A stretch of DNA of 64,000 nt from Nemania diffusa (taxonomy: Eukaryota > Ascomycota > Sordariomycetes > Xylariales > Xylariaceae), in the NCBI GenBank assembly GCA_038501195.1, contig JBBPUQ010000004.1:4788001-4852000 (forward strand), in the 5' to 3' direction. The first letter of the stretch is position 1. Every line of letters starts with the position of its first letter. The translations under genes and the position numbers were made by a program. Positions 1 through 64,000 of the stretch are shown here, piece after piece. The notes under the pieces are model-generated. The model ran no database searches. It worked only from the letters and a program-made list of their open reading frames with translations, and was not told the origin of the DNA.

Positions 1-1816
1 AAGGCTCACCGGAGAATTAAAGAAACTACCCAGAGCTATGGCCGTTATCCGGAAGAGACCTATATCCGAACTGGATGTGGAGATGACCGATTCGTCCTCT
101 GAGAATACCAAAGAAGATCTGGAACTTGTCGAGATTGTCAAGTATAAGCTGATGTTTTCGCATCGTCCCGAGCCTGTCGGTGCTGTCTGAATGAGACACC
201 TGCCGCCGACAAGCTGACGTAGTAAATACTACAGAATCCCAATGTTGTTTGGTCGTTGGAATGTCACTATTTACGGGCACACTGTGCCTATACGTCGCGT
301 CTCTATATCTAACACATATATGCTCGGACGAATCGGCTTCAGACCTTGTTTCGTTCCAAAAACATATCAAGGTATAGAACTCTATCGGGAACATTTCCAG
401 GTTCCCACGTATGTTGTCGTCGTTATATTCGGAGATGTCAAACCCACCCACTACCTTAGAGGCAGTGTCCTCGTTTCTGAAGATGCCTGCAACTCATTAT
501 AAAACCGCACGGCAGTATTCCGCCCACGAGAAATAAACGCTTCGTTACAGTATGGCCTCTCGATCAGTAGGCTAGTTGTCCGGATTCGGAGACCAACCAC
601 GCAACACAGCTAGACACAGTTCCATCGGGTGAGATTATGGGATTCAGAGGAACCCAGCTTTTAATAACGCACACACTCTCTAAGCTCGATTGTTGTATTA
701 TTGTCTCGACTATTCACCGGTGCTTTACCAATGAGTATGCTTACTTCAAGGGATCTGGGGAAAAGTGGGTCCCGGAGATCCTAACCGAGATCCAAGCGTT
801 TCGAAATGCGATATCTATTCAGATCGTCAATCCTCCTAGACGCCAATTTCAGCTGTTTTAAGACCGATTTTAGGATAGGTAACTCGGACTGGGTTGCCTT
901 TAGTTTCAGCGAGCTCATTATTGATCTCTCTACGTTTTGCCTCGAGCAGGCAGTGTCGAGGGTACGAGGGAATATCAGAAAAATAAATAAATCGTTCGTT
1001 ATGGCACAACACTATTGGCATAGAAGATGAGCTAGCGATTGCTCAAATGATATGTTCCGTTTAAGGCCATCAATTGATTGTTTCTACAACTCGTCTGCCG
1101 ACCCCTCCTCCCGCCCCCAGTGAGTTACCCGCCCCATGGCGGTACACAGTTTGATGTTCTGGAGATCCCCCACCTTGCTTCAGCCTAAGTCACAGATGTA
1201 GCGCTGCCACACCGACCAGGTCAAGTGCCTTCATTCCTATGGGCCAGGTTTATTCTGTTCTTACCACTCTTCAAGCCAACAACGTAGGCAGCTGCTAAAA
1301 AGGCCAATGTCACCGTCACCACCAAAGCCGCGTTCCCCTTGTTTCTAAAGGGTTTGAGAACTAGAAATAACTATATACATGGAGGGTCGAGGGATCAGAT
1401 GGTGGTAGCATGGGCCTCACTACCAAACTCTACTCCATCGCATGTGCGGTGTAGCAGTTGAAGATATATGCTGTGATGATACCATTGCATTGGGTATGGA
1501 GAGCACGTTCATGTGGGTTGACAACGAGCCGAATTTAGCTTGATACCCTGTGGTTTGTTCAATGAACGTTACTTTTAATCTTAACTGTAAAACCGCCTCC
1601 CCGACTCGACGATTTGTTGCATTTGCTTGTTATAACTCAGCGCCTTCGGTAAATAAACTCAGGGTCCCCGGGGCACAAAGACATTCAAATAGTTGACAAT
1701 CAACGGACCTCATATTACAGGAGACCTTTAAATATTCCACCATCTTTCGATTATCTAGCAACAATAGGATACACCATGACAAGTCAAGCATAATCCCGGT
1801 ATGACCACAGCCTAGG
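1..1816. other. gene-poor stretch
   Basis: I see no convincing gene on either strand. Open frames are short, lack recognisable domains and show no splice-consistent continuation. No tRNA or repeat array was seen. Confidence 0.5.
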
Positions 1817-3333
1817 ATGATAACAGTCAAGCTCCTATCTTTCCTGCTCTTGGTAGCATTTTTAGTGTTTAGTCCTGGTACTGCTTTTGACAACTTCGAT
1901 CCTTTCCGAAATCTCGCTCATGCAACGCCTCCTACCAGTCAGAACATCGATGTCATTGGCAAAATTTGCCCTTGTCCGAGGTCAAAAGGTTCCAAGGTTA
2001 GCCCAGAAGATGCCTGCTCCAAAAGGCCATGGTGCTCCTCCCTTACATCCAGCATATCAGCCTCGATATCCAACAATGTTTCGGAGAGCTGTTTGGCATC
2101 TCTTTCAAGCTTCCAGAGTGCCATGGAGACCGCTTCGTGTGTTGTAGTAAGCTAGACTTATTATTCTAAGTGAGCGATTCACAGTCTAACAAGCCAAAGG
2201 GTGATTCAAATACTAGATCTCACGGTTTGACTCTTAAGGCAGGCCAATTCGCAGGCATTTTTGTGGCGGTTTTTATCGTATCGTCTGTCTCGTCTATCTT
2301 CGCTACAATATTTATCCTCCGGTATAGGAAACAAAGAACAAATATCATAGATAAGACGCCTCACTCGCAGGTCGAGGCGCGAACTCCCCAGCCTATGTTT
2401 AACAAGATCCGGGGTGATATCTTTTCATCTTCGTATCCTTCAGCTACAGGTGGTCAGCGTGACGCTCCCGCGGATTTTACCCCTCGGTGGCCACCCCAAA
2501 ACCACGAGGCAAATCCTTCTCTCAATCGAACTCCCTTTACTCCTTCCAGTGGCATTAGTTTAGCAAGCGATCAAGTCCACCCGGTGTCTCCATTATCAGA
2601 TCAGCCGTCCGATGAGTCAATGCAAGACAAGTCGCCTAGTTTAGAACTTGGCCTGTACGGGAACAGGACACAGATTGCTTCTAGATCTGGAACGGCCAAT
2701 ACACCGCCTACCAAATTGTCACTTTCAAGGAGTACTACTCAAGATGGATCCCACCAAATAAAAGTTGTACATATGGGAGTTCAGGGGAGTATTCCACATC
2801 CCCTACTTTCGAACGCGCGGATGACAGAAATCCTGCCATCAGATGACAAGTTAGCCGCCTTACAAGAAGGGCCTGACATGCGAGACTCTATCGATGAGAT
2901 GGGAGAAGGAATGGTGATTTCGTCGCCAATACCCAATATAAGCACATTGGTACCCCCGATCGTTCCATTGCGATTCAGTAGTCTAAATGCCTACAGGGGC
3001 TTCCCCATCCAGGGGTCAATGAGCTCCCATGGTAACGATGAGACATTTCTCCTTTCCACAGACGAGGAATCGGCAGACAACAACCCCGAGATTTCACAAG
3101 ACCGAACTAGACTCCAGTCCTCTTCATACTCGAGCGTAATCTCGCAGGATCTCACCCAGTTCGACCCCAGGGGCATGGGTCAACAGCCGATGTCTAGGCT
3201 ATCCATGTCATCTGCGCAGCTATCTCTGGGATACTCAGGTTCATCAACGTCTCCTTTGCCTCAGTACCACCAACAAGAAGAGTACCCGGAATTCTCTCCC
3301 CTGCGCCCGGCACCAATGAGTCCCTCGCGGTGA
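1817..3333 (+). CDS. type I single-pass membrane protein with Cys-containing ectodomain and Ser/Pro-rich tail
   Basis: Two exons: 1817-2146 and 2185-3333, joined in phase 0 (492 residues). The first exon starts with a hydrophobic signal peptide (residues 1-24, core LLSFLLLVAFLVF) and continues into a short ectodomain with six cysteines, beginning with a CPC motif. Exon 2 has a strong membrane segment (AGIFVAVFIVSSVSSIFATI) followed by basic residues RYRKQR, then about 330 residues rich in Ser, Pro and Gln, predicted to be cytoplasmic and disordered. This layout resembles fungal wall-stress or sensor-like proteins, but I recognise no named domain. The proposed intron (2147-2184, GTAAGC to CAG) is only 38 bp, unusually short for this genome; it is inferred because both flanking frames stay open and join in frame. 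The function is unknown. Confidence 0.7.
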
Positions 3334-4627
3334 GAGGCGCCAGTGCCTAGGCGGCCTAACATTACCCCAATGTAGGTATTCCTAGGAGCACTTATACATA
3401 AGATTCGTTACGGACAAGGGGTATTGGCGCGGGCAACTTGAAGGGCTTGGTATTGTTGGGTTATGTCATTGAATGGCGATGAAAGGGATTGTCTTATATA
3501 TACTAAGGTAGTGCCTGAGAGGCTTCAACTCTAGGAGTGGAGTGTTCTATATGTACTCTTATACCAGTTCTTAATCGGTTAATCTATAAACTATACAGTT
3601 TCGGTCTTATTATATTACTGCCTCTATGCGATATTTTATGCACTCATTACGTGAATGCGTGCCAATTTTTCTACATAGAGTAGAACCCGAAAAATGCTAT
3701 TCACAGATTTCCCTCAACCTATAGAGATTAATGAGAAAAATGCGTATCTAGCGACTTAGCTCGAGGAAGTAGCGAATATCCACCTCAGTCGGTTTTTTTT
3801 GAGTGTCTAATATGTTTGGTACGTATGCTTTTGCGTAGACCTCGGTAACCGAATTCTAAGGCTTTTCTTGTACGACAAGCTATTGACACTATGCAAAGCG
3901 CCCCGACACATTTGTCATGAACATTAACCGATCGTGAACCTGGAGCACGCAACCTTTACGCTTGAAACAACGTTCCGGTTTCCCAGCGCCGCCCCCATTG
4001 GCCACGTATTACAACCTAAACGTCCTTCCTTCACGCTGCTGAGGATTCCTAACCCCTCTCTTCATTTAATCTGAGCCAACTTGCCGGTATGCAGGGGTAA
4101 GGCAAATGTGTCCGGTTACCTCCTGTTCGAGCCCACGCGATCAAGTAGGCAAATAGATTTGACAGGGTGATAAACAAGCGAGACGAACAAGATTCCATTA
4201 GACGAGAAATACATTTTTGTGTACAAAATTACAGTGTCTAGGATAAATTTGGAGCCATAATCGCCCAGCCGCCCAGTTCCCTCGCAAAGTTGAGTTCCGT
4301 TGCCGTTGATGATGATGATGATGATGATGATGATGACCACCTTTCCCCCCCCTTTTCTTTCTTACAAGACCAACTCCAAATTGCACCGCCGAAACGCCAG
4401 TCATGCTCTCTGGGAAGCCGTGACCACGATGGAAATCTGACACTCAATCGATTACAGAAGCCCACGTACACCTCAATACGTATATAAACGCCGTGAGTGG
4501 ATGATACCGAGGGAGTTTCCAGCCGTCCTAAAAGATATCGAGTTTAGAACGTATTCGCCGTCTCGTACTCGTGTGGGGTCGAACTGGATTGCTCTCTGAG
4601 GATAGGTGAAGCGCAAGCCCCCCCTAT
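3334..4627. other. intergenic region
   Basis: 3' flanks of two converging genes. It holds a GAT microsatellite and a short C-run near 4345. No gene was recognised; apparent ORFs here are translations of the microsatellite (poly-Asp, poly-His or poly-Ser). Confidence 0.5.
4308..4336 (+). repeat. (GAT)n trinucleotide microsatellite, about 9.7 units
   Basis: Uninterrupted tandem GAT units. It lies outside any supported coding region, about 290 bp beyond the stop codon of the KDEL receptor gene. Confidence 0.95.
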
Positions 4628-5492
4628 TTATACTGGCAGCTTGAACTTCTTGCCCTTCATGACCTTGGTGTAGTAGATCCAGAAGAAGTCCGAGTACAGA
4701 ATCGTCTGGACGATGCCAGCGATGATGGCGATCCAGTCGGCCTTGTGCTTCGGCTCGGTCAGGTAGCGGTAGATCCAATTGGGGATGTAGAGCCCGCGGT
4801 AGATGCCCAGGGCGAACAGGTAGTGCGTGGTGATGGTCTCGGCCTCGCCTGTGCGCTGTAGCATAAACAGCTGCGGCAGGATGGCCACCGACTCCAGCCA
4901 GATCGAGAACGCCCACAGGATCTCGGAGAGTGTGTAGCGGTAGGGGATGATGAGAGCCAGCACCGCCGCGCCGCCTAGCAGGTACTGCACGCGGAAGGTG
5001 TCGAGGTTCGGGTCGTGCGTGGGCTTGTACTTGGTGGTCATCAGGTACACGATGTAGCCTTGCGCGCCGATAAAGAGGATCTTGAATACGATATTGTAGA
5101 TGCTCTCGGTGCTGAAGAGGTCTGTGTTGTCGCGATTAGCTACGTTACTTGACAAGGGTGTGCGCGTAGAGTCTGCAGTCTACGCGGCGAAGAAAGGATC
5201 AAGGAGCGCCGTACCGAGATAGCGGGTTACGTATACTAGGAGATACAAGGCTTGCGATTTGAATGATATACCGGTGCAGCCCTGAGGTTGTTGTATTAGT
5301 GATAGCACGTTGCCGCATTCTATTTCGTATGAGGGGAACAAACGTTCAGCTCGGTCATCTTATGAAGTAGAATTAAAATCGACGCCAGATGGGAGAAGTC
5401 CCCTATAGACAGAGAATCGATTAGTTACGACTATATAAAGCTCTACACGCAGTATAGTACATACCCAGGACTCGAAACAAGTTGAGCGTCAT
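4628..5492 (-). CDS. erd2: ER lumen protein-retaining receptor (KDEL/HDEL receptor)
   Basis: Four exons on the minus strand: 5492-5465, 5402-5344, 5281-5215 and 5121-4628 (215 residues, the usual family length). The protein is a seven-helix receptor that binds HDEL/KDEL C-termini in the Golgi and returns escaped ER residents in COPI vesicles. Signature stretches are [16 protein letters not shown] near the N-terminus, [38 protein letters not shown], and [12 protein letters not shown] near the end. The three introns (62, 62 and 93 bp) have donors GTATGT, GTTTGT and GTACGG and branch sites of the CTAAT type; all phases close. The first exon is only 28 bp and the second 59 bp. The start ATG at 5492-5490 encodes [10 protein letters not shown], matching the short family N-terminus. 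Only the last exon is visible as a long open frame. Confidence 0.95.
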
Positions 5493-6658
5493 AGTGTGAT
5501 GTTGTTGGGGGAGCTTAGCTCCTAGAAGCAGCTATTTTGGCACGATGCGCTGACGCAATCTTCGCGGACGAGTTGTCAAAAAGGTATAGATGTTGGAGGG
5601 CCAGACTCCGCCAAGGATCTCGTCGTGAGTTGCGGATCTGCTGCTGTGTTATTCAGGTCCTCGCTCAGATGTTGGAAAATCCAAACAAGAAAATGAATCG
5701 TGGAAAAGCAGAGGTGCTGCTCTAGGAACCTAGTCTAAGCTATACCTAGTTGAAAGGACACAATGCACCTACCTACGCATACGTAGCAGACACGCGATGG
5801 AGCTGTGATTGGATCCCTGCGGTACATACCTATAGGCGGGTTTTGCCATGCTATTTGCGCGCAGTATTTCACCTGAGCCACACTACTTACCCAGTCTAGG
5901 TCAGTCTAGGTGCTTTTAGCCTAAGCCTGGGCTGAGCTACAAGACCCAGTTTTGCACAAGCCACAGTCTAGCAGCGTGTATTAGGTAACTTGAACGAGTT
6001 GGTAACCTTGTATAGTAGCTGGAAATCATGAGTATTTTTCTCCATTAATTACCAAACTACCTCATAAGTAGGATAAGAAATTACATGAATTATGTAAACT
6101 AAGAACACGAGGTGTGGTATGTACACTTGCAGTAACCAATTGAGCAATAGTTTGGGCTATTTATAAAAACGCTAAGCTGTACCACCTTAGTGCAGTGAGG
6201 GGTTCATATGAAAATGTGGTAGAGGTAAGAATTCTAGGATGTAAGTGGGCTAGCTGCCTGGCTGCCTCTCTACGTGATATTCTACACTTTGACGATCAAC
6301 TCTCAAAGGCCACAAATGCACCAGAAGAGCGGCGTTATCTCCTTAGATTTTGCTACTATACTCAAGCTTTATACATGTTTATATATTTATACATATTTAT
6401 ATATCCTAATGCCACTTCTCTTCTCTTCTCGCATTGAATTAGTATCTACAAATCACTAGGCTTCAATCATAGCAAGACGTATCCGGTGCCAGTGCATGCA
6501 TGTAATCCATAGCGAACTAGGGTGTGTTTCAGGGGTCTACAAGGCTGGCTGGCTGCTGACATTCTAGGATAGACACGAACAAGTGCTCCTCTTCTAGAAA
6601 GTCATGTCAAACTCATCTCTCTATCGTAATCTGATCTTATATAAGAGTTTGCGACATC
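5493..6658. other. intergenic region between divergent genes
   Basis: Upstream of both erd2 (minus) and the NLR-like gene (plus). It contains a perfect tandem duplication of the 10-mer CAGTCTAGGT at 5892-5911 and an AT-rich tract around 6373-6404. No gene was recognised. Confidence 0.5.
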
Positions 6659-9600
6659 ATGGCCGATGCCGTTGGCGCTGTGGCGTCGGTTCTCCAGCTG
6701 GTATCGGCAACCGCTAAGCTTATACAATACTGCATCGATGTGGCACACGCGCCAGAAGAGGTTGACAGGCTCGTGGTCGAGTGTATGGCGCTAAACCCCG
6801 TGCTGATGAGGTTGAAGAACGACGCCAAATTCCAAAATACCCAAGCGGCTGAACCTCTTAGAAAACCTCTCGATGACATGAAGAACCGTGTCGAAAATTT
6901 AGCTACCAAGTTGAGGCCACAGGGCCACCTACGGAAAATAACCCAGAATATGATGTGGCCGCTATTGAAGAAGGATATGAAGGAAGTTGTGGAGGGATCA
7001 ATACAATTAACTAACCTCATCAACTCATGGATGACCCTAGACGTCAAAGACGCGGTCAATTCGATCAAAGAAGACACTGTTGTCCTACCAGACATGATGA
7101 AGAAGCTTCAGAAGACTATGTCGATGACGGTACAAAACGAGATACGACAAACTCGGGAGATACTAAATACTATAATGAACTACTTCTCACCAGTCAGTTT
7201 CTCAGAGAAACAAAACGAAATCGCTGGCCAAAGACATCCAGATACAGGCAAGTGGTTCATCGACTCGCCCACATTCCAAGAATGGATCCGCTCACCCGGC
7301 GCCACGCTCTGGTGTCCTGGCGCTCCGGGCTCCGGCAAGACGTTCATCTCGTCGATTGCTGTAGACTATCTTGAAACTATGGTGAAGAAGGAGGGAGAGA
7401 CAGGACTCACATACGTCTACTGCGATTTCCGGCACCGTATCCAGGAACCCACGACGTTGTTGGCTAGTCTTTGGACGCAGTTGATGCTCCAGCGCGAAAC
7501 ATCCAAGGCCGAGGTCGACCAGCTTAGCAACGACTTATACGCCCGTCGGGTGAAATTAACAGCGACCCAAATCAACGGACTCGTTGAGAAGGAGTTTACG
7601 GACGGAAAGTTCCAGCGATTGTTCGTCGTGATTGACGCACTAGACGAATGCACAGTGGCACAGAGAGAAGTTCTTCTAGACCACGTTTCTCGGCTACACC
7701 CCTGGGCTAATGTTCTCATCACATCACGGGTATTAGGAAGTGATCTGGAAAGATTCGCAGATGTTCGTATCCTTAGGATTAGCGCAATCAAGGCCGATCT
7801 GCACGCCTACATAAAGAGCCGGATAACCAGTTCTAGAAAACTAGCTGAGAACGTTAAGCGCAAACAAGAGTTAGAGAGTGAAATTGTTCGGATAGTCAGC
7901 GAAAGAGCCCAAGAACTGTATGTGTATCATCTGATACTCACGAGACCAATTAGCCGCTGATAATATCAAAGGTTTCTGCTCTGTAGGTTGCACATGGATT
8001 CTTTGGCCCTCGAATCCACTCCTAGAGCGGTAAGAAAGGTGTTAGAAGCCATCCCAAGAGGCGACACTGCCATGAGAGAGACATACAACAACGCTGTCCA
8101 GCGGATCGAGAGCCAACACCATTCCAACCGAGACTGGGCCATACGGACCATTAGATGGGTCTGTTTCGCAATGAGACCGCTGACTTCGACCGAGCTCACC
8201 CACGCGCTCGCCGTCGACCAAGACGACACGGAGTTAAGCGAGGACGCCATAATCCCAACAAACCTTCTGATCGAGTACTGTGGCGGCCTCGTCGTCATCG
8301 AACCGGATAGCGAGATTGTGAAATTCGTCCACTTCACGACACAAGAGTACTTCGAGGCTGAGAAAAACACAGCGCTGTTCGCAGGCACAGACGGCAGTAT
8401 CGCTCTCACCTGCATCACGTTTCTTAGTTTTGATGACCACCTCCTCAACGACGACGCCACGCTGCCAAATATCAAGGATGTACATAATAAGACGCCATTC
8501 CTTGAGTACGCAGCCGTACATTTTGGCAAGCACTATCACAAGATGCTATCACTTCCCGACTCTAAAGACACTGCCTTAGCCGAAGATATTTTTGATGCTA
8601 TGGGCAATTTTTTCAAAAGTGCGGTAAAAGTACACCGCGCCGCTGTGTCGGCTCTTCATACTACTCTAGGGAAATGGCAGGTATGGCCTGGAGGTCACCA
8701 CCCCGTCGGCAACCTGAACGTATCCGCCATAGACCTGGGAGCTTTCTATGATGTTATCCTGCCGAATGATACTGATGCGGACGACTCCTTAGACCTAGGG
8801 GATACCCTTCTGACAATCCAATGGTTTAAGCGGCATACGAAGCAGCTAACTGGTGAAAATAGACAGTCCTTTGGGAATGCACTGCATTGGGCTGCTCTCG
8901 GTGACTCGGTTAGGTCGATGGACTTACTCGTCCAGGACCCATCCTTAAACCTCGACACAAAAGAAACCAATACCTGGGCGGTACAACCAGCCCACGTATC
9001 AGCCGTGTTTGGCTCCGTAGGGACACTGCGAACTTTGCTCGAACACTCCGAGCTTAATGTCACGTCACGCATAGGCGACCATATAAACTGGACGGGAACT
9101 ATTTTACACCTAGCCATTCGCAGTGTAGGATCGACTCCAGCAGCTAGGAGGATAGCGATGATTGATACAATCGTCGAGAAAGATGTCCATGGCAAGCTCA
9201 TCCTAGGACACGACATATACGCAGCCAATGCTTTGGTACTGGCCGTCAAAGAATCCGAGTACCTCGTCTTTCAAAGGGTGCTGCGCTACTTCGACGCAGT
9301 AGCCGGCAACTCCATCTGGAAAAACCAGTTGACGGCTGACCGCTTCTCTAAGACACCACTGCATTGGGCCGTGATGGACCCTTCGTTCGGATTCAAGAAT
9401 CGCACAGTTCCCCCAGACTCAGGCCCTCGGCTCAAATTGCAGGCTCTGCTAGATCATCCGCTTGCGTGGGAGCTGATGTGTATGCGGGACAACAAAAATG
9501 ATAGACCCTTCGAAGAGGCGGTACGCCAAAGCAACATTCACGCAGTTGAATACATGATCACCAAGGCAGCCGAGCACCAGTGGCCCGTGATCGACCAACT

Positions 9601-10894
9601 TGTGATGCCCGGTCTGTATCTCGCCGTCGAGGTAGCCCATTGGACGGTTGTGGAGTTGCTTCTAAGCAAAGTCGGGCCCAAACTGTTAGCAAGACCAAAC
9701 CAAGACACCACAGTACTGCATCATGCCGCGAGCGGGACCTCACACGGAGCGATGAAGTTCCTACTACAAAAGCTCGAGACCGTCGGCCTGCATAACATCC
9801 GTGATCGTCTAAAGATGACACCCCTCCATGTCGCTGCCCTGACCGGTAATCTCGATGCCGTAGACGCCCTGCTCGAGCTCGATGACATCGAAATCGACGC
9901 GAAAGACCAAGACGATGACACACCGCTGCACCTGGCCGCCATGCACGATATAGGAGACGCATGTTCTAGGCTGCTCGCCGCCGGCTCCAGTAGTTCAACA
10001 GAGAACGCGCGCGGCCTCACCCCGCTCGCCGTTGCGCTAGAACGACGCGCATCGAGCGCGGTTCAAGTCATACTCATAAGCTCCAGCATCTCCGAGAAGC
10101 CCTGGGGAAACCTCGACGACGCAACCACTCGCTGGCTGGAGGAGCAACCTTGGGGCAAATACTTACTCGACGAAAACGCGGCCAATAGTCCTTCTAGCTT
10201 ACAGTACTGGCCCCAAGACGAGAAAGACATAATCCAAGCCGCGCTATGCCTGCGGCGAAAATTGCACTCCGCCAGCCACCACAGCAAAAACCTCCCCGCC
10301 CAAACCCAACAGCGCCAAGACGCCCTCCCAGCACGCATCCTCGACCTAGCAAACTACTGGGTCAAGACGACATCCACGCGCGTCGCGGTGACGCGCATGC
10401 AGATGCTGCGGCAATGGCACCACCCAACCCTCCCCTTCATCACGAGCCGCCCCGTGCGCGGGCCCACCGCGAGTCCCGCGCGCAGGGTCGTGTTCTCGAT
10501 CCTCGCGCACGACCAGGGGTACAGCGACAACCCGGGCGCGGGGAACTGGACGTGGTTCGTCGCCGAGGCGGCGCAGGACGCCGTCTTCGGCCCCGAGAAC
10601 GTGCTGCGGGGGAGGGGCGGCACGATGACGTTTGGCGGGGGCAAGCCCGCCGCGCAGGGCCCGGTGGAGATATGCCGGAACCAACTTGCTAGTCGTCAGT
10701 GGGTGCCTCACACGGTCGTGTGGGACGTGGCTGGCGATGCGGAGGCGGCGTGGGTTAGGGCGTTGAGGCCGGGGAATGTGGTGCTTGTTAGGCCGATGGT
10801 TATGTTCCCCGGGTGGGAGAACTGGGTGCATAGGGTGACGATTGATGTGTATACATCGTGTTTGAAGGATAGTGAAGAGAGCTTGGATATATGA
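6659..10894 (+). CDS. NACHT-ankyrin STAND (NLR-like) protein
   Basis: Two exons, 6659-7917 and 7972-10894 (1393 residues), with a 54-bp intron (GTATGT donor, GCTGAT branch, AAAG acceptor). The junction reads ELFLLCRLHMDSL, the motif typical after fungal NACHT domains, which fixes the acceptor. Residues 1-150 form a helical N-terminal domain of the kind fused to fungal NACHT proteins (SesA/Helo-like appearance; inferred). Residues 200-400 are a NACHT NTPase with Walker A GAPGSGKT (221-228) and Walker B LFVVIDALDE (about 321-331). Ankyrin-type repeats follow from about 720 to 1110, clearest at TPLHVAALTGNLDAVDALL and TPLHLAAMHD. The last 135 residues form a separate globular domain with WTWF, HTVVWD and FPGWENWVHRV. 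Fungal STAND proteins act in heterokaryon incompatibility and non-self recognition. A role for this one is inferred from architecture only. Confidence 0.92.
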
Positions 10895-11693
10895 TGCACG
10901 GCATCTTGTTGGGATTAAAGAAATGAGCAGCTGTATAGGCGCTTTGGGTTGAATTTATTAACTGATATATACCAATTCTGTTATGCTACGAGGGATGTCA
11001 AGGCGGGTTATATTAGGGTGGTTATATAAGTGGTTTTTGCTGTATACATAGGTGCCATAGTCCCCCTAGAAACTTAGGAGATATATGAATACTATTGACC
11101 TATATTTCGAGTTTTATCAGATACAGCCTCACAAACTGGCATTAGATATAAGGAGGACGTTGAGCCTGAATGTTGCGGCATTCAAGTTGTGGCTGGGCTG
11201 TGGCTGGAGTTGAGTGCTGGATGCCCCGATTCGGACTTTAATGTAGTTAGATGATGTCAGTGCTGGTTGTCGCATGCTACCTGGTAAGCTTCGGAGATAA
11301 TGATAAGGAATTAATCTATTTACAGCTACCTACCTAACTGACCTACGCATACTCTTGCGTATTACAAAGCTGCCTACATATACATACATGTAAGTATGTG
11401 GTAGATGAATGGCTAACAACACACTGCCACATTGTAGAACCTTCGACTGAAACTGCGAATTGCTTATGACTAATCCGCATGAAAAGGTAGGCATATCGTT
11501 TGGTTCTAATTGATTTATACCTTTCATACTTACTACTTGCTACGAATTACTGTGCACGCTAGGTATCAACACCATCTCACTACTCAAGCCTTGTAGACCC
11601 TCCGTTGCCCACCAGAGTTAGCCAGACCTACTCACAAGATAGGTAGACGGAGAAAGCAGACGGAGAAAGAAGTCCCTGTAAATCAATACACCA
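10895..11693. other. intergenic region
   Basis: Between two genes on the plus strand. It has AT-rich stretches and short TACCTA-like motifs near 11325. No gene was recognised. Confidence 0.5.
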
Positions 11694-12707
11694 ATGGTTC
11701 CCATCACTCTGGTCCATCATGGCGCTACACACGCATTTGACATGCCGCCCGACGCAACCGTCGCCGACCTAGCCAGCGAGATCCAAGACGTCCTGCACAT
11801 CCCCACCGACAACCAAAAGCTCATGGTCGCCAAGCTCGGCATGCTCAAGGCCCCCTTCACCCCCCGCCCCATCACCGACCTCCAGAACAAAAAGATCACC
11901 CTCCTCGGGACCTCGAGCGCCGAGATCGCCTCCCTCCACGCCGCCTCCTCGCACGCCGCAGCCCGCGAAGCCCACCTCGCCTCGGCGCGGCGGAACCTCC
12001 CCAAAGCCCACACCCGCCGCGACCCCGCGCGCGCGCAGGAGGACAGCCAATACACCTTCCTCACCCTCCGCCCCCTCCCCAACCTACCTCGCCCGGAGCG
12101 CTCCCTCGCCTTCCTCGAGCGCCTGCGCGCGGACCCGGGGATCCGCGCCGCCATGCGCGCGCACAAGTTCCGCGTGGGGCTCCTGACGGAGATGGACCCG
12201 CTGTCGTACACGGAGTCCAGCCACGAGGGCACGACGCGGATCCTAGGGCTCAACCGCAACCAGGGCGAGGTCATCGAGCTGCGGCTGCGCACGGACGCGT
12301 ATGACGGCTACCGCGACTACAAGACCATCCGCGCCACGCTGTGCCACGAGCTCGCGCACAACGTGCACGGGCCCCACGACCGGGCCTTCTGGGATTTATG
12401 CCACCAGATCGAGCGCGAGGTCGCGAGGGCGGATTGGAAGAGTGGTGGGCAGAGTGTTGGGGGGGAGGGGGGGTTCTATGAGCCGAGTGAGGAGGTTGCG
12501 TATGATCATGGTGGGTGGACGGGGGGCGAGTTCGTGCTTGGAGGTGGCGGCGGTGGCTCATCGGGTGGGAGCACAGGTGCTGCTGCGGCGGGCGGGACGT
12601 TGAGTAGGCGTGAGATCATGGCGAAGGCGGCTGAGGAGAGGGTGAAGAAGCAGAAGCAGGCGCAGGGTGAGCCTAATGGGGACGCATCTGCACCGGATGG
12701 TTCTTAA
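11694..12707 (+). CDS. ubiquitin-like/WLM-domain metalloprotease (Wss1/SPRTN-like)
   Basis: Single-exon gene, 337 residues. Residues 3-75 look like a ubiquitin-like domain. Residues about 118-245 form a WLM (Wss1p-like metalloprotease) domain with the zinc motif HELAHNVHGPHD: His218 and His222 are ligands, Glu219 is the catalytic base, and His228 is the third ligand (HExxHx5H). The UBL-WLM order matches a conserved fungal group related to Wss1, proteases that act on DNA-protein crosslinks and ubiquitin/SUMO conjugates, normally nuclear. The C-terminal 70 residues are a Gly/Ser-rich low-complexity stretch followed by a basic, Ala/Lys-rich end. The coding sequence is markedly GC-rich, so several long shadow frames overlap it. 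It is convergent with the coiled-coil gene downstream. Confidence 0.9.
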   Translation: MVPITLVHHGATHAFDMPPDATVADLASEIQDVLHIPTDNQKLMVAKLGMLKAPFTPRPITDLQNKKITLLGTSSAEIASLHAASSHAAAREAHLASARRNLPKAHTRRDPARAQEDSQYTFLTLRPLPNLPRPERSLAFLERLRADPGIRAAMRAHKFRVGLLTEMDPLSYTESSHEGTTRILGLNRNQGEVIELRLRTDAYDGYRDYKTIRATLCHELAHNVHGPHDRAFWDLCHQIEREVARADWKSGGQSVGGEGGFYEPSEEVAYDHGGWTGGEFVLGGGGGGSSGGSTGAAAAGGTLSRREIMAKAAEERVKKQKQAQGEPNGDASAPDGS

Positions 12708-13201
12708 CTCCCTGCCACCTACTTATTTCTATAGATTTGGCCTTTGCATTTTTTGACTGGATTTTATCTTTGCGTTGGTAGTTGGAGTTTATACCCCCTT
12801 TTTGTCACTTTACTTGATGAAACTCTAGTTTGTATATAAATAGAGACTATGCATACGGAAATTTCCGGCGCCGTTAATTTGATATACTATGAACCTCATA
12901 CCACATAAGGTGTGTAATTATCTTAAAAGTATGCATGTATTCTAGCCGGGCTCACATAGAAGCGGCGTCGTCCTTAGGGGGCGCTCACAATATGTCACCA
13001 GACTTCCTGCTCGACAGGTTAATCCCCATTCGCACATACATAGAGCCGCATTGAAGCTATTATTATTATTAGGGTATCTTGAACAACGCCAAGCGCCAAC
13101 AGATCTAGTGCCTTTACAGGCGGGCAATAACACAGATGCAGCGGTCGTCAAATGTCATAAGTCGTAATCGGACGTGAAACCTCCAAAATGCAACAGATCC
13201 C
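12708..13201. other. convergent 3' intergenic region
   Basis: Lies between two converging genes and is expected to hold both 3' UTRs. There is a short TTA run near 13060. No gene was recognised. Confidence 0.5.
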
Positions 13202-14421
13202 TCACTGCGCAGTAGGGCCAGCCCGCCTCCTCGTAGGCGTATCGTTGAAGCGCTGCTCCTTGTTCCTCGCTCTCCTCTGCTTCAGGGCAGACCACTCCAT
13301 CTTCCAAGTGTCGATGCTCTCGCGGAGCTCCTGGTCGGCGTCCTGGGGCACGTAGCTCAGACACTGCACCTCGATGGCCTTGAGCTGGATCTGCAGGTGC
13401 AGCAGCTCGGTGTCGCTCTCCTTCCGCTCGCTCTCACTTCCCGGCATAGTTAGTATGCATGCATGACGGAGATAAAACCAAAGGCCCGGATTACGGAGGG
13501 AAAGGTCACACTAACTAGTTTCTGAGCTGTTCCTCTAGATCGATGATGTGTTGTGCCGCACGCTCTAGCCGTGAGATCAGAAGTGCGTGGATGTGCTGCG
13601 AAGAGTTAGTGGTTTTCTTCATAGATAGAGTCAAGGAGAGTGAGGCTTACTTCGGTCTCCTCTTGTCGATCGCGGAGGTTGGAGATAACAACTTCTAGGT
13701 TCTTGTATACACCTTGCGCCTCAGCTATTACTTGCTCTGCCTGAGCCACGGTCATCTTCGCGGAACGGGATGCCGCTTTTGCATTGGTTCGGCGGCGCAC
13801 TTTGGCCTTGGCCAATGGTGACGGCTGTGTAGGTGAGGCAAGGCTAGAGACGTCAGATAGCAGCATATTATCCGGATGAGATGGCTCCCAAGAAAGACCA
13901 CTCCTGTCTTGACCGTCATCTTCGAAACTTAGCGGCGGGAGCCGAGGAGGTCGGGTCTTCGTCTTAGACGAATGGCTAGGAGTAGACAAGACATTCTCCA
14001 ACTCATTCACCTTAGCGTGCAAGACATCGATACTCTCATCCTCGACATTCCGCTGTCGGCTCAGCCTCGCGGCGAGGTCATTTAGGCGCTGCACCAATGC
14101 ATCTCTGCTGTCTTGGGTGATGCTCTCGTGATCCCCGTGATCTGGACCCAGCTGATCGGACTCCGACTGTGGATACAACGGGGAGGATGGAGCTAAAGAA
14201 GGGGGTGAGAACTGGCGGCGTAACGGTGAAAGTGGGGACATTTCCAAGGAGGAGAGGCTCATGGACGGAGAGGCGGGCGGAGATAAATTAGCTACAGATG
14301 CGTTGCTGTTATCTCGGTGATGGGGTTGCGAACGAGATAGCTCCGGATGAGGTCGCCGTGGTGGCGGCGTCTGCGGCGCCGGGCTACCGTGATCGTCATC
14401 GGACCCTTCTGTGTCGGCCAT
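13202..14421 (-). CDS. coiled-coil protein with Ser/Pro-rich N-terminus
   Basis: Three exons on the minus strand: 14421-13651, 13595-13516 and 13436-13202 (361 residues). Intron 1 (55 bp) has GTAAGC, CACTAAC and GCAG; intron 2 (79 bp) has GTTAGT and a consensus TACTAAC branch site. Phases close (0 and 2). The N-terminal ~100 residues are acidic then Ser/Pro-rich (SPPASPSMSLSSLEMSPLSP), probably disordered and phosphorylatable. The C-terminal half is heptad-like: QRLNDLAARL, MTVAQAEQVIAEAQGVYKNL, LERAAQHIIDLEEQLRNYES, then LHLQIQLKAIEVQCL. Joining exon 3 gives a continuous coiled coil, which supports treating the small 81-codon frame at 13202-13447 as an exon rather than its own gene. An upstream in-frame ATG at 14508 exists; I prefer 14421 (MADTEGSDDD) because the extra residues look like untranslated sequence. 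I recognise no family. Confidence 0.75.
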
Positions 14422-16350
14422 GGGAATTGGTGGGAACCTTAGTAAGTATCGCAGCTCACATGAATACAAGGTCAGAAGCTGAGGAGCTGTGGATCTTGTA
14501 GAAAACACAACTGTGTGCGCTGTAGAATAGCTTGTGATTGTACATTACGTGGAGACTCCTTTTAGTCTCTTCCCCTTAGCTTAAGTGCTATTGAAGCTTT
14601 GAAATTTCCGCATTTGGAAGATAGGTAGAAGAAAGGTTACCTAGTACAGAGTAGACAATGCAATGTCAGGCCTGTCGGACAGTGCAGAACGACAACTAGA
14701 AGCGGCTTTCTACAAGTACATACCTAATGTACCTAAGTGCACCATGTACCTAAGGTGCCCAAGCTGCATTGACCACGTCTCGACGTTGTATCCAGTAGGT
14801 ACCGTTCTAGGCAGCGATTCATAATATCCAGGTACCTCGGTACCATAGAAGACACCTCTATCAGCTTCAATTTTCTATCTTGCAGTACACAGCTAATACG
14901 GCAGTCCTTAAGAGGAATCCCGCCGCATGAATCCAATCAGGTAGTTATCAAATGTGTTAACAGTTTTCCAACAAATCATACTATGGTACTATACAGAAGA
15001 TTTGGGGGTAGTTATGCTGACCTACATACCTAAGGTAATGTATACTTTAAAGCAGCCTGCCAAGGACGGGTATGTTCTTTAGCTAGCTCCTTCCGTTGCC
15101 TAGAAATGTTTATATGCGCACGACGTACATAGTTCCAAGACTCTCAACGTAATTCTGTGTTACTCACTAAGTGTATGTAGTTATATACCGCATCTGTGAG
15201 GCATTATTTGGACTTTGTCATATTAGTTCAGTTGTCAGCAAAATACCGCAGGCAGGCAGGTCGACGCTCGACCTGCTTGTCGACTTGTTGGCGCCACCAG
15301 CGATCACAGAGAAAGAAAAGAAAGGTTGCAGTAAGCCGATGTCAGATGATCAGCCGGCTATGTAACCCGTACGGTCCCGGTAATAAAAGTCTGGGTATAT
15401 CTACAGTATACTACGTAATACACACGAGGTAAGTACGCAGTACCTACAGAATACCTACCTACGCTACAGTTTCCATAAGGTCCCGCTCAAAAATACAATA
15501 TCTACCCAGGTACTGTGGCTCGTGGGATTCTTATGCGGGGAGCTCTGTTGTAAAGCCCCACGTTCCTTCCGGTGGTCCAGTGGCGTAGTCTACCAATTCC
15601 AAACGGTCCTCGGCTATGATGGCACGCATTCGGCAAGTCACAAGCAACCTGGGGGAAGCTCTGGCTGTGGGACAGTACAGTAGCGTGCTGGTAGTAGGCT
15701 ATACTAGGAGGGAGCTAACGCTGGTGACTAACAGCACTGGGCCAATCCCGGCTGCCCTGAATTAACTTTTTCCATCTGCCTCGAGTCTGGCTAGCCGCGC
15801 CTAGGTACTGTACCTAGGCAGGTAGGGTGCCTAGGTAGGGTAGGTACCGAGCAAGTCCATCCGCCCGCCGAATCTGGTCCTCGTCACACGATCGCGAGTC
15901 ATCCTCGAGCCTTTCACCTTCCAACGTCCGACTTTGTGTGCTTGCTGCTAGGTTAAGTCTTCTGCAGAGGTGAATTGACTGCCCAATCTTCTATTTTCCC
16001 CTTCTTGGCCTTTCTGCACCTTTTCTCGTGTATATGTGCCGCTCACCCTACTACTTGTACTATACCTTATCGCCAGAGCTACGTCGTACTGTTCCGTATC
16101 TGTACTATAGCTTCGGCGTCATCGTCGTTCCCTCGACCGCGGGGTTCCGCTTCCGTGGTCAACCAATACCAACCAACACCACTACCAACACGGACGCGAC
16201 CTCGACCACTCCCTGTCCGCGTCCTGGATTCTACACAGCTCCATGGCTCGTAGGGCTGTCCACGGAAACCGATAATACCCCGCCGCTCCCACGGACTCGG
16301 GAGAAGCAATTTACCCTTCTTGCCGTTAATTGTGTGCTATCTGGCCCATC
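14422..16350. other. long intergenic region with TACCTA/AGGTA motifs
   Basis: Divergent promoter space of about 1.9 kb. It is dotted with TACCTA/TAGGTA words, especially 14700-14860 and 15430-15460, and holds a strong inverted repeat at 15800-15818. Open frames at 15171-15432 and 15975-16378 have no recognisable content. Confidence 0.5.
15800..15818. repeat. perfect inverted repeat, 9-bp arms (CCTAGGTAC-T-GTACCTAGG)
   Basis: The two 9-bp arms are exact reverse complements with a single T between them. It sits in a cluster of AGGTA/TACCT words about 530 bp upstream of the kinase start codon. Confidence 0.85.
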
Positions 16351-17876
16351 ATGTCGTGGAGGGCCTCGACGAAGCTGATGGACACCATCCGCCACTATGC
16401 TAACTTCCCGGCAACGGGAGTTAGCTTGAGGCAGATGGTGCAGTTTGGCGAAAGACCATCAGTCGGTATGATTTATTCCTCAGCTCTATGACTACGTAAT
16501 CTGCGAGGCGCGGTCTAACCGTCTCCTTCTCATCAACAGGGACCTTATTCCGCGCCTCCCAATTCCTCGCCGAAGAGCTGCCCATTCGCCTTGCGCATCG
16601 TGTAGAAGAGCTCACCAACTTGCCCGATGGCCTGAACGAGATGCCTTCGGTCAAGAAGGTCCAGGACTGGTATGCGCAGTCGTTCGAGGTCCGTAGCCCG
16701 GTTGCTGAAAGGTGACATTACCTGTGACTCACACTGACTCGCGCGACCGTAGGAGATCACCTGTCTGCCGCGGCCCAACCTTGAACGAGACGTGCGAGAA
16801 CGGCTACTGAAACCTGGGAAGTCTAATGGCAGAGGAGCATTGCTCTCTGAAGCGATACCGAACCCCAGTATTCGTGAAGGGCAATACGCTTCTTCACCCA
16901 TTTCACAGACGGGGGCGAATAACGGCAGAAAGCACCAAGGCGTCAGGAGATACTTCGCCGCGGTCGACGATAACGGCGACTGGCCCCCTGACCTTCAAGC
17001 ATACAACTCTAAATTTGCCCAATGCTTGCATAAGATCAAGAGGAGGCATGATGGTGTAGTCACAACTATGGCGCAGGGCATCTTAGAGTATAAGCGGAAG
17101 CGACAACGGATGCAGATTGATAATAATATCCAGTCATTCCTCGATCGTTTTTATATGTCGCGGATCGGAATTCGGATGCTTATTGGACAGCATATTGCGC
17201 TGACGGATCAGAGCCACCATCGAGACCCTACATACGTTGGAATTATCTGCACCAAAACCAATGTTCGGGATCTCGCCCAAGAAGCCATTGAGAATGCGCG
17301 GTTTGTTTGCGAGGATCACTATGGCCTATTTGAGGCTCCTAAAATTCAGTTGGTCTGCAACCCAGACCTGAACTTTATGTATGTTCCAGGACACTTGTCA
17401 CATATGCTATTCGAAACCTTGAAGAATTCATTGAGAGCAGTGGTCGAGACGCATGGACAGGACAAACAGGAGTTCCCTGTCACGAAGGTTATAGTCGCCG
17501 AGGGCCGGGAGGACATTACGATTAAAATCTCCGATGAGGGTGGTGGCATCCCTCGGAGTGCTATACCACTTGTGTGGACCTATATGTACACTACTGTAGA
17601 TCGGACGCCGAACCTTGATCCGGACTTCGATAAGAGCGACTTCAAAGCCCCTATGGCGGGCTTCGGGTACGGTTTACCTATATCGAGACTCTATGCTCGG
17701 TACTTTGGTGGCGATTTGAAACTTATTAGCATGGAAGGGTGAGTCACATCTACTACTACTACTAGCATTCGCTAAGCTCAGTTTGCTGACATTTTTTATC
17801 CCGCCTTATTAGATACGGAACAGATGTTTACCTACACCTGAACCGCCTTTCGAGTTCTTCAGAGCCGTTGCAATAG
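16351..17876 (+). CDS. mitochondrial pyruvate dehydrogenase kinase (PDK/BCKDK family)
   Basis: Four exons: 16351-16465, 16540-16688, 16753-17738 and 17813-17876 (437 residues). All phases close, with donors GTATGA, GTCCGT and GTGAGT. The protein phosphorylates and inactivates the E1-alpha subunit of the pyruvate dehydrogenase complex (or the branched-chain equivalent) in the mitochondrial matrix. The N-terminal helical region has HYANFPATGVSLRQMVQFG and FLAEELPIRLAHRVEEL. The GHKL ATPase core has the N box FETLKNSLRA (Glu309, Asn313), the G1 box DEGGGIPR (349-356) and the G2 box GFGYGLPISR. A Ser/Asn/Gly-rich insertion of about 40 residues, carrying SSPISQTGANNGRKHQG, lies between the two helical halves; it is open and not bounded by splice signals I can see. 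The start at 16351 gives MSWRASTKLMDTIRHY. The gene is convergent with dpl1. Confidence 0.94.
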
Positions 17877-18930
17877 CAACTAGCCGTCATGAGGGATGGA
17901 TCATCATCCCGAGGATTGGCGATACCCTTGAGAATGATGCAAAAACGACTCAAGCCTGCTGAAGTATCAGAACGCAAACAAGTTGGCGATGCCGAATCCA
18001 TGATCTCCCAGGAACGCGGCCAGCTAATATGGGACGATACCGGTGGCGAGCCGTGAAAAACTAAAAACAATACAATTCAAACATGCATGACATAGATAGT
18101 CCCCGCGGAGAATATATCTATATGAAAGAACCCACCTAAACGAGAGGGCGAGGAAGGAAGAGTTGGCTCGCAGGTAATGAGTGGTCCGGACGGAAGAGGA
18201 AGATTTGTGTATTAAAACGGCCCTCGATTCGAAAAATTATCCGTTCGGCATAACGGGTGCGAGGAACAGTGCCGAGGGCGGCATTACATCATCTATTCAT
18301 CTGTCTCCCTAGCCATTTTGATGGTCTGATTCATCTTTGGAACGGAGTGGGACACAGCATTTTTCCTGGCGTAAGAACGGGGGAAAGAATTTATCAAAGG
18401 TGGGGAGAAAGGGAGGCAAATGATCAAGCCTTTTGTTATCATTACCATCGTCGTTGTCGACCATCCACCATCTACCATGAGGTATCTAGCAACTAGTTGG
18501 TAAATATACATATGGATTATAATGTACAAATTATTGTCGTTTACCCCTCCTTGAGTAGTAATGAGTGGTAATAATAATTCGAGCGTTTGAGTACTATGAT
18601 CAGAAACATATATTTATGGTAACTACTATTTACACTGGCTTATATGGTGGAATGTTCGACAATTCAGGGTAAAACCTGGATGTCATAGATTTGGTCCGTC
18701 GGAGCCTACTGTTTATAACGTACATATTTTGATGTGTAACGGATATGCTCATGGAAGCGCAGGTACGTAGTAGACAAATAATATAAATGAATGAAGGAAC
18801 GGGATGAATACGTGTCCCAAAGATATCCCCAGCGTTGTCATCTTACAGCATGCACTCCATCCATCCCAATGCTATATCGCTCAATCTTACAAAACAAAAC
18901 TAAAAGAAAAGCTACCCTGTTTATAGGAGA
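17877..18930. other. convergent 3' intergenic region
   Basis: About 1 kb between the kinase and lyase stop codons. It is AT-rich, with no supported gene and no RNA gene seen. Confidence 0.5.
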
Positions 18931-20819
18931 TTACGCCTTATACAAGAGATCTAAGAAACCTGTCGCCAGATCGACGACGACGGCCTTGTTGGGCAGGGAC
19001 CCGGCGACACCGTACAGCGCGGCGGTGTCGCCGGTGGCCTTGCCCTTGACGCCCTTGCCCTCGACGGCGCGGACGCGCTCCTTCTCGCGCTCGGCCTCGA
19101 TGACGGCCTCGAGGTCGGCGACGAGGCGCTCCCAGACCTTGGTGATGGGCATGGTGACGGCGATGTGCATGGCGGGGGGGTTCTGCAGGGCGTTGAGGTG
19201 CCAGCCCTTGGCGGACATGCCGTCGGCGATGTCGTAGATGTTGAGGTTGCGCGCCGTGAAGGCGACGACGGAGACGAGGGGCCGCCCGACGAGGTCGAGC
19301 TCTGCTGCCAGCGAGGACGACTGCGCCACGTGCTCCGCGATCTTCTTGGCGCAGCCGACGATCTTGACGCAGGAGTCTATGTACCCAGCCTCGCCCACCT
19401 TCATCATGCTCGTCCAGCACCCCGCGATCAGGGCGCCAGGCCGCGAGCCGGCGATGCCCGGCGATGCGTATACGCCACCGGACCAATCCGGCGACACAAA
19501 ATACTGATATGTGCGTAGTTCCTGTGTGCGGTATAATACTGTTGAGTTACCCTTGGGCGCGAAGCCGTACTTGTGCGTGTCGCACGAGATAGATGTCACA
19601 CCCTTTAGACGGAAGTCGAATAGCTCAGTCTCGAACCCAGCTTTCTCGAGGAAGGGGACAAGGAAAGAACCAAGACAGCAGTCTACGTGTAAAGGTAGCC
19701 GGCGCTTGAGTGCCAATTTGGATAGGGCTGATATGTCGTCCATGATACCGTGAGGGAAGTTAGGCGCTGAGCCCACGAGCAAGATTGTGTTCGAGTTGAT
19801 GAGTCGTGATACTCGGTGGACATCTACTTGATATGAAGGCGCAGGGCATGGTACTAGGTGAACTTTGATCTTGAAGTAATCACCCGCCTTGCGGAATGCT
19901 GTGTGTGCTGTCTCTGGTAGAATCCTATATAAGGTATTAGCATCGCTATGATATAATCAAGAGGTTGCAAGAAATGCCATTGACTTACATCTCTGGCTCT
20001 GTGACGCCTCGCTCAACGTAGGCCTTCTGTCGTGCACTGTAGCAAGCCATAAGAATACTCTCGGTGCCGCCACTTGTTGATACACCGGCGGCAGCGGGCG
20101 GCGCATGGAACATGGAAAGGACCATAGCCACAACCTCGGCCTCCATCTTGCGGACGCCGGGGAAGACGTCCGGGTGAATGGGGTTTGCGACAGTGAACTT
20201 GCCGTATGCCTCGGTCTGCAGCTTCAGCAGATCGTCTTCACCATGGTATACAGCGCCAGACACGAACCCGTCCTCCCATCTCGTGTGGTCCATAGTAGCA
20301 AGAGTCTCGAGCTCCTTCTGTAGCGCTTCCTCGGTCCACCCCTCTTTCGGCAGCGATAGGTACCGCGACCCGGTGGTGGAAATCATCTTGGCCTGCAGCT
20401 TCGCCAGCGACTCGTCGACTTGCTTGCGCACCTGGGTCCGGACCCCGGGGGCGCGGAGGAAGTAGCCATATAGTATGCGGCGGGTATCGATGTAGAGCTC
20501 GACGATGGTGCCGATGAGGCCGCGGCCTTTGAGCTTCCAGAAGGTGCGGCGAACTATGCGGAAGACGAAGAAGAAGAAGACGATATTCCGGAACCTAATA
20601 TGACATAGAAAATTTAGATTAGCGACTACTCTTCTCTTAGTAATTGTTGTCATCTTGTTCCGTCCCCCGAACTCCCCAACGCCCCCAAGCAGCCACCCAT
20701 CATACTCACAGGTCGAGATTGATAACTTGTAGTGACTGTAGCGTGTTCACTGGCCGTGCGCGCTTGACGATATTCAAGCTCTCGCGCAGGCTGATGGGCA
20801 TCCGCGACGTGCCCGGCAT
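18931..20819 (-). CDS. dpl1: sphingosine-1-phosphate lyase (PLP-dependent)
   Basis: Three exons on the minus strand: 20819-20710, 20594-19989 and 19924-18931 (569 residues). Introns are 115 and 64 bp with GTGAGT and GTAAGT donors and TTAG/ATAG acceptors; both are phase 2 and close. The enzyme cleaves phosphorylated long-chain bases to phosphoethanolamine and a fatty aldehyde, the exit step of sphingolipid metabolism, at the ER membrane. The N-terminus has a hydrophobic anchor (FRNIVFFFFVFRIV), followed by the group II decarboxylase-like fold: SGAVYHGEDDLLKL, TSGGTESILMA (cofactor phosphate region), HVDCCLGSF, and the PLP-lysine motif SCDTHKYGFAPKG with Lys357. The substrate-binding GGVYASPGIAGSRPG stretch follows. 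Length and motifs match the family. The 3' half is very GC-rich, producing long antisense shadow frames. Confidence 0.96.
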
Positions 20820-22026
20820 GGTTTCGAGGTAAGATTTGTGAATTGGCTGATGCGTTTGCTTGCTTGCCTGCTATGGTTCGGCCTTCGCACGTCCGTCTAG
20901 TTTTCAATTGAGAATTGGAATGGGCATGAGAACTTGAGTCGTCGGATCGGATGTCCGCGGAAGACTCAGCTATCTTAGTATGTAGTAATTGATGGAGCAA
21001 GGTTTCAGCAGGTCATGACACACTACACTAGACAAATAGACAAATAACAACGCTATACAGAATAACGGTATACCTACCTTATTTAGTCGGCTGCGACCGA
21101 CCCAACCCAACCTCGGAAGGGCGATAGAAGCTTCCCTGGTTAAGCCCGCCGCCGACGAGCCCCGCAAAGGGACGCCACTGGGGTTGCTATGAACGCTTGA
21201 CCAAGGTACGCTAGCTGTAACTGGCTACACCAGCTGTGTCACATGCAAAGGCGCCTACATGGGTAGGTTGTTGCAAGGATTATAAGGCACGCTAACCTGT
21301 CCTTGCTCCAGTCGTTTGGTCGTAGTCAACCATCCGAATGCGAGCTCCTCTGTCCTTATCTGATCCGAAATGCTCCCCAGATGACAATCACCTCGAATCT
21401 GACTGGCTGAATGGCACATGTATCTCGCATTGAAGATTATATAATCTCTCTGGCTCGCATACTAGGTAGATCTCTAGAGGATAAAAGACTCGTAGTATTA
21501 TCATGCCAAGAGTTAACTCTTTCACATCACATTCTATCACACCCATTTTACTCACTAAAGCTGCCTAACATAATCTAAGCCAAACCTAGCATTCGAGAAT
21601 CTACCGAGGTAGATAGGTATGGCGGGAGTTTGTATAAGGCTGCCCATCCCACAAACTATATTCGTTTACGTATAGTAGACAGAGAACTCATTTACATTCA
21701 GTTAAGGTTATAGGATAGCAGCCAGTTATTGACTGGACTGCAGAACAGTATTTGAAAGAGGCCCCCACCATTTCCCCAGCCTGGGAATCAACACAGTTGC
21801 CAGTAAACAAGGACGAAATAGTAACAGGTACGCAAAACACCGGTGTAAATGCCAGAGCCCCTATCTATCTAGCCCAGCCATCAAACTGTAATGATATATC
21901 CATAAAACGCCGACCCCGTCACCATGCCCAGTCTGCCGCCCTTTTTTCGCCGTTTCGTAAAGGCACGTTGATCATCAGTTATTAGGAACACGCGGTGCTT
22001 GCCACCAAATCTTACAAATGCCCAAG
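20820..22026. other. intergenic region
   Basis: Upstream of dpl1 and downstream of the glycosyltransferase gene. Mostly AT-rich; no gene was recognised in any frame. Confidence 0.5.
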
Positions 22027-23070
22027 CTAATGATTGGTACCAAATGCCGCCCGCCAGCGCTGCGAGTAGCGCTCGGCTTCGTTGGCGCAGCTCTTGGTCT
22101 CGGTGCCCGAGCATTGGGGAAACACGACAGCAATATCACCCTCTTTGTACTGGGCGCCGTGCTCCACCGTAGAATAGGCATTGATGGCCCGTTGCGGGAC
22201 GATTGCTAGCTTCGAGAGAATGGTGGGATGCCACTGGACGATGTGTTCCTTCAAAAGGTTAGTATAAACAAATAGTGCATATGAACTAACGATGGGAGAA
22301 CATACTAGTGCATGCGTCTCGGCTTTTTGGAAGTTGTAGCTTCGGTACATGGGGTCGAACCATGTGTCTAGGAAGAATTTGGCCCATTCGCCATTTCGGA
22401 GCACGAGGCTGGTTGTTGCAATGCCGTCTCTATCCTGCGTGATGACAAAATTGACATCGTGAGCCTTAAGGTGAGAGAATGTCTTAATGATACTCTGTGG
22501 CGGTACAATCGAATGATCCTTCAACATCATCTCCTCAAGCTGCTGAGACCCCATAACATGCTCTTCCACTCTCGAGTTGGGGCTCATGATGAGCGCATGC
22601 TGGTCGAGATACCATATATATTTGCAGTTGGGGAACTTGGCGATGGCATGTCTCATGGCCACCACCTTTGACCAGGAGGCCGGCGCCCCTGCGAGGTCGT
22701 AGTCGCCGGCTTTCGCAATAAATGTACCATATCCTAGAATGTGTTATTAGGGGTTGTTTCGAGAACTGCAAATGGCGATCTTACCATGTTTCTCGGCGTA
22801 CTGTATCCTATTGTCTTTGATGTGCTGTGAATATGCGGTATTGTCGTACTTGTCATCAAAGACGGTAACCACAACCACGAGAGGCTTGCCCGTTATCGGA
22901 CGAGGGCCACTGGGTTTTGAACCAGAAAACAGCCATACCAGGCCAACGATGGCCAGTATAAACAGAAGGATTGTCTTCAGTTGACTTCTTCGCACCATTG
23001 GGAGACGCGATCTTCGTGGCCGAAAGGGTGCCGGATGAGAGTCCTTTCGTGGTGGGTAAGCGTAATGCAT
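22027..23070 (-). CDS. mnn10: GT34 family alpha-mannosyltransferase (Mnn10/Gma12 type)
   Basis: Three exons on the minus strand: 23070-22785, 22733-22306 and 22248-22027 (311 residues). This is a type II Golgi protein of glycosyltransferase family 34; Mnn10 works in the alpha-1,6-mannosyltransferase complex that extends N-glycan outer chains. Residues 1-25 are a basic, Pro-rich cytosolic tail (MHYAYPPRK start), followed by a signal anchor LKTILLFILAIVGLVWLF. The catalytic region has VVVVTVFDDKYD, GYGTFIAKAGDYDLAGAP at the first junction, the nucleotide-sugar region WYLDQHALIMSP, NGEWAKFFLDTWFDPMYRSY, and EHIVQWHPTILSKLA. Intron 2 (22305-22249, 57 bp) has GTATGT and a perfect TACTAAC branch site, but it is a multiple of three without stops, so it could be mistaken for coding. 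An upstream in-frame ATG at 23370 is rejected because the family starts at MHYAYPP. Confidence 0.9.
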
Positions 23071-24625
23071 GGCTCCCTTTAAATTGTGACCCCAAGACAG
23101 GGAAAGAGGAAGCTCTGGCAAGCAGGGCAATCGACGGAAGCGCGGGTTGCTTCGTAGTCGATTCGGCGTATACAACGCTGTATGTAGCAGCGATGACACG
23201 TTCTGAGCCCCGAAGGACTTTCGCGCAAGTACCAAAACAGAAGGGAAGGCCTGCCAGGTACGCGCTTTTTCTAGTCGAATAAATATATTTGTCCGAGGAC
23301 TCGGTAGGGTGCGGTCGAGGAGCGCGGGCAACGTGTCAATTGAGGAACCGGATGAAGTAGATTGCGACAATCGTTAATCGGCGGGTCGGGATCGTGTAAG
23401 TGGTAGATGGATTGAATGCACGCAGTAGGGCTCGTGGATTATGATAGGCAAATTAGTTGATAGGTTCCGTGAAGGTCCGGACAAATAGACAATATCAATT
23501 CGAACAAATGCTGTAGGTATTTCGATGAAATCGCAAGAGCAACTTGTCTGCCAATGCCAAATTGTCGAGACTCTAGATTCAAAGGAGATGAACAGACTTG
23601 GCTTTATTAGGCATTGATAGGCAGACAGGGGCGATGATCGAGAAGGGTAGGTACCCACCCACTACCTAAGGTACTGTAGATTAGGTGCTCAGATTAGTGC
23701 TATGCCTCTGCTGGAATTAATCTTGTACCAGGTAACAATCTAGAATATGCGGGGAAGTATTTTGTACCTAATCTACGAAATAGGCAATGTTAGACACAAA
23801 CCTAAATACAGCAATAAGAAGAATAAGTCCTTATTGACAACTACAACTACAACGACTATCGATATTGGATATATAAGTATAAGCGCTCTGAGTTTTAGGA
23901 GGCTGTCAGTGTGAACGACAACAAGGGTCCTTTCAACCATAGTTACTAGCAAAGGGGGGATTTCATGGTTTCAATAACAATTGTCACAAGTAGCATAAAT
24001 CCCTTTGTGATCCGCACGAATTCGCAAATAACGACGTACTGATACTAGTTTATGAAAATTAGAAAAATCCATGAACAGTAGCTTAGCTGGTCCTCGAGCA
24101 TTACTGAACACATCAACTCCGTGTTCATATTTATATGATACATAACGATATTTTACATATACGACTCGGGAATGTGGCTATTAAATATTCAGAGGTAAGA
24201 ACTTGTATACTAATAACCTATGATCTATCATATCAACTATGGAATAATAATAAAAGATTAAAAGGAGGGAATTTTCTATTTCAAGCTATAGAGATAAATA
24301 TATCAAGCTCTTCCAAAGCACACCTTCACTCAGACAGATGCCTAGAACGGCGAGGGCCAGCTGGATCCACCCGAACAGCCCCGAAAGGCTGGCGCGGATA
24401 CTTGGTAGTATGCTTGATTTCCCAGATTTACTGTTTTGAGGTATAGACAAGACGTCCGTACTTCACAGCTGAATAAGGGTATCAATCTTTGCACACAGAC
24501 TAGTTGACAAGGCATGGAAGAGCAACTTCTAGGCAACTTAAGAGTGTGCAAACAAACTAGGATAAGGTCATTGCGAAACAATTGATCAAAAGGGTTGAGG
24601 GAGATAGTGATTCACGAAATACTTC
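23071..24625. other. intergenic region
   Basis: About 1.5 kb with no supported gene. It has pyrimidine-rich and AT-rich tracts and TACCTA words near 23650. Confidence 0.5.
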
Positions 24626-25611
24626 CTAATGTTCGTCTTCATCGTCACTATCTTCATCACTCTGGACATTCAGAATCTTCTGGCTAGCTCTATCGAGCGT
24701 TCGCTCAGTATATTTCCTGGTCGCTTTCCACACCGTCTAGTAAATCTCATGTTAGTAAAACGTCAAACAAGGAAGAGGGAGTAACTTACAAATAGAAAAG
24801 TCAGAACGCCAATGAGGACCAACGTGAGGTTGATATTCTCCATCCTCTGCCGTCCCGTGCCCGCTCTACGGGCTCCTCCGCTCACGATTCCACTCGTGCG
24901 CAGATTCCACCACTGCCAAGGGCTCATAGCAAGAAATGCTTTAGCAAAGCCTAGGAGACCAAGTGAGAAAATGCCCTTGAGGAAATGTTCAAACCACCCA
25001 TCTGCTTCGCCTAAGTCGCTGACATCTTCATCTGCAAGTCTGCCGCCGGGGATGACGGTATCTGTGATCGTGCCAACAGGATCAAGCCAAAGACCAAGGA
25101 TAGGATCAGCGACGAAACCAAGCATGAAAATAGTGACCAAGAGAATCGCTAGTGTCATCATGAGAGAGAGAACTGGACTTCGGACGCGCTGGGCCACGGA
25201 CAGTCGCTCTATCCGATACCGGTATTTGCAAATATCACATTCGTATGCCCTTGCAGTGTTTTCGTTCCTCCAAAGCCTCAGACATCCCTCATGCATATAT
25301 TTAATGGAGCCTTTGCACAAGCAGGGACTTATTAGTCGGTCTCCATCTTCAGAAATATACTGTCTCTTCCGGCGTCGATTGCCGATTCCATTCAGTACCC
25401 CAACGTCTTCGTATGTGGGAGGTACCGATTCCAGACATATCCGACATTTCCGGTTCTGTCTTGGGTCACCATCTGCATTGGTTGCGGGAGGTGGTGTACG
25501 TCGCCCAGCTTGATCGTCCCTATTGGCAGAGGTGAAAGTTTGGGGATTTGTGGGAGATCTAGGGGTAGAGGGGATATTTCCCCAGCTCCATTGTGATGAG
25601 GCGGCTTGCAT
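24626..25611 (-). CDS. RINGv (RING-CH) membrane E3 ubiquitin ligase
   Basis: Two exons on the minus strand, 25611-24790 and 24736-24626 (310 residues), with a 53-bp intron (GTAAGT, TACTAAC, ACTAG). The N-terminal 50 residues are Ser/Pro/Thr-rich. A C4HC3 RINGv finger follows with Cys56, Cys59, Cys97, Cys99, His107, Cys110, Cys125 and Cys128 (CRIC, CLCKGSIKYMHEGC, CDIC). The gap between the second and third cysteines is longer than usual (about 37 residues). Hydrophobic segments follow at about 149-178, 210-230 and 260-275, so the protein is probably multi-pass. RINGv membrane ligases (MARCH, Doa10) ubiquitinate membrane or quality-control substrates. The acidic tail SDEDSDDEDEH comes from exon 2. 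Which organelle it occupies cannot be read from the sequence. Confidence 0.92.
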
Positions 25612-28445
25612 TGCTGATGTAAGCTGTAGAGCGTGTTCAGGAATGGGGAAGTTAAGGAGAGGTGAGGTTTAAAGCAATGAATACCACTTTGTATCAGGCT
25701 GAGAACGGCTAGATCTGACCGGGGGGTTAATTTGGTAGAAGCTGACAACGTGCGATACCTATGCGGGGACTTTATACGACTACTACTTAGTGATGCAGGG
25801 CTCAAGTAGCTGATGTAGCTGAAGTACAAACCACTGTTCGTCCTAGCCGAACTCAAAGGACACGTATTGGGCGCTGCCCAAATACTTAGTGAAACTTAGG
25901 AAACCTAAACAACGCTGAAATGGCCAATAGTAAATCTCAGCAGGAGGTTCATCTCCCTCTCAACAGATGATATGGCGCGTAGAGAAACAGTACGACCGGT
26001 CAGTGCTACTCGGACTGGATCCCCGTGTTATCTGGTTCGCTTTTTATGTCGAGGAGGAAATATTAACAAAAAAAGCTACACAATAAGAGAAGACAAAGTG
26101 GTTATTAACTTCAGCTTGATTGTATTCCACGTGAAAGCGCAAAACAATAGGAAAGGAGCATATTCTTTTGTGATAAATTAGGTATGAATGAAATTCTGGA
26201 AAGTCGGCTCGAAAATTCATCGGTACCTTGATTGCTAAGTGGGTCGTACCATCATACAAATTGGGTTTAGCGTAGTCGTGCTCATCCTATCGGATATGCA
26301 GGTGGGTGATCACCTAAGCAACGGCATTTGTGCATAGTAGCTTTACGCACGAAAAAGGTGCCTGGAAACAGTCGGGTTCTGATAACCCAATTTGGCCAAC
26401 CTCATTTACGCTGTACAACGCGTTTCAAACTGCACTCAATACACGAGGGTAATATGTCCCTGTTGGTGCCGAACGCAGCATTATCAAGTAAAAAGCTCGG
26501 TAAAATCACTTTCCCGAGAATCCGTCACGCCGCATTTCGGTTCTAATCTGTAACTCGTATCACTGTCTTTCAGGTAGTTGTGCGTGGTGCTGTTATTCCA
26601 TAATATCTGTCGCCTATTCGAGTCCTTCCCCTGGACGCTGACGTCTTTTGGCCCTCTTTTATCGAGATAGAGCCCTTTGAGATGTGCCATGCGGCATTCT
26701 CTGAAGCTTGATCTTGGGCCCTACTGTGCTGTTGGGCTGGACCCATGACATCAAATCTGCTGTTGTAGGCATGAAGATCCCACATAACAGTACGTTGATA
26801 GGCCATGAGTTGTAATGTGCAAGTCCGCGAGAGACGGCAGCCGAATCAACACCAAGAACAATGATCTTGCTGAGAAGTAGACCGATACCGAGGCAGCGTT
26901 GCAGTTCAGTTTGCCCACCTGGGATGACCAGTATACTATACGTATATCATCATGGCCTGGTACAATTTCGCTGTCTCGTCTCATTGAAATCCAGTGAGCT
27001 AGAAGGGGTCATCTTTGGTACCACTCCATGGCCCTTTGGTAATCAATTCAATGCTGTCATGGAAGATTTTCTTCTATTCCGGGAAAACAGGTCCAATTCG
27101 TATATCATAAGGGCTGACTCAAGCTAGCCTTCTCATGTACAAACTTCATGTCGAAGCTCACTCTTAACTTCGGTGTTCGAACAGGACAACTTTAACTGCT
27201 TCTCGGTCAATGCTTTGAAGGAGCTCGAGGGTTAGCGGCCTATGTCTCAGATAATTAGACATAAACCTCATATCTAAGCTGTCATTGATTCATGTTGGGT
27301 CGTTGTATTCAATATAACCCGAATTAGACGCCAGGGCTCATACCGGAGGGCGTGCCACTCGAGCATTAACAGCGTGTGTGGGTTAGCAAACCTCCTCCAG
27401 ACTAGATAAATCTAGTGGCAATGGATCATAAAGATGTGACTTCGGTTCGCGATCGAGGACCGATTGTAGGCTTATCGTTCTCCCAGCCTCTTGCACGGTA
27501 TATACTGTAGGCTCCGTAGTAAATACGTATTGAACTCGAGGTGAGATGCGATTTGAGACACGATGGAAGCTCCAACGCCGTTGACCCCGGTTACAAATAA
27601 TGTTCTTATTCTAGTTGTCATACCTTCCTCTGTCTTGAGAACCTCCGTCGTTTTTATGTAGAGTGAAAAGTTCAAGAGAGCACAAGGGACACGCAACAAA
27701 AAGTACTAAGGTCGTCATAAATGTTTGGGGCGGAACAACTTCGGCCCACTAATGTCTTTCATAGCAAGTGAGTAGTCGGGTATACTTCATACATTCGGAA
27801 CTTATATCTCAGATTCAATAATTAAAAAGTCTCGCAAGGTATTCGGTTGTCTTCATATTTTATGTGCATGTGACTTTAGCTTCTTCTCGGTACTGTTCTT
27901 CTGCCTCCAGTAATTGCTGTAATCTTAAGCTTTTGCTTTTGCCTGATTAAAATACATTCTGATTTATATCTGGGGAAAATGGTCCAGTCAGTAGGTAAAA
28001 GTGCTAGATGGTTTAAACTTCAATTTTAAGTCATTGCGTTGAACGTTAGCACGGCAGATAAACCGTATTAGATTTATTTACTTACTGACTCCAAGCCCGT
28101 TTTATTCATCTATCCGTTTATTTCTAGAGCAACATGTGGAGCCCAGAGGTTGCTCCCACTTTTAGCTTAGCTAATCACGGTAGCTTCCATAGAGTACGTA
28201 GGTACCTACGCAGATGGCTTAGGTAGACGCTTACAGCTGTACTGCGCTGGAGCTTTGACGCGCACTGGCGATGCCTAGAGATCGGAAGCTGGCAAAGCAA
28301 GCAACACCAGCTCGATTATAGCAAGGCTTCACAGCCGCATGCATCCCTCTCTTCAACCAACTCTCCCACTAAATCATATAGTACGATACCTTCACTCGAC
28401 CAGTCCCATACATTTCACTCTCGATCCTCTCAAATCTAGGTAGCC
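25612..28445. other. long gene-poor region with possible gene relics
   Basis: About 2.8 kb without an intact gene. Short opposing frames are present but none shows conserved motifs with valid splice continuations, except the Rossmann-like relic described separately. A perfect 14-bp palindrome CGTAGGTACCTACG lies at 28197-28210 in the proteasome gene's upstream region. Confidence 0.5.
27383..27621 (-). pseudogene. possible relic of an SDR/NmrA-like NAD(P)-binding gene
   Basis: From an ATG at 27621 the frame reads MTTRIRTLFVTGVNGVGAS, a good beta1-alpha1 Rossmann start (TGxNGxG). The frame soon loses similarity, while the neighbouring frame stays open down to 27383 with a PLPLDLSSLEE stretch plausible for such proteins. 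That pattern suggests a frameshift in a decayed gene. No later motifs such as YxxxK were found. Low confidence. Confidence 0.3.
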
Positions 28446-29554
28446 ATGGCAGACCGCTACTCATTCTCGTTGACCACATTTTCCCCAAGGTAGACATCCC
28501 GCCCTCCCTGCACTTCAACTGTTTTCTCCGGCCAAGCTAATTCTATGGCAGTGGGAAGCTTGTACAGATCGGTACGTCTCTCTTTGATCCCAGTCTCGAT
28601 GCACCTATTACCTACTCCCCTCGTCGACGAATCCCCGTCCCACCATGACCGTGCTAACAGCGCGGGGATACAATAGAGTATGCTCTGAACGCAGTCAACC
28701 AGGGTGTAACAGCCCTTGGCATCAAAGGTAGGCCTACAAGCTATATGGCACTACCCGACAATGGTATTAACTATGTCAGCCACCAATGGTATCGTCTTAG
28801 CGACCGAAAAGAAGTCGTCATCGCCTCTTACCGACCCCGCCTCTCTATCCAAGATCAGCCTCATTACTCCTAACATCGGTATGGTGTACGCTGGTATGGG
28901 CCCAGATTACCGAGTTCTAGTTGACAAGGCCCGCAAGGTCTCTCATACCAACTACAAGAGGGTCTACAACGAGTACCCTCCAACCCGGATATTAGTGCAA
29001 GATGTCGCGCGGGTTATGCAAGAAGCTACACAATCTGGTGGTGTCCGGCCTTATGGTGTCAGTCTCCTGATTGCCGGGTGGGATGAGGGTATCTTGCCAG
29101 ACGAGCAGGCTGCTGTAGAGAGCGAGACAACTGAGGGTGAAAAGAAGCCCACCGGCAAGACCGGTGGTATACTTAAAGGCGGCCCTATGCTTTACCAGGT
29201 CGATCCATCAGGAGCGTACTATCCCTGGAAAGCTACCGCCATTGGCAAGAGCGCCACTACAGCCAAGACTTTCTTGGAAAAGAGATACACCGAGGGCCTT
29301 GAGCTAGAAGATGCCGTGCATATTGCACTGCTGACACTAAAGGAGACTATTGAGGGAGAGATGAACGGAGAGACGATTGAAATCGGTGAGCTTCTTTTGA
29401 CTTTCCAGCCATACCTATTTGCTAACAATCGCAAGGCATCGTTGGGCCACCGGCGGACCATCTCCTTGGTGTTGAGGGTGTTGAAGGGGCGACAGGGCCT
29501 CGCTTCCGAAAGCTAACACCACAGGAGATCGAGGATTACTTGACGAATCTGTGA
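28446..29554 (+). CDS. pre8: 20S proteasome subunit alpha type-2
   Basis: Five exons: 28446-28489, 28552-28571, 28677-28727, 28780-29385 and 29436-29554 (279 residues). All phases close. The N-terminus carries the alpha-subunit signature [20 protein letters not shown], divided among the first three exons; exon 2 is only 20 bp. The core includes [39 protein letters not shown] and [19 protein letters not shown]. The subunit is a non-catalytic part of the outer ring of the 20S core and helps gate substrate entry. The usual alpha-2 length is near 250; the excess here is an acidic/basic insertion around [18 protein letters not shown]. The end ([14 protein letters not shown]) comes from exon 5. It converges with the RCC1-like gene, leaving 74 bp between stop codons. 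Confidence 0.96.
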
Positions 29555-29628
29555 TCTTGGGCGTTATGGGTTTCGCGAAATCTCACGTGTAGCATAGATC
29601 AATATCATAGAAAACCGGGATGGGCTTG

Positions 29629-30698
29629 CTAAGCAAAACTAGCATTCTTTGTCACGATGAACGAACTTCGCTGCCCTGCTTTAACACTTACAATAGCCTC
29701 TCCACTAAGAGACATGGGGACTTTTTCCCATTTCGTGGTTCTTTCTAATGGCAGACCAAGTTGACCGTTGGTGTTTTCGCCGATAACGTATACCTCACCA
29801 GCCGTAGTTAACACGATCATGTGCGTTTCGCCCACCGAGCAGTCTAGTATATCATTCTCCTCCACATCTACCGGGCTAGGACCACCTGATAGCCCCTCAA
29901 GAATCGGTTGGCTTGCTGAGTGACCACCCCAGGCATAGAGATCGTGCCCCTCGGTTAGGGCGAACACTGTATAGCCACCCGCTGCAATTTTCTCGATCTT
30001 ACCAGAAGGCAAATCTTCCATGTCCTCTACCAGGCCAGGCCGTTCTGCCGGGCTGAGAAATGTTAGCCTTCGTATCTCAGCACTAAAACACACAGTCTTG
30101 TTTACCTAGAGTCTGTAATATCCCTGCCTAGAGCGGCGGCATATCGCTCATCTCCCCATGTCCAGACCTTGCCGTCCTTTGAAAGCGCTACAAAACCCGT
30201 TTCGTAGGCAACTAGCTGGATGATGTCGTGCATGCCGGAAAATGTGTGGTTTGTTTCCCCCTGGGTGAGCTGGAGTAGAGAGGCGTACTGTGTAATTGTA
30301 TCGCGTCCATCGAATACTTGACTTCAGTTAATAACTGTTCTCAGCTTTTAAGGACACGCGGAAACCAACTTGCAACAATTCCGTTCCCAGCTACGGCAGC
30401 GGAAGAAGATAGGAGCTTCTGTTTAAGGCCGGACTCAATGCCCTCATCGACAGACCCAGAAAATCGCAGCCCAGTCGAAGTACTGGCTTTTTACCCAAAT
30501 GATTAGATGTAGAACCCAAATACAGAAACATTCCCACTTGCCTATTGTATGAGTAAGTGATGCATACTGGATCTCGATGAACTGATCTGAAAGAACCTTT
30601 TTGAAGGATGTGAAATCGTCTGGCTCATCTTTTGAATCAAAGAGAACTGGGAATTGTAGTTGCAGCCAGGCATTGAAGCCTGCTGCATACAAATTCAT
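29629..30698 (-). CDS. RCC1-repeat protein, ATS1-like
   Basis: Four exons on the minus strand: 30698-30542, 30486-30370, 30316-30106 and 30052-29629 (302 residues). RCC1-type beta-propeller blades are visible: YAAGFNAWLQL at the start, KDGKVWTWGDERYAAALG, HDLYAWGGHSASQP, and GEVYVIGENTNGQLGL near the end. Short fungal proteins of this type resemble yeast Ats1, linked to tRNA wobble-uridine modification and microtubules; this assignment is by resemblance only. The first intron (30541-30487) appears to use a GC donor (GCAAGT) rather than GT, with branch CTAAT; introns 2 and 3 begin GTTGGT and GTAAAC. The exon 2 to 3 junction (A|TA, reading VAIFDGRDTITQY) is the least certain. The gene shares a divergent promoter region with dcl2. 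Confidence 0.82.
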
Positions 30699-31382
30699 GT
30701 TATAGGCCTGTTGGTGTGATCCTTATGTCAAAGAGAGTGAAGCATCCTTGGTTAAGTTGGCTGCCAAAAATAGCAACCCAGACCCACTATCTCTGAAAGC
30801 TTAAGATACCGCTAATAAATATATTAATTATTTATATTGTATTCAAAGCAAACCTACCGGTTTCTTATGATGGAGAAGGAATTTTCATATTTGGATGCAC
30901 CGCACAGTACATATACTGTACTGTTGCTACAATCCGGTGTTAGATGATGTAGATATTTACTGTACAGTGCACTCACTTGGCTCACACTAGACAATGTGCA
31001 CCTTCTATTCGCCCTCAGAATTAGGTATGACATGTCCAGAGGAAGAGGAGAGAAAGCACCCTTAGGTAACCATAGATGGCCTATCCTTACTCCTACTCCA
31101 GCATGGAAGCTACCTAGCGATACGGAAAGCTGCACTCGGTAAACGACCCGGATTGCCAGAACCACCCTTGCTCAGCCTCACCTGTCGTCATCCTCTGCCA
31201 TCGACAATCAACGCCCAGGCGGTCTTCTAGGCTTCTCTTGATTATCTCGCTGCCAAACAGCCCGCCTTTTCCTCTGCGATCTGGATTTACCTAGCATTCT
31301 AGTAGCTTACGATCGCTAGTTCTACTGCGTTGCTCATTGTCAATAAACAAGTTTAACAGAGAAGCTAAACCAGCTCTGTTAG
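30699..31382. other. divergent promoter region (RCC1-like / dcl2)
   Basis: AT-rich near 30800-30850. It contains TACTGTAC words around 30908-30965 and no recognisable gene. Confidence 0.5.
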
Positions 31383-34300
31383 ATGAACCCCGCTACTGAG
31401 ATGCCTTCGCCTATGGAAGGTGCTGTTACGCCAATGCCCGACCATGGAAGTTATTCAAGTGAAACTTCAAGCGAAGCCTCCGAAATCGACGATGGAGCAC
31501 ATATCGCCCCCGTTGGCGTTGATACGCCTGTTCAGGAGAGCTCTACCATTGGCCCTATAGGCCCTATAGACCCTGCAGACCCTCTGGAGGAGGAGATGGT
31601 CATACACGCTCGCGCATATCAGATCGAGATGTTTGAGAAAAGCCTCAAACAAAATATCATTGTTGCAGTACGTCAAATTACCTCGCTATTTGCGAGCCAG
31701 TTTGTCTAACATGTGCTGCAGATGGACACAGGAAGTGGTAAAACACAGGTGTAAGTCATTGATTGCGCGCGTCCCACGAGAGCCCGATATTCTATCACTA
31801 CCTCACGGCAACATGAATTTATTTAAAGCCTTCTACGTCCATTTTAATAATTATTATTATTTAGCGCTGTACTGCGCATCCAGGCTGAACTCGAGAAGTG
31901 TACAGTCAAGGTTGGTCGATTCGCTCGCTATTCACCGATTCCCTTAGACTAACATAAGTGTTGAGATCATCTGGTTCCTTGCGCCAACTGTTGCTTTGTG
32001 TGAGCAACAATTCCGAGTCATCAAGTCTCAAATCGGAGCAGCGCAAATCAAGCTTCTGAGCGGCGCCGACAATGTCGATACTTGGTCCGATAAGCGCATC
32101 TGGGACGATTACTTGAAGGGTGTCCGCGTTGTGGTATCAACCTATCAGATCCTCCTCGATGCCATAACCCATGCGTTTGTACAGATCAGTCGACTTTGTC
32201 TTATAGTATTCGATGAAGGTAAGCCTTAAACCTATCTCACATGTAGTTCCCAATTAACAGATACTCAGCACACAATTGCACCGGAAAGCATCCAGGCAGT
32301 AAAATCATGGAACGTTATCATATAAACAAAACCAACGGTTTGCCATGTCCTGCAATCCTCGGTCTTACAGCTAGTCCAATCATGAGATCGAACATCGACG
32401 GAATTGAGAAGATCGAGCAGACTCTGGACGCTGTATGCAAGACCCCTACCATCCACCGGGAAGAACTTCTGTCTATGGTCAAACGGCCTCATTTATCACC
32501 TGTCATCGTTCCTAATTCCGGCGATCGTATCCGCGTTGAAAGTATAACCAGTCTAGCAAAGGCCGTCCGGGCTCTCGATATTTACCAGGACCCGTACATA
32601 CTACGTCTTCGAAGAGGCCAAACTGAAAACAATACATATATGCTTCGAAAGGCACTAGAAAAAAGAGATACTCCTGTAATCACGCAGATGCAATCATTGT
32701 ACCGCAAAAGCCTCGAAATTCACCGGCAACTCGGCCCTTGGGCTTCTGAATACTTCCTATACAAAGCTATTACCCAATTTCTGTCATCAGTTGAGCAAGA
32801 CCTCACCTGGTTCGAGACTTGGGGGACGGCAGAGAAGCAATACCTTAGTAACATACTTCGGCAAGTTGAGATTAAGCTACCGCGGGCATTCAAGGACACC
32901 ACCTCAGTCGACTTGTCTGACAAATTTATCGCGCTCGTCCAAGAATTACAATCAATGCCCGAAAACACGCGCTGTATTGTCTTTGTTCTCGAGACTGCTA
33001 CCGTAGCCGTATTAGCTCAGATGCTATCTACAACAGAATCGGTTAGTAGTCGATTTCAGGTCGGTACCATGATTGGGACCAGTAATTATGCCGCGCGGAA
33101 ACGAAATCTTGGGGAGATCAACCAGGTGAAAGACTACCGCGATCTTGAAGACTTTAGGATGGGCAAGCTGAATTTACTGATCGCCACGAGCATTGCAGAG
33201 GAGGGTATTGATGTTCCTGCCTGCAACCTAGTTATTTGCTTCAATACACCGCCAAATGTAAAGTCTTTCATCCAACGGCGAGGAAGGGCAAGAATGGAGA
33301 ATTCTAGGATTATCCTACTATTGGAAGAAGAATCATCTGACCAACATGACACCTGGATGAATCTAGAGGAGATGATGAAGCGGTGCTATGAAGACGACAC
33401 CCGAGTCGCTCGTGAAGTGGCCGATCTTGAATCACTAGATATCAACCCAGATGTCGCACCGTTGTACATCCCAAGTACTGGAGCTCAGCTCGATTTCGAT
33501 CAAGCAAAGTCGCATCTCGAACATTTCTGCCGAAAATTAACGTCTAAACAGTACATCGATCCTCGCCCTTACTATATCCCAGAAGAGATAAACGGGTTCT
33601 CAGATGGTATTCCGAGAATCAGTGCAGTGGTACATCTACCCTCGTCACTACCTCAAGATATCCGTCAGGTGAAAAGCCTAGGGCTATGGTACTCGGAGAA
33701 GAATGCCTTTAAAGATGCTGCGTTCCAAGCATTCAAAGCAGTCTATAAGGCCGGTCTGGTTAACGACAATCTAATGCCACTAACGGACGACATTTTAGAA
33801 GGGATTGAGACACGCAGCTCAACGATGGAGGTTAATGCACTCTGGAAACCATGGGGAAGGATTGCTCAGCTATGGGGAGAATCCGATGAGCGAGAGCAGC
33901 GAGAGCTCTGTCTCAAGGATGGCGATAGGGTGATAGCGAGGTTTGAAGCATCACTGCCCTGCCATTTCCCAAAGCTACCCCCGTTTAAAATTTACTGGGA
34001 CGCAGATAGTACGTGGACAATCGAAACAAGTGACCGCTCTAAGCATATCACGGCGTGTGCTTTGAAACAAGATCAGAGCGCGGCCTTGATTGATCTGGCG
34101 TATGGTCATCGCTGGCGGTTTGGCCATCATCGCTGGCCGGTCAAGGATTCGGCGTACATCTTACATCTCCAATCAATCGATGACATCAAATTTCATCAGC
34201 ACGTAGGACAACGGGCTGCTGAAAAGCATGCGCTTAATCCCGAATTCATAGTTCGAGACACAAGAGGGAAGCCTCACTTGTTCACGGAGTGGCTGCCTTC

Positions 34301-36036
34301 CAAGCCGTCCGAGGAATTAGGGAGGATTGGAAAGGATGTCAAAGACGAGCCAGATGATGTCCCCTGGCTGTTGCTCCGAAAATGGCCGAAGCGTAAAGAC
34401 TTTCTTCATCCAGTTATAGGTGCTCTGAGATCAGGTAAGCGAAACACGAACGCACTCCCTATCTCACATTGTACGCTGGATACCATCGACCGCTCCAAAG
34501 CTCATTTCGGGAGCGTCATCCCCTCAATTATTCATATGCTTGAGATTTACCTCACCGCAGAGGAGTTGGGCCGTACCGTCCTAGAAGAAGTCAAGTTCTC
34601 AGATTTGTCGCTCCTTTTAACTGCTATAAGCTCGCGCGCCGCTGGGGAAACAACAGACTATGAAAGGCTTGAGTTCTTAGGAGATTCAATTCTGAAGATA
34701 CTAACAACAGTATCCGTCATGATCAAGCGTAAGTCTAATACTTATTATCTCGCAATCGCCATACTGAGCTTTCTTTACAGATCCAAACTATCCAGAGGGA
34801 TATCTCACTGAAAAGAAGAATCGAATCGTCTCGAACGCGCGGCTCTGCCGTGCTTCTGTTGAAAAAGGACTAGATAAATTCATCTTAACGAAAAGGTTTA
34901 CGGGGGACGAATGGCGTCACCTCTATATCGAAGACTTACTTTCTAATGAGGAAAACACCTCAACCAAAAGAGAACTGTCGACAAAGACTCTTGCTGATGT
35001 CGTCGAGTCCCTCATCGGAGCTGCGTTTGTGGATGGGGGCATGCCAAAAGCAGTGGCTTGTCTGCAGTTCTTCTTACCAGAGGCGGAGTGGCACGACTTG
35101 ATCGAGGCACATATCCTTCTCAGCAGGAAAGATGTCATAGCGCAATCGCATCCAGTCCATGAACCTCTAGAGCAACTCGTCGGTTATACATTCCAAAATA
35201 AAGCCTTGCTCACAGAGTCTCTAACCCATATTTCCTGGGGCGTGAGTACGTCCACAGATGCTTGTATGGAGCGACTCGAATTTCTCGGCGACTCAATTCT
35301 CGATACGGTCATCGTATCGGCCATTTGGCCGCACCAGCCAGAACTCTCAAACAACGAAATGCATCTCCTGCGAACGGCTTGCGTCAACGGGGATCTACTT
35401 GGATTCATGGTGATGGAGTGGTGCGCTACGCAAGAGGCTACGGAAATATCTCCAATAGACCTCGCCACTATCGTGACTCATGAGTCGGTTCCCTTCTGGA
35501 AGTACATGAGACACAGATCCTCCAATGTCGTTGACCTCCAACGAGCAGCAGAGGAACGACACGCTGTGGAAAGAGAAACGATCCTCGATGCCATGATGCA
35601 CGGTACCGAGTACCCCTGGGCCCAGCTCGCCCATCTAGACATCCCCAAATTCTTCTCCGACATGTTCGAGAGTCTCCTGGGCGCAATATGGGTTGACTCA
35701 GGCTCTTTGGAGAGATGCAAAGATGTCGTGGAACGAATTGGGATCCTACCCTACCTACGACGCATACTACACGACAAGGTCAACGTCAGCCACCCCAAGA
35801 ACAAGCTCGGCGAGCTAGTCGGGAGAGACAACAAGAGAGTGAAATACGAGACAGAGGTCCGGATCGAAGTCGGCATGAAGGAGCTCTTCTGCAAGGTCTT
35901 TGTTGGCGAGGAGTTTATTGTAGAGGTCGGCGGCGGCGTCAACCCCGAGGAGGTTGCGACGAAGGCTGCCGACGAAGCATACCATATCCTTCTTCGTCGG
36001 GGGAATGAATCGGATAGTGAGATGACGGCTGCGTGA
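31383..36036 (+). CDS. dcl2: Dicer-like protein 2
   Basis: Six exons: 31383-31667, 31722-31750, 31865-31910, 31966-32218, 32269-34728 and 34781-36036 (1442 residues; typical for DCL2). All phases close. A disordered acidic N-terminus precedes the helicase: Walker A MDTGSGKT (Lys102) lies on the tiny 29-bp exon 2, and the DEAH box (203-206) straddles intron 4. Motif V/VI is visible in ATSIAEEGIDVPACNLVICF and QRRGRARM. A Dicer dimerisation domain follows (SHLEHFCRKL). RNase IIIa has YERLEFLGDS (1002-1011) with VVESLIGAAFVDGG, and RNase IIIb has MERLEFLGDS (1187-1196) with MFESLLGAIWVDSG, so both catalytic centres look intact. The C-terminal ~60 residues resemble a dsRNA-binding domain. DCL2 makes siRNAs from dsRNA and is the main antiviral Dicer in several filamentous ascomycetes. 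No Argonaute or RdRP gene is in the window. Confidence 0.96.
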
Positions 36037-36723
36037 ATTTATAACTGAATGAGAGTTCCAGGATAGGTTAGGTGCGTTAGATATTCAACTCGTAGCGTTA
36101 ATGGGAGCGTTAGGAAAGCGGTAGATACTTAGATCGTAAGGATAGATACTCTAGCTTAATATACTCCGCTGCCTATCACTTCTGTGGTCTAAACATGATA
36201 TAATTAGGCACCCTATGATAGTAGAAGCGAGAGAACGAGCTGTTAGTAAATCAATCGCGTTTTTTCGGTCTCTCGTTGTATGTAAAGTACCTAATGTGTA
36301 GTGCCGCTAGCTGATGGGCTATGAACGAGATCTATCCCGCCCGAGATCCATCTGTAAATTTTCTTCAATAAATGCAACCGCAAACATAAGCGCAATGAGA
36401 CCATGATACGCCCCCTTCCTCTCTCTCGATGTCCTACTAATAGATAAGCGAAGTCTAGTACCTAGCCCCGACAATCCATTGCCTAAATCCCTATGCATAC
36501 GCACCATATGCCGTAAGCTTTCTGTCGAGATTCCACCTCGCTCTAAAGATACTTATTCACATGGTATGTACTCCCCGATGCCATTCCTATGTTCTATATC
36601 GCTTAACAAGGGCTTAGCATCCCCAGTATCCCTCCATCCCTATTCATAATCTGGCAGGCCAGGACTCTCACGCCTACTGCACGTTCTCGTTCCGAACCGA
36701 CATGTGTGATAGTCTAGAAAATA
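36037..36723. other. convergent 3' intergenic region
   Basis: Between the dcl2 and DUF7918-type stop codons. No gene recognised; the 62-codon frame at 36319-36507 has no features. Confidence 0.5.
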
Positions 36724-38749
36724 TCAGAACGGAGATTCAAGCTTAATCTCCTTAGAAGTCGCTTCCTTGCTATTATTAGTGCCCAATACTGCTACAGTGC
36801 TGAAATCGGGACCAGCCGTGCGGGCATCACTTAGAGCAGCGATTGCAGACTCAATGTACTCCGACGTAGAGGTATGATTAATCGTTGACCAGGGAGGTGA
36901 AGGTGATGGGAGAGGTGGAAGTAGCAAGTTCCTAGACATGTCAGTAGCGCGTGTTGGGGGAATGGTGGTAGGTGGCGGCGTCGGCGTATAGATGCTACTT
37001 CGGTCATAGGACGACTCTATTTCCTTGGTTATATCTTCTGAGACCCGGAAGAACTCCTGGCGCAGATCTTGGAGTCTCTGTAGCCCCCGATGGTAATACT
37101 CGATGTCGATGAGTTGGACCTTGCTGGGCTTGGCGACGGCCTGACTCCCGCGCTTGAGATTTGAGGAGGAAATAGAGCCTATAGACGTAGAATTAGGCGC
37201 TTTGCGTTTCTGAGAAGTGGTTTCGTTCCCGGTTCCCTGCGCGAGATCTTGGTTTTCACTGTCGGTGATGATTTTCTCGCTCGCGGTCTTAGTGGTATTC
37301 TTGTTCCTTGCCGATTGAGTCTCTATTATCTCCGTTTCAGTATTATCATCATCATGTTCAATACTCGGAAGACAAATGTTAGATGAATATAAGTCGCCGA
37401 GTGAATTCCTCTCTCGCATCAGTACAGCATCGCTATTATTCGCACGCATAGACGAACGGTTCCGATGTTTATCTCTATTACCATTCTGGCTTCTTCCGAG
37501 TGTGACCTTCCGAGACTTATTTTGTGAGTTAGGCTTGCTCAGAGTTCTTTTAACGGCTAACGAAGCTGCATCGGCCGAGCCACCGGGCTTTCTCGTTGTC
37601 TGTGCCATATCAATCCTGTTTGATTGAGCACGGCGTGTGGATGTGGGTGAAGTTCGGGGAACACTACGCCGTGAAGCAGCAACAAGGTGTGTTGGGTGGG
37701 AAGTAGATGCTTGACCCTCCTGGTTTTGAAAGTTCAGAAAGATTGATTGTTCTAATTGGGTCTCACGATTTATACTCTTATTGCTATCGTCGGCGTGCTG
37801 GACTATATTAGGGACTGGAGGAAATAGCGCCATATCTTGAGCATCGTGGCTCACTTCTTTCTTAATATTCTTTTCGGCGTCCTTGCTGCTATCAGGCGCG
37901 ATGCCTTTCTGTATTAGAGTCTCTAGAACTCGCCGTTAGAGATGAAAGTCAGCCAATTATTGAATGAAACTAGTGACGCCTTACCCCAAGATCGAAACTT
38001 AAACCGGAAAACAGCACTAAGCCCAGGATAGATGAGCCCTACTACAGGCTGCGTGCGGGTAAACCTAAGCGAACATTAACTCATATGAACTTAGAGGTTT
38101 AGTAAGTTGGCTTACCTGACTCCGTGAGACCGAGGTTCTCTTCTAGCTGCTTCCTGGGGTACAATAAAGTCTTTAGGGTGTTCGCCAACAGGTATAGAAG
38201 CTGTACCAGATTCTTTTACTAAAGTAGTACGATACACCGCCACCTCGATTGTGCCGAGTCGTTCGATTCTTTCCATCTCGGACGCATGCTGCTCATCTGT
38301 AACATGGTCGCCTGTGTGCGGCTGTTAACAGAGCTCAATAACATCTACGGCACGGTTGTAGACTTACCCTTGATGAATTTCGAAAAGGTGAGCTCCTGTG
38401 AAACATGGCTTTCAGGGTTATCAGGGTTCTCCATAATGCGGTAGCTAATATCTCGTTTCCATTCCACTTCCCCCATATCATTCTGCTCGCGAAATTGGCC
38501 ATTTGCCCAGACACCATCAATCATTACTGAGAAGTAGAAGATACGATTCCTGAAATCCCACGACTGCTCGTCCGTAACTCTAAGGTTGATTCTGAAGGGC
38601 TCGTTATATTTGCATTCGATGTATTTTGTAACCAATGGTGGGCACTGATAGACTTCGCGCAGTCCTGACGGATCGTCATACTCTCTTGCAGTGCAGCCAT
38701 TGGTGAAGATAGTGACCTCTACGCCTGGTACCCCTTGAATGATCGCCAT
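36724..38749 (-). CDS. DUF7918-type fungal protein with long disordered C-terminus
   Basis: Four exons on the minus strand: 38749-38368, 38311-38116, 38064-37985 and 37922-36724 (618 residues), introns 56, 51 and 62 bp, phases closing. The N-terminal ~200 residues match a fungus-specific globular domain: MAIIQGVPGVEVTIFTNG, TKYIECKYNEPFRINLRV, FYFSVMIDGVWANGQF, then a short linker and IEVAVYRTTLV. I assign it to the DUF7918 family from memory of these patterns. The remaining ~400 residues are low-complexity, rich in Ser, Thr, Asn and Lys, with basic patches (SQKRKAPNST) and a predicted helix at YHRGLQRLQDLRQEFFRV, which may be a nuclear or protein-binding tail. The molecular function of the family is not known. 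The start at 38749 is preferred over 38758 because the family begins near MAI. Confidence 0.85.
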
Positions 38750-39915
38750 CAGAAGCATTCAGACTCTAGGACGACTACACTCTGGTTTAGATATGAGTAA
38801 TAAATGCCAGTTGGTACCTACGAGCATACAGGTACAACTAGGAGAAAGGGTGATGGTAGTTGGGCCCTGTCGAGGAAGCCAGTAAATTATGTAGTGTGGA
38901 AGTAGACGATGTTGAACGCGGGATCATAAGATTACGTAAACGTGCCTTAATTTATAGGTACCATATCGGTTTACGATCAGTAGCTCGTTCATCAAACGAC
39001 TAGATGCAAGAACAAAACATATAGATTGATTGAAAAAATGCGATGTAACGAAATGGTGTTTGAAGAGCAGGGAGAACTATAAATTTGAGGTTGCTGATGA
39101 GAAAGACTGAAGCTTTTTCAAGCGACTTACTACTTAGTCATAGCTGTGAATTAGACTTCGTATTGGTAAGCAGTCAAGGAGATGCCTTTAGAGCGAGAAA
39201 ACGAGGGACTGTAGTTTGTTTGCTCGGTATTAAATGATCAGATAAGTACGAGTTCACCATCGCATGTGGGATTTGAGATAGTCTGGGCGCGATCTCGGTA
39301 GACAGGACTAGCTCGGCACCCCAATATCTTAAGAAATCCTACCATGGGAAAGAACGAGGCATTCACGAAGACTTTATTGCGTGCAGATGGCAAACAAGTA
39401 GCTTGATTATGGAGAAACAAGGCGGCACGGTTGAGGAAACAACAGTATGAGTGAAAGTTCATACGGATGAAGTAATCAAGTTCATAGGAGAGAGGTACGC
39501 TTCACTACATCGAGATGCAAAGGAACTGCGTTCCAGATGTCTTAGGAATTGAAGACGCGGTTTCAATACGTGAATTAGAGAACTCTCGGTGGCCCGATCA
39601 GTTCTTAGCTTGGCCTTCTTGAAATAAGTCTATACGTTTTATATAAATATGCTTATAGATATAGAAAATGGCTAAGTAGGTAGTATTTTGGGGGTAATAT
39701 GAAGATACCGGGTAGTCCCCTTTAGAAACGCGGTAGGGATTTAAGTTAGGCTTCATGTTCCGTCGCAATGTATGGCCAGTCACACTCATGATCTCATTCC
39801 TCTTATTCGACAAAAGTTTCTTCGCATTAAAGTAACATATCAGCATTCGAATGATTAATAGATCCTTTAGATTGTAGCTCGAACTCTCGTTCCACCTTGA
39901 TGCCTCAACGTGTAG
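38750..39915. other. intergenic region
   Basis: About 1.2 kb, AT-rich. Frames at 39238-39462 and 39598-39846 carry no recognisable motif. Nothing else was seen. Confidence 0.5.
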
Positions 39916-41215
39916 TCAGCTCGTGTTCGCCCTCCCCTGTCTTACCTCCAGAAATGGATGCCTTGGGAATCCAGTTTCCCTTTTACGATCGCTGTTGTTG
40001 ATTCGAATCCAGTCGCGTCCCCCGGCTGCGTTGTATGGGGACGCTAGTTCATTAGAGCCGTCGCTCGCGCCTCCAGGGGTTCTGGTGTTGCTTCCAAGTC
40101 GCTTGAAGCCCTTGGCTACCTGGCGGTAGATGATGGGGAGGTTCGCGCAGAGGATGGCGCCGCATGGTTCGAGTGCAGACAGGATTCCCAGTGGGACTTC
40201 TTCCCCTAATAAATGATACTCAGGTTGGAAGAGCGCGCGATAGAGAGATATGTTGGGCAACGAAGGCTTACAAGTTACGTCGCCGGAGCCAGCTGAGAAT
40301 ACCACAGACAGACGCGCGATACTAAGGCCGCAAACTCCAAGGCCGATAGAGAAGAGACAGCAGAGAGCGATACGTTTCGCCCTACTTACATTGAGCCTCA
40401 TGATAACCGGAATAGGCATGGCAAAGATCCAAAGATCGAAGATGAGGTTTAGGACGTTGGTAGAATAAGTAAATGCTACTTTGTCGACGCATTTGGCCGT
40501 GGTAGCTACGGATGCATCCCACCAGCCTTCAATAGGTTGACAACCGAGGCCGAGAACGACTTCCATCTCAATGAGCCAAGCGAGCACAAAGCCGGCGGTG
40601 ATCAGAATAAATATTCTCATTTTACTCGCCATGAATATGCGGTAGTAAAGAGCTAAGATCGACAGCTTAGTACTAGCAATCGCGAAATCGTAGAAGTGGC
40701 TGAAGATGTAATCGCCCTTTTGCATGTCAGACCAGGGGGTTGAAGAAAGCTACTCGATGGGGTAACGCAAACTGTCGGCTTACCTGAAGGTATGTCGATA
40801 TGCTGTCCGGATCCAAAGCCTGAACATGGCGTCCCAGTCCATGTGGTGGTCCTGGGATCAGGGTTAGAAGTAATAGTTCACAGACTAGCTAGACTCGGAG
40901 ACGGCACAAACCATAGACAAGACCAGCAATGCACTCGGCCACAGCGGTAAGCTAAGATACGAATATCAGTACCCGATATCTCGAAATAAAGAGTCAAGAT
41001 TGTACTAAATATCAAGATCTCCTTACAGTTGCCCACACGATCAAGAAATCATCGTATCCCAGATGGCCCTCAGAGTTCGGGCTGGCTTTCACCCAGAGTC
41101 TGAAAAGGGTGCTAAGAATCTCAAGAGGGATAGGGAGCGAGTAAAAAGCGGTAACAAGGGGCCGACGATCTTCAGCCAGATACGCAGCGCTGTAAGTCCC
41201 TGTGTTATTTACCAT
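39916..41215 (-). CDS. PTH11-like / fungal rhodopsin-type integral membrane protein
   Basis: Five exons on the minus strand: 41215-41027, 40951-40912, 40851-40784, 40716-40272 and 40205-39916 (343 residues); phases close. It is a seven-helix-like protein of the widespread fungal family related to PTH11 receptors. Recognisable segments are EDRRPLVTAFYSLPIPLEIL, GYDDFLIVWATL, AVAECIAGLVYGPPHGLGRH, FYDFAIASTKLSILALYYRI, the GCQPIEGWWD loop, NLIFDLWIFAMPIPVIMRL, and GILSALEPCGAILCANLP. Intron 4 (40271-40206, 66 bp) is a multiple of three and free of stops, so the frame reads straight through it; removing it restores the family motif DVTWEEVPLGILSALEP. The tail is polar and likely cytoplasmic. Family members include surface sensors needed for pathogenic development. 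The ligand is unknown, and no CFEM domain is present at the N-terminus. Confidence 0.9.
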
Positions 41216-42426
41216 AATGGGCAGATAGATAGCAGCTATGGCTAGAGTTGGAGAGTAAAGTGTATCACATGGCTCAAAAGAATCAACGTCGAATCAAGGC
41301 TCCCAACTAAGATTCATCCGATTTACAACCGGTTTTATATAGGGGAAAGTGCACGTATTCACAAGCCCCGAGCCTCACACAGTGGCTGGTGTACGTTTTT
41401 CTCGTTTTGCTGGAGAGGGAGAATTCGACCGGCCTAGGCGCTGTATCATGCCGACCTCTTCATGCGATGGCACCTAAACTCTCCAGTCTTTCTAATTGCC
41501 TGCAGGTCCTGTATACACCTGATAGATCTCGAAAAGGACGTTCAATTAATCAATCATATTCCTCTGACTTCTTCGAACTCTTGCGGCACTACCCGCGACA
41601 ACCACCCTATGTGATAGGTAATAAGTGTAACCGGCGAATTGCTAAGACTTATCATGATCACAAGAAATATCGGGTCACCTCAGGTTACATGTCAACTTAA
41701 CTCGGTTTAGAGAAAAATACGGGTTGGCATGCTATAAATGCTGTGTAGCCCAAAAGTGCTAAATAGTAAGTAGAGCCCCAAGATTGTTCGTATCGGTACT
41801 TATACACGTGTCGTGTCGATCATAATCCGCGGCATCGCGGCATAAACAGATACCTGCATATATTAACTTCCACTTAGTACCCTCTAATAAACCAGGACCT
41901 CTCAGAGCACTCTATTGCGGAAACCGCCCGTCGAGTTACCGATGTATATAAAGCAAGAGGTTATAACTTGCTGGTGTTCAAGTTGCATTATTGATAATCA
42001 ATTGATTCGATAGTATCCCTTTGCATTCTTTGCCTAGTATCTTATTGAAACTGTGATCTTTGAAGACGGTGGTATCTGTAAAACAGGTGAGACTTTAACT
42101 TGCATGTGGCACTGTCTCACATGCACCGGCGACATGCACCGCCCACTCCGGTCATCTTGTTTTCTCAACAGCCAACAGTCAACTAGTCCAGAGCCTCCCC
42201 CATTTCCCATTGCTTATCAGTCTCATAATAACAGCGACGATTCTATCGAGACAGCTCGTTCGTGGTATTGCGCGAAAATTGCCTGCTTGTAAGTTCCAGC
42301 TTCACTACGCATCGTGAGATTTTCTGGCGGATTTGTTGCGACGCAATTGCGAGACGATCTAACCCGGCTTTTTTGTCTTGAGAGCGTTCGAGTAACTTCC
42401 CACACTTTCATCGCGAGCTCGCAAGC
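41216..42426. other. divergent promoter region (receptor / esterase)
   Basis: About 1.2 kb. Frames at 41389-41700 and 42053-42292 have no recognisable content. AT-rich near 41700-41760. Confidence 0.5.
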
Positions 42427-44600
42427 ATGAATAAGGGATGGGCTTTCAACTGGCTGACATGGCTGGTGGTTGCGATAGGGTGCGCGGCAGCCGGGAAACT
42501 CGTTGAAACGTCTCCCTCTGTTTCCGGCCCTGTCGTCGATCTCGGGTATGCGACTTATGAAGGTTATTTCAACGATACGTACAATCTCAATATCTGGAAA
42601 AGGTATGAATGCCGTTTTATTCTCGCCAGACACGTCATGGCTGGCTTACATGTCCCCTGCTGCGTATAAGTCATCCAGTCATAATCCCCACAGTGCAATA
42701 ACCATAATAAAACTTAAGCATAATCGCTGATCTCTTCTATTAACGCCTAACCGCTCTATCTATATAGTATTCGTTATGCTGCACCACCTACCGGGCATCG
42801 CCGATGGCAGGCTCCTCAGGCTCCTCTCTCCGATGATGGCCATATCACCCGCGCAGTAGATCAGCCTCCTTTATGCCCCCAAACTGGTGCTTTCGGCCTT
42901 CCTAAGGTCTACGGCTTCAACTCCGGTCTAGGAAATGAAGACTGTCTCTATCTCAATGTTTACGCTGCCCCAAATGCGACCAAACTGCCGGTCCTGGTAT
43001 GGATCCGTATGTAACCCCCTTTCGCTGTGTCTGCTTCTCCCATAGAATCACTAGGCTTAACTAACTATGTGCCTCCTAAAGATGGCGGTGGGCATTCAGT
43101 CTTCGGGGCAGTATATGACCCGAGTGTATGGATGAACACCAACAACAATAGCTTCATCGTTGTCGAGATGCAGTATCGACTGGGAGCCTTCGGCTTTCTT
43201 GCATCTCCAGAAGTTAAAAAGGGGGGCCGGCTCAACACTGGTCTGCTGGATCAGCGGTTTGCTATTGAATGGACTCGGAAACATATTACCAAGTTTGGAG
43301 GTGACCCGGACCGCATCACCGTAGGTGGTGAATCTTCCGGCGCGGCGTCCGCAGTCTTTCATGCTCTAGCTTACGGCGGCAAAGAAACAGGCCTCTTTAA
43401 CAACGTATGCTAATCCCTTAGTTATTCATATTTGACTTATTAGAGGCTTGCTAAGTTATAATTAGATTATCGCTGCAAGCCCGTACTTCCCAACGGTATA
43501 TAACTACTCCGATTCGTTTACCACAGCTCGTTATAACAAATTTGTTGAACTTGCCGGTTGTAGCACACCAGGTGCGAATGAGAGTACATTTGACTGCCTC
43601 GTAGCAGCGGATACAGAGGTGCTGCAAAACGCCAGTGGAACTGTATCAACCACCTTGGGATATTTTGGTAGCTTTGCCTTCCTACCAGTGATCGACGGTG
43701 ATTACATCCAGGAGCGGCCAGCAGCACAGCTGCTGAGTGGAAAGTTGAGTGGGAAACGTGTTCTCGTTGGCGTAAGTTTTCATATGATACACCAAATTAT
43801 TGGTAATTTACACTCACACATAATAGAATAACGCAAATGATGGAACCCCTTTATTCAACCCCAACGTCTCCACGCGAGCAGCGTACGACAGTTTCATCGC
43901 CGAGATGTTCCCGCTGTTCACTCCAGAAGACATCAGCAGCCTCAACGAGATCTACCAAGTCCCAGACACACTTCCCCCCTCCAGCGGCATCGTCTTTGAT
44001 ACCCTCGGGTACACGGGGCCGACGGCGCTGACGCAATCCGGGCTCGCGACGGGGATCCAGCAAACCGTATTCGACATCGCGGCCGAGACCGTGTTCGACT
44101 GCCCAGCGCAGTGGATCGCCGAGGCTTTTAGCAATACGGGGGAGCGGTCGGCGTGGCGGTACCAGTACTCGGTGACGCCGTCGTACCACGGCGCGGACCT
44201 GAGCGCGTACTTCGCCGTCGGCGCGACGCTACCGAGCGCCGGCTTCCGCCACGCGATGCAAAGACTCTGGGGTGCCTTCATCACCACCGGCTCGCCCGTA
44301 ATCTCCATCGCCGACGCCGCGGGGGGCCAGCAGCAGGGGAACGCAACCGTCCCCGTCGCTGGGAACGGCCCCCTCATCGACTGGCCCCGGTTCACGCGCG
44401 ACAGCCCCGTCCTCATGAACCTCAACACCACCGGCGGGAAGATTAGCCTCGTCACGGTCACGGACCAGTTGGCTTACTACGTCCGCAGTGGCCCCGGCGT
44501 TGTGAATACTTTCAACCTTGCGAATTCTTTCTCTTGGGAGGGGGGTCGTGGTAGCCGCTGTGACTTCTGGCGAGCTGTTTCGCCGAGGGTCCCGCAGTGA
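42427..44600 (+). CDS. secreted type B carboxylesterase/lipase
   Basis: Five exons: 42427-42602, 42768-43006, 43082-43404, 43466-43771 and 43827-44600 (605 residues). Introns are 165, 75, 61 and 55 bp and all phases close. An N-terminal hydrophobic signal sequence (WAFNWLTWLVVAIGCAAAG) predicts secretion. Family motifs are GNEDCLYLNVYAP-like, VLVWIHGGGHSVFGA (oxyanion region), VVEMQYRLGAFGFL, the QRFAIEWTRKHITKFGGDP helix, and the nucleophile elbow GGESSGA with Ser223. A catalytic-His candidate is His469 in YHGADL. Enzymes of this alpha/beta-hydrolase family cleave carboxylic esters; the substrate cannot be read from sequence. Several Asn-x-Ser/Thr sites fit a secreted glycoprotein. The neighbours (SDR, P450s) allow a role in metabolite modification, but this is inference. 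Confidence 0.93.
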
Positions 44601-44954
44601 GCTTCCCAGCTCACTATGTAGATAGGTAGATAATAGAACGTCAAGTGTATATTTAGACTACCAGCGATCTCAGTGCCTCCAGCCCCAAACGTACTCTTGC
44701 ATTACGCGAGGCAACGCAATGATCTTACCCCTTAAAACGCTACTGACCATATTAGCATGTAATCCCATTTGGCCTTTTTCCCTTAGTTTTCTCACACCCC
44801 TGTTGGCTACTTAGACATGCTGGTTTTATACTTTACACCCAATCCCTTTTGAATTAGCTTTCATTCTTATTTCTTTCTATTCTGCAAGGGATGTAAACTA
44901 GCGCTTTACTCTGTGATACTGTGAACTAGACAACAATCGCTGGGGACTATTAAG
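44601..44954. other. convergent 3' intergenic region
   Basis: About 350 bp between two stop codons. Nothing recognised. Confidence 0.5.
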
Positions 44955-46473
44955 TTAGATATACAACTTCGCTAGTACGCTGTTAATATCTTGAAGTCTT
45001 GCAAGATACTTTGGGGGGTTCTTTTCCTGAAGGTGTAGATAAAAGTCCACCGTATCTTTAACCTGCTCCTCGAAGGCTTTGAACGTATTCCCGAATACCA
45101 TTCTTGTTCTTCTATTGCCAATTGTGCAAGGGGTAATCCGCGTCGGGACGTCCTCCGTCGTAAACACTGAACAGATTAATTTCGGATAATGTTCTTTGAC
45201 AATGAGCATGGCGTCGAACCAGTTCGTGGAGCCGCCAGTAAGGATATAGCGACCCGGGGGGACTTTTGGCGATAACGCCTCGACGTGACATCTCGCCACA
45301 TCATCTATGTGAACAGATACTCCAAGTAGCCTCTCTCTGCCCTTCCCTAGGATATGGTTCAACAGCTTCGCGTTTGAGCCCTGGTTGAAGCCCTCTAGGG
45401 TCGTCTTCATCCGATCAGGGCCGAAGACATTAGTCACCATGATGCACACGAGATCGAAGTGTAAACTGCTACTAAACGCAATGGCAATTTCCGCAAGGAC
45501 TAAGTCAGTGGTCCTACTGCCGATGTAGGTAGCCATTTCAGGGTTCCAGCGATGAGACAGTTCTCGGGAGGAATCGATATAGACTGGCGCGTATTCGCCT
45601 TGTAGATTTCGTTAGCAGGAGGGCGGAGTAAAACAGCATAGGGGACTTCTACCGATAATTTCCTTTGTCCCAACCCAATCATCGAGCTCTTCAGGCTTGA
45701 AATAAGCAGTAATCGATGAGGTGAAGACGATCCGCTTGATATGGCGGCACAGCGTGGCGGCCTCTATGATCTCGCACAGGATCCAGACATTGGCCTTAAT
45801 TAATTTAGGGGTAGTACATATCGGCTACAACCACGTCAGCATGTTTAGACCTCTCCGAGGCGTATCAGCAGCTGAACTAACAATAGGAAGAAACAGAGAT
45901 GCCACGTAGATGCAACTCGCCCCTTTGAAGTGCTCGACAAGCTCTTTAACAACCAGCTTTCCGATCACTGCAAATCTAATGTGATCAATACACCTCTCGG
46001 GGAAAGTGGATAAAAAGTCTTTCATATCTCCGAGCTGTACAGTAGAAAATGCAGCGCGGACTTGATATCCAGAATCAATGGCCTGGACAGCGGTCGCGTA
46101 GCCTAGGAAGGAAAAAAGGCCGATAATCTATAGACGGCGTTAGTAGGAACAACGATTCACCCTGCGATTCATTCAATATTTAATAGTGCCTTACCACTAC
46201 GGTTTCTCTAGAGGTATCCTGTCCAGGCTTGACAGTTTCGAGTTGATTGTCTTCGAGCTTGCTCTCTGGAAGCGTAGTGCATTCGGATGGGCTGCCTTTA
46301 GATTTATTTCCCCCAGAGATAGTTTCCTCGGACGCAGATTTTTCAGATGAGCTACCTTCGCAGGTACGGTCTTTAGGCTTCTGCTCTTCAAAGCCGGTTT
46401 GTATCACACATTCAGCATTTCTACCTCTTTCATTCTCGGCGCCGCGCCCCCCTACGACTGGTACTGCTACCAT
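44955..46473 (-). CDS. divergent extended SDR / NAD-dependent epimerase-reductase-like protein
   Basis: Four exons on the minus strand: 46473-46195, 46127-45882, 45824-45653 and 45598-44955 (446 residues). Introns are 67, 57 and 54 bp with TACTAAC, CTGAT and GCTAAC branch sites; phases 0, 0 and 1 close. Residues 1-93 are polar, rich in Ser, Glu and Lys, and not part of the fold. The Rossmann start is TVVIIGLFSFLGYATAVQAI (94 onward), followed by RAAFSTVQ, EHFKGASCIYVAS and RIVFTSSITAYFKPEE. The catalytic position reads YIGSR (Tyr257, Arg261) where SDRs have YxxxK, and the glycine loop reads GLFSFLG instead of GxxGxxG. Later parts (VTNVFGPD, VSVHIDDVARCHVEAL, GRYILTGGS) are normal for extended SDRs such as cinnamoyl-CoA-reductase-like enzymes. 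The frame is intact, so it may be a working divergent enzyme, an NAD(P)-binding regulator or an early pseudogene. Confidence 0.78.
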
Positions 46474-48061
46474 TTTTTGTCAATGGTCCACTAGGGACAG
46501 GATCCTTCTTTAAGAATTTGTATATCGAGTGATAGAAAACACCATTAAATTTATGGATAGTAGATGGATATAGTAAGGTCGCCCTCTGACATATCAGCTA
46601 ATTAAGGTATACAGTATACTTCAACTTCACGGCAAGTGCAATTTCCATTACAACATATAATATGAGTGATACTTTCCGTCCAATATAAATGACTGGTACA
46701 ATAGTATTAACTTTCCGAAGAAGTGACTCCTAACTTCTATCCCATGAAAGTAAGTAAGGGGGTGATGTAATCCTCCAAAAACACAGCTTACGCTTACAAG
46801 AAGCAGCCACCAGTATAGCCTACACCAAACCTAAACGACTTCATCTCAACATCATAATCGCTCCCTATTCTGTCAAATTTAGGTAAACTTATACCACAAA
46901 AAGGATAACACTAGCTAAAGACTGGAGAGACCTAGCTAACCACATAAGCTGTCAAAGGTCGGGAGATGGGCTGCTGCAAGTAAATGGCGTAGCTTACTCT
47001 ACACATTTAACATTTAGCATGAAAGTACCGTAGGAGCTTTTGTGCAACATAAAACGGCTTGCTGTACTACCACAATTCTATGTGTCAAATATCCTATAAT
47101 AAAAAAGGTACCGTGCAGGCAGATGTAACCCCATCTAGTAAATTACAAGTTGATCAGTACTAAATATAACGAACACAAACAATGATATTCTACATCGTAT
47201 CCTTATATTCTAGCAACGTACTGGCCTGTTGGTACGCTAAGTAGAACCCTCCCAGTGAATCACAATAGGTTATCTCAATGTTTGCAATTTAATACGTGTA
47301 AGTAACAGCTACGTCCAGCCTTCATCTAGTAAGACGCCGGTGCAGACTGTAACCTAATACTTACGCGTCAGGAGCGAAGAGAAACATAAGAACCGTTAGG
47401 CCGATAGTGCTTGAAAGCAAAAAGCTCAAGTTCTGGTTGGTACAACCTAGCGAAGTATTCCTACGAACATACTCTCTCTACTCACTATCACTAGGCGCCG
47501 GGGGTTCGATCCCTTGGGAGCCAAAATATTTCTCTCTTTCTTCCTTTTTCTCGAGGATGCTGGTTATTTACCTAGGTATCTTCCCCAATACTTTTACTTT
47601 TTGCATAGCCATAGTTACCAGAAATGCAGGCGTTTACTCGCAATTATGATCACAACATTGCCTGCCGGAATCACATCAGATCCTACAGATATGCAAGGCG
47701 TGTTAGACTAGTACTATAAGGCCGCGTCATAGAATCCTGATGTTGCAAATCCTTCAGCCTATGACACAATAGACCATAACCGACCACCAGAATAACTCGG
47801 CCTTTGCGCAGTGATGATCGTAAGATATATTCAGGAGTGAACTTATACTCAAAACCATACAAGATCGACGAGCATAGCTGAAAGTCGCATCACGGCGTGA
47901 CTCCTTCAAAGTCCGCATCATGATGTTTTCCAAGAACTGCGACCATCCCGCAGACGCCACTGACGATGGGACAAGAAAAAGGGAGGTCTGTTTGGTAAGA
48001 GGCACCAGTCTCTCGCCGAAGGCAAGCAATGACTTAGAATAGAGCGGTGTGGATGGAAAAG

Positions 48062-48069
48062 TATAAAGG
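48062..48069 (+). promoter_or_regulatory. TATA-like box (TATAAAGG) of the small secreted protein gene
   Basis: Located 131 bp upstream of the ATG at 48193, followed by a pyrimidine-rich stretch and a short repeat in the likely 5' UTR. Suggestive of a strong, regulated promoter; inferred from sequence only. Confidence 0.5.
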
Positions 48070-48114
48070 CATGCCTTTCCTCTGCTTTTGTTGTTCTGGA
48101 GACACTCTTCTAAT

Positions 48115-48135
48115 ATCAGACATCAGACATCAGAC
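48115..48135 (+). repeat. three tandem 7-bp units (ATCAGAC)
   Basis: Three exact copies of a heptamer between the TATA-like box and the start codon of the small secreted protein gene, most likely in the 5' UTR. Confidence 0.9.
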
Positions 48136-48192
48136 ACAACACACCTTCGAACCCAATATCTACACTATATTTCACAATACCAATCACTCACA

Positions 48193-48503
48193 ATGAAGGC
48201 CACATTCGCAATCGCAACCCTTCTCGCCACTCTCGCGGCCGCATCCCCCGCCCGCAGCGGAAACATGCTGCCGCACGAGGCTCGGGCCATCACGCCTGAC
48301 CAGTTCTGGAAGCGCTGGTGCGCGCCGGACCCGGTTGAAAACCCCGTCTGCCCACTGGGTGCTTTCTGGGTAAGACTGTCCGCCTATCATACACGAGGGG
48401 AGACGAGAAAAACACTTGCGAACTGACTTACTAATTTCCTTGTTACTAGTGTGGTCCCGCCGACGGCGATGGACAGTGCATTCCATGCGGCCAAAGCTGC
48501 TAG
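48193..48503 (+). CDS. small secreted cysteine-rich protein (candidate effector)
   Basis: Two exons, 48193-48369 and 48450-48503 (76 residues), joined in phase 0 across an 80-bp intron (GTAAGA donor, CTAAT-like branch, ACTAG acceptor). Residues 1-18 are a clear signal peptide (MKATFAIATLLATLAAAS), then a Lys/Arg-poor linker with one possible dibasic-like site. The mature part has six cysteines with spacing C-x9-C-x6-C-x8-C-x2-C-x3-C, enough for three disulfides, and ends at the last cysteine. Small size, signal peptide and high Cys content are the usual marks of fungal effectors, antimicrobial peptides or hydrophobin-like surface peptides; it does not have the eight-Cys hydrophobin pattern. 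No homolog is recognised. The last four cysteines come from exon 2, so an unspliced reading misses most of the disulfide core. Confidence 0.82.
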
Positions 48504-48921
48504 GAGTCTAGACAGACCAGTCGATGACTATGTATATCAGACAGAAGGTACTTTATAGCTGCCTCACAACACAATGGAAGTTCATTACTGACTCTGCATA
48601 GTTTGTGAGAGCTATGGGTGCTCTGTGTACGTGAAAAGTAGGGGCGGGGACTGGGGTGATTAGAGGACTACTACTCTCTGGGCTGCAAGGACGCTTGCTA
48701 GCTAGGTGTTTCTTTTGATTTTGTTACTCAATATCATGTTGGGTTAGCCATTCATTTAGTTGCAGAAATACAGACACCTCGAGGTCACCAACCTGTTCTA
48801 TATGATTTGACTGTGATTATAGCTAAGTTCTAGGTAGTATATTACATGATTTATGGAATCGTGAAAGTCGCTGTATTCGGATCGCTTCGATACATCAGGG
48901 AGTTCAAAAAACAAAACCCAA
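48504..48921. other. convergent 3' intergenic region
   Basis: About 420 bp between the small secreted protein gene and a P450 gene. Nothing recognised. Confidence 0.5.
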
Positions 48922-50625
48922 CTACCCCGTCTCATCTTGATCCTCTGAGACCAGCGCAAAGACTTTCTCAGATTCTCGAAGGCCAATCACCCAGCTTGCA
49001 TCACCATGACCCGGTCGTTCGGTGATATTCACCTCAACGTCATCATCGGGCTGCATGACAACAGCCGCGACATTGGTATTCATTGTGGTAGGGAGCCTCC
49101 ACTTGCCCTCCACAGGGTCCATGTCAAATCTAGAGATGAAGGTGGCAACGACGGCCAGGATTTCATTGGTTGCAAAGTGGCGGCCAGGGCATAGCGTTTT
49201 ACCGCCACCGAACGCGCGGAAAGATGCATCGCGGCGACGGTTGAGGAACCGGCGCGGATTGAAATCTTCTACATCTTCACCCCAAATACTTGAGTCTTGA
49301 TGGATAATGCGACTTGGCATCTGTAGCATCGCTCCTTTTTTCAATAGCCACTGGTCAAGGTATGTATCTTCCATGACTTCGCGCACCGATGTTCCCATGC
49401 TGCGGTACCGAAGCACTTCTTGGTATGTAGAGAGCAGTAGCGGACAGTTATCTTTGAGTGTAGTAATGTCGAGGAATTTGGTTTTTTTGCCTTCTTTAAT
49501 CTCGGACTTAGTGCAAGCGTCGATCTCCGCCCGGATCTCGCCTAAGAGGTATGGATTGGAATTAATCATAATAAGACTCCAAAATGCTGCCGGAGCTGTG
49601 TTTACGAGAATGGCGATTGACCCTCCGACCTCGTATCGGGCAATATCTTCCAAGGGGACGTTGTTATCTACCTCGGCTTGGTATCGCAATTTGGCCAAAG
49701 TCGATGCTTGCTTAACACCACCAGCGTTGTAGTATTTGATGAAAGCATCGACTACCTTTTGTCGAGCTGATATCGGCTTTCGGGCTGTGAGCGACGGGAG
49801 AAATCCTATCAGGATTGTTATGAGGCCGCTTTCGAATTGCCTTGAGGCTAAATTTAACCAGCTGTCCCTGGAATTATAGCAACAACATACACTTACCAGA
49901 ACGCGTCAACGATTTCTGGATCCTCATACGGATTCAGTGGACCATATACAGACCTCGTAGTTGCTATGGTGATGGCGTCCCTCATCCAGGCGTAGAGCTT
50001 CAGCCGTTTGGGCTGCCTCGGGTGAATCTCATCGAGGGACCTCGCGATCTCTTGGATCATGCTACGGTTCATATCGTCCAGACTCGCCCCGGGCTTCAGC
50101 GCGGCCCTCATGGCAGCATATGACTCCATCGACAGACCATGATCGCCCTCGTCGCCGTTGACATTCTTAGCCAGTATCGCCTGGGCTTCCTGGCTCACGC
50201 CACAGACAGTCGAGGAGAATTTGGCCTCGATAGGGGGAAAGGCTAGGATCTTGTGTTGCTTTTGGACAGCGAGGAAGAGCTCCGGCTTTGTTATGACATA
50301 CATCTTCTGCCCCGGGAGGGACATGGTAAAAATTGGAGTCTCTACTGCCTTGCTGGAAAAGACAGAAACAGTTTAGCAACATAGCCTGGGAGCCAGGTGA
50401 ATGAATGAAAACGTGGCTTTACCTGAGATTGACATAATATTCGAATTTGCTGCGCGACATGCCAACCATATGCCCGATGAGCGGGATTGATTGCGGAGCC
50501 AACGGTGGCTCGCGTCGATCGTGACCACCGAACATCTTGCGAGTGAAAAAGTAGACTACGGTAAATGCGCCAGCGAGCAAGACGAAGCCAGTAGGTTCAT
50601 TCAGACTGACAGCCATGCCGCCCAT
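48922..50625 (-). CDS. cytochrome P450, CYP7/CYP8-like class
   Basis: Three exons on the minus strand: 50625-50423, 50352-49897 and 49840-48922 (525 residues), introns 70 and 56 bp, phases closing. An N-terminal membrane anchor (GFVLLAGAFTVVYFF) is followed by a Pro-rich hinge (REPPLAPQSIPLIGHMVGM). The heme-binding loop is FRAFGGGKTLCPGRH with the thiolate Cys437; the K-helix EVLR is at 361-364. The I-helix reads LVNTAPAAFWSL, close to the NTxPAxFW motif of CYP7/CYP8 enzymes, which lack the usual acid-alcohol pair. The second intron acceptor is set at CAAG (49841) because it gives the expected FWQFESGL junction; a nearer CAG would leave a 29-bp intron. Substrate unknown; fungal members oxidise sterols, fatty acids or secondary metabolites. 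A second ATG at 50616 is equally possible. Confidence 0.92.
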
Positions 50626-51199
50626 TGAGAAGAAGGAAAAGACTGAAGCGTATGGTGAGAGAGGGGGCGTGAAAAGGCAATTTGGGAGCTATCTGCCGTG
50701 AGGTAAACGGCGGATAGCAAAAGGGGGGAGACTACAATTTCCCTGGCTGCACAGCGATATGACCATCGGACAGTCAAGTCGTGTTGATAAAACGTCATAA
50801 TCTTGCCGGGACTTGCAACAGGTCATATACTAATTGGCTCGCTGAGAGAAGTAGGCGCAACATTGAAGCCTGTTGCTTAGGTGGAGGCTGAAAAAACCTC
50901 TTGGTGGAATGACAGAGGTACGTACTGGTACGACAACCTACACCAAGCGACTTAATGCTGGCATTAGGTACTCAAGGGTACCTACGACGAGACTACGACG
51001 AGACTATCGCTTCCAACTGGAACGCATCCATTGTACTGAAGTGAGCTATCTAGATAGTATTTGCTGATCAGATTTCTTGTAGGGCTGCTTATTACTCTTT
51101 TGGGCATCACAGTGTTTGCATCTGGCCCTATGATTGGACGAAAGGTGAAGCACTAGGTGCTAGCTGGACCATACATACTAGGTACAGTCACTCTCCAAT
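50626..51199. other. intergenic region left of the A/T element
   Basis: Normal base composition with several TACCTA-like words. No gene recognised. Confidence 0.5.
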
Positions 51200-51927
51200 A
51201 ATGACGCCCGCCCCCCAGTTTACATGTACTACACTTATACTTAAATAGCGATGCACGCTCCACACTTCAATAATAAAATTTGAAAAAATTATTTTCATTA
51301 ATATTTATTATTTATTTATTAAAATTTAAAGTTATAAACTTATTAAATATATATTAATGTAATAAATAATAGTTTTATATTTTTAGTTTTATTTTAATAT
51401 TATATTTTTAAAAATTAATTAAAAATAAATTTTATATTATAATAAATTAATAAAAAATATTTTTATATTAAAAAATAGTTATAAAAATAAAACTTATAAG
51501 TTTTAAATATATATAATATATTTAATACTTTTAAATATTTATTTAAAATTAATATAAAAATTTTAATAAATTTTACATTTTTTAAAAAGTATAAAATAAT
51601 TAAAATAAAAATTTAAAACTTATATTTTTAAATTATTTATACTTTAATTTGTTAATAAAATTTTAACCGCTTATTTTTAAAATTTATTTTCGATTTTTTA
51701 TTTAAATCTTTAAAAAAATTATAATTTTTTCAAAAAAAGTTTTTTTTTATTAATAACAAAAGTTTTGCTATTAAATTTCAAAAAAATTATAACTTTAATT
51801 TTTAATTATTTTTTAATTTAAATAATCTAATTTAATTTTTTATTAATTTCTTTACATATAAAGTTATAAAGATATTTATAAGTAAAATATGTGAGTTTTG
51901 GTGTAAATAAGCGTAGCGGGCGTCATT
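51200..51927. mobile_element. 728-bp A/T-rich element with 12-bp terminal inverted repeats
   Basis: The left end is AATGACGCCCGC (51200-51211) and the right end GCGGGCGTCATT (51916-51927), exact reverse complements. Between about 51275 and 51890 the sequence is almost pure A and T, in sharp contrast to the flanks. A 16-bp perfect palindrome AAAACTTATAAGTTTT lies at 51489-51504. No coding capacity was seen. Size and ends fit a non-autonomous (MITE-like) DNA transposon, possibly with its interior degraded. No clear target-site duplication is visible (left flank CTCTCCAAT, right flank TCTGGAGA), so the mobile origin is inferred. Confidence 0.5.
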
Positions 51928-52310
51928 TCTGGAGACCCACTGTAGGTATACCTAGCTACATATCGCACTACCAATCGTTATGAATTGATCTATCCCACCA
52001 CACCAATCGTACCTATCCCCCTAAGTTTGCCGCAAACCTGTCTGACAATGTTTCTACAACGGACGTCTAACATGCATACTAGACCTTATCATGGTAGCGG
52101 TCAGGTAGGTGTTGTGGGATGAACCTGATTTGGAGGTCTGGCGTCGTCCCCCCCAAGATGTCGAATCTCTATTGAACCTGATCGCTCACACTCCCATATC
52201 AAATATTGTCTCGTAGCCTGACGTCGCCAATGCACTGCCCTTGAATCCTTCAGTGCTCGTTCCCGTGTCCCACCAATTTGTCCACTGTCTAACAGGAGCC
52301 GGCACTCAGC
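51928..52310. other. intergenic region right of the A/T element
   Basis: Normal composition; upstream region of the second P450 gene. Nothing else recognised. Confidence 0.5.
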
Positions 52311-53975
52311 ATGACTCAAGATCCAAACTACTTTCTGATCCAGTATGCGCTGGCCGTAGGGTGCATAATATGCCTGTGCATATGACTCAAGCTCTCATTT
52401 TCACCCACTGAGTTCCCATACGCTGGAAATGGAAGGGTTCCGTTCCTTGGGGTGCTCGAAAGTATCGTGAAGGGTAAGCAACTCTTGAGGGACGTCTACG
52501 AGACGGTATGAGAATATGTGTCCCACTATCTACGGAATGAATGATGACTTTATCTCAAGCAACTTGAGGATGACCAAGCGTACCGTCTTCGCGGGCTTTT
52601 TGGCGACAGCATCGTCCTGCCACCTACCATGTTACAATGGGTCATATCACAGCCCGAGACTAGTTTAAGTGCCAAATGGGCACAGTTGGACGCTCTGAAT
52701 ATTCCCATTACCTTCCTTCGCTCAGAGATTGGTACCGACCCCTTACATGAGCCTGTCGTTCGTCGCGACCTCACTGCCAACCTGGACCGACTCGAAGATG
52801 TTATCTGGGAGGAAGTCGGCTCATCACTCGAGCTTATATGGGGAAAACAACGATTCTGGTGTGAAGTGAATTTGGATCACACTATCAGGCGTATTGTCGC
52901 GCGAGCCTCAAACCGTGTTTTTGTCGGCTCGTCGCTTTGTAAGTCTGAGTTAGGAACCTTTGATGCCTTAGATGTTTACTGATTGCAGTCTAAACCAGGC
53001 CAGCAAGACGACTACATCGAGAACTGTATCCGCTATGTCACCCAGGTTTCGACGATCGGTCTTCTCCTCAGCGTCTTCCCCTATTGGCTAAGGCAGGCAG
53101 TTGGTGTCATCGCGACGATTCCAATTCGGACTACTTACGCCGCTTGCTCGAAATATCTGGTTCCTCACTTTGTAAACCTCATATCTCAAGAACCCAAAAT
53201 CCGCCCTAGCCTATTTAGTGCTTGGCTTCTGCTAAACTCAGAGAAGCTTTCGACATCCTCCCCAGAACGTACCCCAGACCTTCTCAGCAGGCGAATCATG
53301 GCGTTGAACTTCGCAACCATCCACACATCAACAATGACAACCTGCAACCTTTTATTAGATATCGCCTCACAGCCATCGACACTCAGCATGCTTAGAGAGG
53401 AGTCCCAAACGAGCAATGCTCGTTGGAATGATTCGTGCACCCGTGCTCGTCTGAATCAAATGTACAACCTCGACAGTGCACTGCGCGAGAGTCTACGGCT
53501 CTGGGGTCCCGTTCCGAAAGCGATGACGCGGAAGGTCATCCATCAAGACGGCATCTCACTACCAACAGGGCAGCACCTACCGCAGGGTGTCACGGTCTGC
53601 GTATCAGGTTGGGGCCTACACCACGATAACGCAATCTACCCACGAGGCTATGAATTCGTACACGACCGTTTCAAGAGAACGCCACAACAGGTTACTCTTG
53701 ACGGCTCTCAGGATAAGAAAACCACGCCTAGGAAGTCACTAGCAGCGGCAGAGACGGATGAGTCTTTTGCGACTTGGGGAATCGGAAAACATGCCTGCCC
53801 TGGTCGTTTCTTCGCCGTAGACTTGATCAAGATCATAGTGTCGCGGATCCTTCTGGATTACGAGATCAAGATTCAGGAAAAACGTCCTGACAATGTGTGG
53901 ATTGAGTATAATATAATCCCCCCTCCCAACGCCATGTTGCGTGTCAGGAGGCGAATCGGGGCCCCCAAGAATTAA
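52311..53975 (+). CDS. cytochrome P450 with an in-frame TGA at codon 25 (probably disrupted)
   Basis: Three exons: 52311-52505, 52560-52938 and 52999-53975, 517 codons including the final stop. Phases 0 and 1 close, and every P450 landmark is present except that codon 25 (52383-52385) is TGA, inside the N-terminal membrane anchor. After it the frame continues with the Pro hinge region (FPYAGNGRVPFLG). The junction SSLCQQDDYIENC matches the family, which selects the acceptor at 52997-52998. K-helix ESLR is at 355-358; the heme loop is ATWGIGKHACPGRFFA with Cys458. It resembles fungal P450s of secondary metabolism (gibberellin/CYP68-like look; tentative). The TGA could be a nonsense mutation (CGA to TGA would restore Arg), or part of a 36-bp mini-intron (GTAGGG to CAAG, in frame), or translation may start later. 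It is unrelated in subfamily to the other P450. Confidence 0.8.
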
Positions 53976-54771
53976 GTATATCCCATGTAATCGCAACATT
54001 TGTTCCGTTGAAAGTCATGCATTGAGATTAGAAATAGAGCCCGCGATGAATCTACCTGGCTTTGACAATCTTTCTGTTCACTGCAAACAGATAGCACCTA
54101 GTTAACAATCTATAACAAAGAATGGGATAAGGGAACAGGCATGAATGAGCCAATATTTCTCAACCTTTACTAGAAGCGTCCGGACTGGGCCGCGAACCTT
54201 AGACTTACGTATAAACAGGAAATGACTAACAGGCCCAACACAAGTGAATCACATGCTCGTAAGGCGCTCTAAGGGAGTTAGATTTAATCCTTATCCTGAT
54301 AGTTGACTACATGGATCAGGGTCATAAGGCTTTATTCGTTTTTGTTGAACCTAAGATTGGTATCAATCTTTTTTGAAAACAAGGAGTCACTGTGAGATAA
54401 TGTTCAAGGTAAAGTACGAAGACCAATAAATTTGCCATCGAAGTCCGGAGACAACTATTCTCTTTATGAAATTCACGCCTATGTAGGTCCCGTAAGAAGG
54501 GCTTGATGAGGATGAATATTGGTAGCTATTTTGTTGTCATTTCCACGTGCCAATCGACGCACGGACCATGTACCATGCAGAGATCACCAGCTAGCCTATC
54601 TAGTGTGCTCTAAGGCATGCACTTAAAATTAAAGGAAAAAAAAAAGTCAGCGAATACAGTAATGAACCAGGAGAAAAAAGGGCAAAAACGGGAAAAAGAA
54701 AATACCTAAGAGAAGGAAAAAAAAAACCAGTGGTTGCTACTTCTAGTTTAACTAGAAGGCATTAGGAATTG
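53976..54771. other. intergenic region
   Basis: About 800 bp with A-rich runs at 54640-54726. It includes the likely Pol III terminator of the tRNA gene. No protein gene recognised. Confidence 0.5.
54717..54726 (-). terminator. T10 tract, likely RNA polymerase III terminator
   Basis: Ten consecutive T on the minus strand, starting 45 nt downstream of the tRNA-Lys 3' end. This is the first strong T-run beyond the tRNA and is consistent with Pol III termination. Confidence 0.65.
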
Positions 54772-54907
54772 AGCCCAATGCGGGGGTCGAACCTGGTTGT
54801 TGATGTTAGCGAATTTTGTTGCTACTGATTTTTTCTTGGTAGAAGAACAACTTACCCGCAACCTTGAGATTAAGAGTCTCACGCTCTACCGATTGAGCTA
54901 ACCGGGC
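54772..54907 (-). tRNA. tRNA-Lys(CTT) interrupted in the T-stem by a spliceosomal-type intron
   Basis: Exons 54907-54856 (52 nt) and 54792-54772 (21 nt) give a 73-nt tRNA without CCA. Acceptor stem GCCCGGT pairs with ATTGGGC (two G-U); D-arm GCTC/GAGC; anticodon stem TGAGA/TCTCA with loop CTCTTAA (anticodon CTT); variable loop AGGTT; T-stem GCGGG/CCCGC with loop TTCGACC. There is no intron at the usual position 37/38. Instead 63 bp lie between nucleotides 52 and 53, one base pair from the T-loop. The internal A box is intact, and the B box GGTTCGACCCC also remains whole in the DNA because the last intron base is G. A T10 tract follows. If the intron is not removed, the T-arm cannot form and the gene is a pseudogene; if it is spliced, the tRNA is perfect. 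Confidence 0.88.
54793..54855 (-). other. 63-bp GT-AG intron inside tRNA-Lys(CTT)
   Basis: Starts GTAAGTTGTT and ends CATCAACAACCAG, with GCTAAC about 13 nt before the acceptor. Donor, branch, acceptor and length all match the protein-gene introns of this window. GTTGTT near the 5' end and AACAAC near the 3' end can form a 6-bp helix that brings the splice sites together. Exact removal regenerates GCGG|GTTCGACC. Because G flanks both sides, the cut could shift by one base with the same product. Confidence 0.8.
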
Positions 54908-56641
54908 GGCTTGGTGGTCTGTCCTCGGGCAATACTCGGTTAGGTGTGTCGTTTGCTGGGGTAGGGGTCTGGGGTCTGGGAGACTCGTTATCGCGCTCAA
55001 GAAATTCCCTGCAGTACAGTATAGAATCTAGTCTATATACTTGTGTAGTAGCTTGCTACATCCCGTCGCTATGGGACAAAGTAGAGTGATACAGTACCCA
55101 TGTTATGCGAACATGCGCGCTCGACAAGGATCTATATCTCTTGAACAAACCGTATGTAAGGTACGGGCACTAGGTATGCCTGTTGGGCCAGGTATTCAAT
55201 CGGGTCTACATATATCCAAGTGTAATTTAATCGAATTACATGGGATACTTATCTCAGGTCTTGCGGCGTTACCCGTTTTATTACAGCCGTCTAACCGATG
55301 CCTTTCTGGTTTATACGGAATTTTGATGAGAGCTGGACTGTCTACCCTATTTACCTACACTGAAGCTATAAGCGAGGTATGTTTAACTATTCTGCTTATG
55401 TAGACTATGATTAAGGGGTATTATTTAGGTATTATCTCTGCTGTTACAGTGAGGACAAAAGCGTTTGCTTAGGTACATAATTGCCGGATCGCGTCAGTCC
55501 AGCCTTACTACGCGTCGCGGAAAAACGTGGTTTGGGATAAAAAATCCGGGACCATCTACTAGTGTACACAAATTAGTATTACTTACGTATAGTGAACCAA
55601 CAAGCTATCTAGGAGGGTACAGTACTAATACATACACGCAGTATATTACAGATTATCGAGTTGAAAATCGTTAATGTGTACAGAGTATCTAGATAAGTGA
55701 AATAGTCTACGTAGAAGACGTGCTGCGACAATTTAGACGACTTATTGCGTAGGTACTGTAGAACACGACTCTACTCACTAACCTAGTCCAGGTAGTGCGG
55801 ACAAGCATTGGACAACCTGTCGGATCTCACGGGAGTTCCCGGTCTGTGTACTACTGAGTACTTACATACTGTACGCGAGACAGATGACGCCAAGCTAGCT
55901 TAGCCACGGCTGCTGGGCCGACCGGCATACCGTTATCACCACCATCTCTAACAAAGTTTCATCAGCTGAAAACGGGCCACCCATTCTGCTCTAGTAATTC
56001 CCGACTCTCCCTTGTCATCAGCCACACTGGGGCAGTAATAAGTAATAAGCAAAATTAGCTGAGGGTACATACTGCAGAATGTTGATAAATACTTGAGCCG
56101 CAATGACGTATCAGAGTTGTATGTGTACTACCGCTCCCTCAATTGGCACCATGTAGATACAGTATATTCGTTCTTGGCAGCTCCTAGGCTTTCCATTTCA
56201 AGAGGATCGCATCGAGCTAACACTTTTATTGGGGCGTCGATATTCTGTATTTGTTGACGCGGTGTCGGGTTTGACTTCTGACTAGGTAGGGGCATTGGTC
56301 GCCTGCCTTGCTGACTGTTTCTAGAACTATTCCCTGTCGTAGGATCGACTCAGGGGGGGCGACTAGTACTAATCATAGTAGCAATTTTGACAAATCATGG
56401 CTAACATGTGGTCGAACATGCTGAGAATAAATCGTAATCAGGCTGGACAAATTGTATTAAACGTGGTAGTTGGGTCGAAAAAGTGGGATTTAGGTAGTTT
56501 GCCCGACTGTCTACTTTCTTCGCCGCGCTGTCGCGGTTGAAACTAGTTTCTGCCCTCTTTGCAATCGCGATATATTGATCGCCGTCGACTCAGAGTCTCC
56601 TACCTATCCCATCGCTAGCCTCACGACGAACCGATATAAAA
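54908..56641. other. gene-poor region
   Basis: About 1.7 kb with GTACTGTA-type words and AGGTA motifs. Frames at 55041-55403 and 55465-55674 carry no recognisable domain. Confidence 0.5.
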
Positions 56642-57960
56642 ATGGACAGGTCTGGAGTTAAACCGGTGCGGCGGTTGCATCCAAACGGGATACCGGAAGA
56701 CCGCCCGGCTAGTTGGAGTGCGCTTCCGCCTGACGATCCCGCCGCACATGAGCAGATGATCAAGTTCATCTCCGAGTCAATAGTCGATGATCTCCAAGGC
56801 AACATCTCCAGCGGGTTTATGAGACAGATCCATGCTTCCAAGAAGAGCGCCATGTCCCCCCACGACAAGGCAGAACGGATGCGCATAGTCCGCGACATGC
56901 GATCGTCACTGGAGCGCCTTACAGAGGAGCTGGGACAGAAGTTTTTCGAGGAATTCCGCGAGAGGCCGGGTGTTGGCCGGTGGTACGATTCCTGGCTGTT
57001 CAACGAGACGCCGCAATTCCTGCGCTGGGAGCAGGAATGGGCCTTTGCACCCGAGGAAAGCGTGCTCACGGTCGGTGCGCGTAGCATCGCCGGCAGCATT
57101 GACGGGCGTGTATTTGGCTCCGAAACTACCCCCGAAGTCAGAGTGGAATCTGAAGGGGACTTGGAGGAGTTCGAGGATACCCAGGAGCTCACCCAAATCC
57201 CCGAGTACAGACCGGACGCGCCAGTGACCGAGGTAAGGCGGAAATCTCCCATCCTCCGGCCAAACTACAAATCAGTTGACGTGGATGTGGTTAGGAAAAA
57301 ACCGATGGCCCGGCGCACTCGTCCCCTGGCTGCCAGTGCGAACATACGAACGAAGGCGCCCACCTCTGCCAATCGTGCGCCTGCAGCAATCAAGGTTACG
57401 GCTGCATTGCATCTTGTGGTTGTGACGAGACCTGCCGGAACAACTTCAACAGCATCGCGCTCGATAACATCCTCGGCATCGACGTCTCCGGGTCCCCAGC
57501 GAAGCTTGACCCGTGTTTCATCACGTACTTGCAAAAACACGATCTCAAAGAGGCTATCACGCTTGATTTTCTCTTCGACAATCTTCTGTCCGGTCTCGAC
57601 TATGTACCAGATGGAAACGATGAGGCAGTTGATGCGTGGCGCGTGGAATGGGAGACTGCCTACAACGGGCCGGACCCGGAGGCAAATACCGAAAAGCTTC
57701 AACGTGAACTTCTCCGTCTCGGGCTTGGCCTTGGCGACAAGCGCGGGGAGTGGTTCTTCTCATTCTGCTACAATAATAGCGAGCGGATCGGAAGCTGGCA
57801 ACAAAGCCGCCAGATATGGCACTGCACAGACTGCGGGAGTTGTAGCGAGCAGCAGGAATGGCATTGCGGAAAATGCGACAAATGCACTTATGGGAGAGAG
57901 ATCCCATGTAGTGGATGTGGAGGAGTCTCGGACTCTTACCACGAAGAACACAAGGGGTGA
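56642..57960 (+). CDS. uncharacterised cysteine-rich protein with CXC-like and zinc-ribbon-like arrays
   Basis: Two exons, 56642-57232 and 57295-57960 (418 residues), joined in phase 0 over a 62-bp intron (GTAAGG donor, GTTGACG branch, GGTTAG acceptor). The N-terminal ~150 residues look like a conserved globular region (MIKFISESIVDDL, LERLTEELGQKFFEEF, RWYDSWLFNETPQFLRWEQE). Right after the junction comes a cysteine cluster, CQCEHTN...LCQSCACSNQGYGC then CGCDETCRNNF, similar in spacing to CXC/CRC (tesmin) or pre-SET zinc clusters. The C-terminus has a second array, WHCTDCGSC, WHCGKCDKC and PCSGCGG, suggesting one or two further zinc sites. Reading through the intron gives a longer frame to 58072 with low-complexity Ser/Thr sequence and no cysteine pattern, so that reading is rejected. 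I recognise no named family; nucleic-acid or chromatin binding is inference. Confidence 0.82.
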
Positions 57961-59223
57961 TCGGATCCAGGCTGTCCTGGTCAAGGCCGTGGTAGCCTGT
58001 CAACGATTTAAGAAAACCACAGGAAAGAAGCTGAAGACACGACTATCTAAAGACCACCTAAGAAATCTTTAGTTATAAATACGGAAGTGAGAAGGTGATG
58101 CCTTGGCCAGGTACGAAGTGTACTGCCCTGGGACTCTCAACAACACGACCGGGCCGGACCGGAACCCGATGCTTAGAATGAGGCATACGGGAACCGAGAA
58201 CCGGGTTTGTATATATACTATATCCCACATTCTCTGATATATTTTCCTTATAGGAGTCAGCCATGATTTTGCGGCGTGGTGGACTTGGGTAGCGGAGGGT
58301 TTAACTTAGGTACATGAGAGACCGGTCCTTCATCAATAGCCTTGCTGTTGAAGGATGGAAATGTAAATACCGAATTGTTGTTACATGTCAGATAAAATTT
58401 CCTTTTGGTGGAGGTCTTCCCGCGATGACAGCGGTACTATCGACCTGAGAGTCAAGCCTAATATAGCTATAAAATCCATCATCAACCACACTTTTAGCGC
58501 TGCATTACCTTTTCGAATTTTAGTATGATAATTCAGATAGAATGACATCGGTAGCCGTTGAGCTGGTACTAGGACCATGAACAGTTCACTAGTCCAGTGG
58601 TATATCTGTCGCGATTAGGTGCTCTATAAACTGGAATATACAGATTAGTGGGCTTCTTTGCATTCTATGCTTACTGGTTGTGTTATGACGATCAATTTAG
58701 AAATAGGCAATCGTTCACTGTTACAGGAAATATCTAGAAGGGGACTGATGACTTGCAGCTTGCTATTCTTGGTCCTAGACAATTGCGGGGAATAGAGGAT
58801 GAGTACATGTTGCCGGCCGGAAGTGGCGCCCACATGTAAGTAGGTAGGTACGACCATGGCGGATATAATATCGCTGCTGTTGTAGTATAAAGGGTGCCTA
58901 CACTTGCCTCCTCTGGTTATAATTATAACTTTACAACCATTCTATTACGTCTCACTTGGGGTTGGTAGGGACTCTAAGCTGAACGGTGATGCGTGGATTT
59001 TAGAATATCGGCCTGAGACTTGAACTTACTGTTCACCGGCAGTGGTATGTAGCACCTATAATAATGATTAAATTTATATGCATTCAGCTTTCAAGGGAAT
59101 TCCATGCTAAAGTACCGGATATATAGGCAGGTACAGTGCACGTACATAAAATGTACGTTTCCATACGTAGAAGAAAGGAGGACGCCACCTACCTGATTCA
59201 GAATTCTGCCATAGGTACATATG

Positions 59224-59237
59224 AGGTAGGTAGGTAG
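59224..59237 (+). repeat. short (AGGT)3 tandem repeat
   Basis: Three tandem AGGT units plus two bases within a region rich in AGGTA/TACCT words. Confidence 0.8.
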
Positions 59238-59893
59238 TAATACGCTACTAAGTAATAGGTATATTGCGCCCTGTGTATAGCTGTAGCCACCTAAAGGGTG
59301 AATCGTTACTGGTCTGTTAGGTAGTGCAGCGTACTACAACAGCTAGCACTAGGTCTAGGCTGCCTACTAGATGACTTAAAATAGGTAGGTGCTTGGTGAT
59401 ATAGGTACTTTTTGACGGTTAGATGGTTACACTACAGGTCGTATAAACATGAACTGGATGACAGGCAGAGCTACCCAAGGTGCCTACATAATATGCGTAT
59501 ATGACTTCAATTACTGAAATCCTTTTAACCTCGATCCGAGCCTTGTGGGTAGTGTCTACCATCTATCTATTCCAATGAATTAAAATAAACCCACCCTATT
59601 GTTTGAGAGACTTCGATTGCTTATAGTCTGTCTAATACATAAATGCACTTAAAGACAAAACGTCACCATTAACACCAAATAGGAGGCGGATACCACGGCT
59701 TATGTCGGAATTGGACCCCTCCCACCTCCCGACCCACGACCCACGACTAGCATTAAGCCACTAGGACTAGGACTACCTACGACTGGCTATCTAGACTGCC
59801 TATCTATATGCATACATACAGCTTACGTGCAATATAGGTGGTTATTGCTTTGCGAGCTCTCTCCGACTAGATAGACTATTACTACAATCCTAT

Positions 59894-59927
59894 CACGACT
59901 ACGACCACGATTACGACTACGACTACG
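59894..59927 (+). repeat. degenerate ACGACT tandem tract
   Basis: Imperfect six-base units (ACGACT, ACGACC, ACGATT) run into a similarly patterned CCACATC-rich stretch up to about 60002, in the upstream region or 5' UTR of rgp1. Confidence 0.7.
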
Positions 59928-60129
59928 GCGAGAACCAGAATCAGAACTAGATCCAGATCCACGTTAACGACGAAGTTTACATCCACGTCCACATCCACAT
60001 CTGCCCCCCAGTTCTCATCGAGCCCCCGTCGTGCTGCTGCGAGCGCGAGTCCTCTTTCTCTATCCGGTTCGAGCATCGACAACGATGAAGTTGCGCTCAT
60101 GATTTCTCCCCTTCGCTTGAAGGAGTGTC

Positions 60130-62652
60130 ATGATGCCGCCCGAAGGACGGCCCACCAATATCCGCGTCGTCATAAAATGGGATGACCAGACCGTGTTCGC
60201 CGGAGAGGAGATTAGGTGCCATATCACCTTCAAGAATGTCGCCCCTGGTTCCAACCAACGCCAGTCCTTGCAGCCCTCGCCGAGATCTGATCGACCGAGA
60301 CAACCTTCGCCGCTGCTGAGTCCGAGGGGAGCCTCTAATAACGGCTTGACGCCCCCCCTGTCCGCTCGCAGCCACCGGTCAACATTGTCGCTTAACGTGC
60401 CCCCTACAAGCTCGCGCCTCAGGAACAGCATCCAACAATGGCCGCCTCCCCAGCAGCTGCCCGTGGCCGCGCCCCCGCAGAAACCCGCAAACGCCCATAA
60501 ACGGTCCGTCTCCATCGTGTCTATGGGCTCTACTGCTACCGTCGATGACCAGGTATACGTCAATGGCTCTCAAACAAAACCTCAGCGCCCTCATCGCGGC
60601 CATGGCCGATCCGCTAGTCTTCAGATCGTCCCGCGCGCTGGTGTGACGGCGAATGGACCCCAGTCGGCAGCGCTACCGCGTAGGTCGCCCTTCGGCTCCG
60701 ACTCTCCCGTCTTTAATAACCATTCATTTCCTCCCTCGAAGCATGGCTTTGGCCGTAGTCCCGGGCCTGCGACGGCCCCTAATACCCCAGGCATTGCTAG
60801 GTCGCCTACAAGGAGGAAAGCAGCTGGCCCTATGCCAGACTTCAAGTTTCCTATGGGCCCAGGACCTTCTACTGGCGACCCTAGCGACTCTCCTATTATA
60901 GATGACTTCGCCGTAACACCCACCGCGGAGACGATGCCCCAATTCTCCTTCCCTGTCCGCTCGAAAGAGCCAATACCTACCATCTCCGAGCATTCAGCAC
61001 CAGTCGCGAGAATCCTATCTGCCGCAAGTATGGCGGGTGGTACTCCTAGAAGTAGTGGGGAGTTTTATTCTCTCAGCAATAATTCGTCCGAAACACTGGC
61101 CTCAGAATATGTTACCCCCCTTTTCCAGAACGGGCGGACACCTGCCCACCTGCGCCGAAGCTCTGCCATGTCTAACATAAATATGGCTAGGCCCCCGGAA
61201 TCCCTGATGATGGGCTATGCCCAAGTGCATGGCTCCTTTACGCTGGATGGATCACTCGTTAACTTGGGCCCATTTGAGGCCGTCAAACGAAAAGCGGTCC
61301 TAAGTGGACAGGGTGGTGGTGTGATCGGAGTTGAGTCGTCAAGAAGATCTAGTGGTTTCCTGAATGGCTTTGGATGGGGTGGCCTTGGTAATTCCATTGG
61401 GGAACTTCTCGGTGGAGGTGAATTCAGCAGTATAAAAGAGATGCGAGGAGCTGCGAGCTCGAAGTCCATCCCGCTGTTGTCTACTCCCCAATCGATATTG
61501 TTTGTGGATCTGCAATTGGACCCTGGTGAGAGCAGAACATACGAGTACTCCTTCAAATTACCAAAAGGCCTGCCTCCAACACACAGAGGCAGGGCTATCA
61601 AGATAGCTTATAGCTTGGTTGTTGGCACGCAACGAGCTGGAGGTGCCAAGGAACAGCAAGTGCGATCCGTTGATATTCCTTTTCGAGTTCTTGGCAGCGT
61701 TAATAGCTACGGCGAGATCCTCGGTCATGACTTGTTATCCCCCTATATCATACTTCGCGACCAAGCAAAGGTTCAGTCACACGAAAAAGGAACCAACGCA
61801 TCAGTCTCAAAGAAACGAACTAAATCAGACACGCCAAATTCTACTATAAACGACTTTCTAACCTACGTCGATGAACTTCTAGACCGTCCGCGAGATGGCT
61901 TGGGTCTTCTCTCACCCACGGCCACAGCAGCACCATCCCGACGTTCCTCCTTCGTAATGGAGACGACTACAGCAAAGCAGGCGATTGACCTTGCTATCAT
62001 GCGCTCAAACATGTCATCCGAATCCGGCCAAAGCAGTAACCGCTTCATGATTGCACGTAACGGCAAGCGTGTGGGTGTAGTCATGCTAGCACGCCCGGCA
62101 TATCGTCTTGGAGAAACAGTGAGTATGGCTATCGACTTTAGTGATGCTGAGATCCCCTGCTATGCCGTACATGCTGCTCTCGAGACCAGCGAGCACGTCG
62201 ATTTATCCCTAGCCCTGCGTAGTGAAGCGAGCATACATCGCGTCACACGCAAGATATACTCTAGCTCATCCGAAACAACGATGTTTGCGCGCCGCATCGT
62301 ATTCAGTCCCACCATCCCCATCGCTGCGACACCAGAATTCATAACTAGCGGATTAAATCTCGAGTGGAAAATCCGTGTCGAATTCGTGGTCCCCTCGTCC
62401 GTGCCTACGAAGAACTCTGTGGACGACGCAGATGACCAAGAGGACACTAAAGAAGAGAAACTCAAGGAGGGCCACCACTTGCTAGAGGAGATATCTCACA
62501 ACGATAAGAGCGGCCTCATCCTCGTCGCCGCCGAAAACCTCGAATGCGAGAGCTTTGAGGTTGCGGTACCCTTGCGCGTATACGGCGCCGTATGCAATGG
62601 TCTAGAACGGCTTGAACGGGACGAGGCACTTGAGGAGGGCCTCGTAGTATAA
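60130..62652 (+). CDS. rgp1: Rgp1 family protein (Golgi Ypt6 GEF subunit)
   Basis: Single-exon gene, 840 residues. The N-terminus (TNIRVVIKWDDQTVFAGEEI) and the C-terminal half have the arrestin-like beta pattern of the Rgp1 family: VHGSFTLDGSLVNLGPFEAV, DLQLDPGESRTYEYSFKLPK, PPTHRGRAIKIAYSLVVGTQ, VDIPFRVLGSVNSYGE, SMAIDFSDAEIPCYAVHAAL. With Ric1, Rgp1 forms the exchange factor for Ypt6/Rab6 at the Golgi, needed for endosome-to-Golgi retrieval. A ~300-residue Ser/Pro-rich insertion (about 35-350) splits the N-terminal strand region from the rest and is likely disordered and phosphorylated; such insertions are common in filamentous fungi. The start is the first of two adjacent ATGs. No intron is required. 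Ric1 is not in the window. Confidence 0.93.
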   Translation: MMPPEGRPTNIRVVIKWDDQTVFAGEEIRCHITFKNVAPGSNQRQSLQPSPRSDRPRQPSPLLSPRGASNNGLTPPLSARSHRSTLSLNVPPTSSRLRNSIQQWPPPQQLPVAAPPQKPANAHKRSVSIVSMGSTATVDDQVYVNGSQTKPQRPHRGHGRSASLQIVPRAGVTANGPQSAALPRRSPFGSDSPVFNNHSFPPSKHGFGRSPGPATAPNTPGIARSPTRRKAAGPMPDFKFPMGPGPSTGDPSDSPIIDDFAVTPTAETMPQFSFPVRSKEPIPTISEHSAPVARILSAASMAGGTPRSSGEFYSLSNNSSETLASEYVTPLFQNGRTPAHLRRSSAMSNINMARPPESLMMGYAQVHGSFTLDGSLVNLGPFEAVKRKAVLSGQGGGVIGVESSRRSSGFLNGFGWGGLGNSIGELLGGGEFSSIKEMRGAASSKSIPLLSTPQSILFVDLQLDPGESRTYEYSFKLPKGLPPTHRGRAIKIAYSLVVGTQRAGGAKEQQVRSVDIPFRVLGSVNSYGEILGHDLLSPYIILRDQAKVQSHEKGTNASVSKKRTKSDTPNSTINDFLTYVDELLDRPRDGLGLLSPTATAAPSRRSSFVMETTTAKQAIDLAIMRSNMSSESGQSSNRFMIARNGKRVGVVMLARPAYRLGETVSMAIDFSDAEIPCYAVHAALETSEHVDLSLALRSEASIHRVTRKIYSSSSETTMFARRIVFSPTIPIAATPEFITSGLNLEWKIRVEFVVPSSVPTKNSVDDADDQEDTKEEKLKEGHHLLEEISHNDKSGLILVAAENLECESFEVAVPLRVYGAVCNGLERLERDEALEEGLVV

Positions 62653-63605
62653 ACGCCAATGGGATCAACAGAAGAAATCCATCAGATTTCAGTGTATGTG
62701 TACCTGTATGGGGGTGAGGATAGAGAGGGCTCTCGCATAGTATCGAACATACGGATAAAGCGAAAAAAAAAAATATACACTAGCGAAGGGATATAGGGGA
62801 TGGAGAAGATCGCCGTTTCATTAATCTGGATAGAAAGCGACCAAAACGTCGATATGGAAAACTCAGTCAGGGTACGAAAAAGAGATGGTATCGTTATATC
62901 CATTATTGCAGTAGGGTGGTGGTGTAGATATTTGTGTAGTCGTATCTAGTAGGTAATCAGAGCGGAATATAAAGGGTAAACGGTTCCAGAACAAAACATC
63001 CTAACCACCTACTAATACTGGTTGTAATGACGCGCAAGTCACGAATCACCTAAGCCGTGCTATGATGTATTTAATGAACGAAACGCAGTTTCTTGATGCT
63101 TGACTAAGTAAATAACAGAGTGCGCCCGCTCATCTATTGGGGGAGGGCATGCAGAATTATGTCCTAGTGACGAGGTATAATCTCTCTAGCTGGAGGTGAA
63201 CCAAAAGCAAATGTGAAAATCACCTAACCGCCCATCTAGGTAGCCCAGTCTAGCCTATTGGGAGATTCTTAAACGCCTGTTCTCCTGGTATTCCCCCTCG
63301 GATATGAATGGTATCATGATTAGAGTAGCCAGCTTGGTCCAGCATCCCCGAGAATAAATCGCACAACGCCGCCCTCTGGTCCGTTATCTTCAGACCATGC
63401 CCCGAGTAAAAGCAGAAAAAAGAGAAAAAAAATGTGGAGCATTCCAGACGCCGGACGTGGTTCAGCGACGACCAACCATGCGATAACCTCTCCCACCTAA
63501 TCCTCCAGTAGACCAGCCCCATCACTAACTATACAATATTTCCCACAGGCCCCTGCCAAAAATACAAAAGATAAATACAAAATTAAAAGAAAATGAATGT
63601 GTGCT
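62653..63605. other. intergenic region
   Basis: About 950 bp between converging genes. A-runs at 62764-62773 and 63418-63430. No gene recognised. Confidence 0.5.
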
Positions 63606-64000
63606 TTATGTAGAAGTGTTGCTGGACCCTGTTCCCGACGATCCAGGACGTTTATCAGTAGAATCCGTCTCTTGGTCGGACGACCCTCTATATTTTCCGA
63701 GACGAAGTTTCTCATCAAGAAGCGATACTAATCGCTCCGAGTACTGGTCTAGGAGACCGTTAAGCATGGTGTCGCTCATCGCCTTGCTTCGTGTCGCTCG
63801 ATCCCCAAGGGCGACTGCTGTGAGGCGTAGTTCTTGGTCGAGTTCAGCCAGTATCTCCTGACTAATAGGATCTGTGGAAGCGAGCTTCTTCCGGTAAGCC
63901 CGAAGGGTTCGACAAGTTTGTTCAGTTGACATATTGAGTGTTCCAAACGACCTTAAGCTACCGTTACTTCTGGTTTTCGCCAAGTTGAGCGCGGGAACGG
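63606..64000 (-). CDS. 3' part of an unidentified helical protein gene, running off the window
   Basis: The minus-strand frame is open from the window edge (64000) to a stop at 63606, giving at least 130 C-terminal residues. The part seen is strongly helical and charged (LRAYRKKLASTDPISQEILAELDQELRLTAVALG, shown here only as its leading positions; key turns at QEILAELDQELRL and LDQYSERLVSLLDEKLRL), then a Ser/Thr-rich acidic tail. A start inside the window (MSTEQTCRTL) is possible, but the open upstream frame suggests an exon continuing past the edge. I recognise no family. Confidence 0.55.
   Translation of the reverse strand, partial: VPALNLAKTRSNGSLRSFGTLNMSTEQTCRTLRAYRKKLASTDPISQEILAELDQELRLTAVALGDRATRSKAMSDTMLNGLLDQYSERLVSLLDEKLRLGKYRGSSDQETDSTDKRPGSSGTGSSNTST

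Follow-up and report, generated by a model that had tools for sequence, protein, structure and literature searches.

A tRNA-Lys(CTT) gene lies on the minus strand (54907-54772) of the 64,000-nucleotide stretch of Nemania diffusa DNA analyzed here (the window); its two exons, of 52 and 21 nt, surround a 63-nt block (Table 1). The initial annotation had claimed that a 73-nt cloverleaf appears once 63 nt between nucleotides 52 and 53 are removed, and that the removed block begins with GTAAGT, has GCTAAC 13 nt before its end, and ends with CAG. Both claims held: cut at GTAAGT...CAG, the gene is recognized by ARAGORN as a complete tRNA-Lys(ctt) of 73 nt, and the signals read as described, in a pattern kept in nine copies of the gene. 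In the unspliced gene ARAGORN found no tRNA, and the Rfam tRNA model gave it 32.7 bits (gathering threshold, 29) without its T arm. The A box and B box, identified by their match to the consensus sequences, and a T-run terminator were read in the sequence and are intact in all nine interrupted genes. The B box is whole in the DNA of all nine because the intron ends in G, as had been pointed out for the copy in the window; after splicing, G53 makes the T stem complete again, with five of five pairs in every interrupted gene.

Elsewhere in the window lie a Dicer-like 2 (DCL2) gene (31383-36036, plus strand), whose two main exons match a Nemania diffusa protein at 98 to 99% identity (the pieces before them show only 66 to 84% as aligned), and Rgp1, which is 99% identical to a Hypoxylon argillaceum record, 87% to a full-length sequence from Nemania sp. 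FL0031, and 94% to a partial one from Nemania bipapillata. For lysine, Rgp1 and the main DCL2 exon together use 39 AAA and 41 AAG codons; thus, demand exists for tRNA-Lys(CTT).

Table 1. Features of the tRNA-Lys(CTT) gene and its 3' trailer, with positions in the window
Feature	Position	Strand	Basis or remark
Exon 1, nt 1-52	54856-54907	-	Rfam and ARAGORN; identical in 11 of 11 copies
Exon 1 content			Acceptor 5' strand, D arm, anticodon arm (CTT), variable loop, first four T-stem nt
A box TAGCTCAATCGG, internal Pol III promoter	54889-54900	-	Read in sequence
63-nt spliceosome-type intron, between tRNA nt 52 and 53	54793-54855	-	Nine interrupted copies in genome
5' splice site GTAAGT	54850-54855	-	GTRAG(T/C) in nine of nine copies
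Branch-site motif GCTAAC	54805-54810	-	Branch A 13 nt before intron end; CTAA(C/T) in nine of nine copies
3' splice site CAG	54793-54795	-	AG in nine of nine
B box GGTTCGACCCC	54783-54793	-	First G is last intron base; same in nine of nine
Exon 2, nt 53-73	54772-54792	-	Carries U68; C68 in the two uninterrupted genes
45-nt 3' trailer, conserved, reaching terminator	54727-54771	-	Alignable in 11 of 11 copies
Trailer segment CCTAATGC, helix P2	54759-54766	-	Complementary to exon-2 GCATTGGG (54781-54774)
Trailer hairpin P3	54740-54758	-	Six of seven pairs with two-sided changes among 11 copies
Trailer segment GCAACC, helix P1	54732-54737	-	Complementary to exon-1 GGTTGC (54863-54858)
T run (n = 10), Pol III terminator	54717-54726	-	Read in sequence; homology between copies ends there by eye

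At least 11 tRNA-Lys(CTT) genes are present in the genome (55.6 Mb in 16 contigs); a DNA search and an anticodon-arm pattern were concordant, the latter giving two additional one-mismatch matches without a surrounding tRNA. Gene counts are lower bounds, and refer to the best 63 of 1964 tRNA candidates and the best 47 of 2665 U6 candidates, which were scored. Nine of the 11 genes found are interrupted at the same bond (nt 52/53), by 54 to 64 nt, and these nine are spread over six contigs (C1, C3, C4, C5, C6, and C7). The tRNA part is identical across the 11 copies except for one base that distinguishes two subfamilies: the two uninterrupted genes (C7:1703703 and C8:1411023) have C68 instead of U68, and a different trailer. 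Exons of the nine interrupted copies show no differences over 73 positions, and GT-AG removal yields one identical 73-nt tRNA from each, which ARAGORN recognizes as tRNA-Lys(ctt) with a complete cloverleaf in nine of nine cases. Unspliced, none of the nine is recognized by ARAGORN without its intron option; with that option two are, L002 as Lys with a misplaced intron and L005 as Thr. The Rfam model listed two other interrupted copies among the scored candidates (63 of 1964). At L005 and L006, degenerate stretches resembling the 5' half of tRNA-Lys (CCCAGTTAGCTTCACTTGTAGCC and CCCGATTAGCTCAATCTGCAGCC) lie about 54 to 77 nt upstream of the tRNA and are perhaps remains of a tandem duplication.

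Two patterns for tRNA-Lys(TTT) recognized no nuclear gene; ARAGORN later revealed one (L026, around C1:2697174-2697366), with a 23-nt intron of the ordinary kind, adjacent to the anticodon. A tRNA-Met gene directly follows L026, and the two are possibly cotranscribed. Contigs C12 and C13 both carry mitochondrial-looking tRNA clusters (Asn, Lys-TTT, Gly, Asp, Ser, and a TCA anticodon).

The nine introns are 54, 55, 57, 57, 57, 60, 61, 63, and 64 nt long. All begin with GTAAG or GTGAG (overall, GTRAG(T/C)) and all contain CTAAC or CTAAT, with the branch A 9 to 13 nt from the end (13 nt in seven of them, 9 and 12 nt in the remaining two); 3' sites are CAG in four, AAG in three, and TAG in two. 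The GTRAGT-like 5' end, the branch motif near the 3' end, and the terminal AG are the sequence features of a U2-type intron. When each intron was shuffled, GTRAG/AG ends arose by chance with p values of 2e-5 to 1.35e-4 per copy, and a branch site 6 to 20 nt from the end, given such ends, with p values of 0.05 to 0.08 per copy; the product of the latter over the nine copies is ∼2e-11 if independence is assumed, and the copies, which share ancestry, are not fully independent. At 54 to 64 nt, the blocks are too short to be group I or group II introns, and we rejected those classes.

Divergence among the nine copies is unevenly distributed. Mean pairwise identity is 1.00 in the exons, 0.87 at the 5' splice site, 0.37 in the intron interior, 0.55 from the branch to the 3' site, 0.82 in the trailer, and 0.61 in the T-rich stretch after the trailer; the interiors are unalignable, scoring 0.72 versus 0.71 for shuffled sequence with a pairwise aligner that produces gap-rich alignments. 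Changes thus appear mostly concentrated in what the spliceosome would ignore, while a decayed copy would be expected to lose exons and signals. The exons and splice signals of the interrupted copies seem to be under constraint, without decay; for the exons, gene conversion is an alternative, and could have helped to keep the nine sets identical.

How closely these introns resemble those of mRNAs was judged against DCL2, in which a simple alignment of a homologue placed five introns, four of 50 to 55 nt and one of 114 nt, with the 5' ends GTACGT, GTAAGT, GTTGGT, GTAAGC, and GTAAGT. The description of the tRNA intron as exactly like those of neighboring genes was too strong for this one neighbor: CTAAC lies near the end of only two of the five placed DCL2 introns. 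By this loose yardstick, the likeness appears to be one of size and ends more than of every motif.

Forty-one matches (reversed control, 22) were obtained genome-wide with a pattern that combined branch site, AG, and B box: the nine genes and 32 others. Inspection of the flanks of 24 of these 32 revealed no 5' splice site that would complete a T stem (the best of the 24, L048, has four of five T-stem pairs, versus five of five in the nine genes), and the remaining eight form one repeat family by their matched letters (CTAATYGGGGTTAGGTTCGATTC). A pattern for introns one base deeper into the T loop gave 8 matches versus 11 in the control. Within the limits of the branch-site/AG/B-box pattern, tRNA-Lys(CTT) is seemingly the only tRNA affected. 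A dispersed, B-box-like family with CTAATYGGGGTTAGGTTCGATTCCTAA or something near it makes up 16 of the 41 pattern matches (e.g., L042, L044, L047, L048, L049, L055, L060, and L061) and possibly represents a tRNA-derived repeat.

Spliceosomal-type introns are found in another class of Pol III gene in this genome. Both full-length U6 genes found among the best 47 of 2665 candidates, L076 (C4:4312655-4312807) and L077 (C3:5853313-5853465), carry one inside the U6 body, after ACAGAGAAGAT, with GTAAGG or GTAAGA at the 5' end, CTAAC, and TAG or CAG at the 3' end; GTTCGA, a B-box-like core sequence, lies within these introns. A 5'-truncated U6 match, L078 (C6:1445914-1445982), is uninterrupted at the exact splice junction: it probably arose as a DNA copy of U6 RNA after splicing, but may instead be an intronless relic. 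To judge from the introns in both full-length genes and from this truncated copy, at least one Pol III transcript most likely already undergoes splicing in this fungus. In fission yeast, U6 splicing is established. At least one U3 snoRNA gene is also present in the genome.

Homology between the tRNA-Lys(CTT) copies runs 38 to 46 nt beyond the tRNA to the T run and ends there by eye. By eye, no shared trailer was seen for other nuclear tRNAs (Ala, Arg, Asn, Asp, Cys, Gln, Met, Ser, and Thr; one to four copies each). Complementarity of the trailer to exon-2 GCAUYGGG (helix P2) is kept in all 11 copies, and two of its eight pairs vary. Pairing of trailer YAACC with exon-1 GGUUG (helix P1) has at least five of six pairs in all nine interrupted copies and is not formed in the two uninterrupted copies; P1 lacks covariation because its tRNA side is invariant, and its conservation may be due to something else. 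Minimum-energy folds of the nine unspliced precursors contain P2 in nine, P3 in eight, and P1 in six cases, and those of the spliced form plus trailer contain all three helices in nine of nine; a cloverleaf, by contrast, is the form predicted for the mature 73-mer and for both precursors that have no intron.

Native spliced precursors have an acceptor-stem probability of 0.00 to 0.03 in all nine copies, but values as low also occur with 1 to 44 of every 100 shuffled trailers, depending on the copy: on energy alone, loss of the acceptor stem is not specific to the native trailer, because shuffled trailers often disturb the stem too. An opening of the 5' splice site by the trailer found no support either, as predicted openness is higher with the trailer in two of nine copies and lower or equal in seven. 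Given both controls, the argument for the trailer rests on comparison, not on energies. We suggest, tentatively and as something rather doubtful, that the trailer could act as a clamp, pairing with both T-stem strands and the 3' acceptor strand (helices P1 and P2, alongside hairpin P3) and so holding the precursor in a non-tRNA form until it is spliced. Such a clamp would bar 5' and 3' trimming and export before splicing; alternatively, regulated splicing would set the supply of tRNA-Lys(CUU).

Could the interrupted copies be dead pseudogenes, with the two uninterrupted genes supplying all tRNA-Lys(CUU)? The latter are standard copies and the top-scoring tRNAs, at 70.3 bits, among the best 63 of 1964 candidates. 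The initial annotation had held that several intact copies elsewhere, together with no spliced product from this locus, would make the gene an inactive copy; two intact copies do exist, but they belong to the other subfamily, and the interrupted genes show constraint. Pseudogenes would hardly retain 73 exon positions without a difference in nine copies whose interiors and flanks have diverged beyond alignment, nor splice motifs in nine of nine, nor a trailer hairpin that covaries; gene conversion, if invoked for the exons, must spare the introns and would not preserve the splice signals. We therefore regard pseudogenes as improbable. The tRNA splicing endonuclease removes nuclear tRNA introns, whereas those of mRNAs are the task of the spliceosome; the endonuclease is not known to require GT-AG ends or a branch site. 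If the blocks were ectopic tRNA introns cut by that enzyme, as in archaea and Cyanidioschyzon, their position would have parallels, since introns cut by the endonuclease do occur at noncanonical positions, with bulge-helix-bulge motifs as their determinants (PMC4090602). Searching both junctions for a bulge-helix-bulge in four registers gave a full central helix (four of four pairs) in none of the nine copies, the block ends follow GT-AG and a branch site, and tRNA-Lys(TTT) in this genome has its ordinary 23-nt intron next to the anticodon, all of which makes cleavage by the endonuclease very unlikely.

An origin of the genes as a SINE, a mobile element derived from tRNA-Lys, with splice signals and trailer as parts of the element, would fit the dispersal of the copies and, by eye, the restriction of their similarity to the transcribed unit, as well as the degenerate 5'-half-like stretches upstream of L005 and L006. 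Yet only 11 copies were found, and a trailer pattern matched these 11 plus six others with one mismatch (control, 1); no target-site duplications stand out from the control, the longest flank repeat averaging 5.2 nt versus 5.4 nt in mismatched copies; and other dispersed tRNA genes here likewise share a body without flanks. The tRNA part is 100% conserved, which that of SINE heads is not. We give this origin very little credence indeed. Retroelement primer-binding sites would have attested the mature U68 tRNA, but no exact match to it was found in the genome; there were 28 matches with one or two mismatches (control pattern, 8), 11 of them the tRNA genes themselves and the other 17 all with two mismatches. 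Exact-pattern scans of viral contigs gave no matches in two scans and three in a third, in surroundings without such a tRNA-Lys gene; scans of prokaryote genome contigs gave none, as expected for a fungal gene.

With the pseudogene and splicing-endonuclease readings set aside, the best reading of the sequences is removal by the spliceosome. The window very probably holds a working nuclear tRNA-Lys(CTT) gene, one of nine such genes whose T stem is interrupted by a U2-type spliceosomal intron, and tRNA-Lys(CUU) from the interrupted genes probably passes through the spliceosome. Interruption at the same bond, identical exons, saturated interiors, kept signals, intact boxes, a T run, and a conserved trailer all argue for it; the earlier proposal of an mRNA-type intron in a Pol III gene gains support from the comparison of nine copies, from the lack of a bulge-helix-bulge, and from the introns in both full-length U6 genes found. 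Pol III would transcribe the gene through its A and B boxes and stop at the T run; the spliceosome (U1, U2, and U4/U6.U5) would take out the intron as in an mRNA, with a lariat at CTAAC; the ends would be trimmed, and the ligated 73-nt RNA would fold as tRNA-Lys. Delay of cloverleaf formation by the shared trailer would be the weakest step of this proposal. Several points count against the scheme: AAG, which occurs at three of the nine 3' splice sites, is a weak type in fungi; the presence of two uninterrupted genes may make the cell independent of the interrupted ones; and a tRNA-Lys(TTT) gene (L026) is likewise present in the genome. Pol III transcripts also lack the cap that aids mRNA splicing; U6 is a precedent nonetheless.

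A 2017 paper names U3 and U6 as the only small structured RNAs then known to carry introns frequently (PMC5832005). Fungal U6 introns, present here too, are alike in that the host of the mRNA-type intron is a short, B-box-containing Pol III gene; in the present case, however, the host is a tRNA and a multicopy family, the T stem is split, a conserved trailer accompanies the intron, and nearly the whole B box sits in an exon. Fungal U3 snoRNA likewise has normal spliceosomal introns in a small structured RNA, but it is not a tRNA, and, according to the same paper, its introns lie almost exclusively in the 5'-most stem-loop (PMC5832005). Ectopic tRNA introns of archaea and Cyanidioschyzon merolae also occupy noncanonical tRNA positions and are considered to be cut at a bulge-helix-bulge by the splicing endonuclease (PMC4090602); here, by contrast, there are GT-AG and branch signals, and no bulge-helix-bulge was found. 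Canonical nuclear tRNA introns (37/38) are similarly short and reside in nuclear tRNA genes, but differ in position, length, and signals. Among the titles and abstracts listed by searches of open-licence PMC full texts, none described a tRNA gene with a spliceosomal intron; such a report may exist among subscription papers.

The usual tRNA finders (ARAGORN and the Rfam model) handle the interrupted genes badly, so comparable genes in other fungi may have escaped notice. The nine introns, divergent yet all at one bond, would offer a rare opportunity to learn from natural variation which features of a Pol III transcript the spliceosome requires. If our reading is correct, the border between the two splicing machineries is not absolute: a major tRNA family in this fungus would depend on the spliceosome, and translation capacity would be linked to splicing.
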